Notes under the pieces: model-generated
Database searches by the model: none
What the model saw: only the letters and a program-made list of their open reading frames with translations
What the model was told of the DNA's origin: nothing
Assembly (NCBI RefSeq): GCF_000147715.2
Contig: NC_017934.1
Span: forward strand, 1,178,001-1,242,000
Source: Mesotoga prima MesG1.Ag.4.2
Lineage (GTDB): Bacteria > Thermotogota > Thermotogae > Petrotogales > Kosmotogaceae
Direction of reading: 5' to 3'
Length of the DNA stretch: 64,000 bases
Part shown: one piece after another, positions 1-64,000 of the stretch
How the letters are laid out: each line of letters begins with the position of its first letter
Numbering within the stretch: the first letter of the stretch is position 1
Translations under genes and position numbers: made by a program

Positions 1-437
1 GCGAAGCTACCGTTTGACCCAGTCATGCCGTTCTTGACTCCGGAGTAAGCCATGAGGGCCTTACCGAAGATCAGACTGAGGGCCTGCCGGTCTTCAATCT
101 CACCGGGTTTTAGGACATAGACATCTTTGCTCTCCAACGCAGGGTACTTCTTGAGGTTTTCTTCGTAAGTGGCGGAGTCTTTGGTTATGAGATCGTAGTG
201 GCTCAGAACTTTTTGCCTATCTTCTCCGCTCATGAACAGCGAGACGTTATCAAAAGCCTCTTTGCTAATGGCCTCCGGGACTGCGTCTTCGATACCGCCC
301 TGCTGGATTCCGACATTTACGATATTCGACATGTAATCTGGAAGAGCCAATTCCGCCATCGCCTGAACGAAGAGCAGCGCCACCGCGACAATGATGAAGA
401 CAGTGTAGGGTTTAAGGTACCGAATCAGCTTGAGCAT
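1..437 (-). CDS. ABC exporter, fused permease/ATPase, N-terminal part only
   Basis: The gene runs off the left edge, so only about the first 145 residues are seen. It begins MLKLIRYLKPYTVFIIV, then a hydrophobic helix (about residues 10-30) and ALPDYMSNIVNVGIQQGGI, the opening typical of type IV ABC exporter half-transporters of the heterodimeric multidrug kind. A long hydrophilic stretch follows (about residues 48-125), where such proteins often have an extended extracellular loop. The ATP-binding domain lies outside the window. The ATG at 437 overlaps the end of the upstream MarR gene by 13 bases, so the two are almost certainly cotranscribed and the MarR protein probably controls the exporter. 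The substrate cannot be told. Family call from motif pattern only. Confidence 0.75.
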   Translation of the reverse strand, partial: MLKLIRYLKPYTVFIIVAVALLFVQAMAELALPDYMSNIVNVGIQQGGIEDAVPEAISKEAFDNVSLFMSGEDRQKVLSHYDLITKDSATYEENLKKYPALESKDVYVLKPGEIEDRQALSLIFGKALMAYSGVKNGMTGSNGSF

Positions 438-907
438 CGGCTTCGTCCCCTCTCTCTGGGTTCTTGCGACTCTTCAAGTATCTTCTCCAGCTTTTCGAGC
501 CCTCGAATGATGGACTCAACGTCTTCTTCTGTCATGGTTGACAATGCTTTTCTCATCTTTTGCGCAAAGGCATTGAGGCCTTTCTTAACTGGTTGGCGGT
601 ACTCGTCCGCAAGACTTATCATCACGATTCGCCTATCTTCTTCACTTCTCTTTCTTTGGACGATCTTCTTTTCGACGAGCCTGTCGATTATCCCAGACAC
701 CGTGCTATTTGAAAGATCGAGTTCTTTACTTATGTCGCTTACCTTCATATCGCCATAATGGTTCAGCACTCTCATAACAAGAATCTGTGATTGGGTCACG
801 CCCATCTTTTTGAAATCACTTTCGAAATTCTGCTTTACAACCGACATTATCCTCTTGACAAGCGTAAGCATCTCTTGTATTCTAGAGCTTTCCTCCAACA
901 AAACCAC
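425..907 (-). CDS. MarR family transcriptional regulator
   Basis: A winged-helix regulator of 160 residues, the usual size. The recognition region reads KVSDISKELDLSNSTVSGIIDRLVEKKIVQR followed by the wing signature RKRSEEDRRIVMISL. It is the first gene of an operon with the overlapping ABC exporter, so it likely represses that efflux gene and itself. The start is uncertain. GTG at 907 sits directly on the GAAGGTGG stretch that would be the ribosome site; TTG codons 3 and 4, or the ATG at codon 13 preceded by GGAGGAAAG, are alternatives. Two TTCG-N4-CGAA palindromes lie just upstream and are the expected operator. The C-terminal tail after residue 145 is charged and unlike the family. Confidence 0.9.
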   Translation of the reverse strand: MVLLEESSRIQEMLTLVKRIMSVVKQNFESDFKKMGVTQSQILVMRVLNHYGDMKVSDISKELDLSNSTVSGIIDRLVEKKIVQRKRSEEDRRIVMISLADEYRQPVKKGLNAFAQKMRKALSTMTEEDVESIIRGLEKLEKILEESQEPRERGRSRCSS

Positions 908-930
908 CTTCTATGCACATCATTCGAACT

Positions 931-976
931 TTCGCATACGAATACTTAGACTTCGAATATTTCGTACACGAAATAT
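931..976. promoter_or_regulatory. Candidate MarR operator, two TTCG-N4-CGAA palindromes
   Basis: TTCG-cata-CGAA lies at 931-942 and TTCG-taca-CGAA at 961-972. The second extends to ATATTTCG-TACA-CGAAATAT (957-976), a perfect palindrome with 8-base arms. Centres are 30 bp apart, about three helical turns, so two dimers would bind on the same face. They lie 24-69 bases upstream of the MarR start, where autorepression operators usually sit. Palindromes are seen directly; binding is inferred. Confidence 0.7.
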
Positions 977-980
977 ATTC

Positions 981-2017
981 TACAGTAAAAGTATAGATGT
1001 GTTTATGACGAAAAAAATAGAAGTCGTAAACTTTGTGGAACAAACTAGATTTTCGGCTTCTAAGAAGTGATTTATAGGGCCTGGCAGAAGCGAGATCCGT
1101 GCAGAGTCTGGAAAAGGAAGATCCCGTACAGGAGCACTGCGGGATGACAGTTGGAGAGTCTTGAACAGGTCGTTTTCAGGGCAGGCTCTACGAGATGACA
1201 ATTTCAGATGATTGTGGAGTTCTCTTGTAGGGGCGAACGGCCGTTCGCCCGAAAAAGGTCCTGGTTGGAATCTCTGCCTTTTACGCGGAAAAAAGACATA
1301 CTATAGGAGTCGGTCAGTCTCTATTTTCGCTTACAGCGATTAGCGGGTCTTCGTACTTAAGCGCGTAGCGGTTCTTAGAACGGGATGCTGAAACAGGTTC
1401 AGCATGACAATTTCAGATGATTGTGCAGTTCTCTTGTAGGGGCGAACGGCCGTTCGCCCGAAAAAGGTCCTGGTTGGAACCTCTGCCTTTTACGCGAAAA
1501 AAACATACTATAGGAGTCGGTCAGTCCCTATTTTTCGCTCGCAGCGTTCAGCGCTTCTTTGATCGGGATCCCGTTTTGATCCTCTCGGTGGACGGAGGAC
1601 CGTTGACGGACAACATTGTCTTGACAGCGTTCAGCGGGTTTCGGTTCTTAAGCGTACAGCAGTTCTTTGGGAGAGATCCCGCACAGGAGCGCTGCGGGAT
1701 GACAAAGTGACTGGATTTAGGGGCAGACTTTCCCTTCACGTCATCCTGACAACGCTCCTGGTCAGGATCCCTGCGCCTCGCGACATTTCCGAAGTGACCT
1801 AACATTGTCATCCCGAACTTGTTTTGGGATCCCGTTTTGATCCTCTCGAAGGACGGTGGACCGTTGACGGACAACGTTGTCTTCAGAGCAATCAGCCTTA
1901 CTTAACAAGCGCATCTTGTAATAACCAATGGGAGACTATGTTGAAGCGCAGAGTCATGAGACTGATTGTCTCATTCTTTCTGTTTGAATGACCAAAATTG
2001 TTGTGCCTGCCATTTGC
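981..2017. repeat. Intergenic mosaic of dispersed repeats, no gene
   Basis: No supportable gene. The stretch carries repeat modules found all over the window: the 20-bp palindrome of GGGCGAAC and GTTCGCCC arms at 1231-1250 and 1440-1459, and the hairpin modules GATCCCGTA..CGGGATGACA (around 1110, 1670) and GTCATCCTGACAA..GGTCAGGATC (1741-1770). The block 1201-1330 is repeated at 1410-1540. Short open frames here match the same repeats elsewhere and are not genes. Confidence 0.75.
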
Positions 2018-2455
2018 TTATGAATCATTTTGAAAGGACGCGAATGTTCTAAGAAATTCCGCGGGCGTAACTATTGCAGTTCCTTCGAATTTCTCGACAT
2101 CAAGCAGGTGATGATCTCCAGATACAATGTATTTTGCGCCTGCCTGAACCGCGCATGAAATGAACTTGGTATCATCAGGGTCTTCGATGGCGATTGAGAT
2201 ATCTTCAGATGAGTCAACTACTATCGAGCTATTCCTCAAGTAAGATACTAATCTGTTTAACTCATCTTCATTGATTCCGGTGATGCGGAACATTCTACGA
2301 CGCGACAGGACATTAATAAGCTCCTGAAGAGTCTCTTCAGAAAAAACTAGATCAAAAGCGCCCTCTCTCCAGAGATCAAGGATTTTTGCAGGAGAACCCT
2401 TGCTAGATATGATCGCAGATATTAGAACATTGGTGTCAAGTACGACTCTTTCCAT
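2018..2455 (-). CDS. PIN domain toxin of a type II TA pair (COG1569 type)
   Basis: A 145-residue PIN fold ribonuclease, predicted to cleave RNA with metal bound by acidic residues. The N-terminal strand gives LDTNVLISA with D7. Other acidic positions are E41/E45 (EETLQEL), D95 in DDTKFI and D114 in SGDHHLL. The pattern LDTNVL..KGSP..DD.KF...A...A..IVSGD is that of the PIN family usually annotated as a putative TA toxin component. The gene follows the AbrB-type antitoxin by 9 bases on the same strand, forming a two-gene operon. The frame is intact and every expected acidic residue is present. Confidence 0.85.
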   Translation of the reverse strand: MERVVLDTNVLISAIISSKGSPAKILDLWREGAFDLVFSEETLQELINVLSRRRMFRITGINEDELNRLVSYLRNSSIVVDSSEDISIAIEDPDDTKFISCAVQAGAKYIVSGDHHLLDVEKFEGTAIVTPAEFLRTFASFQNDS

Positions 2456-2464
2456 TTCTTTGAC

Positions 2465-2737
2465 TCACTTATCTCTTCTTGACTCCTCTAATGCTTCGCG
2501 GATTTCTTCTTCAATTTCCTCTTCAGTCAAAGACTCAGCATTGGTTCTCACTCTCTGAACTAACTGAAAAAAATCTGACTTTGCCCTCTCCTTGTTGATC
2601 ACTGCAACAGGCGTAAGAACAATTCTTCCTTCTTCCACTTCGACCTGTACATAGTCGCCTTCCTTCAATCCAAGAGAGTCGAATATCTGTTTTGGTATCG
2701 TGACCTGTCTACTTCTTCCCGCTTTAACTAATTCCAT
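2465..2737 (-). CDS. AbrB/MazE-like (SpoVT-AbrB) antitoxin
   Basis: A swapped-hairpin DNA-binding antitoxin of 90 residues. The domain is MELVKAGRSRQVTIPKQIFDS then LGLKEGDYVQVEVEEGRIVLTPV, covering the first 45 residues. The acidic C-terminal half ends EEEIREALEESRRDK and would neutralise the PIN toxin encoded 9 bases downstream. The start at 2737 is chosen because AAAGGTGA lies at the right distance upstream. An in-frame ATG at 2752 is possible, but it falls inside the inverted repeat that looks like the operator. Confidence 0.85.
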   Translation of the reverse strand: MELVKAGRSRQVTIPKQIFDSLGLKEGDYVQVEVEEGRIVLTPVAVINKERAKSDFFQLVQRVRTNAESLTEEEIEEEIREALEESRRDK

Positions 2738-2750
2738 ATAATCACCTTTC

Positions 2751-2777
2751 ATAATATTACTATATTAGTATTATTAT
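2751..2777. promoter_or_regulatory. Inverted repeat, likely operator of the PIN/AbrB TA operon
   Basis: ATAATATTACTA (2751-2762) and TAGTATTATTAT (2766-2777) are complementary except for one base and are separated by TAT. The repeat lies immediately upstream of the antitoxin start at 2737 in AT-rich promoter sequence. This is the usual place for autoregulation by a TA complex. A repeat of the same style is found at 48182-48212. Confidence 0.6.
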
Positions 2778-3011
2778 ATCATCTGACAATTGTACACCGA
2801 AAATGTGACCCAAGGAACTAGTTAGCCCCTGTGTTTGTCTTTCAATGACTAGCAATGAAAGAGAATAGAAATGCTGAAAGAGGTTCAGATGGCAAAGCGA
2901 CCTGCTTTTGACGTTAAGGTGAATGGGTTCTTCGTGTATAACGGTCAGAGGCTATTCATAAGAAGCAAGGTATGCCAGGCTTCAAATGATAAAATTGATA
3001 AGGTGAAGTAT

Positions 3012-3296
3012 ATGGCTCTGAAGCTAAGGAGCACGTGTTTCTGGGATGTGGATATCAAAAAAATGGACAAGGAGAAGGACAAGTTCTTCATTATCTCGAG
3101 GATTCTGGAATATGGGACGATGGAGGATGTTGTAAGTCTTCTTTCTGAATATGATTCTGAAGAGATTGCTGAGGTTGTCAAGAGAAGCAGGATAATCGGG
3201 AGGGCGACCGCCAATTTCTGGGGTCTTATTCTAAGTATTCCTAGATCGGAGATAACTAGATGCTTAGAACCGGAAGACTTTCATCTCAGACGGTAA
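3012..3296 (+). CDS. DUF6922-like small protein, partner of an AbiEii-type protein
   Basis: A protein of 94 residues with the pattern CFWDVD..KMD..KDKFFIISRILEYG followed by EEIAEVVKRSRIIGRATANFWGLIL. I recognise this layout as DUF6922, often found directly before a nucleotidyltransferase of the AbiEii kind and probably the antitoxin. The start at 3012 has AAGGTGA five bases before it. The frame stays open upstream to an ATG at 2889 that also has an AGAGG site, so a longer form of 135 residues cannot be excluded. The last 37 bases overlap the next gene, which points to translational coupling. Confidence 0.65.
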   Translation: MALKLRSTCFWDVDIKKMDKEKDKFFIISRILEYGTMEDVVSLLSEYDSEEIAEVVKRSRIIGRATANFWGLILSIPRSEITRCLEPEDFHLRR

Positions 3297-3904
3297 ATCT
3301 TCTAGATACTCTTCAAAATAAACTGCCGAATTTTTACCTTGCAGGCGATACAGCTCTGGCTATGCACTATGAACACCGTGTGAGTTTCGATCTGGATTTC
3401 TTCTCAGCTGAGTCTTACAGGCCTGAAGTGCTTCTCGAGTATTTGAAGCAGTTTGGTGTTTCAGTGGAGAATGTGAGGATTCAGACAGGTAACCTTGAAG
3501 CTGAGATTGAGGGTGTCCGAGCAAGCTCCTTTGAATACCATTATGCGCTAGTTGAACCTTTGGAGAAGTATAAGTCACTGGATGTGGCATCGGTAATCGA
3601 TATCGCCGCCATGAAGCTTAGCGCTATCGCAGCAAGAGCAGAGAAGAAGGATTATTTCGATCTCGCGGAAATCCTGAAGAGAGAGCCCTCGAAGAAAGTA
3701 CTTCAAGCTTTTATCAAGAAGTATGGTAGAGAAGTTGATCTTTACCATATAATAAGGGCTGTAACTTTTTTCGATGATGTGGAGGCCTCCCCCGATCCAT
3801 TTGGAGCAGTCTTGACGTGGAAAGAAGTGAAAGAATTTCTGGAAGCGAAAAACAAAGAGCTATTCGATGTAGCGAAGACTTTAGTTAGGCTCGATCAAGA
3901 TTAG
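3260..3904 (+). CDS. Nucleotidyltransferase, AbiEii-like toxin component
   Basis: A protein of 214 residues with a nucleotidyltransferase core: LAGDTALAMHY (about residues 27-37) then HRVSFDLDFFS (39-49), where D44 and D46 are the metal-binding D-x-D pair. Later KLSAIAARAEKKDYFDLAEIL matches the conserved lysine and the K-D-YFDL segment of AbiEii/JHP933-type proteins. It overlaps the DUF6922 gene by 37 bases, so the two form a TA-like operon. Known relatives add nucleotides to tRNA or other targets; the target here is unknown. Frame and motifs are intact. Confidence 0.75.
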   Translation: MLRTGRLSSQTVNLLDTLQNKLPNFYLAGDTALAMHYEHRVSFDLDFFSAESYRPEVLLEYLKQFGVSVENVRIQTGNLEAEIEGVRASSFEYHYALVEPLEKYKSLDVASVIDIAAMKLSAIAARAEKKDYFDLAEILKREPSKKVLQAFIKKYGREVDLYHIIRAVTFFDDVEASPDPFGAVLTWKEVKEFLEAKNKELFDVAKTLVRLDQD

Positions 3905-4827
3905 GCATTTACCTAGCATGAGCTTTGTTTCTTGCGTTCAGCAATCAGTTCTTTGTTTCAGAGCCAGGATTTTGCTCCTAGCTTAATAAATGCAGATTCA
4001 AGTACCATTTTGCCAATTGCAGCACGCAAGGTATAAAAAAAGTTTAGCTATTTTTTACGTAGGCTCCGATTCGCTCCGTGGAGTCAAATATCCGGGGAAC
4101 TGAGCCTCGCTGCCGCGAGGAAGTGATGCAGCTTCGCAGCAAGCCTATGAGGTAAACGGTAAACCGTCCACCGACAAGAACGAAAACCCGGATCTTGGGT
4201 TTAGAAAGAGCGAGATCCCGTGCAAGACCCCTGTACAGAGACCCCAAACACGAGCACTTTGGGTAGGCTAATCAGGGCAGGCTTTACGGGATGACAATTT
4301 CAGATGATTGTGCAGTTCTCTTGTAGGGGCGAACGGCCGTTCGCCCGAAAAAGGTCCTGGTTGGAAGCTCTGCCTTTTACGCGAAAAAAAGACATACTAT
4401 AGGAGTCGGTCAGTCTCTATTTTCGCTTACAGCGATTAGCGGGTCTTCGTACTTAAGCGCATAGCGGTTCTTAGAACGGGATGCTGAAACAAGTTCAGCA
4501 TGACTGAATGCGGCGTTTCCGAAGTGACCTCACACTGTCATCCCCGCGAAAAAGGGACAGACCACAGGACCCGGTCAGTCCCTTTTCACTCTCTCCTTCT
4601 CGTGAGCGCAACGAACGTCTCAAATACGATCTTTCTCGGCTGTTCAAGGCCTTCAGCGTCTAACGGCTTTTTGATCGAGAGGCTGAAAGACGTTAAGTAT
4701 GAGATGTTAATGGATGCTGCAAATGATATTCACAGACATTTTTTTCCGAATGAGCTGCGTGATTCTATTTTAGTTAGATTGCCACTTGCCAGATGAAAAG
4801 GGTTTACATCGGACGGTGAGAGTCTAG
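3905..4827. repeat. Intergenic repeat mosaic, no gene
   Basis: Holds hairpin modules: CCTCGCTGCCGCGAGGAAGTGATG near 4107-4130, CAGCTTCGCAGC, the 20-bp palindrome at 4327-4346, and a copy of the 1201-1400 block at 4286-4500. Open frames here are repeat translations. The last 150 bases before 4828 show nothing recognisable. Confidence 0.7.
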
Positions 4828-5820
4828 CTATGATTGCAGTTTGATCGTGCCGTATCCGGATAGCCATTCGACGGCGTCCCTCAGGGATTCCGAGACTCTC
4901 CTTGGATTGTGGCCCAATACTTTCGAGGCTTTTTCGTGAGAATACTTGTAATTCCTGGTGAGTGTGTGGACCGTATACGGAGTGAAACAGGCCTTCGTTT
5001 TTGAGATCATGTAATAGAGTGTACTAAAGGCCGAAAGCACATAGGCGCTAGTGCTTTTCAAGAAGGTGCCGATTCTCTTTTTGCCTGTTATCTGGTGAAG
5101 GATGTCCGTAAGCTCCTGTATCGAGACGCTCTCTCCGCCGATAATGTAGACTTCGCCTGGCTTTGCCTTCACGGAGGCCTCTATTTCAGAATGGACGACA
5201 TCACGGACATCTACGAAATCGAAGGATCCGTCGACGCCAACTCTAAGCCTACCGGAGGCGAAGAGCCTTATCATGTTGCCCATCTCTGAAAGCTTGTAAT
5301 CGAATGGCCCTATGATCCCTGTCGGGCAGAGTACAACGGCGTTCAGGCCTTCTCTGGCGGCCGTCAATACATTCAGCACGGCTTCTGCCTTGGATTTACC
5401 GTAGACGCCGCTAGTACGCGCTGGGTTGAATGGGACGTTTTCATCTATCACGCTACCCGGTTCAAGCTCAGTAAAGGCATGTATCGAGCTTGTGTAGATC
5501 ATCCTTTCGACTTTCTGCTTCTTGCATGCGCGGATTACGTTTTCTGTGCCGCCGACATTTACACTTTGAACCCGCTTTTTATCTGTAGGCATAATGGATA
5601 TGAGCGCCGCCAAATGATAGACCGTGTCGATTCCTTCGCAGGCTTCTATCACAAAGTCTCTGTCGCGGACATCGCCTCGGAGGACAGTTACACCCTCCAG
5701 CTCTATCATAGAGGTATCTTCTCCAGGGAGAGCAACTGCCCTCACGCTTTCACCTCTGCTGACAAGCTCTCTGACGAGAACGTTACCAACGTGTCCGGTG
5801 GAACCGGTTACCAGTATCAT
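4828..5820 (-). CDS. NAD(P)-dependent epimerase/dehydratase (extended SDR)
   Basis: A 330-residue Rossmann-fold enzyme. The nucleotide-binding motif is GSTGHVG at residues 6-12, with D50 in the LRGDVRD acidic loop. The catalytic set is S111/S112 with YGKSK, Y140 and K144. It resembles dihydroflavonol-reductase or NDP-sugar epimerase-like SDRs; the substrate cannot be read from the sequence. Its ATG overlaps the stop of the upstream MarR gene by 4 bases (ATGA), so the two are cotranscribed. Together with the divergent RND exporter this suggests a locus for modifying and exporting a small molecule or lipid, but that is inference. Confidence 0.8.
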   Translation of the reverse strand: MILVTGSTGHVGNVLVRELVSRGESVRAVALPGEDTSMIELEGVTVLRGDVRDRDFVIEACEGIDTVYHLAALISIMPTDKKRVQSVNVGGTENVIRACKKQKVERMIYTSSIHAFTELEPGSVIDENVPFNPARTSGVYGKSKAEAVLNVLTAAREGLNAVVLCPTGIIGPFDYKLSEMGNMIRLFASGRLRVGVDGSFDFVDVRDVVHSEIEASVKAKPGEVYIIGGESVSIQELTDILHQITGKKRIGTFLKSTSAYVLSAFSTLYYMISKTKACFTPYTVHTLTRNYKYSHEKASKVLGHNPRRVSESLRDAVEWLSGYGTIKLQS

Positions 5821-6302
5821 GACTTATCAGGTTTGCCCCCTTCATCGGAACTGACTAGTTCTTCGTCTATAACAATCCGGGTTATTCTTTCAAATCCGTC
5901 AGTGATTATCGCCAGGTCTTCCGCACCGACTTTTCTTATAAACGTTGAGATAAGTCTGGAGAAGTTCTTTAAAAAGCTTTCAAAGAAAGCCTTACCGCGT
6001 TCAGTAAGTGTAATCATGATGACCCTTCTGTCTTCTTCAGAACGGATACGGGCGAGATAGCCTTTGCTCTCCATATCGTCAACGAGGACGGTGACATTGC
6101 TCTTTGTCATCGAGTATTCCTTTGCAAGTGAGGACATGCTCTGGGGCCCCTTCAGTGCAACGAACAAAAGAATGTAGAGCTCTATTGTCTTCATCTCTTC
6201 GGCCTCAACGTTTAAGGAAAAGAACTTCGTGAAGTTCCTTACAAGGTCGAACACCGCTTCCAGTATCTTGTCCGGGCCTAACTCTTTGGTTCTTACAGTC
6301 AT
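5817..6302 (-). CDS. MarR family transcriptional regulator
   Basis: A 161-residue winged-helix regulator. The recognition helix region is MSSLAKEYSMTKSNVTVLVDDMESKGYLAR and the wing RIRSEEDRRVIMITLTERG, both standard for the family. It overlaps the epimerase gene by 4 bases and is divergent from the RND exporter at 6424, with 121 bases between the starts. A shared control region for both transcripts is therefore likely. The C-terminal 20 residues are charged and variable. It is a different paralogue from the MarR at 425-907, sharing the SEEDRR wing but little else. Confidence 0.9.
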   Translation of the reverse strand: MTVRTKELGPDKILEAVFDLVRNFTKFFSLNVEAEEMKTIELYILLFVALKGPQSMSSLAKEYSMTKSNVTVLVDDMESKGYLARIRSEEDRRVIMITLTERGKAFFESFLKNFSRLISTFIRKVGAEDLAIITDGFERITRIVIDEELVSSDEGGKPDKS

Positions 6303-6330
6303 TCCACACCTCCAACGAGATAATTATAAC

Positions 6331-6347
6331 AGTTTAACTGCTGAACT
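6331..6347. promoter_or_regulatory. Imperfect palindrome between divergent MarR and RND genes
   Basis: AGTTTAACTGCTGAACT has outer arms AGTT and AACT that are complementary, with partial symmetry inside. It lies 28 bases before the MarR start and 77 before the exporter start. MarR sites are often 16-20 bp palindromes of this kind. Weak by itself; the position is the main argument. Confidence 0.4.
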
Positions 6348-6423
6348 ATCAACATCTTTTACTGTACATATACATTACTTTCCAAGAAATAGTAGTAAAA
6401 TTTTGTAAAGGGGGCAATCCACT

Positions 6424-8514
6424 ATGATAAATCGAAGGATCTCTATCTTTATAATAGCCTTGTTTGCCGTCGTTACGGTAGTGATGGGGCTCTTCATTCT
6501 TAGAGTTGAAATAAACGTTTCCAGCGAATTCCTTCTCCCAGAGAAATCTCCCTCTAGAGAAAACATGAGAATGATGGAGGATCTATTCGGGAGGGAAAAG
6601 CAGATTATTATTGTGGTCAAGACGGACGGTCTTTTCGAGGAAGAGAACTCACTCAGGATTTACGATTTCCTCCAGAAGCTCTCTATGATCGAGGGAGTAG
6701 TCAGTTACAACTCTTATCAGGATGCTGCGAAGGTCAGTTTGATCGGCGGGACGAATGTCGAGCCTTATTTTGAGAACGGAGTTGCGAAGGAGAACGCGCG
6801 CGAGATACTGCAAAACCCGCTCTACCTCGATAACCTTCTTGACGAGAACGGTGAAGTCGCGCTGATTCCAATAAACGTAACTGAGAATGCCGATGTGAAT
6901 GCGATCCTGGAAACTGCGGGTGAATCTTTTGAGGGAATGGAGTTCTACGCCAGTGGGGAGCCTATTATCGATGAAGAACTTTATGGTTCCATATTATCGC
7001 TTCTGGTAGTATATCCCCCCATCCTCTTCGGATTAATCTGCTTCATCTACTTCCTGAGGCTCGGAAGTGTGCGGGCGGCAATCATTCCCTCGATTCTTTC
7101 CATTGTCGCGGCTGTTTGGACCTACGGCTTCGGCGTGATGATAGGTTTGAATATAAACATTCTGACTTCAACTGCGGGCCTTTTCATAATTATAATCTCA
7201 TCGTCTTATGGGCTGCACTTCATAGATAGGTACATCACAAACAGGAGATTTCTCGAAAGGAGCAGTGCGCTTAAGCGGACCGTGCGCGAGGAGCTGATAC
7301 CAGTTTTTCTCTCGGCGCTTACAACGGCCGTAGGTTTTCTTACATTTTTAGTTAGCAGTCTAGAAGCTTTCCGGCAACTGGGGATAATGGTCTCTCTCGG
7401 GATAATGGTGAGTTCGGTGCTCGTACTCATAGCGCTTCCCGCCGTGCTCGTTTTCGTCGATCTGCCTGCGGTAAAAAGAAAGTTAAGGCTTAGGGCTCCA
7501 ACACGAGAAGTCGCAAAGAACATCGACACAGTGGTGCTCGTAGTAATACTCGTCTTTGCAGTCGTCTCGCCTTTTCTGATTTCGAAAATCGATCGGAACT
7601 TCGACCAGTACGATTACTTCAAGAAGAGCTCGTCGATCGTCAAATCTGCCGAGACGATAAAAGAGGAGTTCGGTTGGAACATGCCCTTTTACGTTATCCT
7701 GAATAAGAACGGCCTCTTTACGGGCGCCGATGCTTCGGTCTTGTCTAAGCTCATTGTCGAAATAAACGAGCTCGAAGAGGTCAGGGGAGTTTCATCTATA
7801 ATGGATGTTTCAAGCGCTTTCGGTATTCCGCTTCCGATACTTCAGATAGCGGCTCGCAACGGCGATCTGCCCGTCGAGCAATATATGGTTGGGAATTCAA
7901 TACGGTTGCTGGTAAAGACTCCCAATACCGATGCGGTTAACTCACAGCGTTTAGAAAACGAGCTAAAAGAAATACTGGAGGACTATCCACAGTATTCTCC
8001 ATACGTAGCGTCGCCACTGTTAATCATATCCGGTGTTAATAACGAGATACTTAGCAGTCAGGTCACCACAATTATCTGGGCCTTAGTAGTCATCACTCTG
8101 CTGCTTATTATCGTTTTCAGGTCTTTCAAGCTGGCACTTGTGTCGGTTCTTCCGATAGCCCTGTCGGTATTCTTCAACTTCTCTTATATGTCGATACTGG
8201 GCATAAAGCTAGAAATCTCTACAGCAATCGTTGCTGGAGTACTTCTGGGAATGACAATAGATTACGCAATCCATTTGATCAACAGATTCATGGACACCAA
8301 AGACATCTACAGGGCGAGAGAGGAAGTCAGACCAGCGATACTCTCAAACACGATAGCTCTCGCTGCGGGATTCGCCTCGCTCCTGTTTGCACCGTTGAGA
8401 CTCTTCTCTGGACTCGGACTTCTGCTTGCGATCGGAATGCTTACCGGAGCCATAGTAACTCTCACGATAATACCAAAAATCGTCAGCAAATGGAAGATGT
8501 CCACTCATTCATAA
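6424..8514 (+). CDS. RND/MMPL family exporter
   Basis: A 696-residue membrane protein with the two-fold RND layout. There is a first helix at about residues 7-26, an extracytoplasmic domain to about 188, then a helix cluster from about 192 to 346. After a helix near 369-388 come a second soluble domain to about 545 and a final helix cluster to about 690. Sterol-sensing-like segments GLFIIIISSSYGLHFIDRY and GMTIDYAIHLINRF are repeated, as expected for the hydrophobe/amphiphile or MMPL branch. The length is short compared with AcrB-type pumps and fits prokaryotic MMPL or HAE-3 proteins. It is divergent from a MarR regulator, which probably controls it. AAGGGGG lies about 10 bases before the ATG. 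Substrate unknown; lipids or drugs are the usual cargo. Confidence 0.85.
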   Translation: MINRRISIFIIALFAVVTVVMGLFILRVEINVSSEFLLPEKSPSRENMRMMEDLFGREKQIIIVVKTDGLFEEENSLRIYDFLQKLSMIEGVVSYNSYQDAAKVSLIGGTNVEPYFENGVAKENAREILQNPLYLDNLLDENGEVALIPINVTENADVNAILETAGESFEGMEFYASGEPIIDEELYGSILSLLVVYPPILFGLICFIYFLRLGSVRAAIIPSILSIVAAVWTYGFGVMIGLNINILTSTAGLFIIIISSSYGLHFIDRYITNRRFLERSSALKRTVREELIPVFLSALTTAVGFLTFLVSSLEAFRQLGIMVSLGIMVSSVLVLIALPAVLVFVDLPAVKRKLRLRAPTREVAKNIDTVVLVVILVFAVVSPFLISKIDRNFDQYDYFKKSSSIVKSAETIKEEFGWNMPFYVILNKNGLFTGADASVLSKLIVEINELEEVRGVSSIMDVSSAFGIPLPILQIAARNGDLPVEQYMVGNSIRLLVKTPNTDAVNSQRLENELKEILEDYPQYSPYVASPLLIISGVNNEILSSQVTTIIWALVVITLLLIIVFRSFKLALVSVLPIALSVFFNFSYMSILGIKLEISTAIVAGVLLGMTIDYAIHLINRFMDTKDIYRAREEVRPAILSNTIALAAGFASLLFAPLRLFSGLGLLLAIGMLTGAIVTLTIIPKIVSKWKMSTHS

Positions 8515-8864
8515 CTCGCTTATAAAGAGATAGAAAAGTCTGTCCGAGCCTTTGACAGAGGCCTGTCATCCCGTAATGCTCCTGTACGGGATCTCCCATC
8601 AAAGACTCGCTTTTCGCTGAACGCTAATCGCTGTAAGCGAAAATAGGGACTGACCGGATCGTGTGGTCTGTCCCTTTTTCGCGAGGGATAGGGATCCTGA
8701 CCAGGAGCATTGTCAGGATGACGTTTAAGGGTGCCATCCCGTGATTCCCCCTTGCTGTCATCCCGTAGTGCTCCTATACGGGATCTCCCATCAAAGACCC
8801 GCTTTACGCTGATCGCTAATCGCTGCGAGCGAAAAATAGGGACTGACCGGCTCCTATGGTCTGT
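8515..8864. repeat. Repeat mosaic interrupted by an IS110 element
   Basis: Two tandem versions of a block with GTCATCCCGTA..CGGGATCTCCCATCAAAGAC, AGCGAAAATAGGGACTGACC and GGTCTGTCCC. The second version stops inside its GGTCTGTCCC arm at 8864, and the missing CCCTTTTTCGCG reappears at 10441. The break marks the IS110 insertion point. Confidence 0.75.
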
Positions 8865-9124
8865 TGTAGATATATAAGCTATGACTTGAATTCTAAGGAA
8901 TGATTTAACTACAATGATGGTGGCAGTCAGGGAGAAGGTAGAGACTTCATGTCTATCAGCCTTCCTTATGAAGGAAGAGCTACGTAGGGACAGCACTTGC
9001 TTTCTTCCTGGGAGTACTTCAGGTTCAATGATAAGTTCATCCGGGGAAAGATCCTCAGGAACGCTACAACAGGGAAATCGGTACTCGTAGACTGCTAATC
9101 CATTTATTGCGAGGTGTTGGTGAG
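8865..9124 (+). ncRNA. Candidate IS110 bridge RNA in the left end
   Basis: IS110 elements encode a bridge RNA next to the recombinase whose loops pair with donor and target DNA. Here CTACAACA at 9064-9071 is complementary to the left junction TGTTGTAG (8862-8869), as a right donor guide should be. ATGATAAG at 9028-9035 equals the right end ATGATAAG (10431-10438), as a left donor guide should. AGGGACAG at 8986-8993 is complementary to the rebuilt target CTGTCCCT, as a right target guide should be. A possible hairpin lies between the two donor guides (GTTC at 9035-9038 with GAAC at 9059-9062), and CCTTC-CTTAT-GAAGG lies just before the target guide. The left target guide is not clear; GTCTAT near 8951 is a weak candidate. 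Exact RNA ends are unknown. Confidence 0.6.
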
Positions 9125-10407
9125 ATGAAAGAGCAAAGCGGTATGATCGTAGGTATTGACTGGTCAGCTGACTCCCATACTTGCTATGACCTCAAGGCTG
9201 ATAAGAGTTTCAAGATCCCAGACTCTGTTAAAGGTTATGAAAGACTGCTGAACGATTATCCAGAGGCAGTTTTCGTGATCGAAGAAGCAACAACAGGATA
9301 GGAGACTACCTTCTCACTAACAAGAGAGAGGTGTATGTCTTACCTCCTTGTAGATCCAAAGAAGCCAGGAAGTATCATTTTAGCTCCGGGGCAAAGAGCG
9401 ATAGTCTAGATGCCAAGGCGATTGCTCTTACCTTCAAGGAACATCCCTCTTACTGTCTCAAGGCAAGATATTCAGGAGTCGGAGCAAAGATCACTAAACT
9501 GGTGACTATGTACAGCATTGTATCCAAAATTCATAGTCAACAGTGCAACAGATTGTATTCAGTCCTACTGAGGTATTTCCCGGAATACTTGCACATTATG
9601 GATAAGCAGTACAGATCAAATACCTCCTTGAGGATTCTTAGCATCTGCCCTACGATAACTGAATTTAAGAAAGTTTCGAACGAAGAGCTTAGGAAGATCC
9701 TGAACAAAGAGAACTACAGAATGACTAGTATCTTGAGAAAGAAGCTTGACAGGATAAGAAGCGAAGGGATCTCTTGGGGCGATACATCATGTGAGGGGAA
9801 TCTCATAATGTTCCTGGCAAATCAAATTCTCACCTTGAGAGAGGAACAAGAAAGATTAAGGGGAGAGATGGGAGAGACCCTAGAGAATAGTCCATACAGG
9901 ATCATTCTTTCTATTCCAGGTGTGAAGGCTGTAATAGGCTCATACATAGTAAAGGCCTATCTCACACATGATTTCAGAAGCTACCAGGAGATGCAGAAAT
10001 ACGCTGGAACTATTCCCTTCCTCTTTCAAAGTGGCAGAAAGTCAATAATGCTGATGAGAAAGAAATGCGACAAAGACCTAAGAAACATGATTCACATCGC
10101 AGCTTTCGCTTCTCTGAAGACTTGTGGATGGGCAAGAAACTACTACAAAAGAAAGAGAAAAGAGGGCAAGACTTACGGTCATGCCCTCAGAGCACTGGGG
10201 AACATCATCCTCAAAATCGCATTCTCCATGTTGTCAAAGATGAAAGAATACGATGAAACCTTGTTCCTCAATGCCAAAGGAATTAATACCACTCAACAAA
10301 ATAATACAATAATTCCTGAGGCTTTCACAAATCCTGAATACTCCCAGGATGCTCATCCATCCTTAGCTGCCACTAAGGATGTGGTCGAGAACTTGAATGT
10401 CACCTGA
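9125..10407 (+). pseudogene. IS110 transposase, broken by a one-base deletion
   Basis: The first part reads MKEQSGMIVGIDWSADSHT, with D12 of the RuvC-like DEDD domain, up to VIEEATTG and then TAG at 9299. The next frame continues GDYLLTNKREVYVLPP without a gap. Restoring one base after GGATA gives ..EATTGYGDYLL.., the normal family sequence. The second part has SDSLDAKAIAL and, near the C terminus, the serine-bearing segment AGTIPFLFQSGRK of the Tnp domain. The repaired protein would be about 427 residues, normal for the family. The start at 9125 follows GGTGTTGGTGAG. As it stands the copy should not move by itself unless the shift is suppressed or is a sequencing error. Confidence 0.85.
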
Positions 10408-10440
10408 GTAGTAGTTTTTTCCTTATGAATATGATAAGGT

Positions 10441-11303
10441 CCCTTTTTCGCGGGGATGACAATGTGAGCTCATTTCGGAAACGCTGCATTCAGTCATGCT
10501 GAACTTGTTTCAGCATCGCGTTCTAAGACCCGCTGGTCGCTGAAAACCTAGAACAGCCGAGAAAGAACGCATTCGAGATGTTCGCTGCGTTCACGAGAAG
10601 ACGAGAGCGAAAATAGGGACTGACCGACTCCTATAGTATGTCTTTTTTTCGCGTAAAAGGCAGAGATTCCAACCAGGACCTTTTTCGGGCGAACGGCCGT
10701 TCGCCCCTACAAGAGAACTGCACAATCATCTGAAATCGTCATCCCGTAGAGCCTGCCCTGATTAGCCTACCCCAAAGTGCTCGTGTTTGGGGTCTCGTGT
10801 TCAGGGTCATCCCCTAATTCCCCCATATTGTCATCCCGTAGTGCTCCTGTACGGGATCTCGCCCAAACAACTACTGTACGCTGAAGACCTTGAACAGCCG
10901 AGAAAGATCGAATTTGAGATGTTCGCTGCGCTCACGAGAGGACAACAGCAAAAATAGAGACTGACCGACTCCTATAGTATGTCTTTTTTTCGCGTAAAAG
11001 GCAGAGATTCCAACCAGGACCTTTTTCGGGCGAACGGCCGTTCGCCCCTACAAGAGAACTGCACAATCATCTGAAATTGTCATCCCGTAGAGCCTGCCCT
11101 GATTAGCCTACCCCAAAGTGCTCGTGTTTGGGGTCTCGTGTTCAGGGGCATCCCCTAATTCCCTCATATTGTCATCCCGTAATGCGCCTGTACGGGATCT
11201 TGGACTTAAAGATTGACAAACGTTTAAGAGCCGGTTGAACGCTTGCAAGGAGACGCTGGTTGCTGGGAAGAACCGTCTGCTTGAACGTTGTTCTCAAGGT
11301 TTT
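10441..11303. repeat. Tandem direct repeat of about 230 bp inside a repeat mosaic
   Basis: The segment from about 10612 to 10845 is repeated almost base for base from about 10940 to 11185. Each copy runs from GGGACTGACCGACTCCTATA through the 20-bp palindrome (10687-10706 and 11028-11047) to a TGTCATCCCGTA hairpin. The copies differ at a handful of bases. No gene is visible in this stretch. Confidence 0.8.
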
Positions 11304-11696
11304 TTAGCGAAGTTTTCGAATTTCGTGAAGGATGATTTCAGGTGTTAGTTCTTCTTTGCTTATCAGCAAGCTCTCGATCCACCGTAATATCTTCACAGGA
11401 TCAGAGCATTCGGAAGGATAAACATCTTGGTTAACGTGAACGTGATGCGGGTATGTTGTGATACTTTTGTGATGGGGAGAGTTATCCCAACGTATCTCAA
11501 TGCGAGTGTCTACAATCCAATGGAAAGAATACTTCCGCTGCGTAGAACTCACAAATTCCCTGAGGTGAACCTTTGAAGAGTCCTTGAACAGAATTTCCAG
11601 CTTGATGTATGCAAATTCCTTACCGGTTTTGAAATCGTGAACCTTGAAATCCTTGACAAGCAAAGACTTTTCAACGAACTTCAATATCTTCTGCAT
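11304..11696 (-). CDS. tumE: TumE-type toxin (DUF6516)
   Basis: A protein of 130 residues. The C-terminal half carries KYSFHWIVDTRIEIRWDNSPHH followed by TYPHHVHVNQDVYPSE, the His-rich signature of DUF6516/TumE toxins. The start at 11696 is preceded by GGAGAGG four bases upstream. An earlier in-frame ATG at 11756 has no good site and lies deep inside the antitoxin gene. It overlaps the antitoxin by 26 bases, the usual TumA-TumE order with antitoxin first. All family motifs are present and the frame is intact. The molecular activity of TumE is poorly known; I infer a growth-inhibiting toxin from the family and the context. Confidence 0.8.
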   Translation of the reverse strand: MQKILKFVEKSLLVKDFKVHDFKTGKEFAYIKLEILFKDSSKVHLREFVSSTQRKYSFHWIVDTRIEIRWDNSPHHKSITTYPHHVHVNQDVYPSECSDPVKILRWIESLLISKEELTPEIILHEIRKLR

Positions 11697-11934
11697 TGAT
11701 CCTCTCCAGCATTGAGCGTACTTCCAGAAGAGCAGAATTGCATGCTTCCCATTCAATCAAGTCATCCCACATTTCATAGTTCTCATCTGAATCGGTGACA
11801 AGGCTTCTAAACTCTTCGAGAGAACAATCGTACTTTCGTTCTAGTCTTACTGACTGTTCCTGCAGAAGATTCATCTGATACAACAGATCTAACTTCTTGA
11901 AGGCAAGCAATTCCTCCTTTGAAACAATAATCAT
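11671..11934 (-). CDS. tumA: TumA-like antitoxin
   Basis: A protein of 87 residues, mostly helical: MIIVSKEELLAFKKLDLLYQ, then a long helix ending in the acidic segment SDENYEMWDDLIEWEACN and LLEVRSMLERINAED. The WDD-IEW pattern and the position before a TumE-type toxin support the call. The start at 11934 has AAAGGAGGG six bases upstream, a near perfect ribosome site. An in-frame ATG at 11955 would put that site inside the gene. The last 26 bases overlap the toxin, so translation is coupled. Confidence 0.7.
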   Translation of the reverse strand: MIIVSKEELLAFKKLDLLYQMNLLQEQSVRLERKYDCSLEEFRSLVTDSDENYEMWDDLIEWEACNSALLEVRSMLERINAEDIEVR

Positions 11935-11959
11935 GCGTCTCCCTCCTTTCATCATTGAT

Positions 11960-12740
11960 GAAAGTGTCTACCAGATTATAGCATCGTCGCTTTCAAAGAT
12001 TTCTACAGAAGCGCGAACGCTTTCTTTCTAGACTCGGTTATTTACATTGCAGTGATGTGGTCCTTCGTTCAGTTGGGGGCAGGTTTACCGTCATCGGTTC
12101 TCCGTTCTCCGAGAAGAGCATAACAGCACGAGAAAAGCGGTTCCAACGCTGCGTATTCAGGTTACAGGAAAAACCAAGATCAGAAGGTTGAGGCGGGAGA
12201 TTTACGCGAGGGACAAGACGTTCGCTGCGCTCACGAGAAGATGAGAGCGAAAATAGGGACTGACGATTCTCCTCACGTCCCCAAAGGTCTCCGTTCTCTG
12301 ACAGTTTAGCCCCGGCTTCGTCGTTTTTTGTCGGAGGACGGAGAACCGGTGACTGCGGACCTTTTTTGACTGAATGAAGAACTATATTACCGAAATGTAA
12401 ATAATGGAGTCTGTCCCTAAAGGTCTCTACCTAAAGGTCTCTAAGCTTCATCTCAGATTATAGCAAATGACATTTGGCCCATTCTTCGTATTCCTCACCT
12501 ATTCATCCTTTCTCTGTCAGTTTAGCCCCGGCTTCGTCGTTTTTGTCGGAGAACGGAGAACCGGTGACTGCGGACCTTTTTTGACTGAATGGAAAACTAT
12601 ATTACCGTAATGTAAATAATGGAGTCTGTCCCTAAAGGAAGGTCTAAGATGCGGAGCAATCATCCGAGTGCTGAAGATCAAAATCCAATGGATTTAAAAG
12701 AAGTGTTCCCTCGAAAAAGAGATTCGTAAGATCTCTGAAG
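11960..12740. repeat. Direct repeat pair of about 130 bp plus an inverted partial copy
   Basis: CAGTTTAGCCCCGGCTTCGT and the 110 bases after it, ending AATGTAAATAATGGAGTC and TGTCCCTAAAGG, appear at about 12299-12424 and again at about 12517-12645. A diverged inverted copy lies at about 12036-12110. The terminal part is a dispersed repeat with about ten copies in the window. No gene is supportable here; the frame at 12757-13011 is also doubtful. Confidence 0.75.
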
Positions 12741-12986
12741 GAGGCTTCCTCCCAATATGAGCATATTAACTACAGCTCAATTCAGTGATTTTCAGTCGTT
12801 AGAAAAGGGCTTTCCTATACATGGAAAAACTCTACTTAACAGTGAAGTTTGCTTTATCAGGGCTGGGATAGATCAATTCATCCAGCGATTTGTTTTTTTT
12901 CACATTTCTTCATCTCTTTGCATAACGCTGGAAAACGTCCGATGTATTAATTTATATTGTTCTACTACACATGCTAGAGGTGGTAT

Positions 12987-15182
12987 ATGGATAGAGAGAC
13001 AGCAAAAGTGACCCTCCTGGCCGAGGCACTGGAGATGAGCAGGAATTCCTATGTTGAACATCGTACTCTCGAAGGGCTTGAGTCATTCTTTGACAGAAGC
13101 ACAGCAATCGAGCTTGCGAAGGGACTTAAGGATGGATTCTCTCTTGAAATACCCCTGGAAGTGATAATGAGCAACGGATTCTTCAGGGGTTATCTTGCTG
13201 GTCTTATGCTTTCAGACAAGACTACTTCACATGTTGTCAAGGAGCAGATAGCCAAGATCCTTCTGGAAGATCTTCTTCGCACGATGAATGAGGCAGAGGA
13301 AACTTCACCCCGTCAAGAAGAGAGTTTTCAGTCAGAAGGAGACTTGAAGAAGAGATTCTTTTCCCTATTCGAAGAAAAAGACCGCGAAGAATCTGGAGGA
13401 CTTGTAAGAGAGAATCTCTCACTTTTCAGACATTTCATGAATAGTAAGCATTTTATTCCTATTTACCTTTGGGGTAATGAATTGACGACTTTCATTTGCG
13501 AAAGCTTAGATTCGGAGCAGTTCGAGGGCTCCTTAAGGGAAGACTTGAGAAAGATTGTTCCTTTTGTGCTGGCATCATACTCGATGCCCGATACTATGGG
13601 TTCGTCAGTAGGACTTCGATTACCGTCGATTGAGAGTTATTTGAGCTCGCAGTTCCCGATTCTGGCTATGATAAGGAATCGAAAACTGAATCCTGATCAG
13701 GTGACTGAGTTCATCAAGAGCCTGTCTCACATTATATTTGGGGATATCTTGTTGGCGCCGGTTAGCATGGCTGCAGGTGGAAAGACGGAAGAGAAAGCAA
13801 GGGCAAAACTGATTATCAATAAGATGTTCGCTTCGATGAGTGATTCTGAACTCGGTATTATGTTGAATTCCTCCGGCTACGAGTCGAGAGACGGTTTTCT
13901 TTACGAAGTTGTCGTGTGCAACGATTTCAGCAAACTTTTCGATAGATTGAAGAATATTTTGAAAGGGATAGAAAAGAAGGCTTCCCTGTTTTCCAATATG
14001 GCTATTGCGAGCGCTCTCCTGGACAAGGATGAGGCAATCGATTATGTGGTAGAGTATGTCGCATATCTGAAGGCGCTGGAGCCAACAATCGCAGTTGTAC
14101 GATCGGGACTCTTGTTATGCATGAAATACGACTTAGAAGACGAGGAGTTCTTCAGAAAGAAGTTTTTTGAGATAACAGATGAGAAACCAGATCCGCCTTT
14201 GATCCGATCTCTTCTTCGGGATTCATTCGGTGATCTTGATGTGATCTATGAACATATGGCAGACGAGTATTCTTATAGAACGGCGATTGACGGTGTAATT
14301 TCGAACTTGAAATCGATTAAGGAACCTAATTTCATTTCGTTCGAGAAGACCGGCAGTCTTGAGTATTCACGAGTGCCGATGTATACGCTGATAAACTCAG
14401 CGATAAGTCAGAACGATATCGATCATGCATTCGATACCTTGGTAGCTTACTGCAAGAAGTACCGGTTCAACTTCGAGTTCATGAATACACTTCTCTTCCT
14501 TTCCACAAGAGAAACTGACGAACTGAAGAAGCTCCTTCGCGTTGAGGGCGAGCTCGCTTTAAAGGTCCTCCACGATATCGTTGAAAAGGATAGATGGGCA
14601 TCACTTATAGAGGTCGAACAGAGTCCATCCAACACAGAACTCCTGCAAGTCATCGAACATTATGTGGATAGCTTGATCGACCGGAAGGATTACAGGGAAG
14701 CATTGAGGGTTATCGAAGAAGTCTTTCCCCTTGTCGGCCCGGATGATTACGGCTACCTCTTGGCGAGCAAACTACTTGTGTGCTGGAGACTAAATATGTT
14801 CGATGAATTGGCCAAAACAATGGAGTCTAAGAACCACAGTGGCCATCCGAAGGCTCTTGCAGTATTGGCGCTGAAGAACTATGCCTACAGAGAACTAGAC
14901 AGGGCGGAACAGATTCTTCTCAAAATTCTTCACCAATGTCCTGACTTCATCAAGTATCTGCTGGAGGAAGAAGAAAACGATAAGAAGGATTTCGAGAAAG
15001 CAGAAAGAGGCAACCTCAGGAGTCAGAAAAGAGTCGATTCGCTGACTCTTGCAGAAGAGTTCAGAGGGGATTGGCTCAACCTGAGGGGCGGAAAGGAATG
15101 GCTGAAGAGAGTGCAGAAGGTTTTTGATGAACTGAGGGACGGCAGTAATCTGCCGGAGAACTTTGACTCTTCAAGCTGGTAA
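12987..15182 (+). CDS. Large protein of unknown function, paralogue of 41291-43447
   Basis: I do not recognise this family. The product has 731 residues, no signal peptide and no membrane helix, is rich in Asp/Glu/Leu, and looks helical throughout. It starts MDRETAKVTLLAEALEMSRN. The C-terminal half has helix-turn-helix pairs of TPR-like spacing (YREALRVIEEVFPLV, ELDRAEQILLKILHQCPDFI) and ends EEFRGDWLNLRGGKEWLKRVQK. The paralogue at 41291 matches along the whole length, most strongly in the first 100 residues, in SRVPMYTLIN and at the C-terminal end. AGAGGTGG lies before the ATG. It stands alone between repeat blocks with no operon partner. Probably a cytoplasmic scaffold or repeat protein; that is only a guess. 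Confidence 0.8.
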   Translation: MDRETAKVTLLAEALEMSRNSYVEHRTLEGLESFFDRSTAIELAKGLKDGFSLEIPLEVIMSNGFFRGYLAGLMLSDKTTSHVVKEQIAKILLEDLLRTMNEAEETSPRQEESFQSEGDLKKRFFSLFEEKDREESGGLVRENLSLFRHFMNSKHFIPIYLWGNELTTFICESLDSEQFEGSLREDLRKIVPFVLASYSMPDTMGSSVGLRLPSIESYLSSQFPILAMIRNRKLNPDQVTEFIKSLSHIIFGDILLAPVSMAAGGKTEEKARAKLIINKMFASMSDSELGIMLNSSGYESRDGFLYEVVVCNDFSKLFDRLKNILKGIEKKASLFSNMAIASALLDKDEAIDYVVEYVAYLKALEPTIAVVRSGLLLCMKYDLEDEEFFRKKFFEITDEKPDPPLIRSLLRDSFGDLDVIYEHMADEYSYRTAIDGVISNLKSIKEPNFISFEKTGSLEYSRVPMYTLINSAISQNDIDHAFDTLVAYCKKYRFNFEFMNTLLFLSTRETDELKKLLRVEGELALKVLHDIVEKDRWASLIEVEQSPSNTELLQVIEHYVDSLIDRKDYREALRVIEEVFPLVGPDDYGYLLASKLLVCWRLNMFDELAKTMESKNHSGHPKALAVLALKNYAYRELDRAEQILLKILHQCPDFIKYLLEEEENDKKDFEKAERGNLRSQKRVDSLTLAEEFRGDWLNLRGGKEWLKRVQKVFDELRDGSNLPENFDSSSW

Positions 15183-15385
15183 TGAATTAAAATACTGGAG
15201 TTCCCGAAAGTGCCATTCAAAAAGAAGGAAGCGATGAGAAAATCTCATTGCCCGCCGCAGCCGGAACTGGACTCAGCTGAAAGCTGAGCCTGGCCGTACG
15301 CAGTGCGACTTGCCACCGAAGGTGACTGGCTTGTCATTATTGTTACGTTAACGCAATGCAAATAATGGAGTCCGCAGAAGAGGCA
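15183..15385. repeat. ACTGGC-type hairpin modules and an AAATAATGGAGTC copy
   Basis: Around 15258-15332 the modules CTCAGCTGAAAGCTGAG, CGCAGTGCG and CACCGAAGGTG are separated by CTGGC or TTGC spacers. GCAATGCAAATAATGGAGTC ends near 15372. Both families recur elsewhere in the window. Confidence 0.6.
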
Positions 15386-16222
15386 TCATGGATTGTTGTA
15401 GATTTTTTCTCCCGGCTTGAGCGAATGGACGAGCCAGACGTTGCCGCCTATCACGCAGTTGTCTCCAACAACGGTGTTCCCGCCAAGTACAGTCGCTCCC
15501 GCGTATATCACGACATGGTTACCGATGTCTGGATGACGTTTGATTCCCTTTATCGGATTTCCATTTTCATCGAGTTCGAAGCTTTTCGCACCAAGCGTTA
15601 CACCCTGATATATCTTGACATGGTTACCTATTGTACAGGTTTCGCCAATGACCACTCCAGTGCCGTGGTCAATAAAGAAGTAATTCCCGATCGCTGCGCC
15701 CGGATGAATGTCTATTCCGGTCTTCTGATGAGCATACTCCGTCATTATCCTGGGGATCAGCGGAACGTCCAGTTTGTAAAGGATGTGGGCTAGCCTGTAA
15801 GTGCTTATCGCTTCGTAGGCGGGATAAGCAATCATGATTTCTTCCACCGATTTGGCGGCGGGGTCCCCTTCGTATGCGGCCCGCACGTCTGTGACCAGAG
15901 TCAAGGCAACGGAGGGTAGTTCAGCCAAAAACTCCTTTACAACTTGCCCCGCTCCTTCTTCTCCCAGTTCAGGTCGTATTTCAATAATCATTTCCCTTAG
16001 TGTATTCAAACCCTCCAACAGTAGTTCTTCCCCGTTAACGGGTCGGGTATGTGAAAGTTGTGGGCAAAATGTTTTGCGAATAAGATGAATGAGCTCTATC
16101 GTCTTTAGCTTTATATGTCCAAGTGAGTAAGACTTTGATGAACAATGAGTCTTGGCGATTTGTTCGTATGCTCTTGCTACTTTTTGTGAAATCTCGTCTT
16201 TGTAATTATCATTCATAAGCAT
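15386..16222 (-). CDS. cysE: Serine O-acetyltransferase
   Basis: Transfers acetyl from acetyl-CoA to L-serine, the first step of cysteine synthesis. The product has 278 residues, with a helical N-terminal domain to about 160 and then a left-handed beta-helix of hexapeptide repeats. The signature [23 protein letters not shown] contains the catalytic His-Asp region, and GVTLGAKSF with [19 protein letters not shown] follows. The N-terminal region is longer than in the short EpsC form and resembles the 270-310 residue bacterial type. AGGAG lies upstream of two possible starts (16222 and 16216). No cysK or other cysteine gene is adjacent. Confidence 0.9.
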
Positions 16223-16467
16223 TATCTCCTAAAAAACTCAGTTGATTTCTTTCAGTATAGACGAGAAATCATGAGATTGCTCAACGAGTTTTGATCAATC
16301 AATGTCATTCTGAAACCTCGGTAGTCGATCGCGCCGAGGAGCGTCGACTTCAAAGGCTACCAAAGTTGGCCTAACATAAGGTCACGATATTTGTGGTTAC
16401 CCGAGCGCACATGGGGTATAAAATATGAGTCGAGAAGCGAAGAATTGTTCATGGAGGATGAGGTTAT

Positions 16468-17022
16468 ATGAGAAGATTGCTCACGGTATGTTTCCTGGCA
16501 CTGTCAATTGGGTTGTTCGCAAGATTTGAGATTGGGCTACCGGTTTTTTCAATGCCCCAAAGCGATTCTAAGAACGGCATTGTTGAAGTCTTGACGGATT
16601 TATCTGAAGAGAATATGAATCTCGAGATAACTGTAGTCTTTACCGATGAGGATTATCCGTGTCCGGTTATCAATTTCCTTTATGATATCTACCGCTATTT
16701 CAAATATGGCCGTATTGAGGATATTGAGAGTTTCTACATCAGGTTCGATTCGGATGGGAAGATAATTGCTCTAGATTTCCCGGGTGTTTTTGCAGCTGAT
16801 CACGCCTTTGATGACACGAAGAATCTACATGGGTCTGCGGTCCTGATGCCTGATGTAATAACATTTGTGGATGGAAGGCCCTTGATCTTCATCAATACTT
16901 GGAATCACATGTTCGGAGTAATCCCGTCTTTTGACAGAGCTAACGAGACGTTGCTGTCAGACTATCCCGTCACCGAAGGGACCAGGTCGGACGCGGAACA
17001 TAAGTACTCCTGGCACCATTAG
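16468..17022 (+). CDS. Secreted protein of unknown function
   Basis: Not recognised. The 184-residue product starts MRRLLTVCFLALSIGLFARF, a signal peptide probably cut near residue 18-20, so it is exported. The mature part is a mixed-composition globular domain with one Cys (VFTDEDYPCPVINFLYDIYRYF) and a FDSDGKIIALDFPG hairpin. It ends in a polar tail rich in His. GGAGGATGAGG before the ATG supports expression. It stands alone, divergent from cysE across 245 bases. Confidence 0.7.
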   Translation: MRRLLTVCFLALSIGLFARFEIGLPVFSMPQSDSKNGIVEVLTDLSEENMNLEITVVFTDEDYPCPVINFLYDIYRYFKYGRIEDIESFYIRFDSDGKIIALDFPGVFAADHAFDDTKNLHGSAVLMPDVITFVDGRPLIFINTWNHMFGVIPSFDRANETLLSDYPVTEGTRSDAEHKYSWHH

Positions 17023-17585
17023 TCGTCTTGTTCAGGTTGAAGGGTTTTGCTCTAAGCTGAGTGAATTACCGTTGCTTTCATTCTTCTTGAAATGTTTCAA
17101 GAACAGCTGAACGATCGAAGTGCATTCTAGATTTTTTCTTGTGTCGACACAGCTTTGCGAACAAGGATGTGTAAGCAGCGTCCAAAGGACCGCACGATTA
17201 TAATCCGTTAAGTCAGCTTGAATGACAGTTTCTTGATCTGAATTTCTGTTTGTAGAATAGAAATCGCTGAAGTCAAAGTGTCAGAAGAATTGCAAGCCAG
17301 ATTTTGCTTTCCTAGCGCTTAGAGTAATCATTCAGCGGCTTTTAAGTCACAATACCTCTCTAAGTCGCTGTCATTGCCATAAAGGAAAGGGATTAAGAAA
17401 CCTGTGATGTCCGAACACTGATTGGCCCCCGAGAATCAAATGGTTTGGAAGAGGTTCTTTTCCGGTTCACTGTACATTTCACACTCCCCACTTAACTTCG
17501 TTTTGATGCCCGACTAGATTTATAATCATTCATTCGGAAGAAAAACTAAAGGGTTATTGAATAATTAGAAAGTTTAGTTCACCCG
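17023..17585. other. 563-base gap, nothing recognised
   Basis: AT-rich sequence without a plausible open frame, without the dispersed repeats that fill most other gaps, and without a clear terminator or RNA structure that I can see. Confidence 0.5.
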
Positions 17586-18173
17586 ATGGAGATGAAGAAC
17601 TTGCAAAAGGCTACCTCTGCGGAAAAAAGAAACGAACTCGATGAACTACGCAATCTAGTCGGAAGTTATTCCGAGAGCGCGGATGATAATCATGTTCATC
17701 TCAACCTAAGGGGACCGGATCTTACGGGCGATGATGCGGAAAGAGCAATAGATGTGCTTGAAGAGAAAACCAAATATCTGCCTTTGAAAGGTAATTTAAC
17801 TGTGATGGTCGACTGTGATTGCGGTGATCTGCTCGATTCCTCGATAAAGATAAAAGACTCCATAAGAAAGCAGCTGATTCCTTTGCTTTACTACGTCGAT
17901 CTTGATCTGAGGAGGCTTTCCAGAGTTAGCGTTGTCCTGATGATATTCGGTGTTCTAGCTATGGGGACGGCTTCACTGCTCTCCGAGCTTTCTTTCAACG
18001 CCTATGCGCTTCACGAAATACTCGTCATTGCGAGCTGGGTCTTCATATGGGCATCCGTCGAGACTTTCTTCTTCGACAGGAGAAGGCTGAAAAACAAAAA
18101 ACACCGTCTTCAACGCATCTACTTTGCAGACTACGTGATTACTGATTGTCAAAGAGAAAATGACTATCACTAA
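17586..18173 (+). CDS. Membrane protein of unknown function with two helices
   Basis: Not recognised. The 195-residue product has a cytoplasmic-looking N-terminal domain (residues 1-115), with HVHLNLRGPDLTGDDAERAI and a hydrophobic strand LTVMVDCDCGDLL. Two membrane helices follow, VVLMIFGVLAMGTASLL (about 118-135) and ILVIASWVFIWASVETFFF (about 145-163). A basic tail (RRRLKNKKHRLQR) suggests the C terminus is inside. The ribosome site is weak. It is 41 bases upstream of a VOC-family gene on the same strand and may be cotranscribed with it. Confidence 0.65.
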   Translation: MEMKNLQKATSAEKRNELDELRNLVGSYSESADDNHVHLNLRGPDLTGDDAERAIDVLEEKTKYLPLKGNLTVMVDCDCGDLLDSSIKIKDSIRKQLIPLLYYVDLDLRRLSRVSVVLMIFGVLAMGTASLLSELSFNAYALHEILVIASWVFIWASVETFFFDRRRLKNKKHRLQRIYFADYVITDCQRENDYH

Positions 18174-18214
18174 TACGCTGCAAAGCATTTCTGAATAATT
18201 GGAGGGGAATTAAG

Positions 18215-18568
18215 ATGGCGAAGAAAATGCCGGTTGTGTACTGGGAAATCAATGCAGTAGATGGGGAGTCGCTTTCCGAGTTCTATGAGGAAGTCTTTGA
18301 ATGGGAAACAGAAGTTAGCGACACGGGATTTCATTCTTTCAAGAGCGGAGATCCCAAAGGCATAAACGGCGGTATATTCACCGGGAAAGGTGTACTTCCG
18401 ACTCATAGGGCACTGTATATTGAAGTTGAAGACATGAACGAGATCATAAAGCGGGTTCAAGACCACGGCCAGGAGATACTTCAAGGCCCTTTCAAATCGG
18501 GTAACACTATTCTTGCCTTTTTCACCGATCCCGAAGGACACATGATCGGATTGATTCAAAGAGAGTGA
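18215..18568 (+). CDS. VOC (glyoxalase/bleomycin-resistance) superfamily protein
   Basis: A single-domain protein of 117 residues with the paired beta-alpha-beta-beta-beta pattern: VYWEINAVDGESLSEFYEEVF at the N terminus, and ALYIEVEDMNEIIKRVQDHG then FTDPEGHMIGLIQRE at the C terminus. E in the last strand and H near DPEGH are the usual metal or fold positions. Function in this family ranges from dioxygenase to drug binding and cannot be decided here. A strong ribosome site (GGAGGGG) precedes the ATG. Confidence 0.8.
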   Translation: MAKKMPVVYWEINAVDGESLSEFYEEVFEWETEVSDTGFHSFKSGDPKGINGGIFTGKGVLPTHRALYIEVEDMNEIIKRVQDHGQEILQGPFKSGNTILAFFTDPEGHMIGLIQRE

Positions 18569-18950
18569 TGCTCTCTGGAGCGAAGCTCCCTCTTGGTTAC
18601 GCTCAATGTCTTGACAACATGAGAAAAGAGCCAGAGAGAGAATTACGGTTCTTCCGCGCTACCATCGCAAATTCTTCCTAAAGAGCGAAGATAATAGTTC
18701 CGGTGCTTCGCACCTAAGATTCTCGTTCCGACACTTAGTGTCCAGTTTTTTGGTAAAAAAAGCTGTATGAGATCAGACGTAAAAACTCTGAAGAGCGTGG
18801 AAATCTTCTCTTCTATCCTCCTTCCTGGCACCTCTGACCATAATCGTACCTCTTCAAATCTCTAAGCAATCTCTAAGCGGCTTTTAAGCGGGCTCCAAGA
18901 AACGGGCCGTAGACTGAGAATGTACCAAAAATCATATGGGGGTGTAAGAG
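18569..18950. repeat. Hairpin-rich gap, no gene
   Basis: Contains GGAGC-GAA-GCTCC (18577-18589), which may end the preceding transcript. Two small hairpins, GGTGC-TTC-GCACC (about 18700-18713) and GACAC-TTA-GTGTC (about 18730-18743), each follow TTCCG, like the modular hairpin arrays elsewhere. The last 60 bases carry GGGGGTG, the ribosome site of the next gene. Confidence 0.5.
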
Positions 18951-19226
18951 ATGAAAAAGATAGTGTTGATTACGATAACGGTTCTTCTGATCGGTGGAAT
19001 GACATTGGCAGTAGGTTACGGAACGAAGGCAATGCAGAGAGTTCAGGATCCTACAACCTGTGAGAACTTTGTGGATGCAGACGGCGACGGAATAAATGAC
19101 AACTGCCCGAATGACGGTGTAAGAGAACTAAAGAATGCCCAGGATGGAACAGGCTACAGGCACGGAGCCTCTGGCGAAAAGGGACCGGGACTCGGCAGAG
19201 GATTCGGAAAAGCAGCACAGCTGTAA
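18951..19226 (+). CDS. Small secreted protein with a calcium-loop motif
   Basis: A product of 91 residues. MKKIVLITITVLLIGGMTLA is a signal peptide. The mature peptide has CENFVDADGDGINDNC, a DxDxDG calcium-binding loop of the thrombospondin type 3 or dockerin kind closed by two Cys, then a Gly-rich tail (RHGASGEKGPGLGRGFGKA). Small Thermotogota secreted proteins of this style exist, but I cannot give a function. GGGGGTG precedes the ATG and a strong hairpin follows, so it is a single-gene transcript. Confidence 0.7.
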   Translation: MKKIVLITITVLLIGGMTLAVGYGTKAMQRVQDPTTCENFVDADGDGINDNCPNDGVRELKNAQDGTGYRHGASGEKGPGLGRGFGKAAQL

Positions 19227-19250
19227 AATAAAACCCCTACTAATTCAAGT

Positions 19251-19272
19251 CAAGGGCCCGAAAGGGCCCTTG
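19251..19272 (+). terminator. Strong GC hairpin after the small secreted protein gene
   Basis: CAAGGGCCC (19251-19259), loop GAAA, then GGGCCCTTG (19264-19272): a perfect 9-bp stem with a stable tetraloop. Only a short T-rich stretch (TTCTC) follows, so termination may be imperfect. It lies 25 bases after the stop codon. Confidence 0.75.
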
Positions 19273-19289
19273 TTCTCATAATGATGAAA

Positions 19290-19905
19290 TCAGAATAACA
19301 GCCTTCCAAACCCACAGACTCCTCGTTTCTTCTGCTCTGTCACCCCGAAACGAGTTCGGGATGACATGGAGAGGGACTTCCGCAAACCGATGTCGGGACA
19401 ACTTCCTCAGCTGGATTGAAACCCTGAATTGATTGTCGCTTCTCTTCACGAGACCTCATACCCTGTAATCGATACCCTGCCCTTCGCGTCATAAACTCGT
19501 TTCAGCATCTACTTTGAGCCTAACCCGACGAACTCCTTTTCGGTCATCCCGTGATGCTTTTGCACGGGATCTGGCTCTTTCTAAACACAAGATCCGGATT
19601 CGTTCTTATCGGAGGACGGCGGACCGGTGACGGTTGACCTGAGAAGTAGTTGTCATCCCGTAAAGCCTGCCATGATTAGCCTGCCCAAATGAGCGACTCT
19701 TCTGTCATCCGGTGATGACTCTGCACGGGATCTCGTCTCTTCAGTCTCGCCCTCTCTCCTCTTCTCGTAGTTTTGGACCAACAACCTGTACACGAAGTGT
19801 CGGAACGAAGAACAGCTCTTTTGCTCTTGTTCTCCAAGGACGGGTCCATGCTCCGGGACGAAGTACGAAGGACGGCTCTTCGCTCTCCAACTAAATCACT
19901 GCAAT
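19290..19905. repeat. Repeat mosaic, no gene
   Basis: CCCGTGATG..CACGGGATCT hairpins (about 19555 and 19708), ACACGAAGTGTCGGAACGAAG and a TCGGAGGACGG..GACGGTTGACCT block shared with 30490 and 33200. Open frames here are repeat translations. Confidence 0.7.
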
Positions 19906-19909
19906 TCAT

Positions 19910-19957
19910 GATACAATTTTAATGAACATCTGCATATACGTAATTATGCAGGTGTTC
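19910..19957 (+). promoter_or_regulatory. AbiEi operator, 34-bp inverted repeat at the promoter
   Basis: GAACATCTGCATAT (19924-19937) and TTATGCAGGTGTTC (19944-19957) are inverted, with one internal mismatch in 13 bp. TACAAT just upstream (about 19911-19916) can serve as a -10 box, which puts the transcript start inside the repeat. AbiEi antitoxins are known to repress their own promoter through inverted repeats of this sort. The repeat also argues that translation starts at 19988, not at the ATG at 19922. Confidence 0.7.
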
Positions 19958-19987
19958 GTTGAAAGTGTTGATAAAGAGGTGAGATTA

Positions 19988-20575
19988 TTGGACTCAACAA
20001 GGCACCAACTGCCTCAGAAGAAGATTATTAGAATAGATGAACTCAAAGATATGGGATATAGCTTCTATCGTATCAAGAAGCTTATCGAGGAGAATATCCT
20101 TAAGAAACTGACGCGCAAAAGCTATGAAAATCTAATCTACGAGGGAGATGAATCGGACTTTTACTATGTCAATGCTTATGTGCCAAGGGGTGTGATCTGC
20201 CTGATTAGCTCGGCAATCTACTGGCAGCTTACCACAGAGCGTTCCACAGCAATAGACGTGGCGATTCCCAGGAGCGACAGGATTTATACGATGCCAGAGT
20301 GGCCTCAGATTCAACTTTACTTTTACAGCAACATGCGATACAAAACCGGAATCGTGACTATTCACGAAGACTCGAATCAGTTCTCCATTTATGATCCGGA
20401 AAAGACAGTGATCGACATTCTGCAATATCGCGAAAGACTTGGCATTGAAGTCGCAAAGGAAGTGCTTGTTCAGTATCTCGCAAAAAAAGATAGAAACCTG
20501 AACAGACTATACAGATATGCCAAGGAACTCGGCAATTCAAAGATACTAAGAACCTATCTGGAGGTGTTGCTATGA
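19988..20575 (+). CDS. AbiEi family antitoxin, type IV TA
   Basis: A protein of 195 residues from a TTG start at 19988, chosen because GAGGTGA lies five bases upstream and the operator repeat lies before it. The N-terminal winged helix reads IIRIDELKDMGYSFYRIKKLIEENILKKLTRKSYENLI. The C-terminal domain has YDPEKTVIDILQYRERLGIEVAKEVLVQYL, the conserved EKTV/ID segment of AbiEi. It overlaps the AbiEii toxin gene by 4 bases (ATGA). In the family, AbiEi represses its operon and antagonises the toxin without binding it. Intact frame. Confidence 0.85.
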   Translation: MDSTRHQLPQKKIIRIDELKDMGYSFYRIKKLIEENILKKLTRKSYENLIYEGDESDFYYVNAYVPRGVICLISSAIYWQLTTERSTAIDVAIPRSDRIYTMPEWPQIQLYFYSNMRYKTGIVTIHEDSNQFSIYDPEKTVIDILQYRERLGIEVAKEVLVQYLAKKDRNLNRLYRYAKELGNSKILRTYLEVLL

Positions 20576-21489
20576 ACAAGGCAGCATCTGTAAAAGCCAG
20601 ACTGAGAAATCTGGCCCGAAAGCAAGGCCGGAGTTATCAGGATCTACTGCAAATTTATGCGCTTGAACGAACCATCTACAGATTATCCCTCTCTCCCCAC
20701 AAAGACAAATTCACATTGAAAGGCGGGATCTTTCTTTATGCGCTATTTGAAGGGCGGTTCCCGAGATCAACAACCGATATAGATCTGCTGGCGCAGAGGA
20801 TCAGCAACGAAAAGGAATCTCTCGAGAAGGTTTTCTATGATATCTTCTCGGTAGATACCGACGATGGGATGCGTTTCGATCTGGAAAGTATGAACCTACG
20901 CACCATTGCAGATGCAAAACAATACCCCGGTACTCGGATAACCATTACGGCCTACATAGAGCGAACAAGATTATCCGTAACCGTCGATGTCGGATTTGGC
21001 GACTGCATAACACCCGAGAGGGTTCAGATGGAATTCCCGGTTCTGCTGAATGATCCGGAGCCGGTTGTATTCGCATACTCAAAAGAATCGGTTATTGCAG
21101 AAAAACTGGAAGCGATAGCCTCGCTGGGTTTCCTGACCAGTCGCTACAAAGACTTCTACGACATCTTTTTGCTGTCCAGATTCTTTCCTTTCAATGGCAC
21201 AACACTGCAAGCCGCAATTGGGGAAACATTTAGAAATCGTGGCACACCGATGGAAGAGATCGTCGCATTCGAGAAGCAATTCATTTCCGATTCACTCCAT
21301 AAGAGAAGATGGGCAGCCTTCGCTAAAAAGAAAAACACTACGTTTGATACATCTCTTGAGGAAGTTATAAGCCAAATCAAGAGCTTCCTAATCCCTGTAC
21401 TTGAAGCCTTACAGAGAGATGAGATCTTCGCCTCGTACTGGGAGCCTGATGACCTAAGCTGGAAGTTCCGACGAGTGGGACAGAGGTAA
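20572..21489 (+). CDS. AbiEii nucleotidyltransferase toxin, type IV TA
   Basis: A 305-residue nucleotidyltransferase. Motif I is KGGIFLYAL with G51-G52, then TTDIDLLA with D69 and D71. Motif III/IV is AEKLEAIASLGFLTSRYKDFYDIFLL, with the conserved Lys and the K-D-FYD. Length and motifs match AbiEii, which adds nucleotides to targets such as tRNA and causes growth arrest or abortive phage infection. Translation is coupled to AbiEi through the ATGA overlap. Of the AbiE-type pairs in this window, this is one of those with all toxin motifs intact. Confidence 0.88.
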   Translation: MNKAASVKARLRNLARKQGRSYQDLLQIYALERTIYRLSLSPHKDKFTLKGGIFLYALFEGRFPRSTTDIDLLAQRISNEKESLEKVFYDIFSVDTDDGMRFDLESMNLRTIADAKQYPGTRITITAYIERTRLSVTVDVGFGDCITPERVQMEFPVLLNDPEPVVFAYSKESVIAEKLEAIASLGFLTSRYKDFYDIFLLSRFFPFNGTTLQAAIGETFRNRGTPMEEIVAFEKQFISDSLHKRRWAAFAKKKNTTFDTSLEEVISQIKSFLIPVLEALQRDEIFASYWEPDDLSWKFRRVGQR

Positions 21490-22295
21490 GAGGTTAGAGT
21501 TTAGAGGTAAGAAAACCAAGATCTTTTCGCTCTTCACGTCTGTTTTTCGCGCCATGAATCGAGATCCTGGCCACAAGCATGCCAGGATGACTTGATATGC
21601 TTTCATTCCGTATTAAATGTGCCTAAATCCACCCTCTTCTGTCAATCCGTAGAGCCTGCCCTGAAATGCCTCAGTTTGTCATCCCGTGATGGGTCTGCAC
21701 GGGATCTGGTCTTGAAAACATGGCACGGATAGCGAGCCTGGCCAGGCGGAGCCTGACTGGCCTGCGTCAGCAGACTGGCTCCCAAATGCTCCTACGGTCT
21801 GTCACATTTTTCGCGTAAAAGGCAGAAATTCCAACCAGGACCTTTTTCGGGCGAACGGCCGTTCGCCCCTACAAGAGAACTGCACAATCATCTGAAATTG
21901 TCATCCCGTAGCATTTCGAATGGAAGACTAACGAACTCCTGACATCTGTCCCCGTCCGTTCCGCCTCCGGCGGGAGACATTTGCAGGTTCACCGTAAACG
22001 ATTCTCCCCACTCCGCCCGAGCGAGAGGAGCAAAAGATATGCTGCACAGGAAGAACGTGAAGAGCCGGTAGTCGATCCTCTTGATCAGTGATCCAATTAA
22101 GAATCATGCACTTCTTGTAGGGGCGAACGGCTGTTCGCCCAAAAGCGTACTGATAAGGGAACCGAATAGGGGACTGACGAGCTCCTGACGTCTGTCCCGA
22201 TTTTTCGGGGGAAACCGACATCCTGGCCAGAAGCGAGCAGGATGACCTGAAGTCAAAGTCCCCTGCCTCGAAAACACGTTCTATTTCCCGGTTCT
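21490..22295. repeat. Repeat mosaic; 21570-22000 duplicated at 25570-25920
   Basis: CATGCCAGGATGACTTGAT and the 350 bases after it are repeated at about 25578 with a small number of changes and one internal deletion. Includes the 20-bp palindrome at 21849-21868 and a one-mismatch copy at 22121-22140. No gene. Confidence 0.7.
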
Positions 22296-23612
22296 GTCTC
22301 TTTTTTTGTGTAAACCCCTTTTTTGTAATGGGTTTAAGAATCAGCTTATGTACTTAGCTAATCTTTCATACTTTATCACAAGTTGAGTAAGGATCCTGGA
22401 CCAATCAAGAGTTCTTACTGTCCATTTCTTTGTTATGTTCATTATTGCTAGATAAGCCATCTTTAAGAGAGAATTGTCTGTTGGAAAGACTCCTTTGTTC
22501 TTCGTCACCTTCCTGAGTTGTCTATTAACTGATTCAATGGGATTAGTTGTATAAACCAATCTTCTCAGTTCCTCTGGATATTGAAAGAAGGTTGAGAGAG
22601 TTTCCCAGTTATCTTTCCAGCTTTTTATTGACAAGTGGTATTTGTCGCCCCACTTCTCTTCTAGTGCAAGCAATGCATTCCATCCTGCCTCTCTTGTAGG
22701 TGCCTGATAAATTGTCTTGAGATCGCGTGCTAGAGGTCTACGATCCCTCCAGGTAACATATCTCATGGTGTTTCTTATCTGGTGAACTATGCACTTCTGA
22801 ACCTCTGAGAATGGATATACAGCCTCTATGGCTTCTTCCATTCCGCTTAATGCATCTATTGAGAAGATTGCCACGTCTTCAACCCCGCGATTCTTCAATT
22901 CGTTGAGAATGCTTAGCCAGTAGCTTGCTCCTTCTGTTTCACTTATCCACATGCCTAGAATGTCTTTGTGGCCATTTAGGGATACTCCTAAGGCTATATA
23001 GAGTGCTTTCTTCCTTACCTGGTTGCTTTCAACGACCCTGAAGAATACGGCATCCATGTAGACTATCGCATACGCAGATTCTAATGGTCTGTTTCTCCAT
23101 TCGGAGACCAGTGGCAGTATCTTGTCCGTTATCCTGCTTACGCTCTCTGCAGACAATCTGGAACCGTAGATATCCTCTATATGACTCTGAATATCTCTTA
23201 CTGTCATTCCCCTTGCATACATGGAGATTATCTGATCCTCTATACCAGAAATGTCCCTCTGGTGTTTCTTCACAACAACCGGTTCAAATTCACCTTTCCT
23301 GTCTCTTGGTATCTCAAGTTCTATTTCTCCGTAATCGCTCCTAACTGTCTTCTTGCTATGTCCATTCCTGGAATTGTCAGTCTCTTTGTTCTTGTAGTCA
23401 TGCTTCGAATATCCAAGCTCATCTTCCAGTTCTCCTTCAAGCATTTCTTTGATTACGTCACCAAACAATTCCTTCATTGCCTCTTGAACATCTCCAACGT
23501 TTTCAAATCCATTCTTCTCGATTAACGACTTGATCTTTTCTCTGTCAAATTTCATCTTCTTTTCCCTCCAATCTTCTCTTCCATTCTAGAGGGTTTACAC
23601 AATCTTCTTTAC
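22296..23612 (-). mobile_element. IS256-family insertion sequence, apparently intact
   Basis: About 1317 bp with an open transposase gene on the minus strand. The ends share TTGTGTAAACCC in inverted orientation (about 22306-22317 and 23591-23602). If the element starts at the outer GT, the terminal repeats are about 24 bp and imperfect. I could not find an 8-bp target duplication at these borders, so the outer limits are approximate. Just inside the left end, AAACCCC and GGGTTT may form a hairpin at the end of the transposase transcript. Confidence 0.75.
22341..23555 (-). CDS. IS256 family (mutator) transposase
   Basis: The product has 404 residues, normal for the family. DDE motifs: VYMDAVFFRV (first Asp), IFSIDALSGMEEAI (second Asp), and TTNPIESVNRQLRKVTKNKG (Glu). 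Between them is the signature KCIVHQIRNTMRYV of mutator transposases. The N-terminal region GELEDELGYSKHDY is also typical. GGAGGGAAAAGAAG precedes the ATG. Nothing suggests it is dead. It lies within one copy of a duplicated repeat block. Confidence 0.93.
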   Translation of the reverse strand: MKFDREKIKSLIEKNGFENVGDVQEAMKELFGDVIKEMLEGELEDELGYSKHDYKNKETDNSRNGHSKKTVRSDYGEIELEIPRDRKGEFEPVVVKKHQRDISGIEDQIISMYARGMTVRDIQSHIEDIYGSRLSAESVSRITDKILPLVSEWRNRPLESAYAIVYMDAVFFRVVESNQVRKKALYIALGVSLNGHKDILGMWISETEGASYWLSILNELKNRGVEDVAIFSIDALSGMEEAIEAVYPFSEVQKCIVHQIRNTMRYVTWRDRRPLARDLKTIYQAPTREAGWNALLALEEKWGDKYHLSIKSWKDNWETLSTFFQYPEELRRLVYTTNPIESVNRQLRKVTKNKGVFPTDNSLLKMAYLAIMNITKKWTVRTLDWSRILTQLVIKYERLAKYIS

Positions 23613-24040
23613 ATACTCTTCATCGCCAATCCTATTGGTTTCAACTCTCTCCTTTCTCTCGTGAGCGCAGCGAACCTCTCCGCAATGCTCTTTCTCAATG
23701 GTCTTTGTTTGCCCTCGAAGCGGAACTGGCCTCGCCGAAGGCAAGACTGGCCAGGCGGAGCCTGATTGGCCTGCGTTAGCAGACTGGCTCTATTTTGCCT
23801 CCTGGCGCGTAAGCGCCAGCATCACTTCCCGACGAAGTCGGCCTCACTTCCCCGGATGTTTCTCCGGGCATCACTTCCTCGCGCCAGCGAGCCTCACTTC
23901 TGCTCTTGCGATACCCGAGACCCGCTGCTGATCTTGCTCCTCTTCTCGCTCTCTCCAATGACGGTTCCTGTTGCTATTCCGAACTCATGGGTTCGTTTCG
24001 TATGGGAACGAATCTATGCTAATATAGTTTCAAAGTGAAA
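23613..24040. repeat. Modular hairpin arrays (ACTGGC and CATCACTTC types)
   Basis: 23723-23790: hairpins CTCGCCGAAGGCAAG, CAGGCGGAGCCTG and CTGCGTTAGCAG joined by ACTGGC or ATTGGC. 23801-23900: hairpins CTGGCGCGTAAGCGCCAG, CCGACGAAGTCGG, CCCGGATGTTTCTCCGGG and CTCGCGCCAGCGAG joined by CATCACTTC or CCTCACTTC. The block from 23621 is duplicated at 26080 with one hairpin exchanged for a different one. No gene. Confidence 0.75.
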
Positions 24041-24057
24041 CGCTAGGAGATGATCTT

Positions 24058-25221
24058 GTGGATTCGGACGAGTTAGTTCAGTCACTTGAAGAGGTGCAGA
24101 AAAGGAAGGAAATGGAGCTTCCGTCGAGACTGAGGCCTTACTTCGACAAAATAGACATGAAGAACAGGGCAGTCCTTGTCTTTGGGCCAAGAGGGGTTGG
24201 GAAAACCACTTTCCTTCTGAACAGATTTAGGGAGAGAAAAGTACTCTACGTTTCGGCTGACAATCCTCTCGTTTCTACTAGTGACATATGGAGTATAGCA
24301 AAGACGGCCTTCGTAAGGGGTTATGAGGGGATAGTTGTGGATGAAGCTCACTACGCAAAAGATTGGAGCATCCATCTTAAGGCCCTCTACGATTCCTATC
24401 CAGGAAAGCTTGTAATAGCTAGCGATAGCAGCAGCCTAGTATTAAGACAGGGGATCGCAGATCTATCAAGAAGATTCTCCAGGGTTCAAATCCCTCTAAT
24501 GTCTTTGAGAGAATACATATTTCTTAGAGACGGAACACTTTTGCCACAACTAGAACCATTTTCTCCCGAACCTTCGGCAGTTAAAGAGATAATGAACGGT
24601 ACAAACGTACTTTCTGCTTTTGAAGAGTATCTTGAGAGAGGATTCAGGCCGTCTTACATGGAATGGGACTTTCGAGAGCAAATAGAACACATTATCGAAA
24701 AAACACTACATGGAGATGTTCCGTTCTTCGTTCCCCAAATCTCGGATATTCACTTCAGGCTAATGAATGCCGTTGTTGGGTTCTTGGCGACTTCAAAAGT
24801 ATTAACATTGAACATTGAGAGAATGTGTAGAGACTGGGGTATAGGGAAGAGAAAGCTCTACGAACTTCTTACTGTAATGAACGCAACAGGAGTAATCAGA
24901 ATAGTATATAGAGAAAACGATAATCGAACCTTCTCCAAGGGTGAAAAAATATTCTTTGGCGACCCTGCTTTCTACTCAATTGGTACAGGAAATATTGGAA
25001 CAAGAAGAGAAGCCTTTGTGGCACAATCCTTCGAAGATGCTGGTAGAAAAGTCTTTGCATGTGCGGATGAGCGAAACGGAGATTTCTCTGTAGATGGAAA
25101 GATTATTGAAGTGGGAGGAAGGAGCAAAAAACCAAAGAAAGCGGAGTTCGTAATAAGAGACGACACTGATTTGCCCTATTCAAACTCGATTCCGATGTGG
25201 ACACTTGGCTTTCAATACTGA
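24058..25221 (+). CDS. AAA family ATPase of the AAA_14/DUF4143 kind
   Basis: A 387-residue P-loop ATPase from a GTG start with AGGAG upstream. Walker A is GPRGVGKTT at residues 43-51, Walker B is GIVVDEAHYA with D95-E96, and IASDSSSLVLR is sensor-like. A winged-helix region is likely at about 245-290 (MCRDWGIGKRKLYELLTVM), and the C-terminal part has GNIGTRREAFVAQSF and IEVGGRSKKPKKAEFVI, the nuclease-like DUF4143 end. Such proteins are common in archaea and Thermotogota, with role unknown (possibly mobile-element or defence linked). A paralogue lies at 39299-40507 on the other strand. It stands alone between repeat arrays. Confidence 0.8.
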   Translation: MDSDELVQSLEEVQKRKEMELPSRLRPYFDKIDMKNRAVLVFGPRGVGKTTFLLNRFRERKVLYVSADNPLVSTSDIWSIAKTAFVRGYEGIVVDEAHYAKDWSIHLKALYDSYPGKLVIASDSSSLVLRQGIADLSRRFSRVQIPLMSLREYIFLRDGTLLPQLEPFSPEPSAVKEIMNGTNVLSAFEEYLERGFRPSYMEWDFREQIEHIIEKTLHGDVPFFVPQISDIHFRLMNAVVGFLATSKVLTLNIERMCRDWGIGKRKLYELLTVMNATGVIRIVYRENDNRTFSKGEKIFFGDPAFYSIGTGNIGTRREAFVAQSFEDAGRKVFACADERNGDFSVDGKIIEVGGRSKKPKKAEFVIRDDTDLPYSNSIPMWTLGFQY

Positions 25222-26499
25222 CATTAACTAGTAGTTACCCTGCCGGCTCTCTCTAAGATCCGCTATACGCTTAAAAACAAGGACCCGCTACGCGCTGCAA
25301 CGAAAATAGGGACTGACGATTCTCCTAGCGTCTAGCCCATTTTTCGCGAAGGACCGTGATCCTGACCAGGAACATTGTCAGGATGACTTGAAAGGCTGTC
25401 ATCCCCTAGTTCCCACATGCTGTCATCCCGTAGTGATCCTGTACGGGATCTCACACCCATGAACCGCTATGCTCTTAGAAACAAAAACCTGTTGACCGCT
25501 GTAAGCAAAATGGGGATTGACGAGCTCTAAGCGTCTGTCACATTTTTCGCGAAAAACCGAGATCCTGGCCAGAAGCATGCCAGGATGACTTGATGTGCTT
25601 TCAATTCGTATTAAATGTGCCTAAATCCACCCTCTGCTGTCATCCCGTGATGGGTCTGCACGGGATCTGGTCTTGAAAACGCGGTACGCATAGCGATCCT
25701 GGCCAGGCGGAGCCTGACTGGCTCCCAAATGCTTCTACGGTCTGCCACATTTTTCGCGTAAAATGCAGACATTTCAACCAAGGCCTTTTCGGGCGAACAG
25801 CCGTTCGCCCCTACAAAAGAACCGCATAATCGTCTAACATTGTCATCGCGTAGCATTTCGAATAGGGTACTGACGGGCTCCTGACGTCTGTCCCCGTCTA
25901 TTCCAACTCTTGAGAAAACCCTCTGATCGCTGTGAAGACGACGTTGTCCGTCGGCGGTCCACCGTTCTCCGAAAAGAGCAGACGTCAATGAGGAAAAACT
26001 TGCTCTTTCTTCCAGAGGAAGAATCTGTTCTAGGTTAGTCAAAGTGAGATGAAAGAGATGCATGTGACGGTGTAAATTTCATCGCCAATCCTATTGGTTT
26101 CTTCTCTCTCTCCTTTCTCTCGTGAGCGCAGCGAACCTCTCCGCAATGCTCTTTCTCAATGGTCTTTGTTTGCCCTCGAAGCGGAACTGGCCTGGCCGAA
26201 GGCGAGACTGGCCACCGAAGGTGACTGGCCTGCGTTACCAGACTGGCTCATTTTGCCTCCTGGCGCGTAAGCGCCAGCATCACTTCCCGACGCAGTCGGC
26301 CTCACTTCCCCGGATGTTTCTCCGGGCATCACTTCTTAATTGATCGCCGATGCTCTTCGGCGCCTTGCGTCTTTCAACTTCTAGTCGGAGGAGGGGGAAC
26401 CGTTCAAGCCAGACTTGTTTTAGCTGAATGAAGAACTATCTTATCGGAATGTAAATAATGGAGTCCCTAAAGGTCAGTCCCGAAATGGAACTAAGCTCT
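25222..26499. repeat. Repeat mosaic with second copy of the 21.6/23.6 kb blocks
   Basis: 25570-25920 matches 21570-22000 and 26080-26338 matches 23621-23880. Contains a palindrome variant at 25791-25810, an ACTGGC array at about 26184-26250 whose middle hairpin is CACCGAAGGTG, a CATCACTTC array to 26338, and GGAATGTAAATAATGGAGTC near 26437-26463. No gene. Confidence 0.75.
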
Positions 26500-27096
26500 C
26501 TAATCTTCTATCCACTTGAGAAGCTCTTCGACTAACTTGTATACCGTCGTGCACGAACACGCGCTATCGGGATCATGCCCGAATGTAATATGCTGTTGAT
26601 GGCCTTTCTTCGCATTCTCGATTGCATTTTCTATCATTGCAAAGGTTTTGTCAAAGAGATTGCGATCATTCTTTTCATATTTGCTTCCAAGATGTTTTTC
26701 AAGAATTTCACTATACTTGGCTCTATTTATCTCACGTGTGAAGAATTCGAAATGTAGAATGAACCATATTTCAAAGGCTTGATTTGACCATGCAACGCTT
26801 ACTCCACTATCACGTGCTTCATCTATCGCTGGTCCCAGATCAAAGTTGTCCTTGTCAAATACTGCCCATACCGCTGCAATTGATGAATCGGAATCCTTTA
26901 GCGAAATAGCGTTCTTCACTAGCGCTATTGGCTCGGCTGTATTGCTACCTGTTCCGATCACTTCAACTCGAACCTTGCCCAGTCTACCGATTTTCAATCC
27001 GAAACTCTTGAAATAATTGACCTCTGTTTTGGTTCTTCCGCATACAATAACAATCGTATCTTTCGTCTTTCTAGAGCGCCGTTGCTTTCTTTTCAT
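26500..27096 (-). CDS. rloB: RloB-like protein (AbiLii type)
   Basis: A protein of 198 residues. It starts with a basic segment (MKRKQRRSRKTKDTIVIVCG) followed by RTKTEVNYFKSFG, the E-x-YF pattern of RloB. AVWAVFDKDNFD supplies the DxD acid pair, consistent with a TOPRIM-like fold, and WSNQAFEIWFILHFEFF is the diagnostic RloB segment. It lies 4 bases after the RloA-type ATPase, in the same order as in known rloAB/abiL pairs. Abi-type phage defence is the family's known role; activity here is inferred. Frame intact. Confidence 0.85.
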   Translation of the reverse strand: MKRKQRRSRKTKDTIVIVCGRTKTEVNYFKSFGLKIGRLGKVRVEVIGTGSNTAEPIALVKNAISLKDSDSSIAAVWAVFDKDNFDLGPAIDEARDSGVSVAWSNQAFEIWFILHFEFFTREINRAKYSEILEKHLGSKYEKNDRNLFDKTFAMIENAIENAKKGHQQHITFGHDPDSACSCTTVYKLVEELLKWIED

Positions 27097-27100
27097 CTTT

Positions 27101-28390
27101 CTAGAACCTCATCTTAGGGATACCATCAAATTGACCCAGCAAATACGCCTTCTTAAGATTCAGATCCTTTCTTACATTTGTGAAATCAGTGAGTCTATAG
27201 AGCGAGCTCTCTCCAAGTTCATTTTTGTCAACAAACCAGAACTGGTCTCTACGAACTTTCTTGCTTTCGAGGATCAAAGGGTTGTGAGTGTTGCAGATCA
27301 TTTGAGCGTTCTTAGAATTCTCGCTAATAGAGTTGAACTTGTCGATAAGCGCCTCTACCAAAAGCGGATGCAGCTTTGAGTCAATTTCGTCGATAAGGAT
27401 TACCTTGCCGTGAGTCAATGCATCAACAACCGGACCGAGGATCTTGAAGAACTTCTTCGTGCCCTCAGATTCAAAATCTCGTAGATCACAAAGGATTTTC
27501 GCCTTCATAGACCTATCGGCGTTATACATTTCATGACTGGTGAATACATCATAGCTAAGAAACTTCTTTGAACCATCTCTTCCATCATGCACCTGCGTAA
27601 TATCGATTTCTAAGTCGTTACGCCTTCCAGTTATATCTTTGAAATAGGCCTCCACATCTTCAAATTCTTCACGCCTAATCTCAAGTCCACTTATACCTTG
27701 GTCGGCTTCACGCATGAAATTCACAGTCTTTTCATAGAGTGTCTTGTCTTCGTAGAGCCTGGCTGCAGTGAGAGACGTAGGAAATCTTGACGCATCGATA
27801 ATTATCATAGACAGGAAATAGTCGAAAACAGTTTTCACAAGATCAACAGAGCCAATCTTGTTTATCACTGATAAGAATAAGACGTTAGGATTTGTGAATT
27901 CTACGAACTTCTTCAATTCTCCATATTTCTTAGTGATCACGATATCTTTCTTCGAAGCGGATTCCCTCGAGAAGATCCTTGTTTCTCTTTCATGAGTAAT
28001 GAAAAGCCACTCGCTGTAAATCTTATCCCCTTGAATTTCGAATCCGTATCTGAATTTGCGAGGACCCCCGCTGTACTCTGTAAGAAACTCAATCTCAAAC
28101 TTCGTTGGTCTTTTCTCCGCGCCCTCTTTGAAAGCAAAACGATCTGTCTGAAGGCGATAGCTATCATCAAAGGAGTGAAGAAGGATATCACGCATCTTTG
28201 CTATTCCCTTGAGAAGATTGCTCTTGCCTCCGGCATTCTTTCCGTAAATGAATGAAGACTTCAGTAGACACCATTTACCTGAAACGAAAGTATTGAGTTC
28301 TTGCAATTCCGAGACAGACTCACACTCCATGGAGAAGACGGTTTCATCTAGAAAGGAACGGAAATTCTCAATCGCGAAAGAAACTAACAT
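27101..28390 (-). CDS. rloA: RloA-like AAA ATPase (AbiLi type)
   Basis: A 429-residue ABC/SMC-style ATPase. MLVSFAIENFRSFLDE is the typical start and FIYGKNAGGKSNLLKGI is Walker A (about residues 47-55 of the product). The C-terminal part has KVILIDEIDSKLHP (Walker B with DE) and MICNTHNPLILE (the switch His). The start at 28390 follows GGAGGTGA; an earlier in-frame ATG at 28411 lies before that site. It pairs with the RloB-type gene 4 bases downstream, forming a two-gene defence operon. A perfect inverted repeat lies about 75-95 bases upstream. Confidence 0.87.
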   Translation of the reverse strand: MLVSFAIENFRSFLDETVFSMECESVSELQELNTFVSGKWCLLKSSFIYGKNAGGKSNLLKGIAKMRDILLHSFDDSYRLQTDRFAFKEGAEKRPTKFEIEFLTEYSGGPRKFRYGFEIQGDKIYSEWLFITHERETRIFSRESASKKDIVITKKYGELKKFVEFTNPNVLFLSVINKIGSVDLVKTVFDYFLSMIIIDASRFPTSLTAARLYEDKTLYEKTVNFMREADQGISGLEIRREEFEDVEAYFKDITGRRNDLEIDITQVHDGRDGSKKFLSYDVFTSHEMYNADRSMKAKILCDLRDFESEGTKKFFKILGPVVDALTHGKVILIDEIDSKLHPLLVEALIDKFNSISENSKNAQMICNTHNPLILESKKVRRDQFWFVDKNELGESSLYRLTDFTNVRKDLNLKKAYLLGQFDGIPKMRF

Positions 28391-28462
28391 CCCCTCACCT
28401 CCCCGGTACAAAGCACATAAAGACTATCGACCATTTATGACTGGATAAAAAAGTCAACTCTA

Positions 28463-28484
28463 ATATATCATATTCGTGATATAT
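28463..28484. promoter_or_regulatory. Inverted repeat upstream of rloAB
   Basis: ATATATCA (28463-28470), spacer TATTCG, TGATATAT (28477-28484): perfect 8-base arms in AT-rich promoter-like sequence. It is placed where an operator or regulator site of the rloAB transcript could be. No candidate regulator gene is adjacent. Confidence 0.45.
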
Positions 28485-28967
28485 ATACAAATACACATGT
28501 TAAGACTTCATAGTAGAGTTCGCGTTCTTTTTCGTGAATTGTCTTGCACTGAAAGGAGTATGGCTAAATGACTCACCTTTAAAGTAATCCTCAACAAAAA
28601 ACTGTGGACCCATCATTATCATTGCATCCTAAATCAGCGCTTAATGGTAAGAGACACTCTCCTGAAGGTCAAGCACATGTCGCGACCGCGCAAGGTATGA
28701 ACTTAAACCGCGCCATCTCTTTACCATACGCTCTTAAGAGTCGTTTTTGTTGGTCGTCCCGAAAGACAATTCAATTCTGGCTTGAAATATTTGGATGGAT
28801 GACAAGCAAGGCTTCCTTAAGCAATTTCTAGAATGGAGTCCCCAAGAAACAGGCAATCTTGAGAATGGAATAATAGAGTTTGTCTCTGTTTGTTTTCCAA
28901 ATTTTCTTTGCGAGTCTGACTTCAAATGCTTGCGGTGCTATAATTCAGGCATAGGGGGAGGTGAATT
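28485..28967. other. 483-base gap, mostly unremarkable
   Basis: No plausible gene. A fragment AGAATGGAGTCCCCAAG at about 28830 resembles the dispersed AATGGAGTC repeat. The last 30 bases hold a promoter-like TATAAT (about 28939) and GGGGGAGGTGA, the ribosome site of the broken DUF2442 gene. Confidence 0.4.
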
Positions 28968-29248
28968 ATGATAAGAATAGCTCAGGCAATAGCTACTGAA
29001 GGGCTGAAGTTAAGACTCACCTTTGAAAATGGAGTATCTGGAACTGTAGATTTTTCTGAACTGGCAAAATCTACTCTTTTTGCTCCTCTCACGATGATGA
29101 GTTTTTTGAAAGCGTTAGCATTATCAGGGACGGCAGAGCTTTAGCGTGGGGAGAAGATCTTGAGATCTGCGCCGATTCTCTTTTTCTGAGAATAACGGGA
29201 AAGAAGCCAGAAGAAATCTTCCCAAAACAAAGACCACTGTCTGAATGA
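28968..29248 (+). pseudogene. DUF2442 protein, frameshifted
   Basis: From ATG 28968, with GGGGGAGGTGA upstream, the frame reads MIRIAQAIATEGLKLRLTFE, then NGVSGTVDFSELAKSTLFAPL. After CTCAC near 29090 the family sequence continues in another frame as DDEFFESVSIIRDGRALAWG followed by EDLEICADSLFLRITGKKP and a stop at 29246-29248. Inserting one base after CTCAC gives ..FAPLTDDEFF.., the normal DUF2442 pattern. It overlaps the next, also broken, DUF4160 gene by 4 bases. DUF2442 and DUF4160 genes are common neighbours and regarded as a TA-like pair. Confidence 0.8.
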
Positions 29249-29505
29249 CTGAAATCAGTCGCTTCTATGGATAAATAATCTACATGTACTACGAAGATCA
29301 TCTTCCTTCACACTTTCATGCTCACTATGGTGAACATGAAGCTATCATAGAAATAGAGTCATTGGCAGTAATCGCAGGTTCCTTGCCTCACAGAGCCCTG
29401 GGACTGGTAATTGAATGAGCTTCAATGCACCAGAAAGATCTTTCTGCAGCATGGGAAGATGCAAAGGCGCTGCAACCTTTGAGAAAGATAGCACCGCTGA
29501 AATAG
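29245..29505 (+). pseudogene. DUF4160 protein with two in-frame stops
   Basis: Reading from ATG 29245: MTEISRFYG, stop TAA, IIYMYYEDHLPSHFHAHYGE, then HEAIIEIESLAVIAGSLPHR, ALGLVIE, stop TGA, ASMHQKDLSAAWEDAKALQP, LRKIAPLK and a terminal TAG. This is the full DUF4160 layout, including the HFHA-YGE core, interrupted at codon 10 and again where the family usually has Trp. ATGA overlap with the upstream DUF2442 gene shows they were one operon. Both members are now inactive. Confidence 0.82.
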
Positions 29506-30924
29506 AGACTCCGTCGCTCTTTCCAGACTACCTATTTCATGAATCACTCATACCTTTCTGGGTTTCACTATGTGTGACTACTGACGCTCTTCAGAACTAC
29601 GGATGGCTCCGGCAAAAATAGGGACTGACCGGTTTCTATGGTCCCATTTTTCGTGCCTCTTCGGTCATCCCGTAGTGATCTTGTACGGGATCTCGTCTCT
29701 TCAGTCTCGTCCTCTCTTTCTCTCACCCTCTCTCTTTTTTTCTCTCTCTTCCCTCTCTATCTCCCTTGTATCCCGTTCTCTCTCTTTCCTGGAAGAAGAA
29801 GTCCTTAAAGGTATGCATTCCTCTGGCCTCTTACTTCTTTTTCTAGGATTGTTGATGGTCTCTATATCGCGGATGATTAATCCACATAATTCGTATAATT
29901 TATGGATTTATGATCCATAAACAGTATTCAAGGTGGTACTGTTTACTTCGTGATGAAGATGAATTTTTCCAGAACCATTGTCAGGATGACGTTTAGCGGT
30001 GTCATCCCGTAGTGATCCTGTACGGGATCTCGACATAGAGATCGACATACGTTTAAGAGCCACTGATCGCTGTAAGCGAAAATAGGGACTGACCGGTTCC
30101 TATGGTCTGTCCCTTTTTCGCGAAAGGAAGGGATTCTGACCAGAAGCACGTCAGATGACATGAGGCGAGAGTATCCTGCCGCGAAAACATGTTGCTTCAT
30201 CCAGTATATCCCCACTGTCATCCCGTAGAGCTCCTGTACGGGATCTCAGTCCTTCTCTTCCTTCTCATCTCTCGCTTTTCTCTCGGGCTCATTACGAAGG
30301 AAAAAAGAACCTGGACGCGACGTGTCGAAGAATCGTTCTTCCCTGCGTAAACCGCTCAGTGTTTCTCATCCACTGGCTCCTTCCCCGTGAAGCGGAACTG
30401 GCCTCGCCGAATGCGAGACTGGCCAGGCGGAACCTGACTGGCCTGCGTTAGCAGACTGGCACTGAAGATCTTCGAAATATAATATGCTCTTATCGGAGGA
30501 CTGTGGACCGTTGACGGTTGACCTGAGAAGGGGCTGTTATCCCGTAGAGCCTCCAATGATGAGCGCCTCCTCTATCATCCCGAAATGCGTTTGAATGGGA
30601 TCTCATCTCTTTAGTCTCGCCCTCTCTCCTCTCTCGTAGTTCTTGACCAAGAACCTGGACACAAAGTGTCGGAACGAAGAACAGCTCTTTTGCTCTTGTT
30701 CTCCAAGGACGGGTCCATGATCTGGGACGACGGACGCAGGACGGGTTTTACAAGATGGAATCCCTACTTCCAGCATATACGAATGAGTCTGAGTTACGTT
30801 AATGCAAATAATGGAGTCGCCATCTATCGATGCAAATGGATCTGAAGTGAGCGTTCAGAACTTGAAATTACGATAACACTCTCATTGCCTGTTGAGATGA
30901 TAGACGCATACCCTCTTGATGCTT
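29506..30924. repeat. Long repeat mosaic, no gene
   Basis: Contains GGGACTGACCGG..GGTC hairpins (about 29620 and 30085), a pyrimidine-only tract at about 29697-29790, GATCCTGTACGGGATCTCG copies, an ACTGGC hairpin array at about 30388-30462, TCGGAGGACTGTGGACC, and ATGCAAATAATGGAGTCGCC near 30800. Open frames are repeat translations. Confidence 0.7.
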
Positions 30925-31323
30925 CTAATATCTTTTGTGAATAACGTCCACTAACATTGCGGGACTCATCACTCTCGCCAAATTCTCGGGAAAATGTTTT
31001 GCATTCCCGGTAACGATAGGAGCACCGGAGGCCCGCGCAACTTCGACAAAAGGTAAATCAGATAAATCAGGAAGTTTTATAGAGACAGGCTCAGGGCTCC
31101 CAAAAGAACCTTCCCTGAGAAAGAAGTCCAAGAGCGAGCGGATATCATCGTTCGAGAATTGAAACCTGGGTCTACGCAAAACTCTCTCATACTCATCGAT
31201 TATTCTTGCATCATAACAGGGAACGACGAACCTAGAAAGGATTGCATTCAATACAGCAGCAGGCTTACCGTATGGATTGATAAGCGCAGAGACAAGCACA
31301 TTCGTGTCAAGCACTATTCTCAT
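30925..31323 (-). CDS. PIN domain toxin
   Basis: A 132-residue PIN ribonuclease beginning MRIVLDTNVLVSALINPYGK with D6, then ARIIDEYERVLRR (Glu), DLPFVEVARASGAPIVTGNAKHFP (Asp and the strand where TGN replaces the more usual TxD). Same broad family as the PIN protein at 2018, with a different antitoxin type. It overlaps the upstream Phd-like gene by 4 bases. Open frame; probably active, though the last acidic position is Asn. Confidence 0.82.
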   Translation of the reverse strand: MRIVLDTNVLVSALINPYGKPAAVLNAILSRFVVPCYDARIIDEYERVLRRPRFQFSNDDIRSLLDFFLREGSFGSPEPVSIKLPDLSDLPFVEVARASGAPIVTGNAKHFPENLARVMSPAMLVDVIHKRY

Positions 31324-31601
31324 CGGTCTTCTTGTCTGCTCTCCGTTATCTCCCTATCGATTTCCTCTGCAGATAGGCTATTAAGGCCTAGCTTCAAAGA
31401 CTGAAGTCGCATCCGCTCAACTGCGAGCTCTGCCTTTGCCCGCGAAATCGCCTTCATTAAGAAGTCTAGATCCTCGTCAGCTCTTATCATTATTGCTTTG
31501 GGCTTGCCATTAACTGTTACGATAACCTCGGATCCCTCATCAAGCGTTTCCCACACTGCTGAGGGATTGCTTCTCAAATCTCGAGTAGCAATATATTTCA
31601 T
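31320..31601 (-). CDS. Phd/YefM-type antitoxin
   Basis: A protein of 93 residues. The N-terminal domain MKYIATRDLRSNPSAVWETL followed by EGSEVIVTVNGKPKAIMIRA is the Phd/YefM DNA-binding fold, and the helical acidic C-terminal part (AEEIDREITESRQEDR) would wrap the PIN toxin. The start at 31601 follows GAGGTGG at good distance; ATG 31604 is also possible. The upstream region has three TGTAT direct repeats (about 31612-31645), a likely operator. Confidence 0.8.
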   Translation of the reverse strand: MKYIATRDLRSNPSAVWETLDEGSEVIVTVNGKPKAIMIRADEDLDFLMKAISRAKAELAVERMRLQSLKLGLNSLSAEEIDREITESRQEDR

Positions 31602-31679
31602 CATGACCACCTCGTATACAAATATATCATACAATTAATCATACATTATAACATTCGGATGCCACTGGTTCCTTTTCCT

Positions 31680-32040
31680 TCTCTTACTTATTATCATCAG
31701 ATAGTCCTCCTGGAGCAACAAAGGCCTGCTGTGCGTTCTGAACAACCGAGAAAGAGCATTGACGAGACGTTCGCCTCGCTCACGAGAAAGCGAGAGCGAA
31801 AATAGGGACTGACCGGCTCCTATGGTCTCATTTTTCGCGTAAATGCAGATATTTCAACCAAGACCTTTTTCGGGCGAACAGCCGTTCGCCCCTACAAAAG
31901 AATCGCTTAATCGTCTGACATTGTCATCCCGTAAAGTTCGCCCTGAATCCTCTCACATAGTCATCCCGTAGAGCTCCTATACGGGATCTCGCTCTTGTCA
32001 TCCGTCTCGCCCTTTCGATATGAATGCTTTGCTCCAAACA
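31680..32040. repeat. Repeat mosaic, no gene
   Basis: GAGCGAAAATAGGGACTGACC and GGTCTCATTTTTCGCG pair at about 31793-31840, a palindrome variant at 31872-31891, and two TGTCATCCCGTA hairpins. A block here also resembles 32880-33060. Confidence 0.65.
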
Positions 32041-32080
32041 CGTGTTAAAATAACACCGAGAATTCTTGGGAAGTGATCTT

Positions 32081-32326
32081 ATGAAACCGGCTAGCATCAG
32101 GAAGCAAATGATTGACGAGCTTGAGAATATTCCGGAAGATAAGCTTCAGCTGCTACTGGAACTAATCAGAAGCAGTAAGTCCGATCTTTCGGATCTTCAG
32201 CCAAAGAGAAGATCGATTACCGACTATGCAGGTTCATGGAAAGAGATGGATTCGGAACAATACAACACTATGATCAATAAACTAAGAGACCGAAGAGAAA
32301 AGGCAAGAAGGGAGCGCAATGTCTGA
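32081..32326 (+). CDS. Antitoxin of a VapBC-like pair
   Basis: A product of 81 residues, start at 32081 after GAAGTGAT. The N-terminal helix pair MKPASIRKQMIDELENIPED and LLLELIRS is typical of DUF2281/VapB-like antitoxins that begin with an elongated helix. The basic C-terminal part (NKLRDRREKARRERN) is unusual for a toxin-binding tail, which is commonly acidic, so which end binds what is uncertain. It overlaps the PIN toxin by 8 bases. The antitoxin frame is intact while its toxin is frameshifted. Confidence 0.65.
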   Translation: MKPASIRKQMIDELENIPEDKLQLLLELIRSSKSDLSDLQPKRRSITDYAGSWKEMDSEQYNTMINKLRDRREKARRERNV

Positions 32327-32725
32327 CTTAGCACTTCTGGATACAGACATACTTTCCATGTTCTTCCTTGGCCATTCTCCGGTAGTATCCAGAATGGAAG
32401 AATATTCACAGATCACGAGAAAGTCTATCTGAGCCTAATAACGTACTACGAAATACTCAGCGGTTTGAGACACATTGAAGCGACAAGACAAATAGAGCAA
32501 TTCCTGGAGTTTTGTCTTTTCAATGAAGTACTTCCTATTACTCTTGAATCAGCTTCTGTTGCTGCGACTCACTACGCGTATCTTAGAAGACTCGGAACGC
32601 CTTTGGATGATATGGATCTTCTCATAGCTGGTACAGCCATAGAAAACGACATAACTTTAGTCACGCACAATATGAAACACTTCAGCAGAATTCCGGGATT
32701 GAAGCTGCAAGACTGGATAGATTAA
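32319..32725 (+). pseudogene. VapC-type PIN toxin, frameshifted
   Basis: From ATG 32319 the frame reads MSDLALLDTDILSMFFLGHS, then PVVSRMEEY and soon stops. The homology goes on in the next frame as FTDHEKVYLSLITYYEILSG, then LGTPLDDMDLLIAGTAIEND and THNMKHFSRIPGL. Adding one T at GAATATTC (about 32400) gives ..EEYFTDHEKVYLS.., restoring a standard PIN protein of about 135 residues. D8 and the later Glu/Asp sites are present. The deletion is in a run of two T. The antitoxin gene is open, the toxin is not. Confidence 0.82.
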
Positions 32726-33480
32726 CTGAATCTCCGATATTGTTCAGCGACCCTCCCACTTGATGTCCCCCATGTCATTGTGAATAGTTAGCACAGAATA
32801 TCGTCAGAGAAGCGCTACACGCCTCAAAGAAATGTCCTTCGTCAGCCATCCAAGAGAAAGGTAGTCCTACGTCCGGTAGGATCAATCGAGAAAGAGCATT
32901 GACGAGACGTTCGCCTCGCTCACCAGAAAGCGAGAGCGAAAATGGGGACTGACCGGTTCCTATGGTCCCATTTTTCGCGTAAAAGGCAGAGATTCCAACC
33001 AGGACCTTTTTCGGGCGAACGGCCGTTCGCCCCTACAAGAGAACTGCACAATCATCTGAAATTGTCATCGCGTAGTATTTCGAATAGGGGACTGACGCGC
33101 TCCTGACGTCTGTCACATTTTTTGCGCCTCTTCTGTCATCCCGTGATGCTTCTGCACGGGATCTGGCTCTTTCTAAACACAAGATCCGGATTCGTTCTTA
33201 TCGGAGGACGGTGGACCCTTGACGGTTGACCTTAGAAGTAGTTGTCATCCCGTAGTGCCTGCCCCAATATGATCCTGTTTGGGGGTTCTGCACGGGATCT
33301 CTCTCTTCTCGTCACTTTCTTCGAGGTCCTCAACCAACAACCTTGGCACAGCGTCGAAGAACTGGTCTTTCGCATATTGCTCTTATGAACGAAGAACAAA
33401 GCTCCTAGCTTCGCAACGAAGAACCAGATTACTGGAATGCAAATAATGGAGTCTGTCACGAAAGGTCGTGATATCCCTGG
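32726..33480. repeat. Repeat mosaic, no gene
   Basis: GGGACTGACCGG..GGTCCCATTTTTCGCG at about 32944-32978, the 20-bp palindrome at 33013-33032, GTCATCCCGTGATGC hairpin, and GGAATGCAAATAATGGAGTC near 33432-33455. Confidence 0.65.
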
Positions 33481-33672
33481 TCAAGTTGCTTCAGTCAAGT
33501 CTTTAATCTGAGCAATTGGTGCGTATTCTTTCACATTATTAATGCCGTCTTTACAATTGCTCTTGGTTGAATAACCTTCGCCTGTGGCAATAATTTCTCC
33601 GTTGGGTGCTAGGAGTCTGAATCGATATTCATTATTCTTGTCCTTGAAGATTTCAAACCGGGGTTCTTTCAT
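33481..33672 (-). CDS. DUF1508 (YegP-like) domain protein
   Basis: A product of 63 residues with one DUF1508 repeat: PRFEIFKDKNNEYRFRLLAP, then NGEIIATGEGYSTKSNCKDG and INNVKEYAP. E. coli YegP has two such repeats; single-repeat forms are common. The start at 33672 is inferred from AAGGAGGT about ten bases upstream and from the domain limits. The role of the domain is unknown. A 49-residue zinc-ribbon gene lies 127 bases upstream on the same strand. Confidence 0.75.
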   Translation of the reverse strand: MKEPRFEIFKDKNNEYRFRLLAPNGEIIATGEGYSTKSNCKDGINNVKEYAPIAQIKDLTEAT

Positions 33673-33799
33673 TGCATTTTCTACCTCCTTGGTCAGGTCA
33701 AGACACCTGATAGCTTTTTTTGCACGACACAACGTTCAAATAACAATAAGTCTTTCTTTAGAATTACTGTCCAGCTTTGGTTTCGAAATCACTGGCCAG

Positions 33800-33949
33800 C
33801 TACTTTGTTCTTCGGACTAGAGTGAAATTAGTCTCGTAACACTTGCTGCATGGAGGAAATCTTTCGCCCTTCACACAAGTGACTTCATTACCACAGTTTG
33901 TGCATTTGTAGATGCCAGAGACTTCGACTTTCTGGCCCGTTGTTGCCAA
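33800..33949 (-). CDS. Small zinc-ribbon protein, 49 residues
   Basis: Reading from TTG 33949 (AAGGAGGTGAAAAG just upstream): MATTGQKVEVSGIYKCTNCG, NEVTCVKGERFPPCSKCYET, NFTLVRRTK. It has two Cys pairs, CTNC and CSKC, 19 residues apart at their first Cys, plus one extra Cys between, in a rubredoxin or zinc-ribbon layout. It is short and starts with TTG, so it is easily missed. The strong ribosome site and conserved-looking Cys pattern support it. Function unknown; metal binding is inferred. Confidence 0.7.
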   Translation of the reverse strand: MATTGQKVEVSGIYKCTNCGNEVTCVKGERFPPCSKCYETNFTLVRRTK

Positions 33950-35219
33950 TCTTTTCACCTCCTTCCAGTGAACTTATGCATAACTCATCAAGCGTGATTC
34001 CAAGAATTGAGTGCTTCAACTTGAGCAGCAATGACACTCCTTCTACGAAGCAAATTCCCCAGAGTAGATAGGTAAGTCAGCAATTAATAATGCCTTTATT
34101 TTACTACTTTATCAACATAAAACAAAACGCAGCTTATGGTAATCATAGATGAGCCTATCTTGAGAATTTAGTTCACACAAATCTGCTAATAGAAGAAGCA
34201 AGAAACAAGAGTGGATTAGAAAGTCTAATCTGATTCGAAGACTTATCAGCTTGGTAGATGAGAAAAAGTGCTCTTAATAATTGCTCTACACCCGATGACG
34301 TATTATGTCAGTGCTACTGTCTGAAGCCGCTAGCTCTTTACTCGGTCTTTCTCGTGTGAATGAGCTTGCATTACGCTACTGTAAATAATAGAGTCTGTCC
34401 CGAAAGGTCAAAGGTTCACCCTCGGCAATGTAAAAAACGGAGTCTGTCTGTCCCTGAAGGTTCACCCTTTCTCGCAGAAACGAGGACGGAAAACTGATCC
34501 AATTTAAAGCGAACTACCTTATTGGAATGTAAATAATGGAGTCCCCAAAAGGTCCTAAAAGATGGATGTCTCTTCTCGCCCCATTTTGATTTTCTTTTCT
34601 CTTTGCATTGCTATCCTGAAAGAAGAACGTGGTTACGGCAATGTAAATAATGGAGTCTGTCCCCAAAGGTCCCTGCCAAAAAGTGAAACGGAGTCCCTAT
34701 TTTTCGCTTACAGCGATCAACGGTTTCTAAGTGCGAGATCCCGTGCAGGTGCATCACGGGATGACAAATGGGTGGATTTCGCGGCAGGCTCTAAGGGATG
34801 ACAGTGTGGAGACATTACGGGGCGAAACAATATCTTTTCAGGATAGTATACTCCCCCCTTCAGGTCATCCTGACAATGCTCCTGGTCAGGATCACGGCCC
34901 TTCGAGAAAAACAGGACAGACCATAGGATCCGGTCAGTCCCTATTTTCGCTCGCTCAGTCCCTATTTTCGCTCGGGTCTTCTCATGCGTGAAGCAAACTC
35001 TCTATGCTCTTTCGAGGCTCTAACCTACAGCGCACAACCGCCACGGCTCATAATGTCTGCGGAGGGATACTTGCAAAATTACCAGCGGTCTTGGGTTCTG
35101 GGTCTAGGGTATCGCGAGAGCCCCCAGAAAATTGAGACTCCATCTTCATGAAAGAGCGGTTCATCGTTGGTTAGGATCGCGGAGCGGGAAGGCTAACAGG
35201 ACGTACGCTAGATCCCCTG
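33950..35219. repeat. 1.27-kb gap: featureless part, then repeats
   Basis: 33960-34330 shows nothing I recognise. From about 34373 there are three copies of GTAAATAATGGAGTC or GTAAATAATAGAGTC (near 34380, 34530 and 34645) and a variant near 34440. Then come GATCCCGTGCAGGTGCATCA (34735), a CCTGAC..GTCAGG hairpin (34870) and GGGACAGACCATAGGATCCG (34908). No gene. Confidence 0.6.
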
Positions 35220-35567
35220 TTATGTTATATCGAGAAGTATTTTTATGACTTCAAGGACTTGTGACATTACTTCATCCGAGACTCTGCCGATTCTCTTTTC
35301 AAGCCTTTCTCTCGATATGGATCTTACGTCTTCGCTCTTGATGTAGCTTGTGAGATCAAGGCCGGTTTCCCTGCCGGATATCTCAACGTGAAGAGGGATG
35401 GATTTGTTTTTTGATGTAATCGGAACTACTATAACAAGTTCCGCCGGCCCATGGTTGAACTGGTCAACAGAGATTACCAGGCATGGTCGAAAACCGGCCT
35501 GTTCTCTACCTCTGACCGGGCTCAGGTTCGCCAGCCAGATTTCGCCTCTCGAAGGTAGATTATTCAT
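35220..35567 (-). CDS. MazF/PemK-type endoribonuclease toxin
   Basis: A product of 115 residues from M6 of the open frame. RGEIWLANLSPVRGREQAGF, RPCLVISVD, VPITSK and LDLTSYIKSEDVRSIS form the MazF/PemK layout; the conserved Arg in RGREQ and the Ser/Thr in PITS are there. It cleaves mRNA in its known relatives. The start is uncertain between 35567 and 35582; 35567 gives an 8-base overlap with the antitoxin. Open frame with all motifs. Confidence 0.87.
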   Translation of the reverse strand: MNNLPSRGEIWLANLSPVRGREQAGFRPCLVISVDQFNHGPAELVIVVPITSKNKSIPLHVEISGRETGLDLTSYIKSEDVRSISRERLEKRIGRVSDEVMSQVLEVIKILLDIT

Positions 35568-35811
35568 CTTTGTCCAATCCATCAGCGATTGCCGTTTCCC
35601 ATTCTTCTCTCTCGTTTTGTTCGTCTTTCCAGAGTTCTTCCGCTTCTTTTAGTCTTGCGAAGGCCCTGTTGGCATCGTTCAGAAGCATTTTCCGCCTGTA
35701 GGCATCCACCGCTTTAGCAAGAATCTCACCTATCGTTTCGCCACTGGCCGAAGCCATGGCCTTAAGCCTGGAATGAGTTTCAGACGAAATTCGCACGATC
35801 TGCGTCTTCAA
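35560..35811 (-). CDS. MazF partner antitoxin, ribbon-helix-helix style
   Basis: A protein of 83 residues. MKTQIVRISSETHSRLKAMA and ASGETIGEILAKAVDAYRRK is a ribbon-helix-helix DNA-binding domain. The C-terminal part FARLKEAEELWKDEQNEREE and TAIADGLDKDE is the acidic toxin-binding tail seen in antitoxins paired with MazF. It is directly upstream of, and overlapping, the toxin. Upstream sequence (about 35815-35865) is AT-rich with TATACTGATAATATAGCATA, which looks like the promoter/operator. Confidence 0.8.
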   Translation of the reverse strand: MKTQIVRISSETHSRLKAMASASGETIGEILAKAVDAYRRKMLLNDANRAFARLKEAEELWKDEQNEREEWETAIADGLDKDE

Positions 35812-35867
35812 GATATATCACCACCGAGTAAACATATTTGTATACTGATAATATAGCATACTTTGTA

Positions 35868-36138
35868 TGAAAGGCAACCAAAAGAGCCCTCGGGTGTCAT
35901 TCGAAAGAACAAGAAGAGAGAGAGAGGGCGAGACATGAGCGGCGGGTCTCGGATTTTGGGTTTACGGTATCGCAAGAACGGAAGTGATGCTGCTGCGCAG
36001 GAAGCCTGTCAGGTCAACCGATTGACTAAGGGACGGATGTGAGAGGGTAGAGGATAGAGGTTTGAAGTTCAAAGTCTTCTTGCCTCTAACCAAGCGATGA
36101 AACAACGTTAGTCATCAGCCGTTTTCCGAAAAGAACAA
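35868..36138. repeat. Short gap with hairpin modules
   Basis: GAAGTGATGCTGCTGCGCAGGAAGC lies at about 35981-36005, one module of the GAAGTGATG hairpin type. The rest, including GTCAACCGATTGACTAAGGGA, is unremarkable. Confidence 0.5.
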
Positions 36139-36380
36139 CTAATCGAAGAGAAACTCAAGCAAGTCTTTCTTTGTCATTTCAAAGTGTCCGGCAATTTCTA
36201 TAAGTATGGCGTTAAGTGTACCGGGCTTCAGCGTCTGTGATGAGGAATAGTTATATGATGCTCCCCTTTCCGCTTTGTAGTTAGTCTCACGTGGCTGTCG
36301 GTTTGACGTGTGACCTCATACCCTAACTTTGTGAGAACTTTCAGCAGTTCTTCAAAGGTGATATCTCGAGGGAGTTTCAA
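36139..36380 (-). pseudogene. hicA: HicA toxin, frameshifted
   Basis: From a TTG start (36380) the frame reads LKLPRDITFEELLKVLTKLG, YEVTRQTDSHVRLTTKRKGE, HHITIPHHRR and stops. The homology goes on in the next frame as TLKPGTLNAILIEIAGHFEM, TKKDLLEFLFD to TAG at 36139. One base is missing near 36233. HicA is a small dsRBD-like mRNA endonuclease whose active His lies in the SH segment, which is still encoded. The TTG start overlaps the HicB stop by four bases. Antitoxin open, toxin broken, as in three other pairs here. Confidence 0.82.
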
Positions 36381-36586
36381 AGAGCAATTACCTCTTCCTT
36401 AACGAAATGAAGCCTAATTATCCTCGGTAGCTCGCTTTCATCAAAATGACATCCAATTGCGTCCCTGATGTTCTTCTTTAGATCCTCAAGAGTCTCAGCT
36501 TCAGTAAAGATGGGGTGACCTAAGGCGCGGGCAAAAAATCCAGAAACGGAATCTTCTTCGATGAGAAAGATTATTTCGGTATCCAA
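36377..36586 (-). CDS. hicB: HicB-like antitoxin
   Basis: A product of 69 residues from a TTG start at 36586, chosen because GGAGGTGG precedes it by about five bases and the domain begins right there. LDTEIIFLIEEDSVSGFFAR, ALGHPIFTEAETLEDLKKNI and RDAIGCHFDE follow the partial RNase H-like HicB fold. The longer frame to 36646 runs through promoter sequence and is unlikely. It is first in the operon, followed by the broken hicA gene with a 4-base overlap. Confidence 0.8.
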   Translation of the reverse strand: MDTEIIFLIEEDSVSGFFARALGHPIFTEAETLEDLKKNIRDAIGCHFDESELPRIIRLHFVKEEVIAL

Positions 36587-36719
36587 GTTCCACCTCCGTT
36601 CTTTCTCCAAGGTACTCCTCGTTTTACGGGCTATTACAACAGACATGATTGATTCTTCAATTGTTCTGCCCTGAACAGTGTAGTTTATGTTGCAAACATA
36701 TACTCAAAAGAATTATAGC

Positions 36720-37430
36720 ATCGTTAAGTGAGTAGTCAAAAACCTCAAATCCCGCCACAGAATAAGAAACAATTTTAGAGAGAAGACGCCTTGAGACTGA
36801 GACGAAGCTTCGCTTGGAGAAAAACTATATTCGAGACTTCAAAGAAGCCTCTCAGCTCAAGCGTCATGGGTCCACCGCCCTCCGACAAGAGTTGCAAGAC
36901 GCAAGGCGCCGAAGAGCATCGGCGGTCAGTTTAGAAGTGAGGCTCGCTGGCGCGAGGAAGTGATGCCCGGAGGATTATCCGGGGAAGTGAGGCCGACTGC
37001 GTCGGGAAGTGATGCTGGCGCTTTCGCACCAGGAGGCAAGAATCAGTCAGTCTGCTCACGCAAACCAGTCACCTTCGGTGACCAGTCTTTGCTTCGCAAA
37101 AGCCAGTTCTGGCTACGCAGGAGATGAGATCCCGTGCAAGAGCATCACGGGATGACAGTCTTTACTTTCTTTGCGTCATCCTGACAACGCTCCTGGTCAG
37201 GATTCCTGTCTCCCGCGAAAATAGGGACAGATGCTAGGATCCCGTCAGTCCCTATTTTCGCTTACGGCATTCAGCTTGCAGCGAAAAACGGATCTTTTAC
37301 GCGAGATCCCGTGCAGTAGACACTATGTCATGGCGGTCTAGGTTATTCAGAAGTCGTCACATACTGTCATTCTGACGATGCTCGTGATCAGAATCCTGAA
37401 CTCAGGATCGAAAGAACGTTCCGCTGCAAC
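36720..37430. repeat. Modular hairpin array and repeat mosaic
   Basis: 36895-37035: GAAGTGATG-type modules with stems CTCGC/GCGAG, CCCGGA/TCCGGG, CCGAC/GTCGG and a decayed CTGGCGC stem, after a GACGCAAGGCGCCGAAGAG module. 37040-37122: ACTGGC-type modules in reverse orientation. Then a CCTGAC..GTCAGG hairpin (37178-37203) and GGGACAGATGCTAGGATCCC (37226). No gene. Confidence 0.7.
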
Positions 37431-38290
37431 TCAATGAAAACCCAGTCTATCAGAGGTTTTGAGAAGGTCGCCGATTATCTTCACTGTCTCAACCGCATCG
37501 TTGAACTGAATCCCTTTGGCATAGCTGTTTTCATTTTGATACTTTTCCCAAAGTCTTTTCTGGTACTCAGAGTCAATGAGTTCGTAGACAACGCTTTCGT
37601 AATGAGCTAGTATACTCGATGATCCTCGTCTACGCGCGGTGTTTTCAATTGCTTTCTTTAGTGTGGGGGTGGAGATTTGGTCTTTCTTCAGTCTGAAAAG
37701 AGTGTGGACGTCGTACAAGTCTCTAGGACGAGAACTCAAGACATCCTTCTCAATATGGTCTCGTATTTCTCTGCGAGTATCGTTTCAAGTGTGTATGCTT
37801 TTATGATGATTTTCTCTTTTCCAAAGATTGAGAGATACTGGTAGTCGATTTCTCCGGGAGTTATAACATCTCCAGTTGTTATGTCGATTCTCATTGGAAC
37901 TCTGATTCTGTCGAATCTAGCCTCTAATGAAACACGGAAACTGTTGTATTTGTCTTCTTCGCGGATTGGCACTATTCGCTCCAATTTGAAACTAACCCCG
38001 TCATCAATCGCTGTTTCGATTATTTCGGTCACAACTCTTTTGAGCGAATCTTCATTCATTGCAAGGTTCTTGACTGTGGCATCCATATCGATTGTGGTTC
38101 TCTGCCCAATACCTAGAATAGATGCGATTAGAAGCCCACCTTTCAATATGAAGATCTCTTTGTATGAGGACCTAGCCACTCGCTCAATAAATCTTTCGAA
38201 CATGAACATGTGAAGAATCTCTCCCGCATTCAAGTCTTTCTCCGCGGCGATTTTACGAATCTCGTTTTTCAGCTTTTCCGGGTTTATCAC
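37431..38290 (-). pseudogene. AbiEii-type nucleotidyltransferase toxin, frameshifted
   Basis: Starts at GTG 38290 after GGAGG. It has LKGGLLIASILGIGQRTTID with the D-x-D in TTIDMDATV, then LETILAEKYETILRR, and stops at 37736. The rest continues in another frame as VLSSRPRDLYDVHTLFRLKK to the stop at 37431. Adding one A gives ..TILRRNVLSSRPRDLYD.., exactly the motif III/IV region of the family. The core motifs are intact, but a truncated product of 184 residues lacks motif IV and the C-terminal domain. The upstream AbiEi gene is open and overlaps it by four bases (GTGA). Confidence 0.85.
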
Positions 38291-38883
38291 AGCAGAACCT
38301 CCGTATAAGTATGCAAGAGATCTTCAACTCCCAACACTCGTGAGTATCTAGCTAACTTTGCAATATCTCTTGTACTACCGAAATACGATTTCAAGGCATC
38401 AGTGACGATCTGAATATCAAATCGGTCCTTCTCTTTTAGCAGATCGCAGATGGTCCTTTCGGAATCGTAAGATCTTAAAGTGTTTCCAAAAGGCGATTTA
38501 ACACTGGCCAAACCCAGGTTAAAAAGCGACCGTTTCACGTAATGGAAGACCAGATCACTGCGCTCTTTCGAAAGATGCGTTACGTTTGATCCCTGAGGTA
38601 CAGTAATGTGGTATTTGGATGGTGCCCGGTCTGAGAGACCGAGTAGATAGAGGGATGTTGTATGAGAGAAGACACAGGATTTGCACCTCATCTGGAGTAT
38701 CTTGTACTCATCTATTAATCTTTCTGATAAGACGTACACCCCCCGCGAGACCTTCTCAAGCTGTCCCAACTCAAGAAGCCGTCTTAGCTCTTCCTTTCTA
38801 ATTCCCTCTGCTACGACATCACAGGTTTCAACAAAACCATTGTTTTCGGCAGCGATTTGTTTGATCTTTTCAAACTCATTCAT
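38287..38883 (-). CDS. AbiEi family antitoxin, type IV TA
   Basis: A product of 198 residues. The start at 38883 has GAAGGTGA five bases upstream; the frame continues into the operator, so the earlier ATG at 38922 is rejected. The N-terminal wHTH reads NGFVETCDVVAEGIRKEELR then LGQLEKVSRGVYVL. SHTTSLYLLGLSDRAPSKYH and ITVPQGSN are the characteristic middle section, and YDSERTICDLLKEKDRFD is the conserved ERT-CD segment. It likely represses its own promoter through the perfect inverted repeat just upstream. Antitoxin intact, toxin broken. Confidence 0.87.
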   Translation of the reverse strand: MNEFEKIKQIAAENNGFVETCDVVAEGIRKEELRRLLELGQLEKVSRGVYVLSERLIDEYKILQMRCKSCVFSHTTSLYLLGLSDRAPSKYHITVPQGSNVTHLSKERSDLVFHYVKRSLFNLGLASVKSPFGNTLRSYDSERTICDLLKEKDRFDIQIVTDALKSYFGSTRDIAKLARYSRVLGVEDLLHTYTEVLL

Positions 38884-38896
38884 CGTTTCACCTTCT

Positions 38897-38940
38897 GTAC
38901 TAACGTGCTTTAATAATAACATATTAACGCACGTTAGTAC
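38897..38940. promoter_or_regulatory. Perfect inverted repeat, AbiEi operator
   Basis: GTACTAACGTGC (38897-38908) and GCACGTTAGTAC (38929-38940) are perfect 12-base inverted arms, with centres 32 bp apart, in AT-rich sequence directly upstream of the antitoxin start. The sequence differs from the operator of the other AbiE pair at 19924, so the two systems should not cross-regulate. Confidence 0.78.
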
Positions 38941-38944
38941 AACT

Positions 38945-39298
38945 GGGTTTTATTTGACGCCAGGTGAGGCTACTATATGCCATTTGACATGATGCGCCGT
39001 AAATCACCTTCGGATACAATGCCGGAAAAGAACTTTTCCCTTCAAGAAGTGATGCTGCTGTGTGGCAAGCCTGCCAGGCCAACCGTCATGGGTCCACCGG
39101 CTAAGAACCGCTGGCCGCTTGCTAGAAGACACTAATCGCTTGAAGAGCAAGGCAACAAGAAGAATGAGATCCCGTGCAGGTGCATCACGGGATGACAGCC
39201 TTGTCTGTCATCCTGACAACGTTCCTGGTCAGGATCCCTTTCTCCCGCGAAAAACGGGACAGACATTAGGAGAATCGTCACTCCTTTTTTTCTCGCCG
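38945..39298. repeat. Repeat mosaic, no gene
   Basis: One GAAGTGATGCTGCTGTGTGGC module at about 39047 (stem decayed), GATCCCGTGCAGGTGCATCA and CGGGATGACAG hairpin, a TCATCCTGAC..GTCAGGAT hairpin and GGGACAGACATTAGG. Confidence 0.6.
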
Positions 39299-40507
39299 CT
39301 AATAGAGAAACCCGAAGAGGAACAGCGGGATGATGTTCTCGAATCCGATTTCGATACCATCGCGCAGTACGAATCCGTTTGAGGAATCCTTAAGCTGGCG
39401 TCTTCCTTTGTCTGGACCACCCACTTCAAAAGTTATCTCCTTGTTTTTTTCTTTCAGGGTGAAGTCACCGCTGGCAGGCACGCAAATCCCCAGATGACCG
39501 ACTTGCGAAACGAAGAAGGCTTCGCGTATCGTTCCCATGTTTGCCTCAAGATTCCATTGCGGTAGGCCGAGAGCATAATAGAGATTGGTTTCACCGAGAA
39601 AGACTTTTGAACCGCTGCGCATTCCTTTTATTCCTCTTCCGCATGGAAGGACTCTTTTCAGAACTCCTGCCCTCTCGAGAGAATCTAGATAGGTGTATAA
39701 GGTGACTTTGCTTATTCCTAACTCCTTACAAAGCGACTCGGGAGAGATTGAAGGAACAACACTGGTTGCCACAAAGGCGATGATCTTTTTAATGATTGTT
39801 GCTGCCTCGCCTCTCAGCGAGTCTTGCTCTACAACATCTTGATAAATCGCTTTGTCCAGAGTGTTTAGTATTCTCTCGTAGTAAGAACCGTACGAAAGCC
39901 GAAAAGGGTACGAACCGGCTCTCAAGTACTCCCTGAACAGCTCCAGCGGATGTAGCTTCTGAAGCTTTCTGCTGATATTTATGTGATTCTCGAGGAGCTC
40001 AGTAATGCTTACTGCGGGAAAGTTTTCGCCTTTCTCCAGATTGAGGAATTCTCTGAATGAGAGATGCCTTAGTTCACTCAATACCGCCCGCCTTGAAAGG
40101 TCTGCGGTCCCTTTCATTACGGAGTATCTAGAGCTGCCCGAGAAGTGAATCTGCTTTCCCGGATACGAATCATGTAAGGCCTTGATATCATTTGCCCATC
40201 CTGGCTGTCTATGAGCTTCATCTACCACTAACGTCTTTCCGCCAAGCTTGAAGAACGTGTCTCCTATGGCATATATTCCCTCTCTGAGAACTAAGGGATT
40301 ATCCCCGGAGATGTATAGAAAGCCCTTCTGTCCTTTCTCAAGGATCTTCTGCAGAAGCATAGTTGTCTTTCCACAGCCTCTGGCTCCCACGATTCCCAGA
40401 AGTGGATCATTCCAATCAATAAGCTCATATGCATAACGCTTGAACTCTGTAGGAACAGAACTGAAAAGTCTCTCCTGGATCTCAAAAAAAGGTTGAAGGT
40501 CTACCAT
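39299..40507 (-). CDS. AAA family ATPase of the AAA_14/DUF4143 kind
   Basis: The product has 402 residues. Walker A is GARGCGKTT (41-49), Walker B TLVVDEAHRQPGW, and FSGSSRYSVMKGTADLSRRA is the sensor region that is strongly alike in the paralogue at 24058. A wHTH segment SPESLCKELGISKVTLYTYL is followed by DSLERAGVLKRV. The C-terminal part has ANMGTIREAFFVSQV and ITFEVGGPDKGRRQLKD, the DUF4143 nuclease-like end. GGAGGTG precedes the ATG. Monocistronic between repeat blocks. Function unknown; such ATPases are widely spread and mobile. Confidence 0.82.
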   Translation of the reverse strand: MVDLQPFFEIQERLFSSVPTEFKRYAYELIDWNDPLLGIVGARGCGKTTMLLQKILEKGQKGFLYISGDNPLVLREGIYAIGDTFFKLGGKTLVVDEAHRQPGWANDIKALHDSYPGKQIHFSGSSRYSVMKGTADLSRRAVLSELRHLSFREFLNLEKGENFPAVSITELLENHINISRKLQKLHPLELFREYLRAGSYPFRLSYGSYYERILNTLDKAIYQDVVEQDSLRGEAATIIKKIIAFVATSVVPSISPESLCKELGISKVTLYTYLDSLERAGVLKRVLPCGRGIKGMRSGSKVFLGETNLYYALGLPQWNLEANMGTIREAFFVSQVGHLGICVPASGDFTLKEKNKEITFEVGGPDKGRRQLKDSSNGFVLRDGIEIGFENIIPLFLFGFLY

Positions 40508-40559
40508 GGCGCACCTCCATTTAGTTCATTACATTATACCATTCTAGCGATTCGAGTTT

Positions 40560-41240
40560 AATATACTTTACCGACTAATGAATAGGACTCCATTTTCTGC
40601 GAAAGAGAGAGAATAGGAGAGAAAGGGATACAAGAGAGATAGAGAGACAGAGAGAGAAAAAAGAGAGAGGGTGAGAGAATGAGAGGACGAGACTGAAGAG
40701 ATGAGATCCCGTACAGGAGCACTACGGGATGACAGTTTTACTCCCTTCACGTCATCCTGACAATGCTTCTGGGCAGGATCCCTCTCTCCCGCGAAAAATG
40801 GGACAGACGCTAAGATCCCGTCAGTCCCTATTTTCGCTTACAGCGTTAATCGGTTCCTAGCACGTCATCCTGACAATGCTTCTGGGCAGGATCTCTGTCC
40901 CTCGCTTCAAAGTTTGAGATCCCGTACAGGATCCCTGAACAGGAGCGCTTCAGGGCAGGCTTTACGGGATGACAATGTCAGACGATTATGCGATTCTTTT
41001 TGTAGGGGCGAACGGCTGTTCGCCCGTGAGTGGATTTCAGTGCAGGCTCTACGGGATGACAGCATGGGGCACTACGGGATGACAGTTTTACTCCCTTCAC
41101 GTCATCCTGACAATGCTTCTGGGCAGGATCTCTGTCCCTCGCTTTCTCTTGAGCGAAGCGAACTATCGACAATGCTCTTTCTCGAATGATCTTTTATCTG
41201 AACGGTTCGAATTGTTTTTGAACGGTGAACTGTGAACCTT
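40560..41240. repeat. Repeat mosaic, no gene
   Basis: A purine-only tract (40595-40700), GATCCCGTACAGGAGCACTA hairpin (40704), CCTGACAATGCTTCTGGGCAGG (40755) with two more copies, GGGACAGACGCTAAGATCCC (40800) and a palindrome variant at 41006-41025. Confidence 0.65.
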
Positions 41241-41290
41241 TCCATTTAATGATGATAAGATTGTTCATATCTAGGGTTTTGAGGTGATGT

Positions 41291-43447
41291 ATGGATAGAG
41301 AGACTGTGAAGCTTACGCTTTTGGCCGAGGCGCTTGAGATGAGCTGGAATTCTTACGTAGTGTACGGACCGCTCGCCGAGCTAGACGCCTTTTTGGACAA
41401 AGATGCTGCCGTGAAGTTGGCCGAGGCTTTGAAGAGCGGGTTTATGCTTGAAGAGTCTGTTGAAAAAATTATGGATGACGGCTTCTTCAGAGGTTATCTC
41501 GCGGGGATGATGCTCCATAACGATTCTATTTCTCTTGAAAGTAAAGAGGCGATAGCGAGGATTCTTGAGGATAATCTTCTTTCGCTTTTGAAGAGTGCGG
41601 ACGAGTCGCTTCCTAGTGTTGACAAGTTTTATGGAGAGCCTGGAGACTACGATAAGAGATTCTTTCCTTTCTTCGAGGATAAGGACAAGGCGAGGTCGAA
41701 GTCAAGTCTTAGGGAGAACCTCAGTCTTTTCTGGTATTACAGCAAAGACAGCTATTATATCCCTCTGATCCTCTGGGGAAATGAGCTGGCCTCTTTTCTC
41801 TCCAAGAATGCTCACAAGCAGGAGCTAAATGGCCAGGCTGCAGAGAAACTGAAGAAGATTATGGTTACCGCTGAAGCCTCTTATGCGATGAGCGATGCCG
41901 TTCGATCGATCGTGGGTTTTCAGGTTCCCAAAGCCGAAAGCGATACTTCTTCACAGCTGCCTATGTTTTCCCTGATCATGAACAAGAATGTGAGTACGGA
42001 AGAAATCGTGGAGCTGATTAAGAGTATTACTCAGTATTCAGTTGTAAATTTGATGTATGCTCCTGTTGCCATGACCAGGAGCGATATTACCGAAGAGAGT
42101 GAGAGGGCCAGAGAAATAGTCTTTCGAGTCTTTGATTCGCTTGAAAATTCGATTCTGGCTTTTCTTTTGAACGGTGGGGACGAGTTGACAATAAACGGCT
42201 TTCTTTACCAGATAGTCCTACAATATGATTTTGCAAAGCTTTTCGATAGATTGACGTCTCTTCTGGAAATGCTAACGGTAGAGTTTGCAGACGCAGCGCT
42301 GTTGGCTATTGCAAGCGCACTTATAGAAAAGGAGGAGACGAAGGAAAACGTCGAGCGTTTTATAGAGTATATGAAGGCTTTCAAGGATTCCTTCGGGCTT
42401 TTGACAGCCGGGTTTCTGCTATCGAGAAAGTACGAACTGGAAGACGATTCCTTCTCAACTGAAATAAGGCGTGATCGCAAGCCCGATGAAACTGATTATT
42501 ACTTACTTCTAGAATTGGCGCGAGGCTTTCTTGACGATCTAGAAGTGGCCTATCAGGAAATGGTGGGCGAGTACAATCATTTGGGCGATCTCGAAGACGT
42601 TTTCGAAGAGCTGGAAGAGATTACGGAGCCTTGTTTCGTTTCAGCCGATGGCTCGGACGAAGAAGTAGAGTATTCGAGAGTGCCTATGTATACGCTGATA
42701 AACGCGGTGATTAGAAACAACGATCTTGATGATGCAATCGAGGCGATCGAGGCCTACTGTGACAGGTACATTTTCAATTTCGAATTCGTGAATACTCTTC
42801 TATATATGCCCTCAAAAAGCATTGATAAGGTCATGCAGCTCCTTCTTTTCTCGGGAGAAATGGCCGTTGGTTTCATAGATGACATTGCTGACCAAGACGA
42901 CGAAGCTTACTTACTGAGTAAAGAGGAGAGTCCTTCCAACAGGGAGTATTTGGACCTTATTGAGAAGTATATCGAAAAGCTGATCGACGACAAGAAGTAC
43001 CGTGAGGCCTCAAGAGCTATAGCGGCTGTCGATCCATTTGTAGATCCCGAAGATGTCGATAATCTTTTCACCAGTATGATAATCGTTCGCTGGAGGACTA
43101 AGGACTTCGAGAACTTGAAAACGATGCTCGAAGCTATAGACGAGGAAAGTGATCCGAGAGCGCTCATCGTAAAGGCCCTCATGAATTACTTTAACAAAGA
43201 GGTCGACGCGGCGGAAGGAATCATTATCGATATTCTTCAAGAGCTGCCTGACTTCATTCAGTATCTTCTCGAAAATGACGAACCGGATGAAGAGGACTTT
43301 GACAGGGCTGACGATGGCGACGTCAGGTCCCAGAAGAAGATCGACGCTAAGCTCTTAGCAGAAGAGTTCAGAGAAGACTGGTTCAAGCTCAAGGGCGGCA
43401 AAGATTGGCTCAAGAAGGTCCAGAAGGTCTTTGATGAAGTGAGCTAG
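41291..43447 (+). CDS. Large protein of unknown function, paralogue of 12987-15182
   Basis: Not recognised. The product has 718 residues, is strongly acidic and helical, with no signal or membrane helix. It begins MDRETVKLTLLAEALEMSWN and shares the N-terminal GFFRGYLAGMML, the central SRVPMYTLIN and the end EEFREDWFKLKGGKDWLKKV with the paralogue. The similarity is full length but moderate, so the duplication is old. The C-terminal third has TPR-like helical pairs. GAGGTGATGT precedes the ATG. Like its paralogue it stands alone between repeats and has no operon partner. Confidence 0.8.
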   Translation: MDRETVKLTLLAEALEMSWNSYVVYGPLAELDAFLDKDAAVKLAEALKSGFMLEESVEKIMDDGFFRGYLAGMMLHNDSISLESKEAIARILEDNLLSLLKSADESLPSVDKFYGEPGDYDKRFFPFFEDKDKARSKSSLRENLSLFWYYSKDSYYIPLILWGNELASFLSKNAHKQELNGQAAEKLKKIMVTAEASYAMSDAVRSIVGFQVPKAESDTSSQLPMFSLIMNKNVSTEEIVELIKSITQYSVVNLMYAPVAMTRSDITEESERAREIVFRVFDSLENSILAFLLNGGDELTINGFLYQIVLQYDFAKLFDRLTSLLEMLTVEFADAALLAIASALIEKEETKENVERFIEYMKAFKDSFGLLTAGFLLSRKYELEDDSFSTEIRRDRKPDETDYYLLLELARGFLDDLEVAYQEMVGEYNHLGDLEDVFEELEEITEPCFVSADGSDEEVEYSRVPMYTLINAVIRNNDLDDAIEAIEAYCDRYIFNFEFVNTLLYMPSKSIDKVMQLLLFSGEMAVGFIDDIADQDDEAYLLSKEESPSNREYLDLIEKYIEKLIDDKKYREASRAIAAVDPFVDPEDVDNLFTSMIIVRWRTKDFENLKTMLEAIDEESDPRALIVKALMNYFNKEVDAAEGIIIDILQELPDFIQYLLENDEPDEEDFDRADDGDVRSQKKIDAKLLAEEFREDWFKLKGGKDWLKKVQKVFDEVS

Positions 43448-43469
43448 CTCCTGATAGACACTCACGCAG

Positions 43470-44058
43470 AAGTGAGGCTGGGAAAAGCATCCCAGGAAGT
43501 GATGCCCGGAAGACCATCCGGGGAAGTGATGCCGACTTCGTCGGGAAGTGATCCTGCTTCGCAGGAAGCCTCTCAGGTCAACCGTCATTGGTTCTCCGTC
43601 CTCAGACAAGAATTGCTAGACGCAAGGCGCCGGAGATCATCGGCGATCAATTAAGAAGTGATGCTGCTCCGCAGGAAGTGAGGCCCGGAAGAACGTCCGG
43701 GGAAGTGAGGCTCGCTGTGCGAGGAAGTGATGCTGTCGCTCACGCGCCAGGACGCAAGGCCCGCTTCGCGGGGATGAAAAACCATCTGCGACAAAAGATT
43801 CGACGCAATGCGCCGAAAAGCATCGGCGATCAATTAAGAAGTGAGGCTGGGAAAAGCATCCCAGGAAGTGATGCCCGGAAGAACATCCGGGGAAGTGAGG
43901 CCGACTTCGTCGGGAAGTGATGCTGGCGCTTACACGCCAGGTCGCAATGCCCGCTTCGCGGGGATGAAGAACCAACTGAAATAAGAAATTCGACGCAAGG
44001 CGCCGAAGATCATCGGCGATCAATTAAGAAGTGATGCTGCTCCGCAGGAAGCTGAACT
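43470..44058. repeat. Largest modular hairpin array (GAAGTGATG and GACGCAAGGC types)
   Basis: A chain of modules, each a constant spacer plus a different hairpin: CTGGGA/TCCCAG, CCCGGA/TCCGGG, CCGAC/GTCGG, CTGC/GCAG, CTCGC/GCGAG and CTGGCGC/CGCCAG after GAAGTGATG or GAAGTGAGG; CGCCG/CGGCG and CCCGC/GCGGG after GACGCAAGG. The order CTGGGA, CCCGGA, CCGAC occurs twice (43472-43540 and 43838-43915). CGGCGATCAATTAAGAAGTG joins the two module types three times. No gene; open frames across it are artefacts. Confidence 0.8.
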
Positions 44059-44142
44059 TCAAAATAAGATGACTGCGCGACAGCACTTGAATGGTGGATT
44101 TTCAGATGATATATTATCCTCAGTTCATTTTGAGGAGGATAG

Positions 44143-44223
44143 ATGATGGACATTGAGAATCTTCAAATTTGGAAACTTGTGACAAACGGCGAACTTCCTT
44201 TCAAGATAGAGCCCCTAAGATAA
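44143..44223 (+). pseudogene. Chimeric remnant: four-helix-bundle start joined to a DUF4160 end
   Basis: The 26-codon frame reads MMDIENLQIWKL then VTNGELPFKIEPLR. The first part and the 60 bases before it match the start and promoter of the four-helix-bundle gene at 49959 (MEIERLNIWKL). The second part looks like the C terminus of a DUF4160 protein, which commonly precedes DUF2442, as here (44237). It seems to be the scar of a recombination that removed both gene bodies. Confidence 0.6.
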
Positions 44224-44236
44224 TGGAGGTATTGAC

Positions 44237-44485
44237 ATGAGTATTGGAGTAAAGTCGATAAAGAGCTGTAAACCATATCAGTTAATACTTGAGTTCAGTA
44301 ACGGGGAAGAGAGAGCGATAGATCTTGAGGGAATATTGAACAAGGGAAAGTTCTCGGAGCTACGAGACCCGAAAGTTTTCTGCTCGGCTTGTATCAGCTT
44401 TGATACTATTCAATGGTCCAATGGACTGGACATCTGCCCAGAGTACCTCTTTGATCATTCAAGGCCTATAGCAGCACTTCGCTGA
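44237..44485 (+). CDS. DUF2442 protein
   Basis: A product of 82 residues: SIGVKSIKSCKPYQLILEFS, NGEERAIDLEGILNKGKFSE, then VFCSACISFDTIQWSNGLDI and CPEYLFDH. The NG-RxxDL...F..L.d...F...........W.nG.DicPe pattern is DUF2442. GGAGG lies seven bases upstream of the ATG. Its usual DUF4160 partner survives only as a short tail at 44180-44223. Role in TA function unproven. Confidence 0.78.
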   Translation: MSIGVKSIKSCKPYQLILEFSNGEERAIDLEGILNKGKFSELRDPKVFCSACISFDTIQWSNGLDICPEYLFDHSRPIAALR

Positions 44486-44635
44486 GAAAACAGGATATGA
44501 ATTGAAGAAACATGATAAACGCTCTTCGAAAGAGCGGGAAAGCGATTCTTTTTCTTACTTTCAGGAGCGTAATCAGAAGTCGACTATTAAGAAGATGGTG
44601 TTCCTTTTATCGGATTGAAGCATCAACAATCTGTC

Positions 44636-44902
44636 TCAAAGATTCTTGTATACATTTCTGCGATGTCCGACATGCAGAATAGTAACTGACTTATCTTGCT
44701 AACAAATCTCATAGATAATCCGATAGTCACCAGCTCTTATACGCCATCCCTCTCTTCCGGTCAACTTACTTGAACCTCTTGGACGTGGATTCGATGCTAG
44801 CAACAATATCCTTTGCTTGATTCTGCTATAGTTTGGCTCTCGAAGAGACTGAAGCTCTTTTGCGGCTTTGCTGAGAATAAGAAGTTTGTATTAGTCAGAC
44901 AT
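44636..44902 (-). pseudogene. RelE/ParE-type toxin with two in-frame stops
   Basis: From ATG 44902: MSD, stop TAA (44891-44893), YKLLILSKAAKELQSLREPN, YSRIKQRILLLASNPRPRGS, SKLTGREGWRIRAGDYRIIY, EIC, stop TAG (44699-44701), QDKSVTILHVGHRRNVYKNL, stop at 44636. KLTGREGWRIR-GDYRIIYEI and HRRNVY are the RelE core. It overlaps the antitoxin gene by 8 bases. Antitoxin intact, toxin dead. Confidence 0.85.
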
Positions 44903-45092
44903 CTTTGCGCTTGGATTTTTCTAAAGCTTCTTCAAACGGAAGAATCTCGTCGGCTGACTTCTTAGCTTTGTCGTATGCTCGAATCTCTTCCAATTCTTCC
45001 AACTCATCAAGAATCTTCTTATATGTAGAGATACTAAGAATCACGCTAACAGGTTTTCCATCTTCATTAACAATCATGCGGGGTTCTTTCAT
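44895..45092 (-). CDS. RelB/Phd-like antitoxin
   Basis: A product of 65 residues, MKEPRMIVNEDGKPVSVILS, ISTYKKILDELEELEEIRAY, DKAKKSADEILPFEEALEKS. The short Phd-like N-terminal strand-helix and the acidic helical tail with a PFEEAL motif are typical for antitoxins of RelE toxins. GAGGTGA precedes the ATG. Its toxin gene (44636-44902) carries two stops. Confidence 0.8.
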   Translation of the reverse strand: MKEPRMIVNEDGKPVSVILSISTYKKILDELEELEEIRAYDKAKKSADEILPFEEALEKSKRKDV

Positions 45093-45119
45093 TGAATCAC
45101 CTCATCTGGAATTGTAGCA

Positions 45120-45900
45120 TTTCGAAGAGCGGTTCTCCGTTTCGACGCTGTACGTACAGCTTTTTTGCTAAGAACTATGAGAATAGGAGAGAGGAAGAGA
45201 CTGGAGGGAAGCAAACTCTTTTCTCGGAGGATGGCGGACCGTTGACGGACAACGTTGTCTTTACAGCGATCAGCGGGTTTTGCTTCTATGCGTATAGCGG
45301 TTTCCAAATGTGAGATCCCGTACAGGACCCCTGAACAGGAACGCTTCAGGGCAGGCTTTACGGGATGACAATGTCAGACGATTATGAGATTCTTTTGTAG
45401 GGGCGAACGGCTGTTCGCCCGTGAGTGGATTTCAGGGCAGGCTAAAGGGATGACAGAAGAGGCGCTCATCAGAGAAGATCCTAGGGGATGACAGTAACGC
45501 ACGATTGCGTAAAACGGGACAGACCATAGCAAAAGTCGCAATGCGCCGAAGATCATCGGCGGACGCAAGGCCGGCAAGTTCATCCCGGGACGCAAGGCTG
45601 GCAAAGATCATCCCAGGACGCAAGGCCCGCTTCGCGGGGAAGAGCCGCTTGGATAAAAAACACTGAAGGCTGTACGCTGGAAAAAGGAGAATATGGCTAA
45701 TTAGAGCGGGTTTTAAACAGAAGACCGCGTTAGGAAGACCGGGTTGATAGAAGCGGGTTATGGTAACCGGGTTTTGAAGAACAATATGCAAAAAGGGGAC
45801 TCAATTTCTCCTGGTCAGGACTCCGGACTTTCTTTCATCTTCGTTTTTTGACTCGAAGTGTACATGTTGAGCTGTAATTGCATTGTAGTTCCTATTCAAT
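45120..45900. repeat. Repeat mosaic with a GACGCAAGGC hairpin array
   Basis: Palindrome variant at 45401-45420. At about 45535-45645: GCGCCGAAGATCATCGGCG, CCGGCAAGTTCATCCCGGG, CTGGCAAAGATCATCCCAG and CCCGCTTCGCGGGG, joined by GACGCAAGG. No gene. Confidence 0.7.
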
Positions 45901-45919
45901 GGGACTAAGGCTTGCTTTG

Positions 45920-45951
45920 TTGTCACAAATACTATATACTCTTTGTGACAA
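45920..45951 (+). promoter_or_regulatory. Perfect inverted repeat over the DUF6088 promoter
   Basis: TTGTCACAAA (45920-45929) and TTTGTGACAA (45942-45951), perfect 10-base arms with a 12-base spacer that contains TATATACT, a good -10 box; TTGCTT at 45912 could be the -35 box. Binding would block RNA polymerase directly, so this is a strong candidate autoregulatory operator. It lies 15 bases before the start codon. Confidence 0.75.
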
Positions 45952-45965
45952 GAGGAGTGAACCTT

Positions 45966-46601
45966 ATGAAAGAAATAAGCACCAGGGAGAAAATATCGAA
46001 TTATATAAAGAGGAATCCAAAATCAAGGATTTACTCTATCTCTGACTTTTCAAGATTTGGTACTTATGATAGTGTTCGAAAAGCTCTATCACGGCTGGAA
46101 ATCGAGGGGAGGTTAATTCGTGTTTCGAGGGGCTTCTATAAATCCCAGGAATTCAACATACTTGTAAATGAGGAAGTCGCTTCAGATCCTGATCAGTTTG
46201 CTAGAGCCTATGCAGAGTCCTACGGCTGGAAAATCGCTCCGCACAAGGAAACAGCTTTGAATATGTTGGGTTTGTCAACTCAGGTACAAAATGTCTTTCA
46301 GTACGTAAGTGACGGCCCATATAGAACTGTATCTCTCAATGACGGACGGAAAATAGAGTTCAGACATAGAACTATTCGCGAAATAAGCAAACTTAGTTAT
46401 AAGGAAGCGGCTCTCCTTGAAGCACTTAAGACTCTGGGCAAGGAGCGGATTTCTCCTGATGTCAGGAGTAGGATCCTTCGAAGATTCAGTAAGAAGGAAC
46501 TAGAAGCTTTAAGAAAGCGAGTTCAGAAGAGCAGGAAATGGATTTATGAGGAAATCTGCAGATTGATTGAAAGGAGCGAGAACAGTGTATCGCATCGCTA
46601 A
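45966..46601 (+). CDS. DUF6088-type antitoxin of an AbiE-like pair
   Basis: The product has 211 residues from ATG 45966 (AAGAGGAG eight bases upstream). The N-terminal winged helix is RIYSISDFSRFGTYDSVRKA then LSRLEIEGRLIRVSRGFYKS; the middle KIAPHKETALNMLGLSTQVQ and SDGPYRTVSLNDGRKIEFRH follow the DUF6088 layout. These proteins pair with AbiEii nucleotidyltransferases and are thought to act as antitoxin and repressor. It overlaps the next gene by 17 bases. Confidence 0.8.
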   Translation: MKEISTREKISNYIKRNPKSRIYSISDFSRFGTYDSVRKALSRLEIEGRLIRVSRGFYKSQEFNILVNEEVASDPDQFARAYAESYGWKIAPHKETALNMLGLSTQVQNVFQYVSDGPYRTVSLNDGRKIEFRHRTIREISKLSYKEAALLEALKTLGKERISPDVRSRILRRFSKKELEALRKRVQKSRKWIYEEICRLIERSENSVSHR

Positions 46602-47577
46602 CGAAACTAGCTCAAACCTGAGAGCCATTTTCGGAAATACTGCAACTAGAAGAGGTATCAGTCCGGCAATTATAGAGAAGGACTTTTGGGTATGTTTCCT
46701 GCTTGAGGTTCTCTTTCATCACAGCAAGTATTCAAAGCATTATGCCTTTAAAGGTGGAACGTCTCTTTCAAAGGTATATAAAGCAATAGAACGTTTTTCT
46801 GAAGATATTAATCTGATAGTTGATTGGAGGCTTCTAGGATATTCGTTAACACAACCATGGGAATCAAGATCTAGAACTAAGCAAGAGAGTTTTAATCAGG
46901 AGGCAGCTTTGAGAACTGAACGGTTCGTCGCTACCGAGTTTGTTCCGAGTCTAGAAGAATCATTGAGTTCGTTCATTAAAGATTTCGATTTGCATGTCGA
47001 TCCGGATGATTCTCAGACCGTTCTCTTTAGATATCCACAGATATTCGCTGACCAGAGCCTACTGCAAGAAATTAGATTGGAGATCGGACCCTTGGCGGCG
47101 TGGTCTCCATCTGGCGATAAACCCATTACTCCATATGCCGCCGAGGAGTTCCCTAAAGCTTTTCGCATGCCGAGTACTCTTGTAAGAACAGTAGAAGCAA
47201 AACGTACATTTTGGGAAAAGGCAACTATCCTCCACCGTGAAGCCAACAGGAAGAATGGAAGGTTACCGCTTAGGTATTCCAGGCACTACTATGATCTTCA
47301 TATGTTGTGCAACACCTCAATAAAACGCGAAGCACTTGAGGACATCGAATTGCTTTATAAGGTTGTGGCATTCAAGGACAAGTTCTTTCATTGTGCATGG
47401 GCAAAATACGAAGAAGCACTCCCCGCAACGTTGCGCCTAGTACCGCCCAACAATGTACTAAAGAAACTGGAAGAAGACTTTGAAAAAATGAAGCCAATGA
47501 TATTTGGTTCGGTCCCTTCTTTTGAACAAATACTTGCCACTCTTCGCGAATTTGAGCAAGAAATGAGAACTCGTTAA
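46585..47577 (+). CDS. AbiEii/AbiGii-type nucleotidyltransferase with a D-to-N change
   Basis: The product has 330 residues from GTG 46585, with AAAGGAGCG upstream. Motif I reads FKGGTSLSKVYKAIERFSED then INLIVDW. In relatives this is SEDIDL, with both Asp binding metal; here the second is Asn (codon AAT, one transition from GAT). Later AKRTFWEKATILHREANRKN and RHYYDLHML match motifs III and IV (K, and YYDL). The rest is complete and the frame open. Loss of one metal ligand would be expected to cripple catalysis, though some transferases tolerate it. Confidence 0.8.
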   Translation: MYRIANETSSNLRAIFGNTATRRGISPAIIEKDFWVCFLLEVLFHHSKYSKHYAFKGGTSLSKVYKAIERFSEDINLIVDWRLLGYSLTQPWESRSRTKQESFNQEAALRTERFVATEFVPSLEESLSSFIKDFDLHVDPDDSQTVLFRYPQIFADQSLLQEIRLEIGPLAAWSPSGDKPITPYAAEEFPKAFRMPSTLVRTVEAKRTFWEKATILHREANRKNGRLPLRYSRHYYDLHMLCNTSIKREALEDIELLYKVVAFKDKFFHCAWAKYEEALPATLRLVPPNNVLKKLEEDFEKMKPMIFGSVPSFEQILATLREFEQEMRTR

Positions 47578-48175
47578 GAGCTGTCCTTGTTTCGACCAAT
47601 AGCGTGGATCCGTCCTCGACAAATAGGGGCTCTATTATTGAATAGACGGGGACAGACGTCAGGAGCTCGTCAGTCCCGTATTCGAAATGCTACGGGATGA
47701 CAATATCAGACGATTATGCGATTCTTTTTGTAGGGGCGAACGGCTGTTCGTCCGTGAGTGGATTTCAGTGCAGGCTCTACGGGATGACAGTCTTTACTTT
47801 CTTTCCGTCATCCTGACAACGCTCCAGGTCAGGATCACGGTCCTTCGCGAAAAACGGGACAGACGTGAGGAGAATCGTCAGTCCCTATTTTCGCTTACAG
47901 CGTACAGAGGTTCTAATGGACCCGGTAAGTTTCTACTTTCGAAAGTTACTTAGAATCAAGTAAGGATCACAGAGTGCTTATGATACTTCAGCAATGGTGA
48001 TGAATGAAAGAGTAATTTGACCCGTTAAGCATTGTATGACGAAATTTCTTCAAGGGTCACGCTCTTTCCGAAAACTCAAAAACGAACATTGACAATACTT
48101 AGAGCGTTAATTTGTGCTGGAAGAGACTTACGTTGCGAAACTATAATCCGGCTCCTAAAGGAATAGCAGACATGA
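47578..48175. repeat. Repeat mosaic, then unremarkable sequence
   Basis: GGGACAGACGTCAGGAGCTC hairpin (47650), palindrome variant at 47734-47753, TCATCCTGAC..GTCAGGAT (47808), GGGACAGACGTGAGGAG (47857). From about 47940 to 48175 nothing is recognised. Confidence 0.6.
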
Positions 48176-48181
48176 TGTTCA

Positions 48182-48212
48182 AATATAATAGTATATGAGT
48201 TACTATAATATT
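48182..48212 (+). promoter_or_regulatory. Inverted repeat at the DUF6036 operon promoter
   Basis: AATATAATAGTA (48182-48193) and TACTATAATATT (48201-48212) are inverted with one mismatch in 12, spacer seven bases. The arms include TATAAT-like boxes. Just upstream of the two-gene operon starting near 48239. Similar in style to 2751-2777. Confidence 0.6.
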
Positions 48213-48238
48213 GTATGTGATACACTAAGGTTATGAAG

Positions 48239-48826
48239 ATGAATATGAGTTTTTCAGATATTGAAGTTGCTTTGAAGGCTTTGAATTCTCAGTTAAAGAG
48301 AATTGGAAAGAAAGTCGGCCTGGTTGTTTGTGGGGGTACCGCATTGAACGCTCTTGGTTTAGTCCAGAGGACAACTGCTGATATAGATGTAGTTGGTTTC
48401 GCAGAGGAAGTCGAGGATCAGATCGTTGTCAGCAAAGCCGAATTCCCGGATTGGCTTCTAGATTCTGCCGGAAAAGTGGCCAGGGATATGGGCCTTCCCA
48501 AAGACTGGATAAACAACGGGCCGACATCATTAGTTGAACTCGGTTTACCTGAAGGATTTTCAGAACGACTAATCAAGGTTCAAATTGGGAGCTCTCTTTC
48601 TGTCTATTATATTTCTCGAATTGATCAGATTTACTTTAAGTTGTACGCTTCAGCTGACCGCGGCGGGTATCACGTAGATGATCTGATGAAGTTAGAACCA
48701 ACGGAGAAAGAGATTGTAGAGGCAGCAAAATGGACAATGACTCATGATGTCTCGCCGGCTTTTAGAGGAATCATGATTGATCTTTTGCGGAGGCTTGGTT
48801 TTGATGATGCATCCAAAGAGCTTTAG
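48239..48826 (+). CDS. DUF6036-type nucleotidyltransferase
   Basis: The product has about 195 residues. VVCGGTALNALGLVQRTTAD then IDVVG gives the GG..(T)xADxD motif of the minimal nucleotidyltransferase fold, both Asp present. The rest (RIDQIYFKLYASADRGGYHV, DDLMKLEP) resembles the K-D-DL region of AbiEii-like proteins annotated DUF6036. The start is 48239 or 48233 (AAGG upstream fits 48239 better). It is first in an operon with a helix-turn-helix protein overlapping by 23 bases. The gene order, enzyme first, is opposite to the AbiE pairs. Possibly an unnamed TA module. Confidence 0.72.
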   Translation: MNMSFSDIEVALKALNSQLKRIGKKVGLVVCGGTALNALGLVQRTTADIDVVGFAEEVEDQIVVSKAEFPDWLLDSAGKVARDMGLPKDWINNGPTSLVELGLPEGFSERLIKVQIGSSLSVYYISRIDQIYFKLYASADRGGYHVDDLMKLEPTEKEIVEAAKWTMTHDVSPAFRGIMIDLLRRLGFDDASKEL

Positions 48827-49661
48827 GAAATTGATTGTAGATAATGCCGTTGGGATGCTGTGGAGCCAGTGGGTAAATCTTGGTGCATGGTCGAGAGCTG
48901 AGCAAAGGGTGAACTCTTTTAGTGATCCGGAGAGCGCTATTGCCTTTTCCAGTTATTTCTGTAAATACGAAAAGCGTCTAGATAAGATCTCTCTGGACTG
49001 GAGCAAAGTGAACCTCCAATATATTAATCATTCTCGCTTGAAAAGACTTCGGAAGACTGTGACCGATCATATTGAACTACCTGATGATTTTTACGAAGTC
49101 CAAGCTGCCACTACTTCCAGCAAGTATATCACTGAGCCTAATGCAAAAGACATGGCGAACTTGCTTGTTAGACTGAGACTGCTCTTTGGATCTACTACCA
49201 GAGCAGACGTGATATTCCATTTACTTACCAAGGGAAGCGCAAATTCGAATCAAATAGCAACCTATCGCTTTCTCAATCAGAAGGCGGTACTTCTGGAACT
49301 AGAGAAGCTGGCTAAGGCGGGTGTTTTGGTAGAGAGAAGATCATCACGGGAGAGACTGTTTTCCGCTCAAAGACAGTTCGCCAAGTTTTTTGAATTCGAA
49401 ATTCAGCCCATTAGTTCTCCATGGTTTCTTCTTGCTTCGCTACTGATGTTAGAAGGATGTCTCACAGATGAGCTCATTGATGATGAATATCTAGTCTTTT
49501 CAACATTCATGGATAATAAAAGAAAACTTTCTGACTATCTTCAGAAGGCTGGCGAATGCAACTTGACTCTCGAAGGATCAACAGCAGACGAGTTTTATGA
49601 GAATGTCACTGAGTACTACACATGTCTTTGTCCGGTCTGTGAAAGTATTCACGCCCGCTAA
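48804..49661 (+). CDS. Winged-helix protein, partner of the DUF6036 enzyme
   Basis: The product has 285 residues (ATG 48804, with GGAGG upstream). The N-terminal half (MMHPKSFRKLIVDNAVGMLW) is helical and not recognised. A winged helix lies at about residues 125-185: TTRADVIFHLLTKGSANSNQ, IATYRFLNQKAVLLELEKLA, KAGVLVERRSSRERLFSA. The C-terminal end has two Cys pairs (CLCPVCES), a possible metal site. By position it should be the regulator or antitoxin of the preceding nucleotidyltransferase. I do not know this family by name. Confidence 0.68.
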   Translation: MMHPKSFRKLIVDNAVGMLWSQWVNLGAWSRAEQRVNSFSDPESAIAFSSYFCKYEKRLDKISLDWSKVNLQYINHSRLKRLRKTVTDHIELPDDFYEVQAATTSSKYITEPNAKDMANLLVRLRLLFGSTTRADVIFHLLTKGSANSNQIATYRFLNQKAVLLELEKLAKAGVLVERRSSRERLFSAQRQFAKFFEFEIQPISSPWFLLASLLMLEGCLTDELIDDEYLVFSTFMDNKRKLSDYLQKAGECNLTLEGSTADEFYENVTEYYTCLCPVCESIHAR

Positions 49662-49727
49662 TATACTCAGATGGAGCAGGTGTCAATTTTTGTGAATATC
49701 ACCGGATGTTATTCTGCCGAAAAATAC

Positions 49728-49868
49728 CAGACGCAAGGCGCCGAAGATCATCGGCGATCAATTAAGAAGTGATGCTGCTCCGCAGGAAGTGAGGCCCGGA
49801 AGACCATCCGGGGAAGTGATGCCGACTTCGTCGGGAAGTGATGCTGGCGCTTTCGCGCCAGGAGGCAA
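49728..49868. repeat. Modular hairpin array
   Basis: GACGCAAGGCGCCGAAGATC then ATCGGCGATCAATTAAGAAG, followed by GAAGTGATG or GAAGTGAGG modules with stems CTGC/GCAG, CCCGGA/TCCGGG, CCGAC/GTCGG and CTGGCGC/GCGCCAG. Same module set and partly same order as 44000-44055 and 43470-43560. Confidence 0.75.
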
Positions 49869-49899
49869 ACAACAAAACAAAATGACTGCATGAAAGTAC

Positions 49900-49948
49900 T
49901 TGAATGGTGAGTTTTCAGATGATATATTATCCTCAGTTCATTTTGAGG
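49900..49948 (+). promoter_or_regulatory. Promoter with inverted repeat, shared with 44092-44135
   Basis: TTGAAT (49900-49905), 17-base spacer, TATATT (49923-49928): a near-consensus vegetative promoter. CCTCA (49931-49935) and TGAGG (49944-49948) form an inverted repeat at the predicted transcript start. The same block, with few changes, lies at 44092-44135 before the chimeric remnant, so promoter and first codons were duplicated together. Confidence 0.65.
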
Positions 49949-49958
49949 AGGATAGATC

Positions 49959-50315
49959 ATGGAGATCGAAAGGCTTAATATCTGGAAGCTGGGTGTTGAG
50001 CTTGCAAAGGATGTTTATGTTCTCACAGAGAAATTCCCTAAGAAAGAGCTCTATAGTCTAACCGACCAAATAAGAAGAGCTGCGGTTTCTGTACCCTCTA
50101 ATATCGCAGAAGGGAAAGGTCGTTCATCTGCAAAGGACTTCATTAACTTCCTGAGTGTTGCCAGAGGGTCACTCTATGAATTAATAACCCAGCTCTATAT
50201 TGCGAGGGAGATTGGATACCTGACTCAAGAAGATTTCTCAACTCTTCAAAAGAGAATCGAGGATCTTTCGCATAAGATAGTTGCTATGACGAAGTACCTT
50301 AGGAATAACAAGTGA
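49959..50315 (+). CDS. Four-helix-bundle protein (23S rRNA intervening-sequence family)
   Basis: A product of 118 residues. LNIWKLGVELAKDVYVLTEK, then QIRRAAVSVPSNIAEGKGRS and FINFLSVARGSLYELITQLY are the conserved segments of the S23/IVS family, related to the Avd accessory protein of diversity-generating retroelements. Members occur in 23S rRNA intervening sequences and as free genes; the role of the free form is unknown. GAGGAGG precedes the ATG. A second member is at 56376. Confidence 0.88.
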   Translation: MEIERLNIWKLGVELAKDVYVLTEKFPKKELYSLTDQIRRAAVSVPSNIAEGKGRSSAKDFINFLSVARGSLYELITQLYIAREIGYLTQEDFSTLQKRIEDLSHKIVAMTKYLRNNK

Positions 50316-50620
50316 GCTCGACTTTGTCGGGAAGTGAGGCTGCTGCGCAGGAGGCAGAAAAGAGACAGTCTGCTGACGCAGGCCATTTCCGCTATGCGGG
50401 AGATGAGATCCCGTGCAGGATCATTACGGGATGACAATGTCAGACAATTATGCGATTCTTTTTGTAGGGGCGAACGGCTGTTCGCGCGTGAGTGGATTTC
50501 AGTGCAGGCTAAAGGGATGACAGAAGAGGCGCTCATCAGAATAAGCTTAAGTGATGACATCCCTTCACGTCATCCTGACAATGCTCCTGGTCAGGATCTG
50601 GGTCACAATAGCTTCATCTA
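50316..50620. repeat. Repeat mosaic, no gene
   Basis: A GAAGTGAGGCTGCTGCGCAGG module, an ACTGGC-type remnant CTGCTGACGCAGGCC, GATCCCGTGCAGGATCATTA hairpin, palindrome variant at 50468-50487 and a CCTGAC..GTCAGG hairpin near 50573. Confidence 0.6.
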
Positions 50621-50680
50621 ATTTCTAAACCTGAAGTTGTCATTGACTTATGCAGATCAAGATGCTGTATCTTTTTGTAT

Positions 50681-50980
50681 CTAACGATAACTTTCTCTTA
50701 TGTCTTCCCAAAGGTCTCGAAGGTCTGGATTTCTTGTCTTAATCAGCCTCAGTTTCCATTCTCTCTTCCAGCTTTTCAGCTGCTTTTCTCTTCTGATAGC
50801 CTCTTTGATTGTTTCAAAGTACTCATAGTAGACAACGACTACACAATTGTACTTATGAGTGAAGCCTTCTATCATCTTGTTCTTGTGCTCAAAGACCCTT
50901 CGAAAGAGATTGTTTGTTACACCAATATAGAACACATTTCTGGAAGGATTTGTCATTATGTAAACAAACCCCGAATTCAT
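50681..50980 (-). CDS. GIY-YIG domain protein
   Basis: A product of 99 residues: FVYIMTNPSRNVFYIGVTNN, LFRRVFEHKNK, then EYFETIKEAIRREKQLKSWK and REWKLRLI. VYI...FYIG and the later R-REKQLK-W are the single-domain GIY-YIG family (UPF0213 style). The catalytic Tyr, Arg and Glu positions are present. Such small proteins are predicted nucleases of unknown target. GAGGTGATG precedes the start. Confidence 0.88.
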   Translation of the reverse strand: MNSGFVYIMTNPSRNVFYIGVTNNLFRRVFEHKNKMIEGFTHKYNCVVVVYYEYFETIKEAIRREKQLKSWKREWKLRLIKTRNPDLRDLWEDIRESYR

Positions 50981-51046
50981 TACATCACCTCATATGAATC
51001 AGAAAATGAGTATTATTATGATAGCATTGTGATTTGCTCTTGATGA

Positions 51047-51520
51047 GTGCCTGTGAAGAGAAGGACTAGATCCCGTGCAGGAACATCACGGGATGACAGA
51101 AGAAACGTCCATCAGGGCAGGCTTTACGGGATGACTCCCTTTCACGTCATCCTGACAATGCTCTTGGTCAGGATCTGGTCTTTTGGGTTTTACGAAGCAT
51201 GCACGCGAAAAAATGGGACAGACGCTAAGGGCCCGTCAGTCCCTATTTTCGCTTACAGCGCTCAGCGGTTTCTAGGTACGAGATCCCGTACAGGAGCACT
51301 ACGGGATGACAGAAGAGGCGCTCATCAGGGCATTCTGACGAAGCTTCTGGTCAAAATCTTTGTCTATATCGCGAAAAATGGGACAGACGTGAGGAGAATC
51401 GTCAGTCCCTATTTTCGCTTAGTTATTCAGATGAGAAATCTATGGGCTTATTCTGAGGACGGAGGACCGCTGACGGAAAACGTTGTCTTCACAGCGGTCA
51501 GCAGAATTACTTGAGCTGGA
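51047..51520. repeat. Repeat mosaic, no gene
   Basis: GATCCCGTGCAGGAACATCA, CCTGACAATGCTCTTGGTCA, GGGACAGACGCTAAGGGCCC then GTCAGTCCC, GATCCCGTACAGGAGCACTA and GGGACAGACGTGAGGAG. Shows several covarying versions of the same hairpins side by side. Confidence 0.65.
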
Positions 51521-51608
51521 TAGTTCATACGATCGACTCGTGTTAGTCATCACGGATTGGTTTGCTTTAGTTGTATACTATGCCGAATAGAATCATGGGG
51601 GTGAAGAT

Positions 51609-53120
51609 ATGAAGAGGAATATTGCCGTATCTATCGGCTTGATTGTTTTAGTTATTGCTTTTATGGTTTCAGGGTGTGTAAAGAGCATAGATGTTCCGCG
51701 TTCGCCAGCGATTGATTGGTCAGTGCAAGCTGTGGATGGGCAGGCGAGGGTGATCATAGGTTTCTCCGGTCTGCCCGACAAGGGTCTGGTCAAGGCGTTC
51801 GGTGGCGAGGTCTTTGCGGAATTCGGTTTTATCAAAGCTTTGTCTGCGAAGATTCCCGTTGAGGCAATTGACGGGCTGCTGAGAAATCCTCATGTAGTCT
51901 ATGTTGAACCAAACATAGAGCTTCATGCCCTTGAAGAGCAGTATCTGTGGGGTATGAACAGGATCTTTGGAGAGGAGTCCTTCGAGTTTCCTACATGGGA
52001 GACATCAACAGGAGCAGGGGTTAAGGTTGCCATTCTCGATACAGGAATCGATCCAAGCCATCCTGATCTCGCCGGTAGAGTCTCTGAAGGAGTGGATTTC
52101 ACAGGAATTGGTTCGAGCTTTGACGACAATGGCCACGGGACGCATGTTTCGGGGACTGTTGCTGCGATCTACTCCAATAATGACGGAGTATACGGTGTGG
52201 CACCAGACGCTACCCTTGTTCCCGTAAAGGTTCTCAGCGCTTCGGGAAGCGGAACTCTCGAATCGATTATCTGGGGTATCCAATGGGCAATCGATAATGA
52301 CATTGATGTAATAAACATGAGCCTGGGTACTTCAAGCGATATGCAGTCCCTCGAGGATGCTTGCAATGCGGCCTTTGCCGACGGAATTCTCATCGTCGCT
52401 GCGGCAGGGAACAGCGGTAACAAACCTGGAAATAGGGACACCGTTGAGTATCCTGGAGGATACGCCTCTGTCATAGCTGTCGCGGCTTCAGATTCGAACG
52501 ACGCGAGAGCGACTTTCTCCAGCACAGGTCCTGACGTTGAATTAATTGCCCCCGGCGTAAGCATATTAAGCACTATTCCCGGAGGCGACCATGCTTATTA
52601 TAGTGGGACTTCTATGGCTTCGCCCCATGTTGCTGGAGTGGCTGCACTTGTTCTTGCTGCAAAGCCTACGCTTACAAACGCCGAGGTTAGATTGATTCTT
52701 CAACAAACGGCAGAAAATCTTGGACTGAAACAGGAGCATCAGGGATATGGGCTGGTCAGAGCGGATCTCGCAGTTCAAGCGGCCTCTGTAACTACTCCTC
52801 CCGCTTCGGACACTGATCCCGAACCCGGTACAGTAACAGTTTCCAATATCAGCTATTCATTGAGCAGAAATGCCAAACATATGTATGTTTCAGTTCAGCT
52901 GGACCCGGTTGTCGTCGGAGCAAGTGTTTCGATAGAGGTCTATCTCAATAACGGTAGCTCCCCGTACTTTGTCGGTACGATCACAACAGATACTTCCGGA
53001 GTCACCAAGTTCACAGTTGTCAATGCACCATCGGGGTCATATTCAACAGTAGTGACTGACGTTTCAGCAGCTGGGTACACCTGGGACGGTGTATTTCCAG
53101 AAAACAGTTACAGCAAGTAA
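51609..53120 (+). CDS. Subtilisin-like serine protease (S8), lipoprotein
   Basis: A product of 503 residues. The N-terminal signal ends in the lipobox VSGC with C23, so the enzyme should be lipid-anchored outside the cytoplasm. Residues about 45-105 look like an inhibitor I9 propeptide (VIIGFSGLP.., VVYVEPN). The catalytic triad is D144 (AILDTGID), H176 (NGHGTHVSGT), S335 (SGTSMASPHVAG), with N268 as oxyanion Asn. After about residue 395 a Pro/Thr linker (TTPPASDTDPEPG) leads to a beta-rich domain of about 95 residues, perhaps for binding. GGGGGTGA precedes the ATG. All active residues are present. Confidence 0.93.
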   Translation: MKRNIAVSIGLIVLVIAFMVSGCVKSIDVPRSPAIDWSVQAVDGQARVIIGFSGLPDKGLVKAFGGEVFAEFGFIKALSAKIPVEAIDGLLRNPHVVYVEPNIELHALEEQYLWGMNRIFGEESFEFPTWETSTGAGVKVAILDTGIDPSHPDLAGRVSEGVDFTGIGSSFDDNGHGTHVSGTVAAIYSNNDGVYGVAPDATLVPVKVLSASGSGTLESIIWGIQWAIDNDIDVINMSLGTSSDMQSLEDACNAAFADGILIVAAAGNSGNKPGNRDTVEYPGGYASVIAVAASDSNDARATFSSTGPDVELIAPGVSILSTIPGGDHAYYSGTSMASPHVAGVAALVLAAKPTLTNAEVRLILQQTAENLGLKQEHQGYGLVRADLAVQAASVTTPPASDTDPEPGTVTVSNISYSLSRNAKHMYVSVQLDPVVVGASVSIEVYLNNGSSPYFVGTITTDTSGVTKFTVVNAPSGSYSTVVTDVSAAGYTWDGVFPENSYSK

Positions 53121-54022
53121 CATTCTAGGTGATGAACGGCGCTTGATTATTGAGGCTTGATGGGAAAGACTTGAAATAGAACAGCAAAACAGTCCGAATC
53201 GCCTGGGCTGAAGTTTGGGAATATTTCTGATAGAATCGTCCTTGTCCTTCCTTCTAGTAAGGTATTCTGAATTTATGCAGGTGGGTTTGCTACACTTGTG
53301 ATTCACACTTGTCAAAGATATAGGAAAATCCTAACTTCGTGCTGGTTATCAGTGAGTTCCTATCTCTTAATTGTATATGCAGATGATGAGTTTCGATGAC
53401 GTTGGTTCATATTTGAAAGTTTTGAATAACCCGTTTAGGGAAGTTGTTCCAGGTATATGTATTGAGTTTATCGAAACAACAGGAAAATTGAAGTCAGAGA
53501 AGACTGAGAAAAATTTCTGTCAACGAACAAACTTCTCTAAATGGTGGCAATCCGGTCGACACTGTCTCATTTTGCTCTTTATCCACGATCTAATTCTTTG
53601 TCAGATGAAGTATCGCTCATCAAGCGACCGTGAAAAATATGACGGAACACCAATATTCCGTAAACAAGTGAAATTCCTGAAGCGGAAATGTGGAGTATTG
53701 CAGATTAGTGTAGAAGTGTTTGACAAGTATTATTGGTCTTCGCGCAGATGAGCATGCGAGCACTTGGGATCATAAGTACACTAAACCCTTTCATTTAGTC
53801 TCTGGATTTTGGTGTGTTTCGTTCTTAGTGTTGCATAATCTTCCCAAAAGAGTCTCAGCGGAGTTATATCCAGTGTATTCGACTTCTAAGAAATATCAGA
53901 ACATCGTCAACGCACGACAGATTACTGTATTGATTTGACAAGAGCAATGAAGTGATAAACTAAATTGAAAGTGCAGGTGTGCATGCAATGACGAAGATGG
54001 AGTTTACGGTCAACTACAAGAG
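53121..54022. other. 900-base gap, no gene supported
   Basis: AT-rich, without the dispersed repeats that fill other gaps. Open frames (for example 53371-53751) have no recognisable motif, no good ribosome site and unusual composition, so I leave them out. The gap marks the border of the polysaccharide locus. Confidence 0.45.
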
Positions 54023-55060
54023 GTGAGATGGAAATTGCAGAGCAAGACATTACATGGAGTTTCGATCTTAACTGCAAGAAACTTTGCACAATCTCCGTCA
54101 TGGAAGTGCATTTTTGATTGGGAAGATGAGATCTCTAACTTGCTGTTTTTGCCTCTGGAAGAACTCACAAAGCCAAGGAAGTTCTCTAGATTATTGTGCG
54201 ATCCAAAGACATTTAAGTATGCTCTGCCCATAGTGAAGAGAATTATTAACGGGTGTAGGGGAAAAATTGGGATAGTTTATCTAATGGCACCAGAGAATAT
54301 CAGGTTTGTTCTGAAGTCCAAGTTGAAACTCGTACCGATCTTCATTGATACACCAACCTCATCGTATAACTCGCTACGAAGGCTTTGTAAGGTATTTCCC
54401 TTCTACTATGTTTCATCATACGAGACTTTTGAACACTTAAGTCTTTATCACGATAACGTGAGATTCTTGCCGTTTTCTGTGCCGGAAACCTGGAAGCTGA
54501 ACCGAATACCGGAGAAGCAACTCGATGTGCTTCAAATAGGTAGAAAGAATCCCCTTCTTCATAAGTGGATGTTGAGGATGGCTTCAGAAAATGGCATCGA
54601 ATATGTTTATCAAAGGATAGAAGATGGCGTTCTGAATTATTGGTCAACAAAGGATGGCTTGATTGGCGATTTCAGAGATAGGCGAAAGTTTGCTCATCTT
54701 TTGGGAAAAGCTAGGGTTAGTCTTGTATCTTCTGGAGGAATCGATGGTAGTCGAAAAGGTTTCGACATAAATCCTGTGACTGTTAGGTTCTTTGAGAGCG
54801 CAGTAAACTATTGTTACATGATCGGAAGGTATCCGCCGGAATCGAAAGACTTTGAGTACACACGCATGTCTGAGATTGTTATTCGTGTTGATGACGAAAG
54901 ATCCTTTAGAAAGCAACTAATTAAGTGTCTGGATAAACCGTTCAACCTTAAGGAAAAATATGACTCAATCATTGACAGCAATTCAACTCGATGTATTGCC
55001 TCAATAATTAAAAGAGATCTGGAGAATTATCTCGAGAAGCCTGGCTTAGTCACCAACTAG
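54023..55060 (+). CDS. Putative GT-B type glycosyltransferase
   Basis: A product of about 340 residues. The C-terminal half has LDVLQIGRKNPLLHKWMLRM, ARVSLVSSGGIDGSRKGFDI, then NPVTVRFFESAVNYCYMIGR and a closing helix: the layout of the CgeB/Glyco_trans_1_2 C-terminal domain (F-E and the nucleotide-sugar loop). The N-terminal part is Cys-containing and not recognised. The start is unclear: GTG 54023 lies in AAGAGGTGAG, and TTG 54035 is an alternative with better spacing. A hairpin follows the stop. Context supports a sugar transferase; the donor is unknown. Confidence 0.55.
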   Translation: MRWKLQSKTLHGVSILTARNFAQSPSWKCIFDWEDEISNLLFLPLEELTKPRKFSRLLCDPKTFKYALPIVKRIINGCRGKIGIVYLMAPENIRFVLKSKLKLVPIFIDTPTSSYNSLRRLCKVFPFYYVSSYETFEHLSLYHDNVRFLPFSVPETWKLNRIPEKQLDVLQIGRKNPLLHKWMLRMASENGIEYVYQRIEDGVLNYWSTKDGLIGDFRDRRKFAHLLGKARVSLVSSGGIDGSRKGFDINPVTVRFFESAVNYCYMIGRYPPESKDFEYTRMSEIVIRVDDERSFRKQLIKCLDKPFNLKEKYDSIIDSNSTRCIASIIKRDLENYLEKPGLVTN

Positions 55061-55062
55061 TT

Positions 55063-55081
55063 ATGCCCTGAATAGGGGCAT
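55063..55081 (+). terminator. Terminator-like hairpin
   Basis: ATGCCC (55063-55068) and GGGCAT (55076-55081) pair around TGAATAG; GCTTGGCTTTTA follows, a weak T tract. Three bases after the stop of the preceding gene. Confidence 0.55.
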
Positions 55082-55169
55082 GCTTGGCTTTTACTCTAGA
55101 CACTACACTGAAAACGTATTCTTGAAGTTGTGATGAACTACAAGCTGAAAACATTCAGGAGGTTGTTGT

Positions 55170-56237
55170 ATGAAGAAACACGCCTTAATCACGGGTATTA
55201 CCGGCCAAGATGGATCTTATCTTGCAGAATTGTTGTTGGATAAGGGTTATGAAATTCATGGAATAATAAGGAGATCAAGCAGTTTCAATACGAAGAGAAT
55301 TGATCATCTATACAAGGATCCTCATGAAAGAGATGTCAATCTCTTTCTTCATTATGGAGACTTGACGGATTCAACTAATCTGATCAGACTCATTCAAGAG
55401 ATACAACCTGATGAAATATATAACCTCGCTGCCCAGAGTCATGTCAAGGTCTCTTTTGAGACGGCAGAATACACCGCTAATTCAGACGGATTAGGGACTC
55501 TCAGACTGCTGGAAGCGATACACTTTCTCGGACTCGAGAAGAAGACCAAGTTCTATCAGGCATCTACAAGTGAGCTTTACGGGAAAGTGCAAGAAACTCC
55601 TCAGAAAGAGACAACGCCATTCTACCCTAGAAGTCCATATGCAGCGGCCAAACTATACGCTTACTGGATAACAGTTAACTACAGAGAAGCCTATGGGATC
55701 TTTGGGAGCAATGGCATCCTCTTTAATCATGAGTCACCAAGAAGAGGAGAGACATTCGTTACCAGAAAGATCACAAGGGCAGCTTCAAGAATATCACATG
55801 GCCTTCAAGACAGGCTATATCTTGGAAACATGGACGCGAAGAGAGACTGGGGGTATGCTCCTGATTACGTGAAGGCAATGTGGCTGATGCTCCAGCAGGA
55901 AGAACCGGGAGACTTTGTCATAGCCACTGGAGAAACCCATACTGTAAGAGAATTCGTCGAACTGTCTTTCAAAGAAGCAGGAATAGATATTCATTGGAGT
56001 GGAACTGGCGTTGAAGAGAAGGGAATCAACTCAAAGACGGGAAAGATAGTCGTTGAAGTAGACCCTGATTACTTTAGGCCAACAGAAGTAGAGTTACTCC
56101 TTGGAGATCCAACCAAGGCAAGAGATAAGCTAGGTTGGCAACCTGAAGTCAAATTCAAAGAACTCGTTGAGATAATGATGAAAGCCGATCTCGAAGCCGC
56201 GAAGTATGAGAAGTATAAGAAGCAGTACAACGGATAG
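55170..56237 (+). CDS. gmd: GDP-mannose 4,6-dehydratase
   Basis: Converts GDP-mannose to GDP-4-keto-6-deoxymannose, the first step to GDP-L-fucose. The product has 355 residues. [20 protein letters not shown] is the nucleotide-binding motif; [20 protein letters not shown], then [20 protein letters not shown], has the catalytic Thr/Ser, Glu and the YAAAK motif. [20 protein letters not shown] is the strongly conserved substrate segment. AGGAGG precedes the ATG. It is separated from fcl by a four-helix-bundle gene. Confidence 0.95.
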
Positions 56238-56375
56238 TGGAGAGTTGAGGGTGGAGAGTGGTGAGTAGAAAGTAGTGAGCCGAGAGTGGGAAGCGGAGTG
56301 TGGAGAATGGAGAGTTCTGAGTAATGAATGTTATGTTAATGACCGTTCGAGAACTGTAGTACGGAGGTTAGGAAT
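56238..56375. repeat. Purine-rich GAGAGT tract before the four-helix gene
   Basis: About 56238-56325 is built of GTGGAGAGT-like and GTGAGTAG-like units. A complementary pyrimidine-rich stretch (TCCTCCACGCACTACTCTCA) occurs at about 56764-56795 after the gene, inside the start of fcl. The two flank the four-helix gene as a degenerate inverted repeat. Confidence 0.6.
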
Positions 56376-56744
56376 ATGTTCTACAAAGACCTAGATGTAT
56401 ATAAGAAAAGCATAGATTTCGTTGTTGACATATACAAGACTACCGAATCCTTTCCTGAAAGCGAGAAATTCGGTTTGATTTCACAACTAAGGAGAGCCGC
56501 AGTCTCTTTACCGTCAAATCTAGCTGAAGGCAGTGGAAGGAATGGGAGGAAAGAACTAATAAACTTCCTCCATTTAGCTAGAGGGTCATTATTTGAAATC
56601 GGGACTCAGCTTGAGATTAGTCACAGGCTGAGATTTGTGAGTCAAGAGAACTATGCTAAACTCGAAGAAAGACGTGCAACAATTCAGAGAATGATGAATG
56701 CATTAATTTCTTCTCTGAGAAAGAAGGGAGAAAATAATGACTGA
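56376..56744 (+). CDS. Four-helix-bundle protein (23S rRNA intervening-sequence family)
   Basis: A product of 122 residues: [60 protein letters not shown]. Same family as the gene at 49959, with clear differences. It sits between gmd and fcl, flanked by purine/pyrimidine repeats, and overlaps fcl by 8 bases. It appears inserted into the fucose operon. Good ribosome site (GGAGGTTAGG). Confidence 0.88.
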
Positions 56745-57714
56745 AGAAGAAAAGGGAGCTTATTCCTCCACGCACTACTCTCAACTCACAACCGATTCCA
56801 AGATCTACGTCGCCGGTCACAATGGGCTTGTTGGTTCGGCCATTATGAGGAAGCTAGAGTCTGAGGGTTTTAGGAACATAGTCACCAGAACCTTCGAAGA
56901 GCTTGATCTGACTAATCAAAAGGCAACACGGGAGTTCTTCGAGAAGGAGAGGCCGGAATATGTATTTCTCGCCGCGGCAAAGGTTGGAGGAATACAGGCA
57001 AACAGCGTATATCCTGCCGACTTCATATACATAAACCTCATGATCGAATGTAATGTCATAAAGGCCTCTCATGAATTCGGAGTAAAAAAGCTTCTGTTTC
57101 TCGGAAGCTCTTGTATATATCCTAAGTTGGCGCCTCAGCCGATAAAGGAAGAGTATCTTCTTTCCGGATATCTTGAAGAGACAAATGAACCTTATGCACT
57201 TGCAAAGATCTCCGGCATGAAGATGTGCCAGTACTTCAATAAGCAATACGGGACTAATTTCATAAGCGTTATGCCTACGAATCTATATGGACCAAATGAT
57301 AACTTCGATCTGAACACAAGCCATGTATTACCAGCGCTGATTCGAAAGTTCCACGAAGCAAAGGTAAACAAAGCTCCTTATGTTGAAATATGGGGAACGG
57401 GTACCCCCAGGAGAGAATTTCTGTTTGTGGATGATCTGGCAGACGCCTGTCTCTTTCTCATGAAGAACTACTCGGGAAATGACTTCTTCAACGTAGGAAC
57501 TGGAGAAGACGTAACAATAAGAGAACTTGCAGAGCTCATTGGAGAAGTTGTAGGATGCAAGGGTGAGTTGAAGTTCGATACTTCCAAACCAGACGGGACA
57601 CCCAGGAAACTGCTCGATGTAACTAGGATTCATGAAGCTGGTTGGAGACACAGGATAGGATTGAAGAAGGGCTTAGAGAAGACTTATGAGTGGTTTAGCA
57701 AAACTTATCTTTAA
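56737..57714 (+). CDS. fcl: GDP-L-fucose synthase
   Basis: Epimerises and reduces GDP-4-keto-6-deoxymannose to GDP-L-fucose. The product has 325 residues. [20 protein letters not shown] is the NADP motif, [20 protein letters not shown] holds the catalytic Ser and Cys, [20 protein letters not shown] has the YxxxK, and [20 protein letters not shown] completes the set. About 22 extra N-terminal residues ([20 protein letters not shown]) come before the Rossmann strand; they fall in the repeat and appear added by the insertion of the four-helix gene. ATGACTGA overlap with that gene. Confidence 0.95.
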
Positions 57715-57852
57715 TAGACTAGGAAGGTCGAATTGCTTTTCAAGCGTCAGTTCCTCCCAATGATATTAACACCTTGTGCTACTATTTTTTCAAACCTTCA
57801 TTGATTCCATTCCTAGAAACCACTAGGAAAAGTACCCTGATTGTTTTACTCA

Positions 57853-57882
57853 CAAAAAAGAGTTCTGAAAGCGCCCAGAACT
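57853..57882 (-). terminator. Intrinsic terminator of the fucosyltransferase gene
   Basis: On the minus strand AGTTCTG, loop GGCGCTTT, CAGAACT, then CTTTTTTG. A perfect 7-bp stem with a T run, 86 bases after the stop of the gene that ends at 57968. Confidence 0.75.
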
Positions 57883-57967
57883 TCGCTTGATCATATCCTG
57901 CACATACTTTATTAATTGCATCGTTGCTGACTTCAATCAAATTAAGAGTAATGAGTAAGTTCTCATC

Positions 57968-58834
57968 TCACCCTTGTAATCTGATCCAATCATTAGGAAA
58001 GATCCCAGAAAAATCCAGATCTCTGTTCACCATTCTTTCAGGTGCAATTACAGTTCTGTTAGGGTTTCTGTTGAGCCATGCTGCCCACCAGCTGAAAGTA
58101 CTATTTGCTATGATATTATGTTTGCAGAGGCTCATAAGCTGCATATCTCTGTAACTATTCGAGCCTATGTTCCAGTCAATTACTGTGAAACGAGCATCAG
58201 AGAAGCTATTTTTGGCCCACTGAGGGTCATCACAAAAAACATAAAAGACTGGTTCTACAACCGTATTCTCCATAGTTTGAATTGCTCGAAGATAGTATTG
58301 ATCACTACATATGCCACCGAACAATCCCAAATTGCTGCTTTTAAGAAAGTCTCCTCTCCTAAAGTGCACGCCTACGGCTTCTACCTTAGCGATTTCGTCG
58401 GCTAATCGTTTATTATTGTCAGAACTGAAAGCAGGGAAAGTGAAGACATCTCTTAATTCTTTTGCACAGGGCTCAAGATAATTCATATTCTGCCAGTAGC
58501 CCTTTAAGTAACGATTGTTTCCTTTCAAAACATCGGGGTCAAAAGAAAATGGGATCTTTTCTTCAAAGTACACTTTTGGTTTTCTGAATAGCTTCCAAAT
58601 GACTTTCCTGGGGCTAAGTCGATTCCCACCTGTCAACTTTGAAATGACGTCAAGATTAGCATGAGCAATATCCAAATTAAACAGTCTTTCAAGCTCAAAT
58701 CCATTATTCATTGGTGTTGTCGAGTACTGAGTGCAGTCAGCTTTCACTTCCTGATTGTTCTTTTTAAGAAAACAGTAGAGACCATATTGAAACATCTGAT
58801 TACCCAGTCCTCCGCCAAACCAAACTACACGCAT
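57968..58834 (-). CDS. GT11 family fucosyltransferase (alpha-1,2 type)
   Basis: The product has 288 residues. MRVVWFGGGLGNQMFQYGLY is the GT11 N-terminal signature. GVHFRRGDFL is the HxRRGD motif that binds GDP-fucose. FYVFCDDPQWAKNSF and NSTFSWWAAWLNRNPNRTVI are the other conserved blocks. Start at 58834 chosen for GGTGG spacing; GTG 58840 is an alternative. It is convergent with gmd/fcl, which supply its donor GDP-L-fucose. All motifs intact. Confidence 0.93.
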   Translation of the reverse strand: MRVVWFGGGLGNQMFQYGLYCFLKKNNQEVKADCTQYSTTPMNNGFELERLFNLDIAHANLDVISKLTGGNRLSPRKVIWKLFRKPKVYFEEKIPFSFDPDVLKGNNRYLKGYWQNMNYLEPCAKELRDVFTFPAFSSDNNKRLADEIAKVEAVGVHFRRGDFLKSSNLGLFGGICSDQYYLRAIQTMENTVVEPVFYVFCDDPQWAKNSFSDARFTVIDWNIGSNSYRDMQLMSLCKHNIIANSTFSWWAAWLNRNPNRTVIAPERMVNRDLDFSGIFPNDWIRLQG

Positions 58835-58840
58835 AATCAC

Positions 58841-59318
58841 ACCACCCGGTTCCTGATGAAAGAAAAATCACTCAGACAAGAAACTCTTACATTTAAAACA
58901 TTGTCTTGCTTCTTTTGAGATCTTGAATAACTTAAGAGTCCAAACAACCAAAGTCATTTGCCCTTCTATGCCTAAGAATGTCACTTAGAAGTCTTCAATC
59001 TTCACTTGATTTCAGCGCACTGACTTCATAAAGCTGGATTCAAAGGATATTTGTTAAATTGTAAAAAAGCGATCTGTTGGGTTCTAAACTCTCTTTGTAA
59101 GTTTCAGCTCGTTTCACCACATACTTTCATGAAAACATTATCATGATTGACCACAGCACAAAGTCTGTCAAGTAACGGCCACCTAGAAATACGTTGATTC
59201 AGCAAAAGAGACTAAAGGATTTCATTCAGATACCTCATTTGCCAAGAGCCAAGTTTTCGGAGATACCAAAGAATTGCACAAACTTCAATTCTCAAAGTGT
59301 CCGCAGTATTATAAACTC
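58841..59318. other. 478-base gap, nothing recognised
   Basis: AT-rich, without dispersed repeats, open frames or clear hairpins that I can support. Confidence 0.45.
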
Positions 59319-60353
59319 TCACAGTCTCTTCCCTTTATACCTCAAATAGCTGAAGTAGAGGTTCGGAAAGTGCATCAAGAGGACTTTTACGAGCTTATCT
59401 TTCATTGATTGTCCTTCGTATCTGCGTATCTGCTCACTAATAATCTGGACATTCATGAGATTAATAAGTTTCCTACTTGGGAATCCACCAAGAGCAAGAC
59501 TCGCGATTGCACCAACATATGCTCTCGGAATCAGGTTACTATCCATCATCTCCATGATCTCCCTTTGTGCACCATGTGCTTCCAGAAACCTCCTCAACCT
59601 TCTGAGAGCCCCTACTGTGTGGAAGTGTCTGTAATCGTTTATCCTTGATGCTGAGCGAATCCTAATCACTGACTTTGCAAGAGATTGTTCTTCAAATACC
59701 ACTTTTTCTGCAACATAGAGCGCTTTCATAGTGAACTCCACGTCTTCGCCGTTTGTGGCTCCGGCTTGGTACTTATGCATGTGTTTTCGCAAAAATGATT
59801 TGTTGTACAAGACACTTCCCGTCCACAACCACGTCTTGTTTTTCATCATAAGAAGAAGGACTGTTCTTCCATCTGTAGGTTCACATAAATATTGGTATTT
59901 GTCTTCGAATCTCCGGATCGTCTGGCCATTAAAGTCAACAACGTCATATCCAAAAGCCAAAATTTCAGCCCGCGTCTCACGAGCCTTTCTGTATATGTTA
60001 CTTAGGCAGTCTTTTGACATTAGATCATCTGAGTCGAAGAATATAACGTATTCTCCTCTAGCGGAAATCAGACCCATGTTCCTTGCCGAACTAACGCCGG
60101 AGTTTTCTGTTCTAATTATCCTTGAGAAAGTCGCTGAGTTTTGAGATGAATCTAGCACTGACCTAACCACTTCTTCTGTGCCATCTGTTGATCCATCGTT
60201 GACAACTATCACTTCGAAATCTACGCCTTGCTGGGCTATGATGGTCCTGAGCGTTCTTTCAATAAATCTCTCAGCATTGTATGCAGGTACCACCACTGTG
60301 ACGGCCACATTTTCTTGAACACCTGCTGAAGTGGACAACCTTTTGTCCATCAC
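59319..60353 (-). CDS. GT2 family glycosyltransferase
   Basis: The product has about 344 residues. VTVVVPAYNAERFIERTLRT, FEVIVVNDGSTDGTEEVVRS, NSGVSSARNMGLISARGEYV then IFFDSDDLM: the GT-A fold with the DxD motif. RPNG-type acceptor features are not seen. Start at 60353 (GTG) or 60350 (ATG); GGAGGAG lies upstream. It is next to other glycosyltransferases on the same strand. Sugar unknown. Confidence 0.9.
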   Translation of the reverse strand: MMDKRLSTSAGVQENVAVTVVVPAYNAERFIERTLRTIIAQQGVDFEVIVVNDGSTDGTEEVVRSVLDSSQNSATFSRIIRTENSGVSSARNMGLISARGEYVIFFDSDDLMSKDCLSNIYRKARETRAEILAFGYDVVDFNGQTIRRFEDKYQYLCEPTDGRTVLLLMMKNKTWLWTGSVLYNKSFLRKHMHKYQAGATNGEDVEFTMKALYVAEKVVFEEQSLAKSVIRIRSASRINDYRHFHTVGALRRLRRFLEAHGAQREIMEMMDSNLIPRAYVGAIASLALGGFPSRKLINLMNVQIISEQIRRYEGQSMKDKLVKVLLMHFPNLYFSYLRYKGKRL

Positions 60354-60436
60354 CGAACTCTCCTCCCGTGGTTGCTAATGACGAATTAGATGTTCGAACG
60401 TACAACGGAACAATTTCCCAAAGATTCGTACTGAAG

Positions 60437-61660
60437 CTAACGGTGAGACTTAGCTGTCTCTCCTATAATTTCTTCGTAGATATCCCGCTCTTTCCTAGCT
60501 ATTTCGTGCCAATCATATGAGGGCACACAGTGACTCACAGTGTCAAACTCGAGCTCATCCGAAATAATCCATGAAATTCTTTGAGCTAGCTCCTCTGAGA
60601 GGTCTTCGCTGTTACTTGAGAGAAGTCGCTCATCTCCAATGGCTTCCGGTATCCCTCCCACATTGGTTCCTACTACTCTAGCTCCACAAGCTCTAGCCTC
60701 AAGAATAACCGTTCCAAAACCTTCTTGTCTGCTGGGTATGACAAGGACATCGATTCCATTCATGACTACTGGCATGAGTTCGTATTCTACTCTGCCGGCG
60801 AAGTGCGTCAAATCCGTAGGCATACATTCCCTTAGCGTGTTTATTAAAGGGCCATCACCTACAATGAGGAAGAAGACGTCTGATCTGAGCTTCATTAGCT
60901 CTTCCGCGATTGCCGGAAGTCGATCTGCTCCTTTCACTTCCATTAGATTACCGACAAAACCCACGATCTTCTTATCGAGCGGCAGGCTCATCTTCCTTCT
61001 TGCCTCTTCCTTGTCCATAGGTTTGAATACGTTGGTATCTACTCCATTTGGGATGACAATCCCATTGGACTTGTCATAATCCAGTTTCTCAGATGCATCT
61101 CTCATCAAAGCCTTGCTCACAAAGATTACCTTTGCTGCCTTTTCAAGCACCTCTTTTACGAAAGCCTTGTTGTTGTTTGAAATGGAGTGAATCTCACCAC
61201 CATGGGCGGTAACTATATATGGAACATTGTACTTCTCAGAAAGCAGCAGAGCGGCATATCCCTCCGGGAAGACTCTGTGAGCGTGAAGCAAACGGAATTC
61301 CTGGATCTTCTTGTTCTTCTCAATGGCAGTTGCCATTCCCCGAGCGTATTTCACCCACGAATTGGCTTCCTGTCTAATCAGCCCAATGCGATCTCTTAAG
61401 CCAAGAGAGACATTTAATACGGGGTAGTGCTTCTCATTCAAGTTCACCGACTTTACTGATTCAGATGGGGAATATCCTTTCAGCTTTTTCACAAGCCTAA
61501 TTGGGAAGTTATCAAATGTAGAAACCGGAGCGAAATCGAAAGGCACACCTAACTCTGTCAGCGCCTTAAGCCTCTCGACTATGAAGACACCACTAGACGA
61601 GCTTTTTGGTTTTGGGAACATCTCTGAGAAGATCAGTACGCTTGGCGTCTCTCTACTCAT
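60437..61660 (-). CDS. GT4 family glycosyltransferase
   Basis: A product of 407 residues. PSVLIFSEMFPKPKSSSSGV begins the N-terminal GT-B domain; the C-terminal domain has IVGFVGNLMEVKGADRLPAI, FLIVGDGPLINTLRE and PSRQEGFGTVILEARACGAR with the E-x7-E motif. The start at 61660 (AAAGGTGA five bases upstream) is better than 61678. Part of a minus-strand cluster with the ATP-grasp gene 65 bases upstream. Confidence 0.92.
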   Translation of the reverse strand: MSRETPSVLIFSEMFPKPKSSSSGVFIVERLKALTELGVPFDFAPVSTFDNFPIRLVKKLKGYSPSESVKSVNLNEKHYPVLNVSLGLRDRIGLIRQEANSWVKYARGMATAIEKNKKIQEFRLLHAHRVFPEGYAALLLSEKYNVPYIVTAHGGEIHSISNNNKAFVKEVLEKAAKVIFVSKALMRDASEKLDYDKSNGIVIPNGVDTNVFKPMDKEEARRKMSLPLDKKIVGFVGNLMEVKGADRLPAIAEELMKLRSDVFFLIVGDGPLINTLRECMPTDLTHFAGRVEYELMPVVMNGIDVLVIPSRQEGFGTVILEARACGARVVGTNVGGIPEAIGDERLLSSNSEDLSEELAQRISWIISDELEFDTVSHCVPSYDWHEIARKERDIYEEIIGETAKSHR

Positions 61661-61725
61661 GGGCTCACCTTTAGTCATTTTGACTGGATAGCTGATACGG
61701 AAGATTCACGATGAGTATCAAGCTT

Positions 61726-62877
61726 TCAGCCCTTGAAATTCCTCTTGAGCTTCTTTTCAGACACTACTGAAAGGACGAAATTGCTCTTCCATTCGGCTTC
61801 AGGAAGGAGGTAGTTCCGCTCTAAGAAGTTCTTCATTGCCAATTCCTGCGGCCAATAGTTATCCTTTTTGAATTCAAGAGTTCCATCTTCAAGAAGAAAA
61901 TAACAGCCTGGAACGTTGTCTACTTTCATCTGTATTGGAGTAATGACTCCGATAAATGGAGAGATTTCGATTATCCAGAATTTGCCTTCTCTGTCCCTCA
62001 TCATGTCGACTCCAAGCATTGCCTTTCCGATAAGGCCATACGTCTTCAGAGCAATCTCGACTGCTTCCAGAGGAAGATCTTCCTTTATAACTATTCCACT
62101 ACCCGAGGCTCTAAAGTCGTTTCTTTTGGGTTTCCGAAAGTAACCAGTTACTACGTTTCCTGCAACATTCACCCTTACGTCAAGGCCATCTCCATTTACT
62201 AATCTCTGAAGGTAAACGTAGTTCTTCTGACGAAAGTATGCATTGCTGCACTTCTTTCCATAGAAAGAGAATGCCCTGCGAGAAAACCGGGAAAGCTGTG
62301 CAGGGTTCTTAATTAGATCTACTTCCCTTGAGCTAGCGCCGTGAAAACGTTTTGAAACTAGAGGAAATAAGAATTTCGTCTTCATTTGCTCGATTTCGTG
62401 GTAATCGTTAGAAATGAAGGTATCCGCAACGGGTAGCCCATTCATTTTCAGAAAGTATGTAGACATTACCTTGTCATCGCAAAGGAGAAGCGTTTCATAG
62501 TCGGGAAAGCATTTCTTGCCCAGCTTCTTCTCGAGAATGTAAATCTTTCTCTTTATCTCGTCCAGTTCAGCGGGACCGCTATTCGGGGACCAGATTATCA
62601 AGTCAAAATTCTTTGCCGCTTCTAGCCAGTCTGAACGATGGTATTCGAATATCTCGAAATCGAAGCCGTTGTTCTTCAGAAACCTCCTGTATTTTGTCCA
62701 GTGCGGATTTTCGTTTGTGTCACGAGTCAATCCTACAAATGGTTTCTTCTTCTCTCGAGGCCAATCAACGATAACATCGCAAGGTTTGTAAAGCTCCACA
62801 TCATCTTCTCTTGGATTCCTGATGTCGGGATTGCCCAGTATTCTTATTGAAAAGTATCTCTTTAGCCTAGTAAGCAA
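61726..62877 (-). CDS. ATP-grasp domain protein in a polysaccharide cluster
   Basis: The product has 383 residues from TTG 62877, with GAGGTG upstream. The central part has the ATP-grasp layout: CDDKVMSTYFLKMNGLPVAD, LFPLVSKRFHGASSREVDLI (ATP-binding Lys), YVYLQRLVNGDGLDVRVNVA, then MLGVDMMRDREGKFWIIEIS with the Glu that holds magnesium (the next acceptor Asn is replaced by Ser). It resembles RimK-like ligases. In surface polysaccharide clusters such enzymes may attach an amino acid or peptide to a sugar, but this is inference. Confidence 0.75.
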   Translation of the reverse strand: MLTRLKRYFSIRILGNPDIRNPREDDVELYKPCDVIVDWPREKKKPFVGLTRDTNENPHWTKYRRFLKNNGFDFEIFEYHRSDWLEAAKNFDLIIWSPNSGPAELDEIKRKIYILEKKLGKKCFPDYETLLLCDDKVMSTYFLKMNGLPVADTFISNDYHEIEQMKTKFLFPLVSKRFHGASSREVDLIKNPAQLSRFSRRAFSFYGKKCSNAYFRQKNYVYLQRLVNGDGLDVRVNVAGNVVTGYFRKPKRNDFRASGSGIVIKEDLPLEAVEIALKTYGLIGKAMLGVDMMRDREGKFWIIEISPFIGVITPIQMKVDNVPGCYFLLEDGTLEFKKDNYWPQELAMKNFLERNYLLPEAEWKSNFVLSVVSEKKLKRNFKG

Positions 62878-62928
62878 CTCACACCTCTTCGAGACTCACA
62901 ATACTGGTTGTAAACTCATTTCATATTC

Positions 62929-64000
62929 TTAACTATCCAGAATAGCAGTGATGAAATCTACAAAAGCACTCTCTTTTGAATTATCCCACACAAACCTATC
63001 ATAATTTGCTCTGAGATTGTCCAAAAAACAACCATAAGAGTCTAGTGCATTCAGAATCAAAGATGGATCTTTCGGTTCTTCAAGAAGATCAAGAATAATG
63101 CCGGTTTGGGTTTCTTCAACGATCTCTTTCATCGATACGAATCTTTTGTCAATAATGACGGGAGTTCCGGCTGCCAGAGAGTCATAGAACTTATTTGGCA
63201 ATGAGTAGATGTCATTTGCGTACTGCGGATCTCTTCTACTTTGAAAGGCCAACAGAGTGAATTTTACCTTAGATATTCTTTCCATCATTAGTTCATAATC
63301 CATGAATGGCAGCTCCTCATCGGCAATGTTGCAGGTTGTTCCTATTGAAATCAATTTGAAATTCCTCTTGATCTCGTTCAGCAATCTGCTGTCTATCGAG
63401 ATCTTTCTATGTGTGCCTCCAACAACAGCGATTTCTGCGTTCTTGACACAGTTTTCTGGCGATACTCCGCTAGTTGCATAGTTAGGAAGGCATAACATCG
63501 GTTTCTCAGTCCCTGTTTTCTCAAACATCATTCTCAAAGCCTCTTCTGACACGCCGATTACGCCATCGACCAAAGAGAGTTGGGTTTTGAGCACTTTCCA
63601 TAGGAGTGGATTGAGAAATGAGAGTCTCTCCGGGAGAAATTGCTCCGGCATAATCTCATGAAGATCGTAGAGGAGTTTCTTTCCTCTCTTTTTTACTTCA
63701 CGGAAGATTTTTACTGGCTGGGAAGCTGGGAACGAGTGAAAATATGCCAGGTCGTAATCTAGTTCTTCAACCATTTTCAGAATTTCATGGTCGAAACGGA
63801 TTCGCTTGATCACTTTGCTTGTTCCAGGCATTTCATCTCTGCAGAGTGAGAAATTCTGAACGTCTGAATTACGTTGAGCAGCTGATAAATCAATACCGCC
63901 AGAGAACTGATAGTAGACATGACCTAGTTTGGAGAAGGTCTCAACGGTTCTCATCACTCTCTTGTCTTTCCAAGAGTGATTATAGCCGACTACAAGTGTC
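62929..64000 (-). CDS. GT-B glycosyltransferase, N terminus outside the window
   Basis: The frame stays open to the right edge (.. TLVVGYNHSWKDKRVMRTVE, TFSKLGHVYYQF), so the true start is beyond 64000 and the GTG at 63957 is internal. The D-R-R pattern near the start and RRGKKLLYDLHEIMPEQFLP then VDGVIGVSEEALRMMFEKTG are like the GT4 N-terminal domain. SLPNKFYDSLAAGTPVIIDK is the nucleotide-sugar segment. At least 356 residues are encoded. Same strand and cluster as the preceding genes. Confidence 0.8.
   Translation of the reverse strand, partial: TLVVGYNHSWKDKRVMRTVETFSKLGHVYYQFSGGIDLSAAQRNSDVQNFSLCRDEMPGTSKVIKRIRFDHEILKMVEELDYDLAYFHSFPASQPVKIFREVKKRGKKLLYDLHEIMPEQFLPERLSFLNPLLWKVLKTQLSLVDGVIGVSEEALRMMFEKTGTEKPMLCLPNYATSGVSPENCVKNAEIAVVGGTHRKISIDSRLLNEIKRNFKLISIGTTCNIADEELPFMDYELMMERISKVKFTLLAFQSRRDPQYANDIYSLPNKFYDSLAAGTPVIIDKRFVSMKEIVEETQTGIILDLLEEPKDPSLILNALDSYGCFLDNLRANYDRFVWDNSKESAFVDFITAILDS

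Follow-up and report, generated by a model that had tools for sequence, protein, structure and literature searches.

The locus at 43470–44058 of the window (the whole 64,000-nucleotide stretch of the Mesotoga prima MesG1.Ag.4.2 chromosome analysed here) carries strings of short hairpins on a constant spacer. It raises the question of what kind of element this is, and how the stems come to differ from one hairpin to the next while each stays complementary. The first-pass annotation, made from the letters alone, offered three candidates: a structured RNA, a set of recombination targets like attC sites, or a replicating palindromic element family. The last is the best fitting of the three.

Architecture of the arrays

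Read 5' to 3' on the tag strand, a unit consists of the 9-nt tag GAAGTGAKG and one short hairpin, and the next tag directly adjoins. A unit starts with GAAGTGATG or GAAGTGAGG and continues as a perfect or near-perfect hairpin, whose base the constant tag directly abuts. Different hairpins are strung head to tail in intergenic gaps at a unit spacing of 20–28 bp, typically two to five units to a string and rarely six to eight. GAAGTGAKG, the spacer first described, is the main linker, but a sister linker, GACGCAAKG, bears the same hairpin types and mixes with it inside single arrays, and a third word array, GCCAGTC, is part of the same mosaics. On the opposite strand, GAAGTGAKG reads C(A/C)TCACTTC and GACGCAAKG reads C(A/C)TTGCGTC, so that CTTC or CGTC stands directly against the hairpin, and CCTC at array ends.

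The modular organization on a constant linker, as first described, is upheld by the counts. The tag GAAGTGAKG occurs 31 times in the window against 1.5 expected. In the M. prima genome (2,975,953 bp in two contigs; chromosome 2,974,229 bp), the pattern GAAGTGAKG-N(8–30)-GAAGTGA finds 88 intervals against none for the reversed control, and the same pattern finds 136 against none in the relative G009. The arrays are patchy: by hand count, 27 of the 88 intervals lie between 1.20 and 1.27 Mb, and in random stretches of the genome most intergenic DNA is without repeats. Beyond 1.93 Mb, all the arrays are on the minus strand, with flanking genes in both directions. Array positions at 1.820–1.840 Mb recur at constant offset at 1.897–1.916 Mb, over about 17 kb, and two parts of this duplicated stretch that were compared are 99.9–100% identical. 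Draft Mesotoga contigs often terminate in arrays.

Arrays of the window and their neighbours

Arrays are present at all five places first reported, whose coordinates were right to within a few bases. Two of these are on the minus strand. The array at 23802–23900 consists of linker and the hairpin words CTCGC, CCCGG, CCGAC and CTGGCGC. That at 26260–26371 has a GACGCAAGG-CGCCG hairpin and then GAAGTGAKG with CCCGG, CCGAC and CTGGCGC, and is part of a block 98–99% identical to 23645–23877. The remainder are on the plus strand. The array at 36898–37032 reads GACGC-CGCCG, CTCGC, CCCGG, CCGAC, CTGGCGC. The 43470–44058 locus resolves into four arrays: CTGGG, CCCGG, CCGAC, CTGC (43469–43564); GACGC-CGCCG, CTGC, CCCGG, CTCGC, a decayed CTGGCGC word, GACGC-CCCGC (43619–43772); GACGC-CGCCG, CTGGG, CCCGG, CCGAC, CTGGCGC, GTCGC-CCCGC (43802–43962); and GACGC-CGCCG, CTGC (43992–44047). 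The array at 49730–49861 (GACGC-CGCCG, CTGC, CCCGG, CCGAC, CTGGCGC) has an identical counterpart in G009. Absent from the earlier list is a plus-strand array on the sister linker (GTCGCAATG/GACGCAAGG) at 45535–45638, with CGCCG, CCGGC, CTGGC and CCCGC. There are also two single plus-strand units with a CTGC hairpin, one behind GAAGTGATG at 35981–36000 and one behind GAAGTGAGG at 50331–50350. A GCCAGTC-type hairpin array, the partner word of the mosaic, adjoins the array at 23802–23900 (23730–23795, minus), and further arrays of this type are found at about 26190–26250 (minus) and about 37055–37115 (plus). Other recurrent intergenic words are GCGAAAAATGGGACAGAC...GTCCCTATTTTCGC, GTAGGGGCGAACGGCTGTTCGCCCG, GAGATCCCGTACAGGA...TACGGGATGACA and tandem CGGGTTANNAGA units, which occur at 25319–25765, at 51150–51420 and in many other gaps.

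The window contains a defence island, partly common to G009. Within about 23 kb it has three AbiE-like gene pairs, at 37736–38922, 45912–47577 and 48233–49661, the last of them a weak match, and an AbiL/RloAB pair at 26500–28411. The earlier remark that the arrays lie next to toxin–antitoxin or defence genes holds here, but elsewhere they adjoin ordinary genes and also a 23S rRNA gene, so the association is a property of the island. A gene for an S23 (23S rRNA intervening-sequence) protein lies at 49959–50315. At 44140–44225 the same upstream region, ribosome site and initial codons appear again, and the similarity then stops, as though the start of the gene had been reused. The S23 family has 20 matches in G003, several of them on one array-rich contig. 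As a partner of the arrays this protein was rejected: the gene follows the array at 49730, yet G000 has only five IVP genes, G001 has arrays without IVP, and G007 has two IVP genes without arrays. The arrays were also considered as passengers of an insertion sequence, and this was rejected as well, the 404–412 aa gene found about 640–780 bp downstream of some arrays being a group II intron reverse transcriptase. These introns insert into the neighbouring AGTTGCAAGTTG word and not into the array. Introns of about 1.9 kb with a reverse transcriptase/maturase, mutually about 98% identical, are found near arrays at L266:4063-5986 and at L268, L270, L271 and L279.

Hairpin words and stem covariation

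Stems do vary between units, as first noted, but not as a continuum. Nearly all units belong to about 15 discrete hairpin words that recur exactly, with nearly fixed stems. The long words (18–19 nt) share a common loop type, GAAGANCATC, and differ in their stems (CCCGG, CTGGG, CGCCG, CACTG, CCGGC, CTGGC, CGGCG and CCGGG). The short words (11–14 nt; CTCGC, CCGAC, CTGCC, CTGC and CCCGC) have loops of 3–4 nt. The word CTGGCGC is nearly always final in its array. Variation within a word is largely a matter of the loop. For CCCGG, the commonest, diversity per site is 0.033 in the stem against 0.395 in the loop; the gap is narrower for CTGGG (0.092 against 0.209), and the other words show the same trend.

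The coordinated change of both stem arms was confirmed when the hairpins were collected and scored, the stems being far more complementary than chance. Of the GAAGTGA modules of M. prima, 85% have a terminal stem that runs for 4 bp or more without interruption. The share falls to 44% if arms are exchanged among equally long modules, and to 0.9% if the letters are shuffled. The formal test used 64 distinct 18-nt hairpins and 500 shuffles. Paired cells make up 93.5%, against 75.1% in the shuffles and at most 53% with the partner slid; cells changed on both sides number 55 against 14.2; and the covariation score of 0.408 against 0.095 was matched by none of the 500 shuffles. Sliding the partner by a single column abolishes the covariation. 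Each of the three middle pairs occurs in three or four types; the outermost C-G and the innermost A-T, by contrast, are nearly invariant.

Avoidance of identical neighbours

Two identical hairpins are never adjacent. Among 273 adjacent pairs in 129 contiguous runs there are none, against 28.9 expected and a minimum of 16 in 2000 shuffles, although common descent of copies inflates this statistic as it does that of slot order. The effect can be followed with distance. Identical pairs number 0 of 234 at 15–35 bp (24.6 expected), 4 of 175 at 35–60 bp (12.7), 3 of 144 at 60–100 bp (9.3) and 1 of 103 at 100–160 bp (6.9), then 9 of 86 at 160–250 bp (6.8) and 43 of 273 at 250–600 bp (26.9). Thus, repeats are rare within about 150 bp, and the avoidance fades past about 160 bp. 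The partly shared module order of the first description is also seen, as a loose slot order in which the dominant order holds for 86% of co-occurring word pairs against 65% by chance. A single ancestral ordered array, and not instability, could lie behind the slot order and some of the no-repeat rule. The 129 runs comprise 85 distinct strings, however, which indicates that shuffling is frequent and that identical neighbours should often have arisen.

Distribution and change between strains

Five well-covered Mesotoga genomes (G000, G001, G003, G004 and G009) are rich in arrays, and two partial ones also have them. G002, G006 and G007 have none, bar one chance match. Within 103 Thermotogota genomes, no arrays occur beyond Mesotoga and its immediate family; six Mesotoga genomes carry the sister linker GACGCAAKG, and one further genus of the family has it once. 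Outside the family, scanning bacterial genomes and viral contigs for the pattern yielded, among the matches listed, chance single matches only, and the named matches with real arrays were Mesotoga and Kosmotogaceae contigs only.

Orthologous sites differ between strains by loss, replacement or fusion of modules. At the L283 site, M. prima, G009 and G003 have differing arrays, all ending in the same tag and with a similar right flank, and G004, G002 and G007 are array-free. At the L262 site, G004 has a single hybrid hairpin made of an arm of one M. prima unit and an arm of the next, which looks like what a deletion between two similar loops would leave, with one unit lost. In the syntenic island around the window, M. 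prima and G009 differ by block replacements that end at linker/hairpin borders. Since breakpoints at these borders are expected whenever arrays share linkers, they single out no mechanism. Mobility of single units would be seen in a clean insertion flanked by a target-site duplication, and none turned up.

Relation to known repeat systems

The nearest named relatives are the REPs. CGTC-3 REPs are listed for M. prima and K. olearia (Di Nocera et al. 2013, PMC3733652), within a CGTC-tagged group that has no dedicated transposase. In that description, an unpaired CGTC (or TGTC, CCTC) tag stands at one palindrome end, the stem is 8–9 bp and starts AT, the loop is 4–5 nt and the tail is CCA-like; the elements are mainly head-head pairs, and clusters are rare (PMC3733652). 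The Mesotoga arrays resemble this group in being short intergenic palindromes with an unpaired end tag, alternative complementary stems and no dedicated transposase. The tag itself is CGTC in the sister-linker subclass, the listed variant CCTC at array ends and CTTC in the majority. However, the Mesotoga stems are 4–7 bp and start with C, the loops are 3–9 nt, the tail is C(A/C)T and the layout is mixed head-to-tail strings. Because stem, tail and layout differ, we keep the arrays outside the CGTC-tagged family. The CGTC-1 elements (dRS3) of Neisseria are similar in that their palindromes alternate with members of other repeat families in mosaics between genes that are large and variable (PMC3733652), but they have another tag, other stems and another layout, a separation drawn from their description.

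With the GTAG REPs and BIMEs that come with RAYT (TnpA-REP) transposases, the arrays share the intergenic mosaic and the stringing of distinct palindromes behind a constant short tag. They differ in that orientation does not alternate and that the M. prima genome has no RAYT, and the GTAG tag is absent from the commonest flanks of all the hairpin words. In the broad sense of a BIME-like mosaic, intergenic strings of different palindromes in many dispersed copies, the arrays belong. The small dispersed repeats of cyanobacteria, reportedly described by Elhai et al. in 2008, are said to be very short hairpin repeats that seem mobile, and the Mesotoga units are like them in being very short hairpin repeats; to our knowledge, the cyanobacterial repeats are not strung on a constant linker, and we liken the two by description only.

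A genome-wide REP count for M. prima is given by RepRanger (PMC12306157), and the parts of that source available to us hold no description of these arrays. More broadly, the literature searched contains no description of head-to-tail, linker-tagged arrays with swapped hairpins. The first impression that no named repeat class has this form is therefore right for the layout, but REP/BIME mosaics are a named kind and CGTC-3 REPs were already listed for this species. Judged by their sequence, the arrays appear to be a linker-tagged, head-to-tail variant of REP/BIME mosaics and not a new category.

Alternative explanations

One alternative is that the units are actively mobile as single-stranded palindromes, with a putative nuclease or transposase that reads the tag by the hairpin base, moves the units and accepts any stem. 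The position of the tag would suit such an enzyme, as would the free middle pairs between a nearly invariant outer C-G and inner A-T. The arrays also lie in the presumed leading-strand orientation at 24 of 32 loci (two-sided p 0.007; 0.035 without the island), as is expected where elements exploit single-stranded DNA at forks, and the bias is suggestive of such use, although the replication origin behind it is inferred from dnaA position and coding bias. A search for a co-occurring transposase was proposed at the outset. The M. prima genome has no Y1/RAYT-type transposase (PF01797), and Y1 presence in the relatives does not track the arrays, G001 having arrays without the enzyme and G006 and G007 the enzyme without arrays; nor are the relatives' Y1 genes systematically flanked by arrays. 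We rejected a RAYT/Y1 transposase as the driver, and consider active mobility of this kind unlikely. We would give as little weight as to the RNA reading below to the arrays being the substrate of an undescribed exchange system for single-stranded DNA, one that recognises tag and hairpin base, tolerates any stem, swaps hairpins between loci and avoids identical neighbours.

A structured RNA or mRNA element, in which transcribed hairpins serve as protein sites, stabilisers or terminators, would account for the compensatory stem changes and for stems that are better kept than loops, and one array does fold as four clean hairpins on the CACTTC strand. But Rfam gave no match for the arrays, and by hand tally their orientation is unbiased relative to flanking genes (upstream 22 same and 16 opposite; downstream 20 and 17). 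Folding z-scores are just −0.7 to −2.7. On either strand, the intended hairpins fold no better with real than with scrambled linkers, and since the strand asymmetry of folding persists when the linkers are scrambled, it is compositional and no sign of RNA. An apparent RNA-strand signal in tag-strand mismatches (36 A.C against 9 G.T by copies) was discarded, as it shrinks to about 20 against 14 by distinct events (hand count). We therefore regard an RNA role as rather improbable.

Coordinated arm change needs no selection if the arms are kept complementary by palindrome-templated mutation (snap-back copying), as a neutral by-product with neither function nor mobility, and stem intermediates with a single mismatch do exist. 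This leaves unexplained why about 15 words recur exactly at dispersed sites, why there is a slot order and why the outer C-G pair is nearly invariant, and we think it quite improbable. Recombination targets like integron attC sites would likewise be folded variable-stem sites with constant flanks, but no attC consensus core is seen, the directly adjoining units leave no room for gene cassettes and identical words recur at many loci, which makes this reading extremely improbable.

Origin of the mixed arrays

We consider it probable that these are REP/BIME-type mosaic palindromes with a new layout, which spread in blocks, are reshuffled at their linkers and are unstable where identical units become neighbours. 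The arrays would spread within larger intergenic mosaics as composite blocks, and the constant linkers would be where recombination or template slippage reshuffles them. Two identical adjacent palindromes would amount to one long interrupted palindrome plus a direct repeat, and such a pair would be unstable and lost. Only strings of mutually non-pairing hairpins would then persist. A loss of identical neighbours would account for stems that vary from unit to unit and yet each remain complementary; we infer how the units spread and why their stems vary, and most likely it is such a loss that leaves only mixed arrays. The leading-strand orientation is not predicted by passive reshuffling alone and argues against that as the whole account. 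As no REP-type transposase is left in the M. prima genome, the units there are probably remnants, or reliant on another enzyme acting in trans.

Mixed dimers prevail in most REP families, with no obvious explanation (Di Nocera et al., PMC3733652). In the Mesotoga arrays, the linker and loop are constant, the stems vary and the avoidance is measurable by distance, so why REP-type repeats come mixed and not identical is now a directly testable question. For Mesotoga itself, the arrays are a genus-specific marker.

Follow-up and report, generated by a model that had tools for sequence, protein, structure and literature searches.

A nucleotidyltransferase and winged-helix gene pair of Mesotoga prima, predicted to be a toxin-first toxin-antitoxin operon

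We analyzed a stretch of 64,000 nucleotides from Mesotoga prima MesG1.Ag.4.2 (hereafter, the window), in which a gene encoding a DUF6036-type nucleotidyltransferase (NT) is followed by one encoding a winged-helix protein (WH). Judged by sequence comparison, the NT-WH pair is a mobile unit that has been conserved both in Thermotogota and in a second bacterial phylum, described below. Text searches of the open-access literature for DUF6036 and related systems turned up no account of the pair. We predict, from sequence and structural models, that it is a reverse-order (toxin-first) nucleotidyltransferase toxin-antitoxin operon, and we consider this reading probable. With less assurance, we lean towards a more specific proposal, in which the pair represents an undescribed toxin-antitoxin family. 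The toxin, encoded first, would be DUF6036/MenT-like and modify tRNA, and the antitoxin would be a three-domain winged-helix protein unrelated to AbiEi, COG4861 or MenA. Autoregulation would rest on two WH units bound to tandem palindromes whose 22-bp spacing is invariant, and a WH that has lost its toxin would be kept as a guard against incoming copies.

The two genes and their products

A preliminary description of the window had placed NT first and WH second with a 23-base overlap, in an order opposite to that of AbiE. These coordinates were confirmed (Table 1; overlap at 48804-48826), and the order proved to be conserved. Other starts are possible for both genes: ATGs at 48239 or 48245 would give a shorter NT, and an in-frame TTG at 48777 a longer WH. 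In comparisons with unsaturated synonymous sites, dN/dS was 0.05-0.25 for NT and 0.10-0.43 for WH; both genes are under purifying selection, and both are real.

The surrounding region is, as had been remarked, rich in toxin-antitoxin genes, with two AbiE pairs, a PhdYefM-type antitoxin and PIN toxin, MazF/PemK and a lone RelB/Phd-like antitoxin. The second AbiE pair offers another case of a toxin apparently broken beside an intact antitoxin. The downstream flank consists largely of dispersed repeats, with 94 matches in the window's own genome.

Table 1. Positions in the window of the NT-WH pair, its operator-like sites and surrounding features
Feature	Position	Strand	Remarks
PhdYefM-type antitoxin and PIN toxin	30925-31634	-	
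MazF/PemK toxin	35220-35582	-	
Second AbiE pair	37431-38922	-	AbiEi intact; AbiEii split in two frames (37736-38290, 37431-37739)
Lone RelB/Phd-like antitoxin	44895-45092	-	
Canonical AbiE pair	45912-47577	+	DUF6088/AbiEi then AbiEii, overlapping, antitoxin-first; directly upstream of NT-WH
Inverted repeat	48182-48193/48201-48212		12-nt arms, 92% complementary
Operator-like site 1, ATAGTATATGAGTTACTAT	48188-48206	.	palindromic; holds most of the inverted repeat; conserved in Thermotogota relatives
Operator-like site 2, ATTGTATGTGATACACTAA	48210-48228	.	4 bp before NT start codon; exactly 22 bp downstream of site 1
NT, DUF6036 nucleotidyltransferase	48233-48826	+	197 aa; predicted toxin
WH, winged-helix protein	48804-49661	+	285 aa from ATG 48804; predicted autorepressor and antitoxin; adjoins every NT copy detected
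Downstream flank	49662-51608		largely dispersed repeats
23S rRNA intervening-sequence protein	49959-50315		amid dispersed repeats
GIY-YIG gene	50681-50980	-	amid dispersed repeats

The preliminary description was right to call NT a DUF6036-type enzyme with an intact GG..DID motif. NT matches Pfam PF19502 (DUF6036) at 42.2 bits, above the gathering score of 23.6, and Pfam AbiEii at 21.0 bits, just under the cut-off of 22.5. All of 12 NTs matched DUF6036, and seven additionally, and weakly, matched AbiEii. The motif residues of NT are G34, G35, R46, D50, D52, K136, H147 and D150; those conserved among NT members are G34 and G35, R46, D50/D52, K136 and A139, while the motif III arginine, R143, is replaced by Q in most members from the second phylum. 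Motif IV is HxxDL, not RDxxD, a form that also occurs in the neighboring AbiEii. The motif positions described for AbiEii/DUF1814 toxins (PMC3985639) are found in NT as GG, R46 four residues before D50, DID and K136. One second-phylum NT (L035:1445-2041, minus strand) carries DVN in place of DVD, i.e., the second catalytic Asp is Asn, and is possibly an inactive toxin.

Structure-based searches of both proteins, as the preliminary description had advised, found NT nearest MenT1 and MenT4 and matched WH in its central winged helix-turn-helix (wHTH) only. For the NT model (pLDDT 91), MenT1 was the best Foldseek match (probability 1.00, E 3e-3). Alignment with VIA-align gave MenT4 a Z of 8.2 (3.6 A, 167 residues), with ANT(2'')-Ia at 7.9, MenT1 at 7.0, TglT at 6.6 and LnuA at 5.6; because rows within Z 1 count as tied, ANT(2'')-Ia is tied with MenT4. 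The NT model resembles the MenT/AbiEii-type nucleotidyltransferase fold, i.e., that of DUF1814/MenT, with ANT(2'') tied by Z.

In the WH model (pLDDT 84, pTM 0.83), a winged helix at about residues 117-196 lies between helical N- and C-terminal domains. The fold matches of WH, to MarR/ArsR/SmtB-type regulators and AspA, are limited to the winged helix (residues about 117-201). The N-terminal domain bears a conserved W.QW..LG..DPE. When searched within the whole-WH model, the N- and C-terminal parts matched no known fold, a result that does not show their folds to be new. No Pfam family was matched by WH, and searches of PDB, Pfam, NCBIfam, PADLOC and PHROGs returned wHTH or weak partial matches only. 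The earlier supposition that this partner belongs to no characterized antitoxin family agrees with these results: no antitoxin family of Pfam or NCBIfam was matched, and PADLOC gave only weak matches, each limited to part of WH. One of these, PDC-M05A, was rejected as the family of WH because the match is restricted to the HTH. We also found no relatedness to MenA1, MenA3 or MenA4 by sequence or by the fold of the whole-WH model. WH had been described as a 285-residue protein ending in CLCPVC. The length holds, and the motif does lie near the C-terminus (...CLCPVCESIHAR), but it is not conserved, being confined to the window's WH and L002. For this reason we rejected CLCPVC as a zinc motif of the family. 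No metal-binding C-terminal motif is conserved among WH relatives.

Conservation of the pair and loss of NT

A search for WH in 103 genomes of Thermotogota, the window's phylum, yielded nine relatives of full length (38-100% identity); not counted among them are five further rows, whose matches were weak and HTH-only or partial. NT and WH occur in the same nine genomes, adjacent and always NT first, and at each of the nine loci an NT or NT remnant lies directly upstream of WH and overlaps it. A distant relative, L018, has the same gene order, with 36% (NT) and 28% (WH) identity. Through this locus we entered the second phylum, where all strong WH relatives fall in one class; WH is present in 16 of 245 genomes of that class, 13 of which also carry NT. 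NT is upstream of WH in every locus carrying both, the overlap recurs in nearly all second-phylum pairs, and NT without WH was found in none of the surveyed genomes of either phylum. The preliminary description had called for a survey of whether the pair is conserved as a unit or adjacent by chance. Co-occurrence in nine of nine Thermotogota genomes, and the presence of WH in all 13 NT-bearing genomes of the second-phylum class, establish the former.

In the second phylum, 30 sampled DUF6036 loci had no WH neighbor, and their match to the NT profile was weak or absent; WH therefore goes with one NT subfamily only. The distance matrices of NT and WH are strongly correlated (r=0.98, 0/5000 permutations), a value to which shared phylogeny contributes. 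On the WH tree, the pairs of family f1 are joined by the L006 pair, which comes from family f7 (98% SH-aLRT), and this placement suggests horizontal transfer. Two distant WH relatives, at L040:1372-2352 and L097:1282-2247 (both minus strand), are without any NT neighbor; the former comes after an ispG-like gene. A scan of viral contigs, phages and plasmids gave no confirmed NT-WH pair. On viral contig L082 a 43-residue stretch of NT was matched, but profile searches located no NT and no WH on this contig.

Of 23 loci, six have a broken or deleted NT, and all six keep the operator and WH core. The 23 loci are the nine of Thermotogota and 14 of the second phylum (L018, L034-L039, L089, L091-L095 and L098); L040 and L097, where WH stands without NT, were not counted. 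The NT of L003 has two frameshifts and a stop, and those of L006 and L007 have one indel each, in draft assemblies where these could be errors. The catalytic region is deleted in L008, all except the C-terminal ~35 residues in L089, and the first ~67 residues in L091. Damage to WH was seen once, at L091:526-2403 (minus strand), where the last ~15 residues are lost and an in-frame fusion joins the gene to the short-chain dehydrogenase gene downstream. The resulting 6:1 ratio of NT to WH lesions is a modest bias, with a probability of ~0.02 for at least six of seven falling in NT under a length-proportional null. For the WH beside the deleted NT of L089, dN/dS was 0.09-0.12, although much of this divergence may be older than the loss. 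That NT is preferentially lost while the WH core and operator stay is as expected if NT is a toxin and WH an autorepressing antitoxin, and the retention of WH would fit a role as guard against incoming copies.

A predicted two-site operator

A near-perfect inverted repeat had been said to cover the promoter. The repeat is real and forms part of the first of two tandem sites; coverage of a promoter was not borne out, in that the repeat has no forward sigma-70 match scoring at least 9/12, only -10-like TATAAT hexamers. In aligned upstream regions of the Thermotogota relatives the site consensus is TTAGTATATGATATACTAA, with the second site ending just before NT, and the site centers are exactly 22 bp apart in those loci where both sites could be scored. 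The second phylum has very different half-sites (GATTATC-like or AGTTGAACT-like), yet it shares the 22-bp spacing. We assessed this spacing as self-match over offsets 14-35, compared with 2000 shuffles. The peak at offset 22 was 77 vs 48.5+/-3.6 in one phylum and 65 vs 38.2+/-3.5 in the other, with 0/2000 shuffles in each case. The initial loci gave the 22-bp rule, and loci discovered later served to check it: L092-L095 scored 11, 10, 9 and 11 of 12 at offset 22, and L089 and L091 also peak there, while in the distant pair L098 the spacing is not clearly shown (7/12). In a pattern search of the window's genome, the two sites were the best and joint-second-best matches. Given this conservation, we regard the tandem palindromes as operator-like, and predict that they form the operator.

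Stray copies of these elements also occur. A relic tandem operator at L130:2360-2398 (C1:136859-136897 of the window's own genome) keeps the 22-bp distance between its sites, but neither an NT or WH gene nor an evident gene start lies behind it. At L005:3623-3663, ~1.3 kb downstream of the intact pair of the same genome, a second operator pair precedes a remnant of ~30 residues from the NT C-terminus. What had been taken for a second WH fragment in G019 (L030) is the end of the intact copy; an operator pair and an NT scrap are the only duplicated parts.

Proposed mechanism, alternatives and known systems

In our proposal, NT belongs to the AbiEii/MenT superfamily as a minimal nucleotidyltransferase, which would add nucleotides to an RNA target and block growth. 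By analogy with MenT toxins, of which MenT1 and MenT4 act on tRNA 3' ends (PMC10435456), these ends would be the most likely target. WH would neutralize NT and repress its own operon, its winged helix binding the two palindromes directly upstream of NT. The 22 bp between their centers correspond to about two helical turns, so that two WH units, probably as dimers, would share one face of the DNA. Through the frame overlap, translation of WH would be coupled to that of NT. If the level of WH drops, NT would modify its RNA target and growth would stop. We infer toxicity, neutralization, DNA binding with repression, and the tRNA target; NT and WH would either contact each other directly (type II-like) or not at all (type IV-like).

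It might instead be that WH is merely an autorepressor or sensor, and that NT is a non-toxic enzyme, e.g., an antibiotic- or metabolite-modifying nucleotidyltransferase, induced by a ligand on WH. The structural matches of NT do include ANT(2'')-Ia (Z 7.9) and LnuA (Z 5.6), and the wHTH of WH has its closest matches among MarR/ArsR-type regulators, for which control by ligands is common. However, the WH core and operator persist in L003, L008, L089 and L091, loci whose NT has lost its catalytic core, and this is hard to explain if WH solely controls NT. Moreover, NT bears the R+4D spacing, K136 and HxxDL of AbiEii-type enzymes (compared with PMC3985639), and WH relatives share no metal-binding motif at the C-terminus. 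We therefore consider this explanation unlikely.

A smaller probability still attaches to the pair being an AbiE (COG5340/COG2253) or COG4861/COG4849 system that has diverged and had its gene order inverted, as might be suspected from the weak AbiEii match of seven of 12 NT members and from the two promoter repeats that AbiEi systems also have (PMC7319586). The preliminary description had held that WH does not look like AbiEi, and we rejected WH as a diverged AbiEi on profile, domain order and gene order. No AbiEi Pfam family matched WH even at E 10, or ten WH relatives at E 1; the winged helix is central, not N-terminal; and the gene order is reversed. Profile comparison of WH with the neighboring AbiEi gave 3% probability, which is weak evidence because the other side was a single sequence. 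Finally, NT and WH might be chance neighbors or a functionless decaying remnant, given that NT is often broken and that relic operators exist, but both genes are under purifying selection and their pairing is conserved in two phyla, which makes this scarcely credible.

If the toxin-antitoxin reading is true, the nucleotidyltransferase toxins (AbiE, MenAT), known for diverse antitoxins and debated modes of neutralization, would gain a new antitoxin family and a reversed gene order, and one DUF6036 subfamily would be explained. The 22-bp tandem palindromes would be a rare regulatory signature, usable to recognize the family and to test autoregulation. Repeated NT loss with WH kept would supply natural examples for antitoxins as anti-addiction guards.

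Several known systems share part of this arrangement. MarR/ArsR/SmtB-type regulators and AspA are like WH in the wHTH part only. The PADLOC candidate PDC-M05 combines a nucleotidyltransferase, PDC-M05A, with a HEPN partner (PMC12988326); WH matches PDC-M05A weakly over the HTH stretch, but WH is not a nucleotidyltransferase, and no HEPN gene is adjacent to the pair. NT is a member of the function-unassigned DUF6036 (PF19502) nucleotidyltransferases, from which the 30 sampled second-phylum loci, lacking WH, differ. In the COG4861-COG4849 system the regulator is upstream of the nucleotidyltransferase (PMC3985639), whereas WH is downstream of NT; the pair is set apart from this system by gene order.

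The pair is like type IV AbiE in combining a nucleotidyltransferase with a wHTH regulator and in having two operator or operator-like sites before the operon. AbiE toxins act bacteriostatically and make no contact with their antitoxins. However, AbiE is antitoxin-first, whereas here the predicted toxin comes first, and AbiEi has an N-terminal wHTH and a C-terminal antitoxin domain, whereas the wHTH of WH is central between two helical domains. The AbiE operator consists of two 23-bp inverted repeats 3 bp apart (PMC7319586), unlike the tandem palindromes here, with their 22-bp center-to-center distance. Compared with motifs I-IV of AbiE nucleotidyltransferases (hGG..R...DhD, K..A..R, +DxxD), NT members conserve G34, G35, R46, D50/D52, K136 and A139, R143 is not general in the second phylum, and motif IV is HxxDL. 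MenAT of Mycobacterium tuberculosis is similar in that the predicted NT fold is nearest MenT1/MenT4, NT is of MenT1 size, and the partner is a separate protein. MenA1, however, has 68 aa and no DNA-binding domain, its gene being mostly upstream of menT (15/21; PMC10435456), whereas the partner here is a 285-aa wHTH protein encoded downstream of NT.
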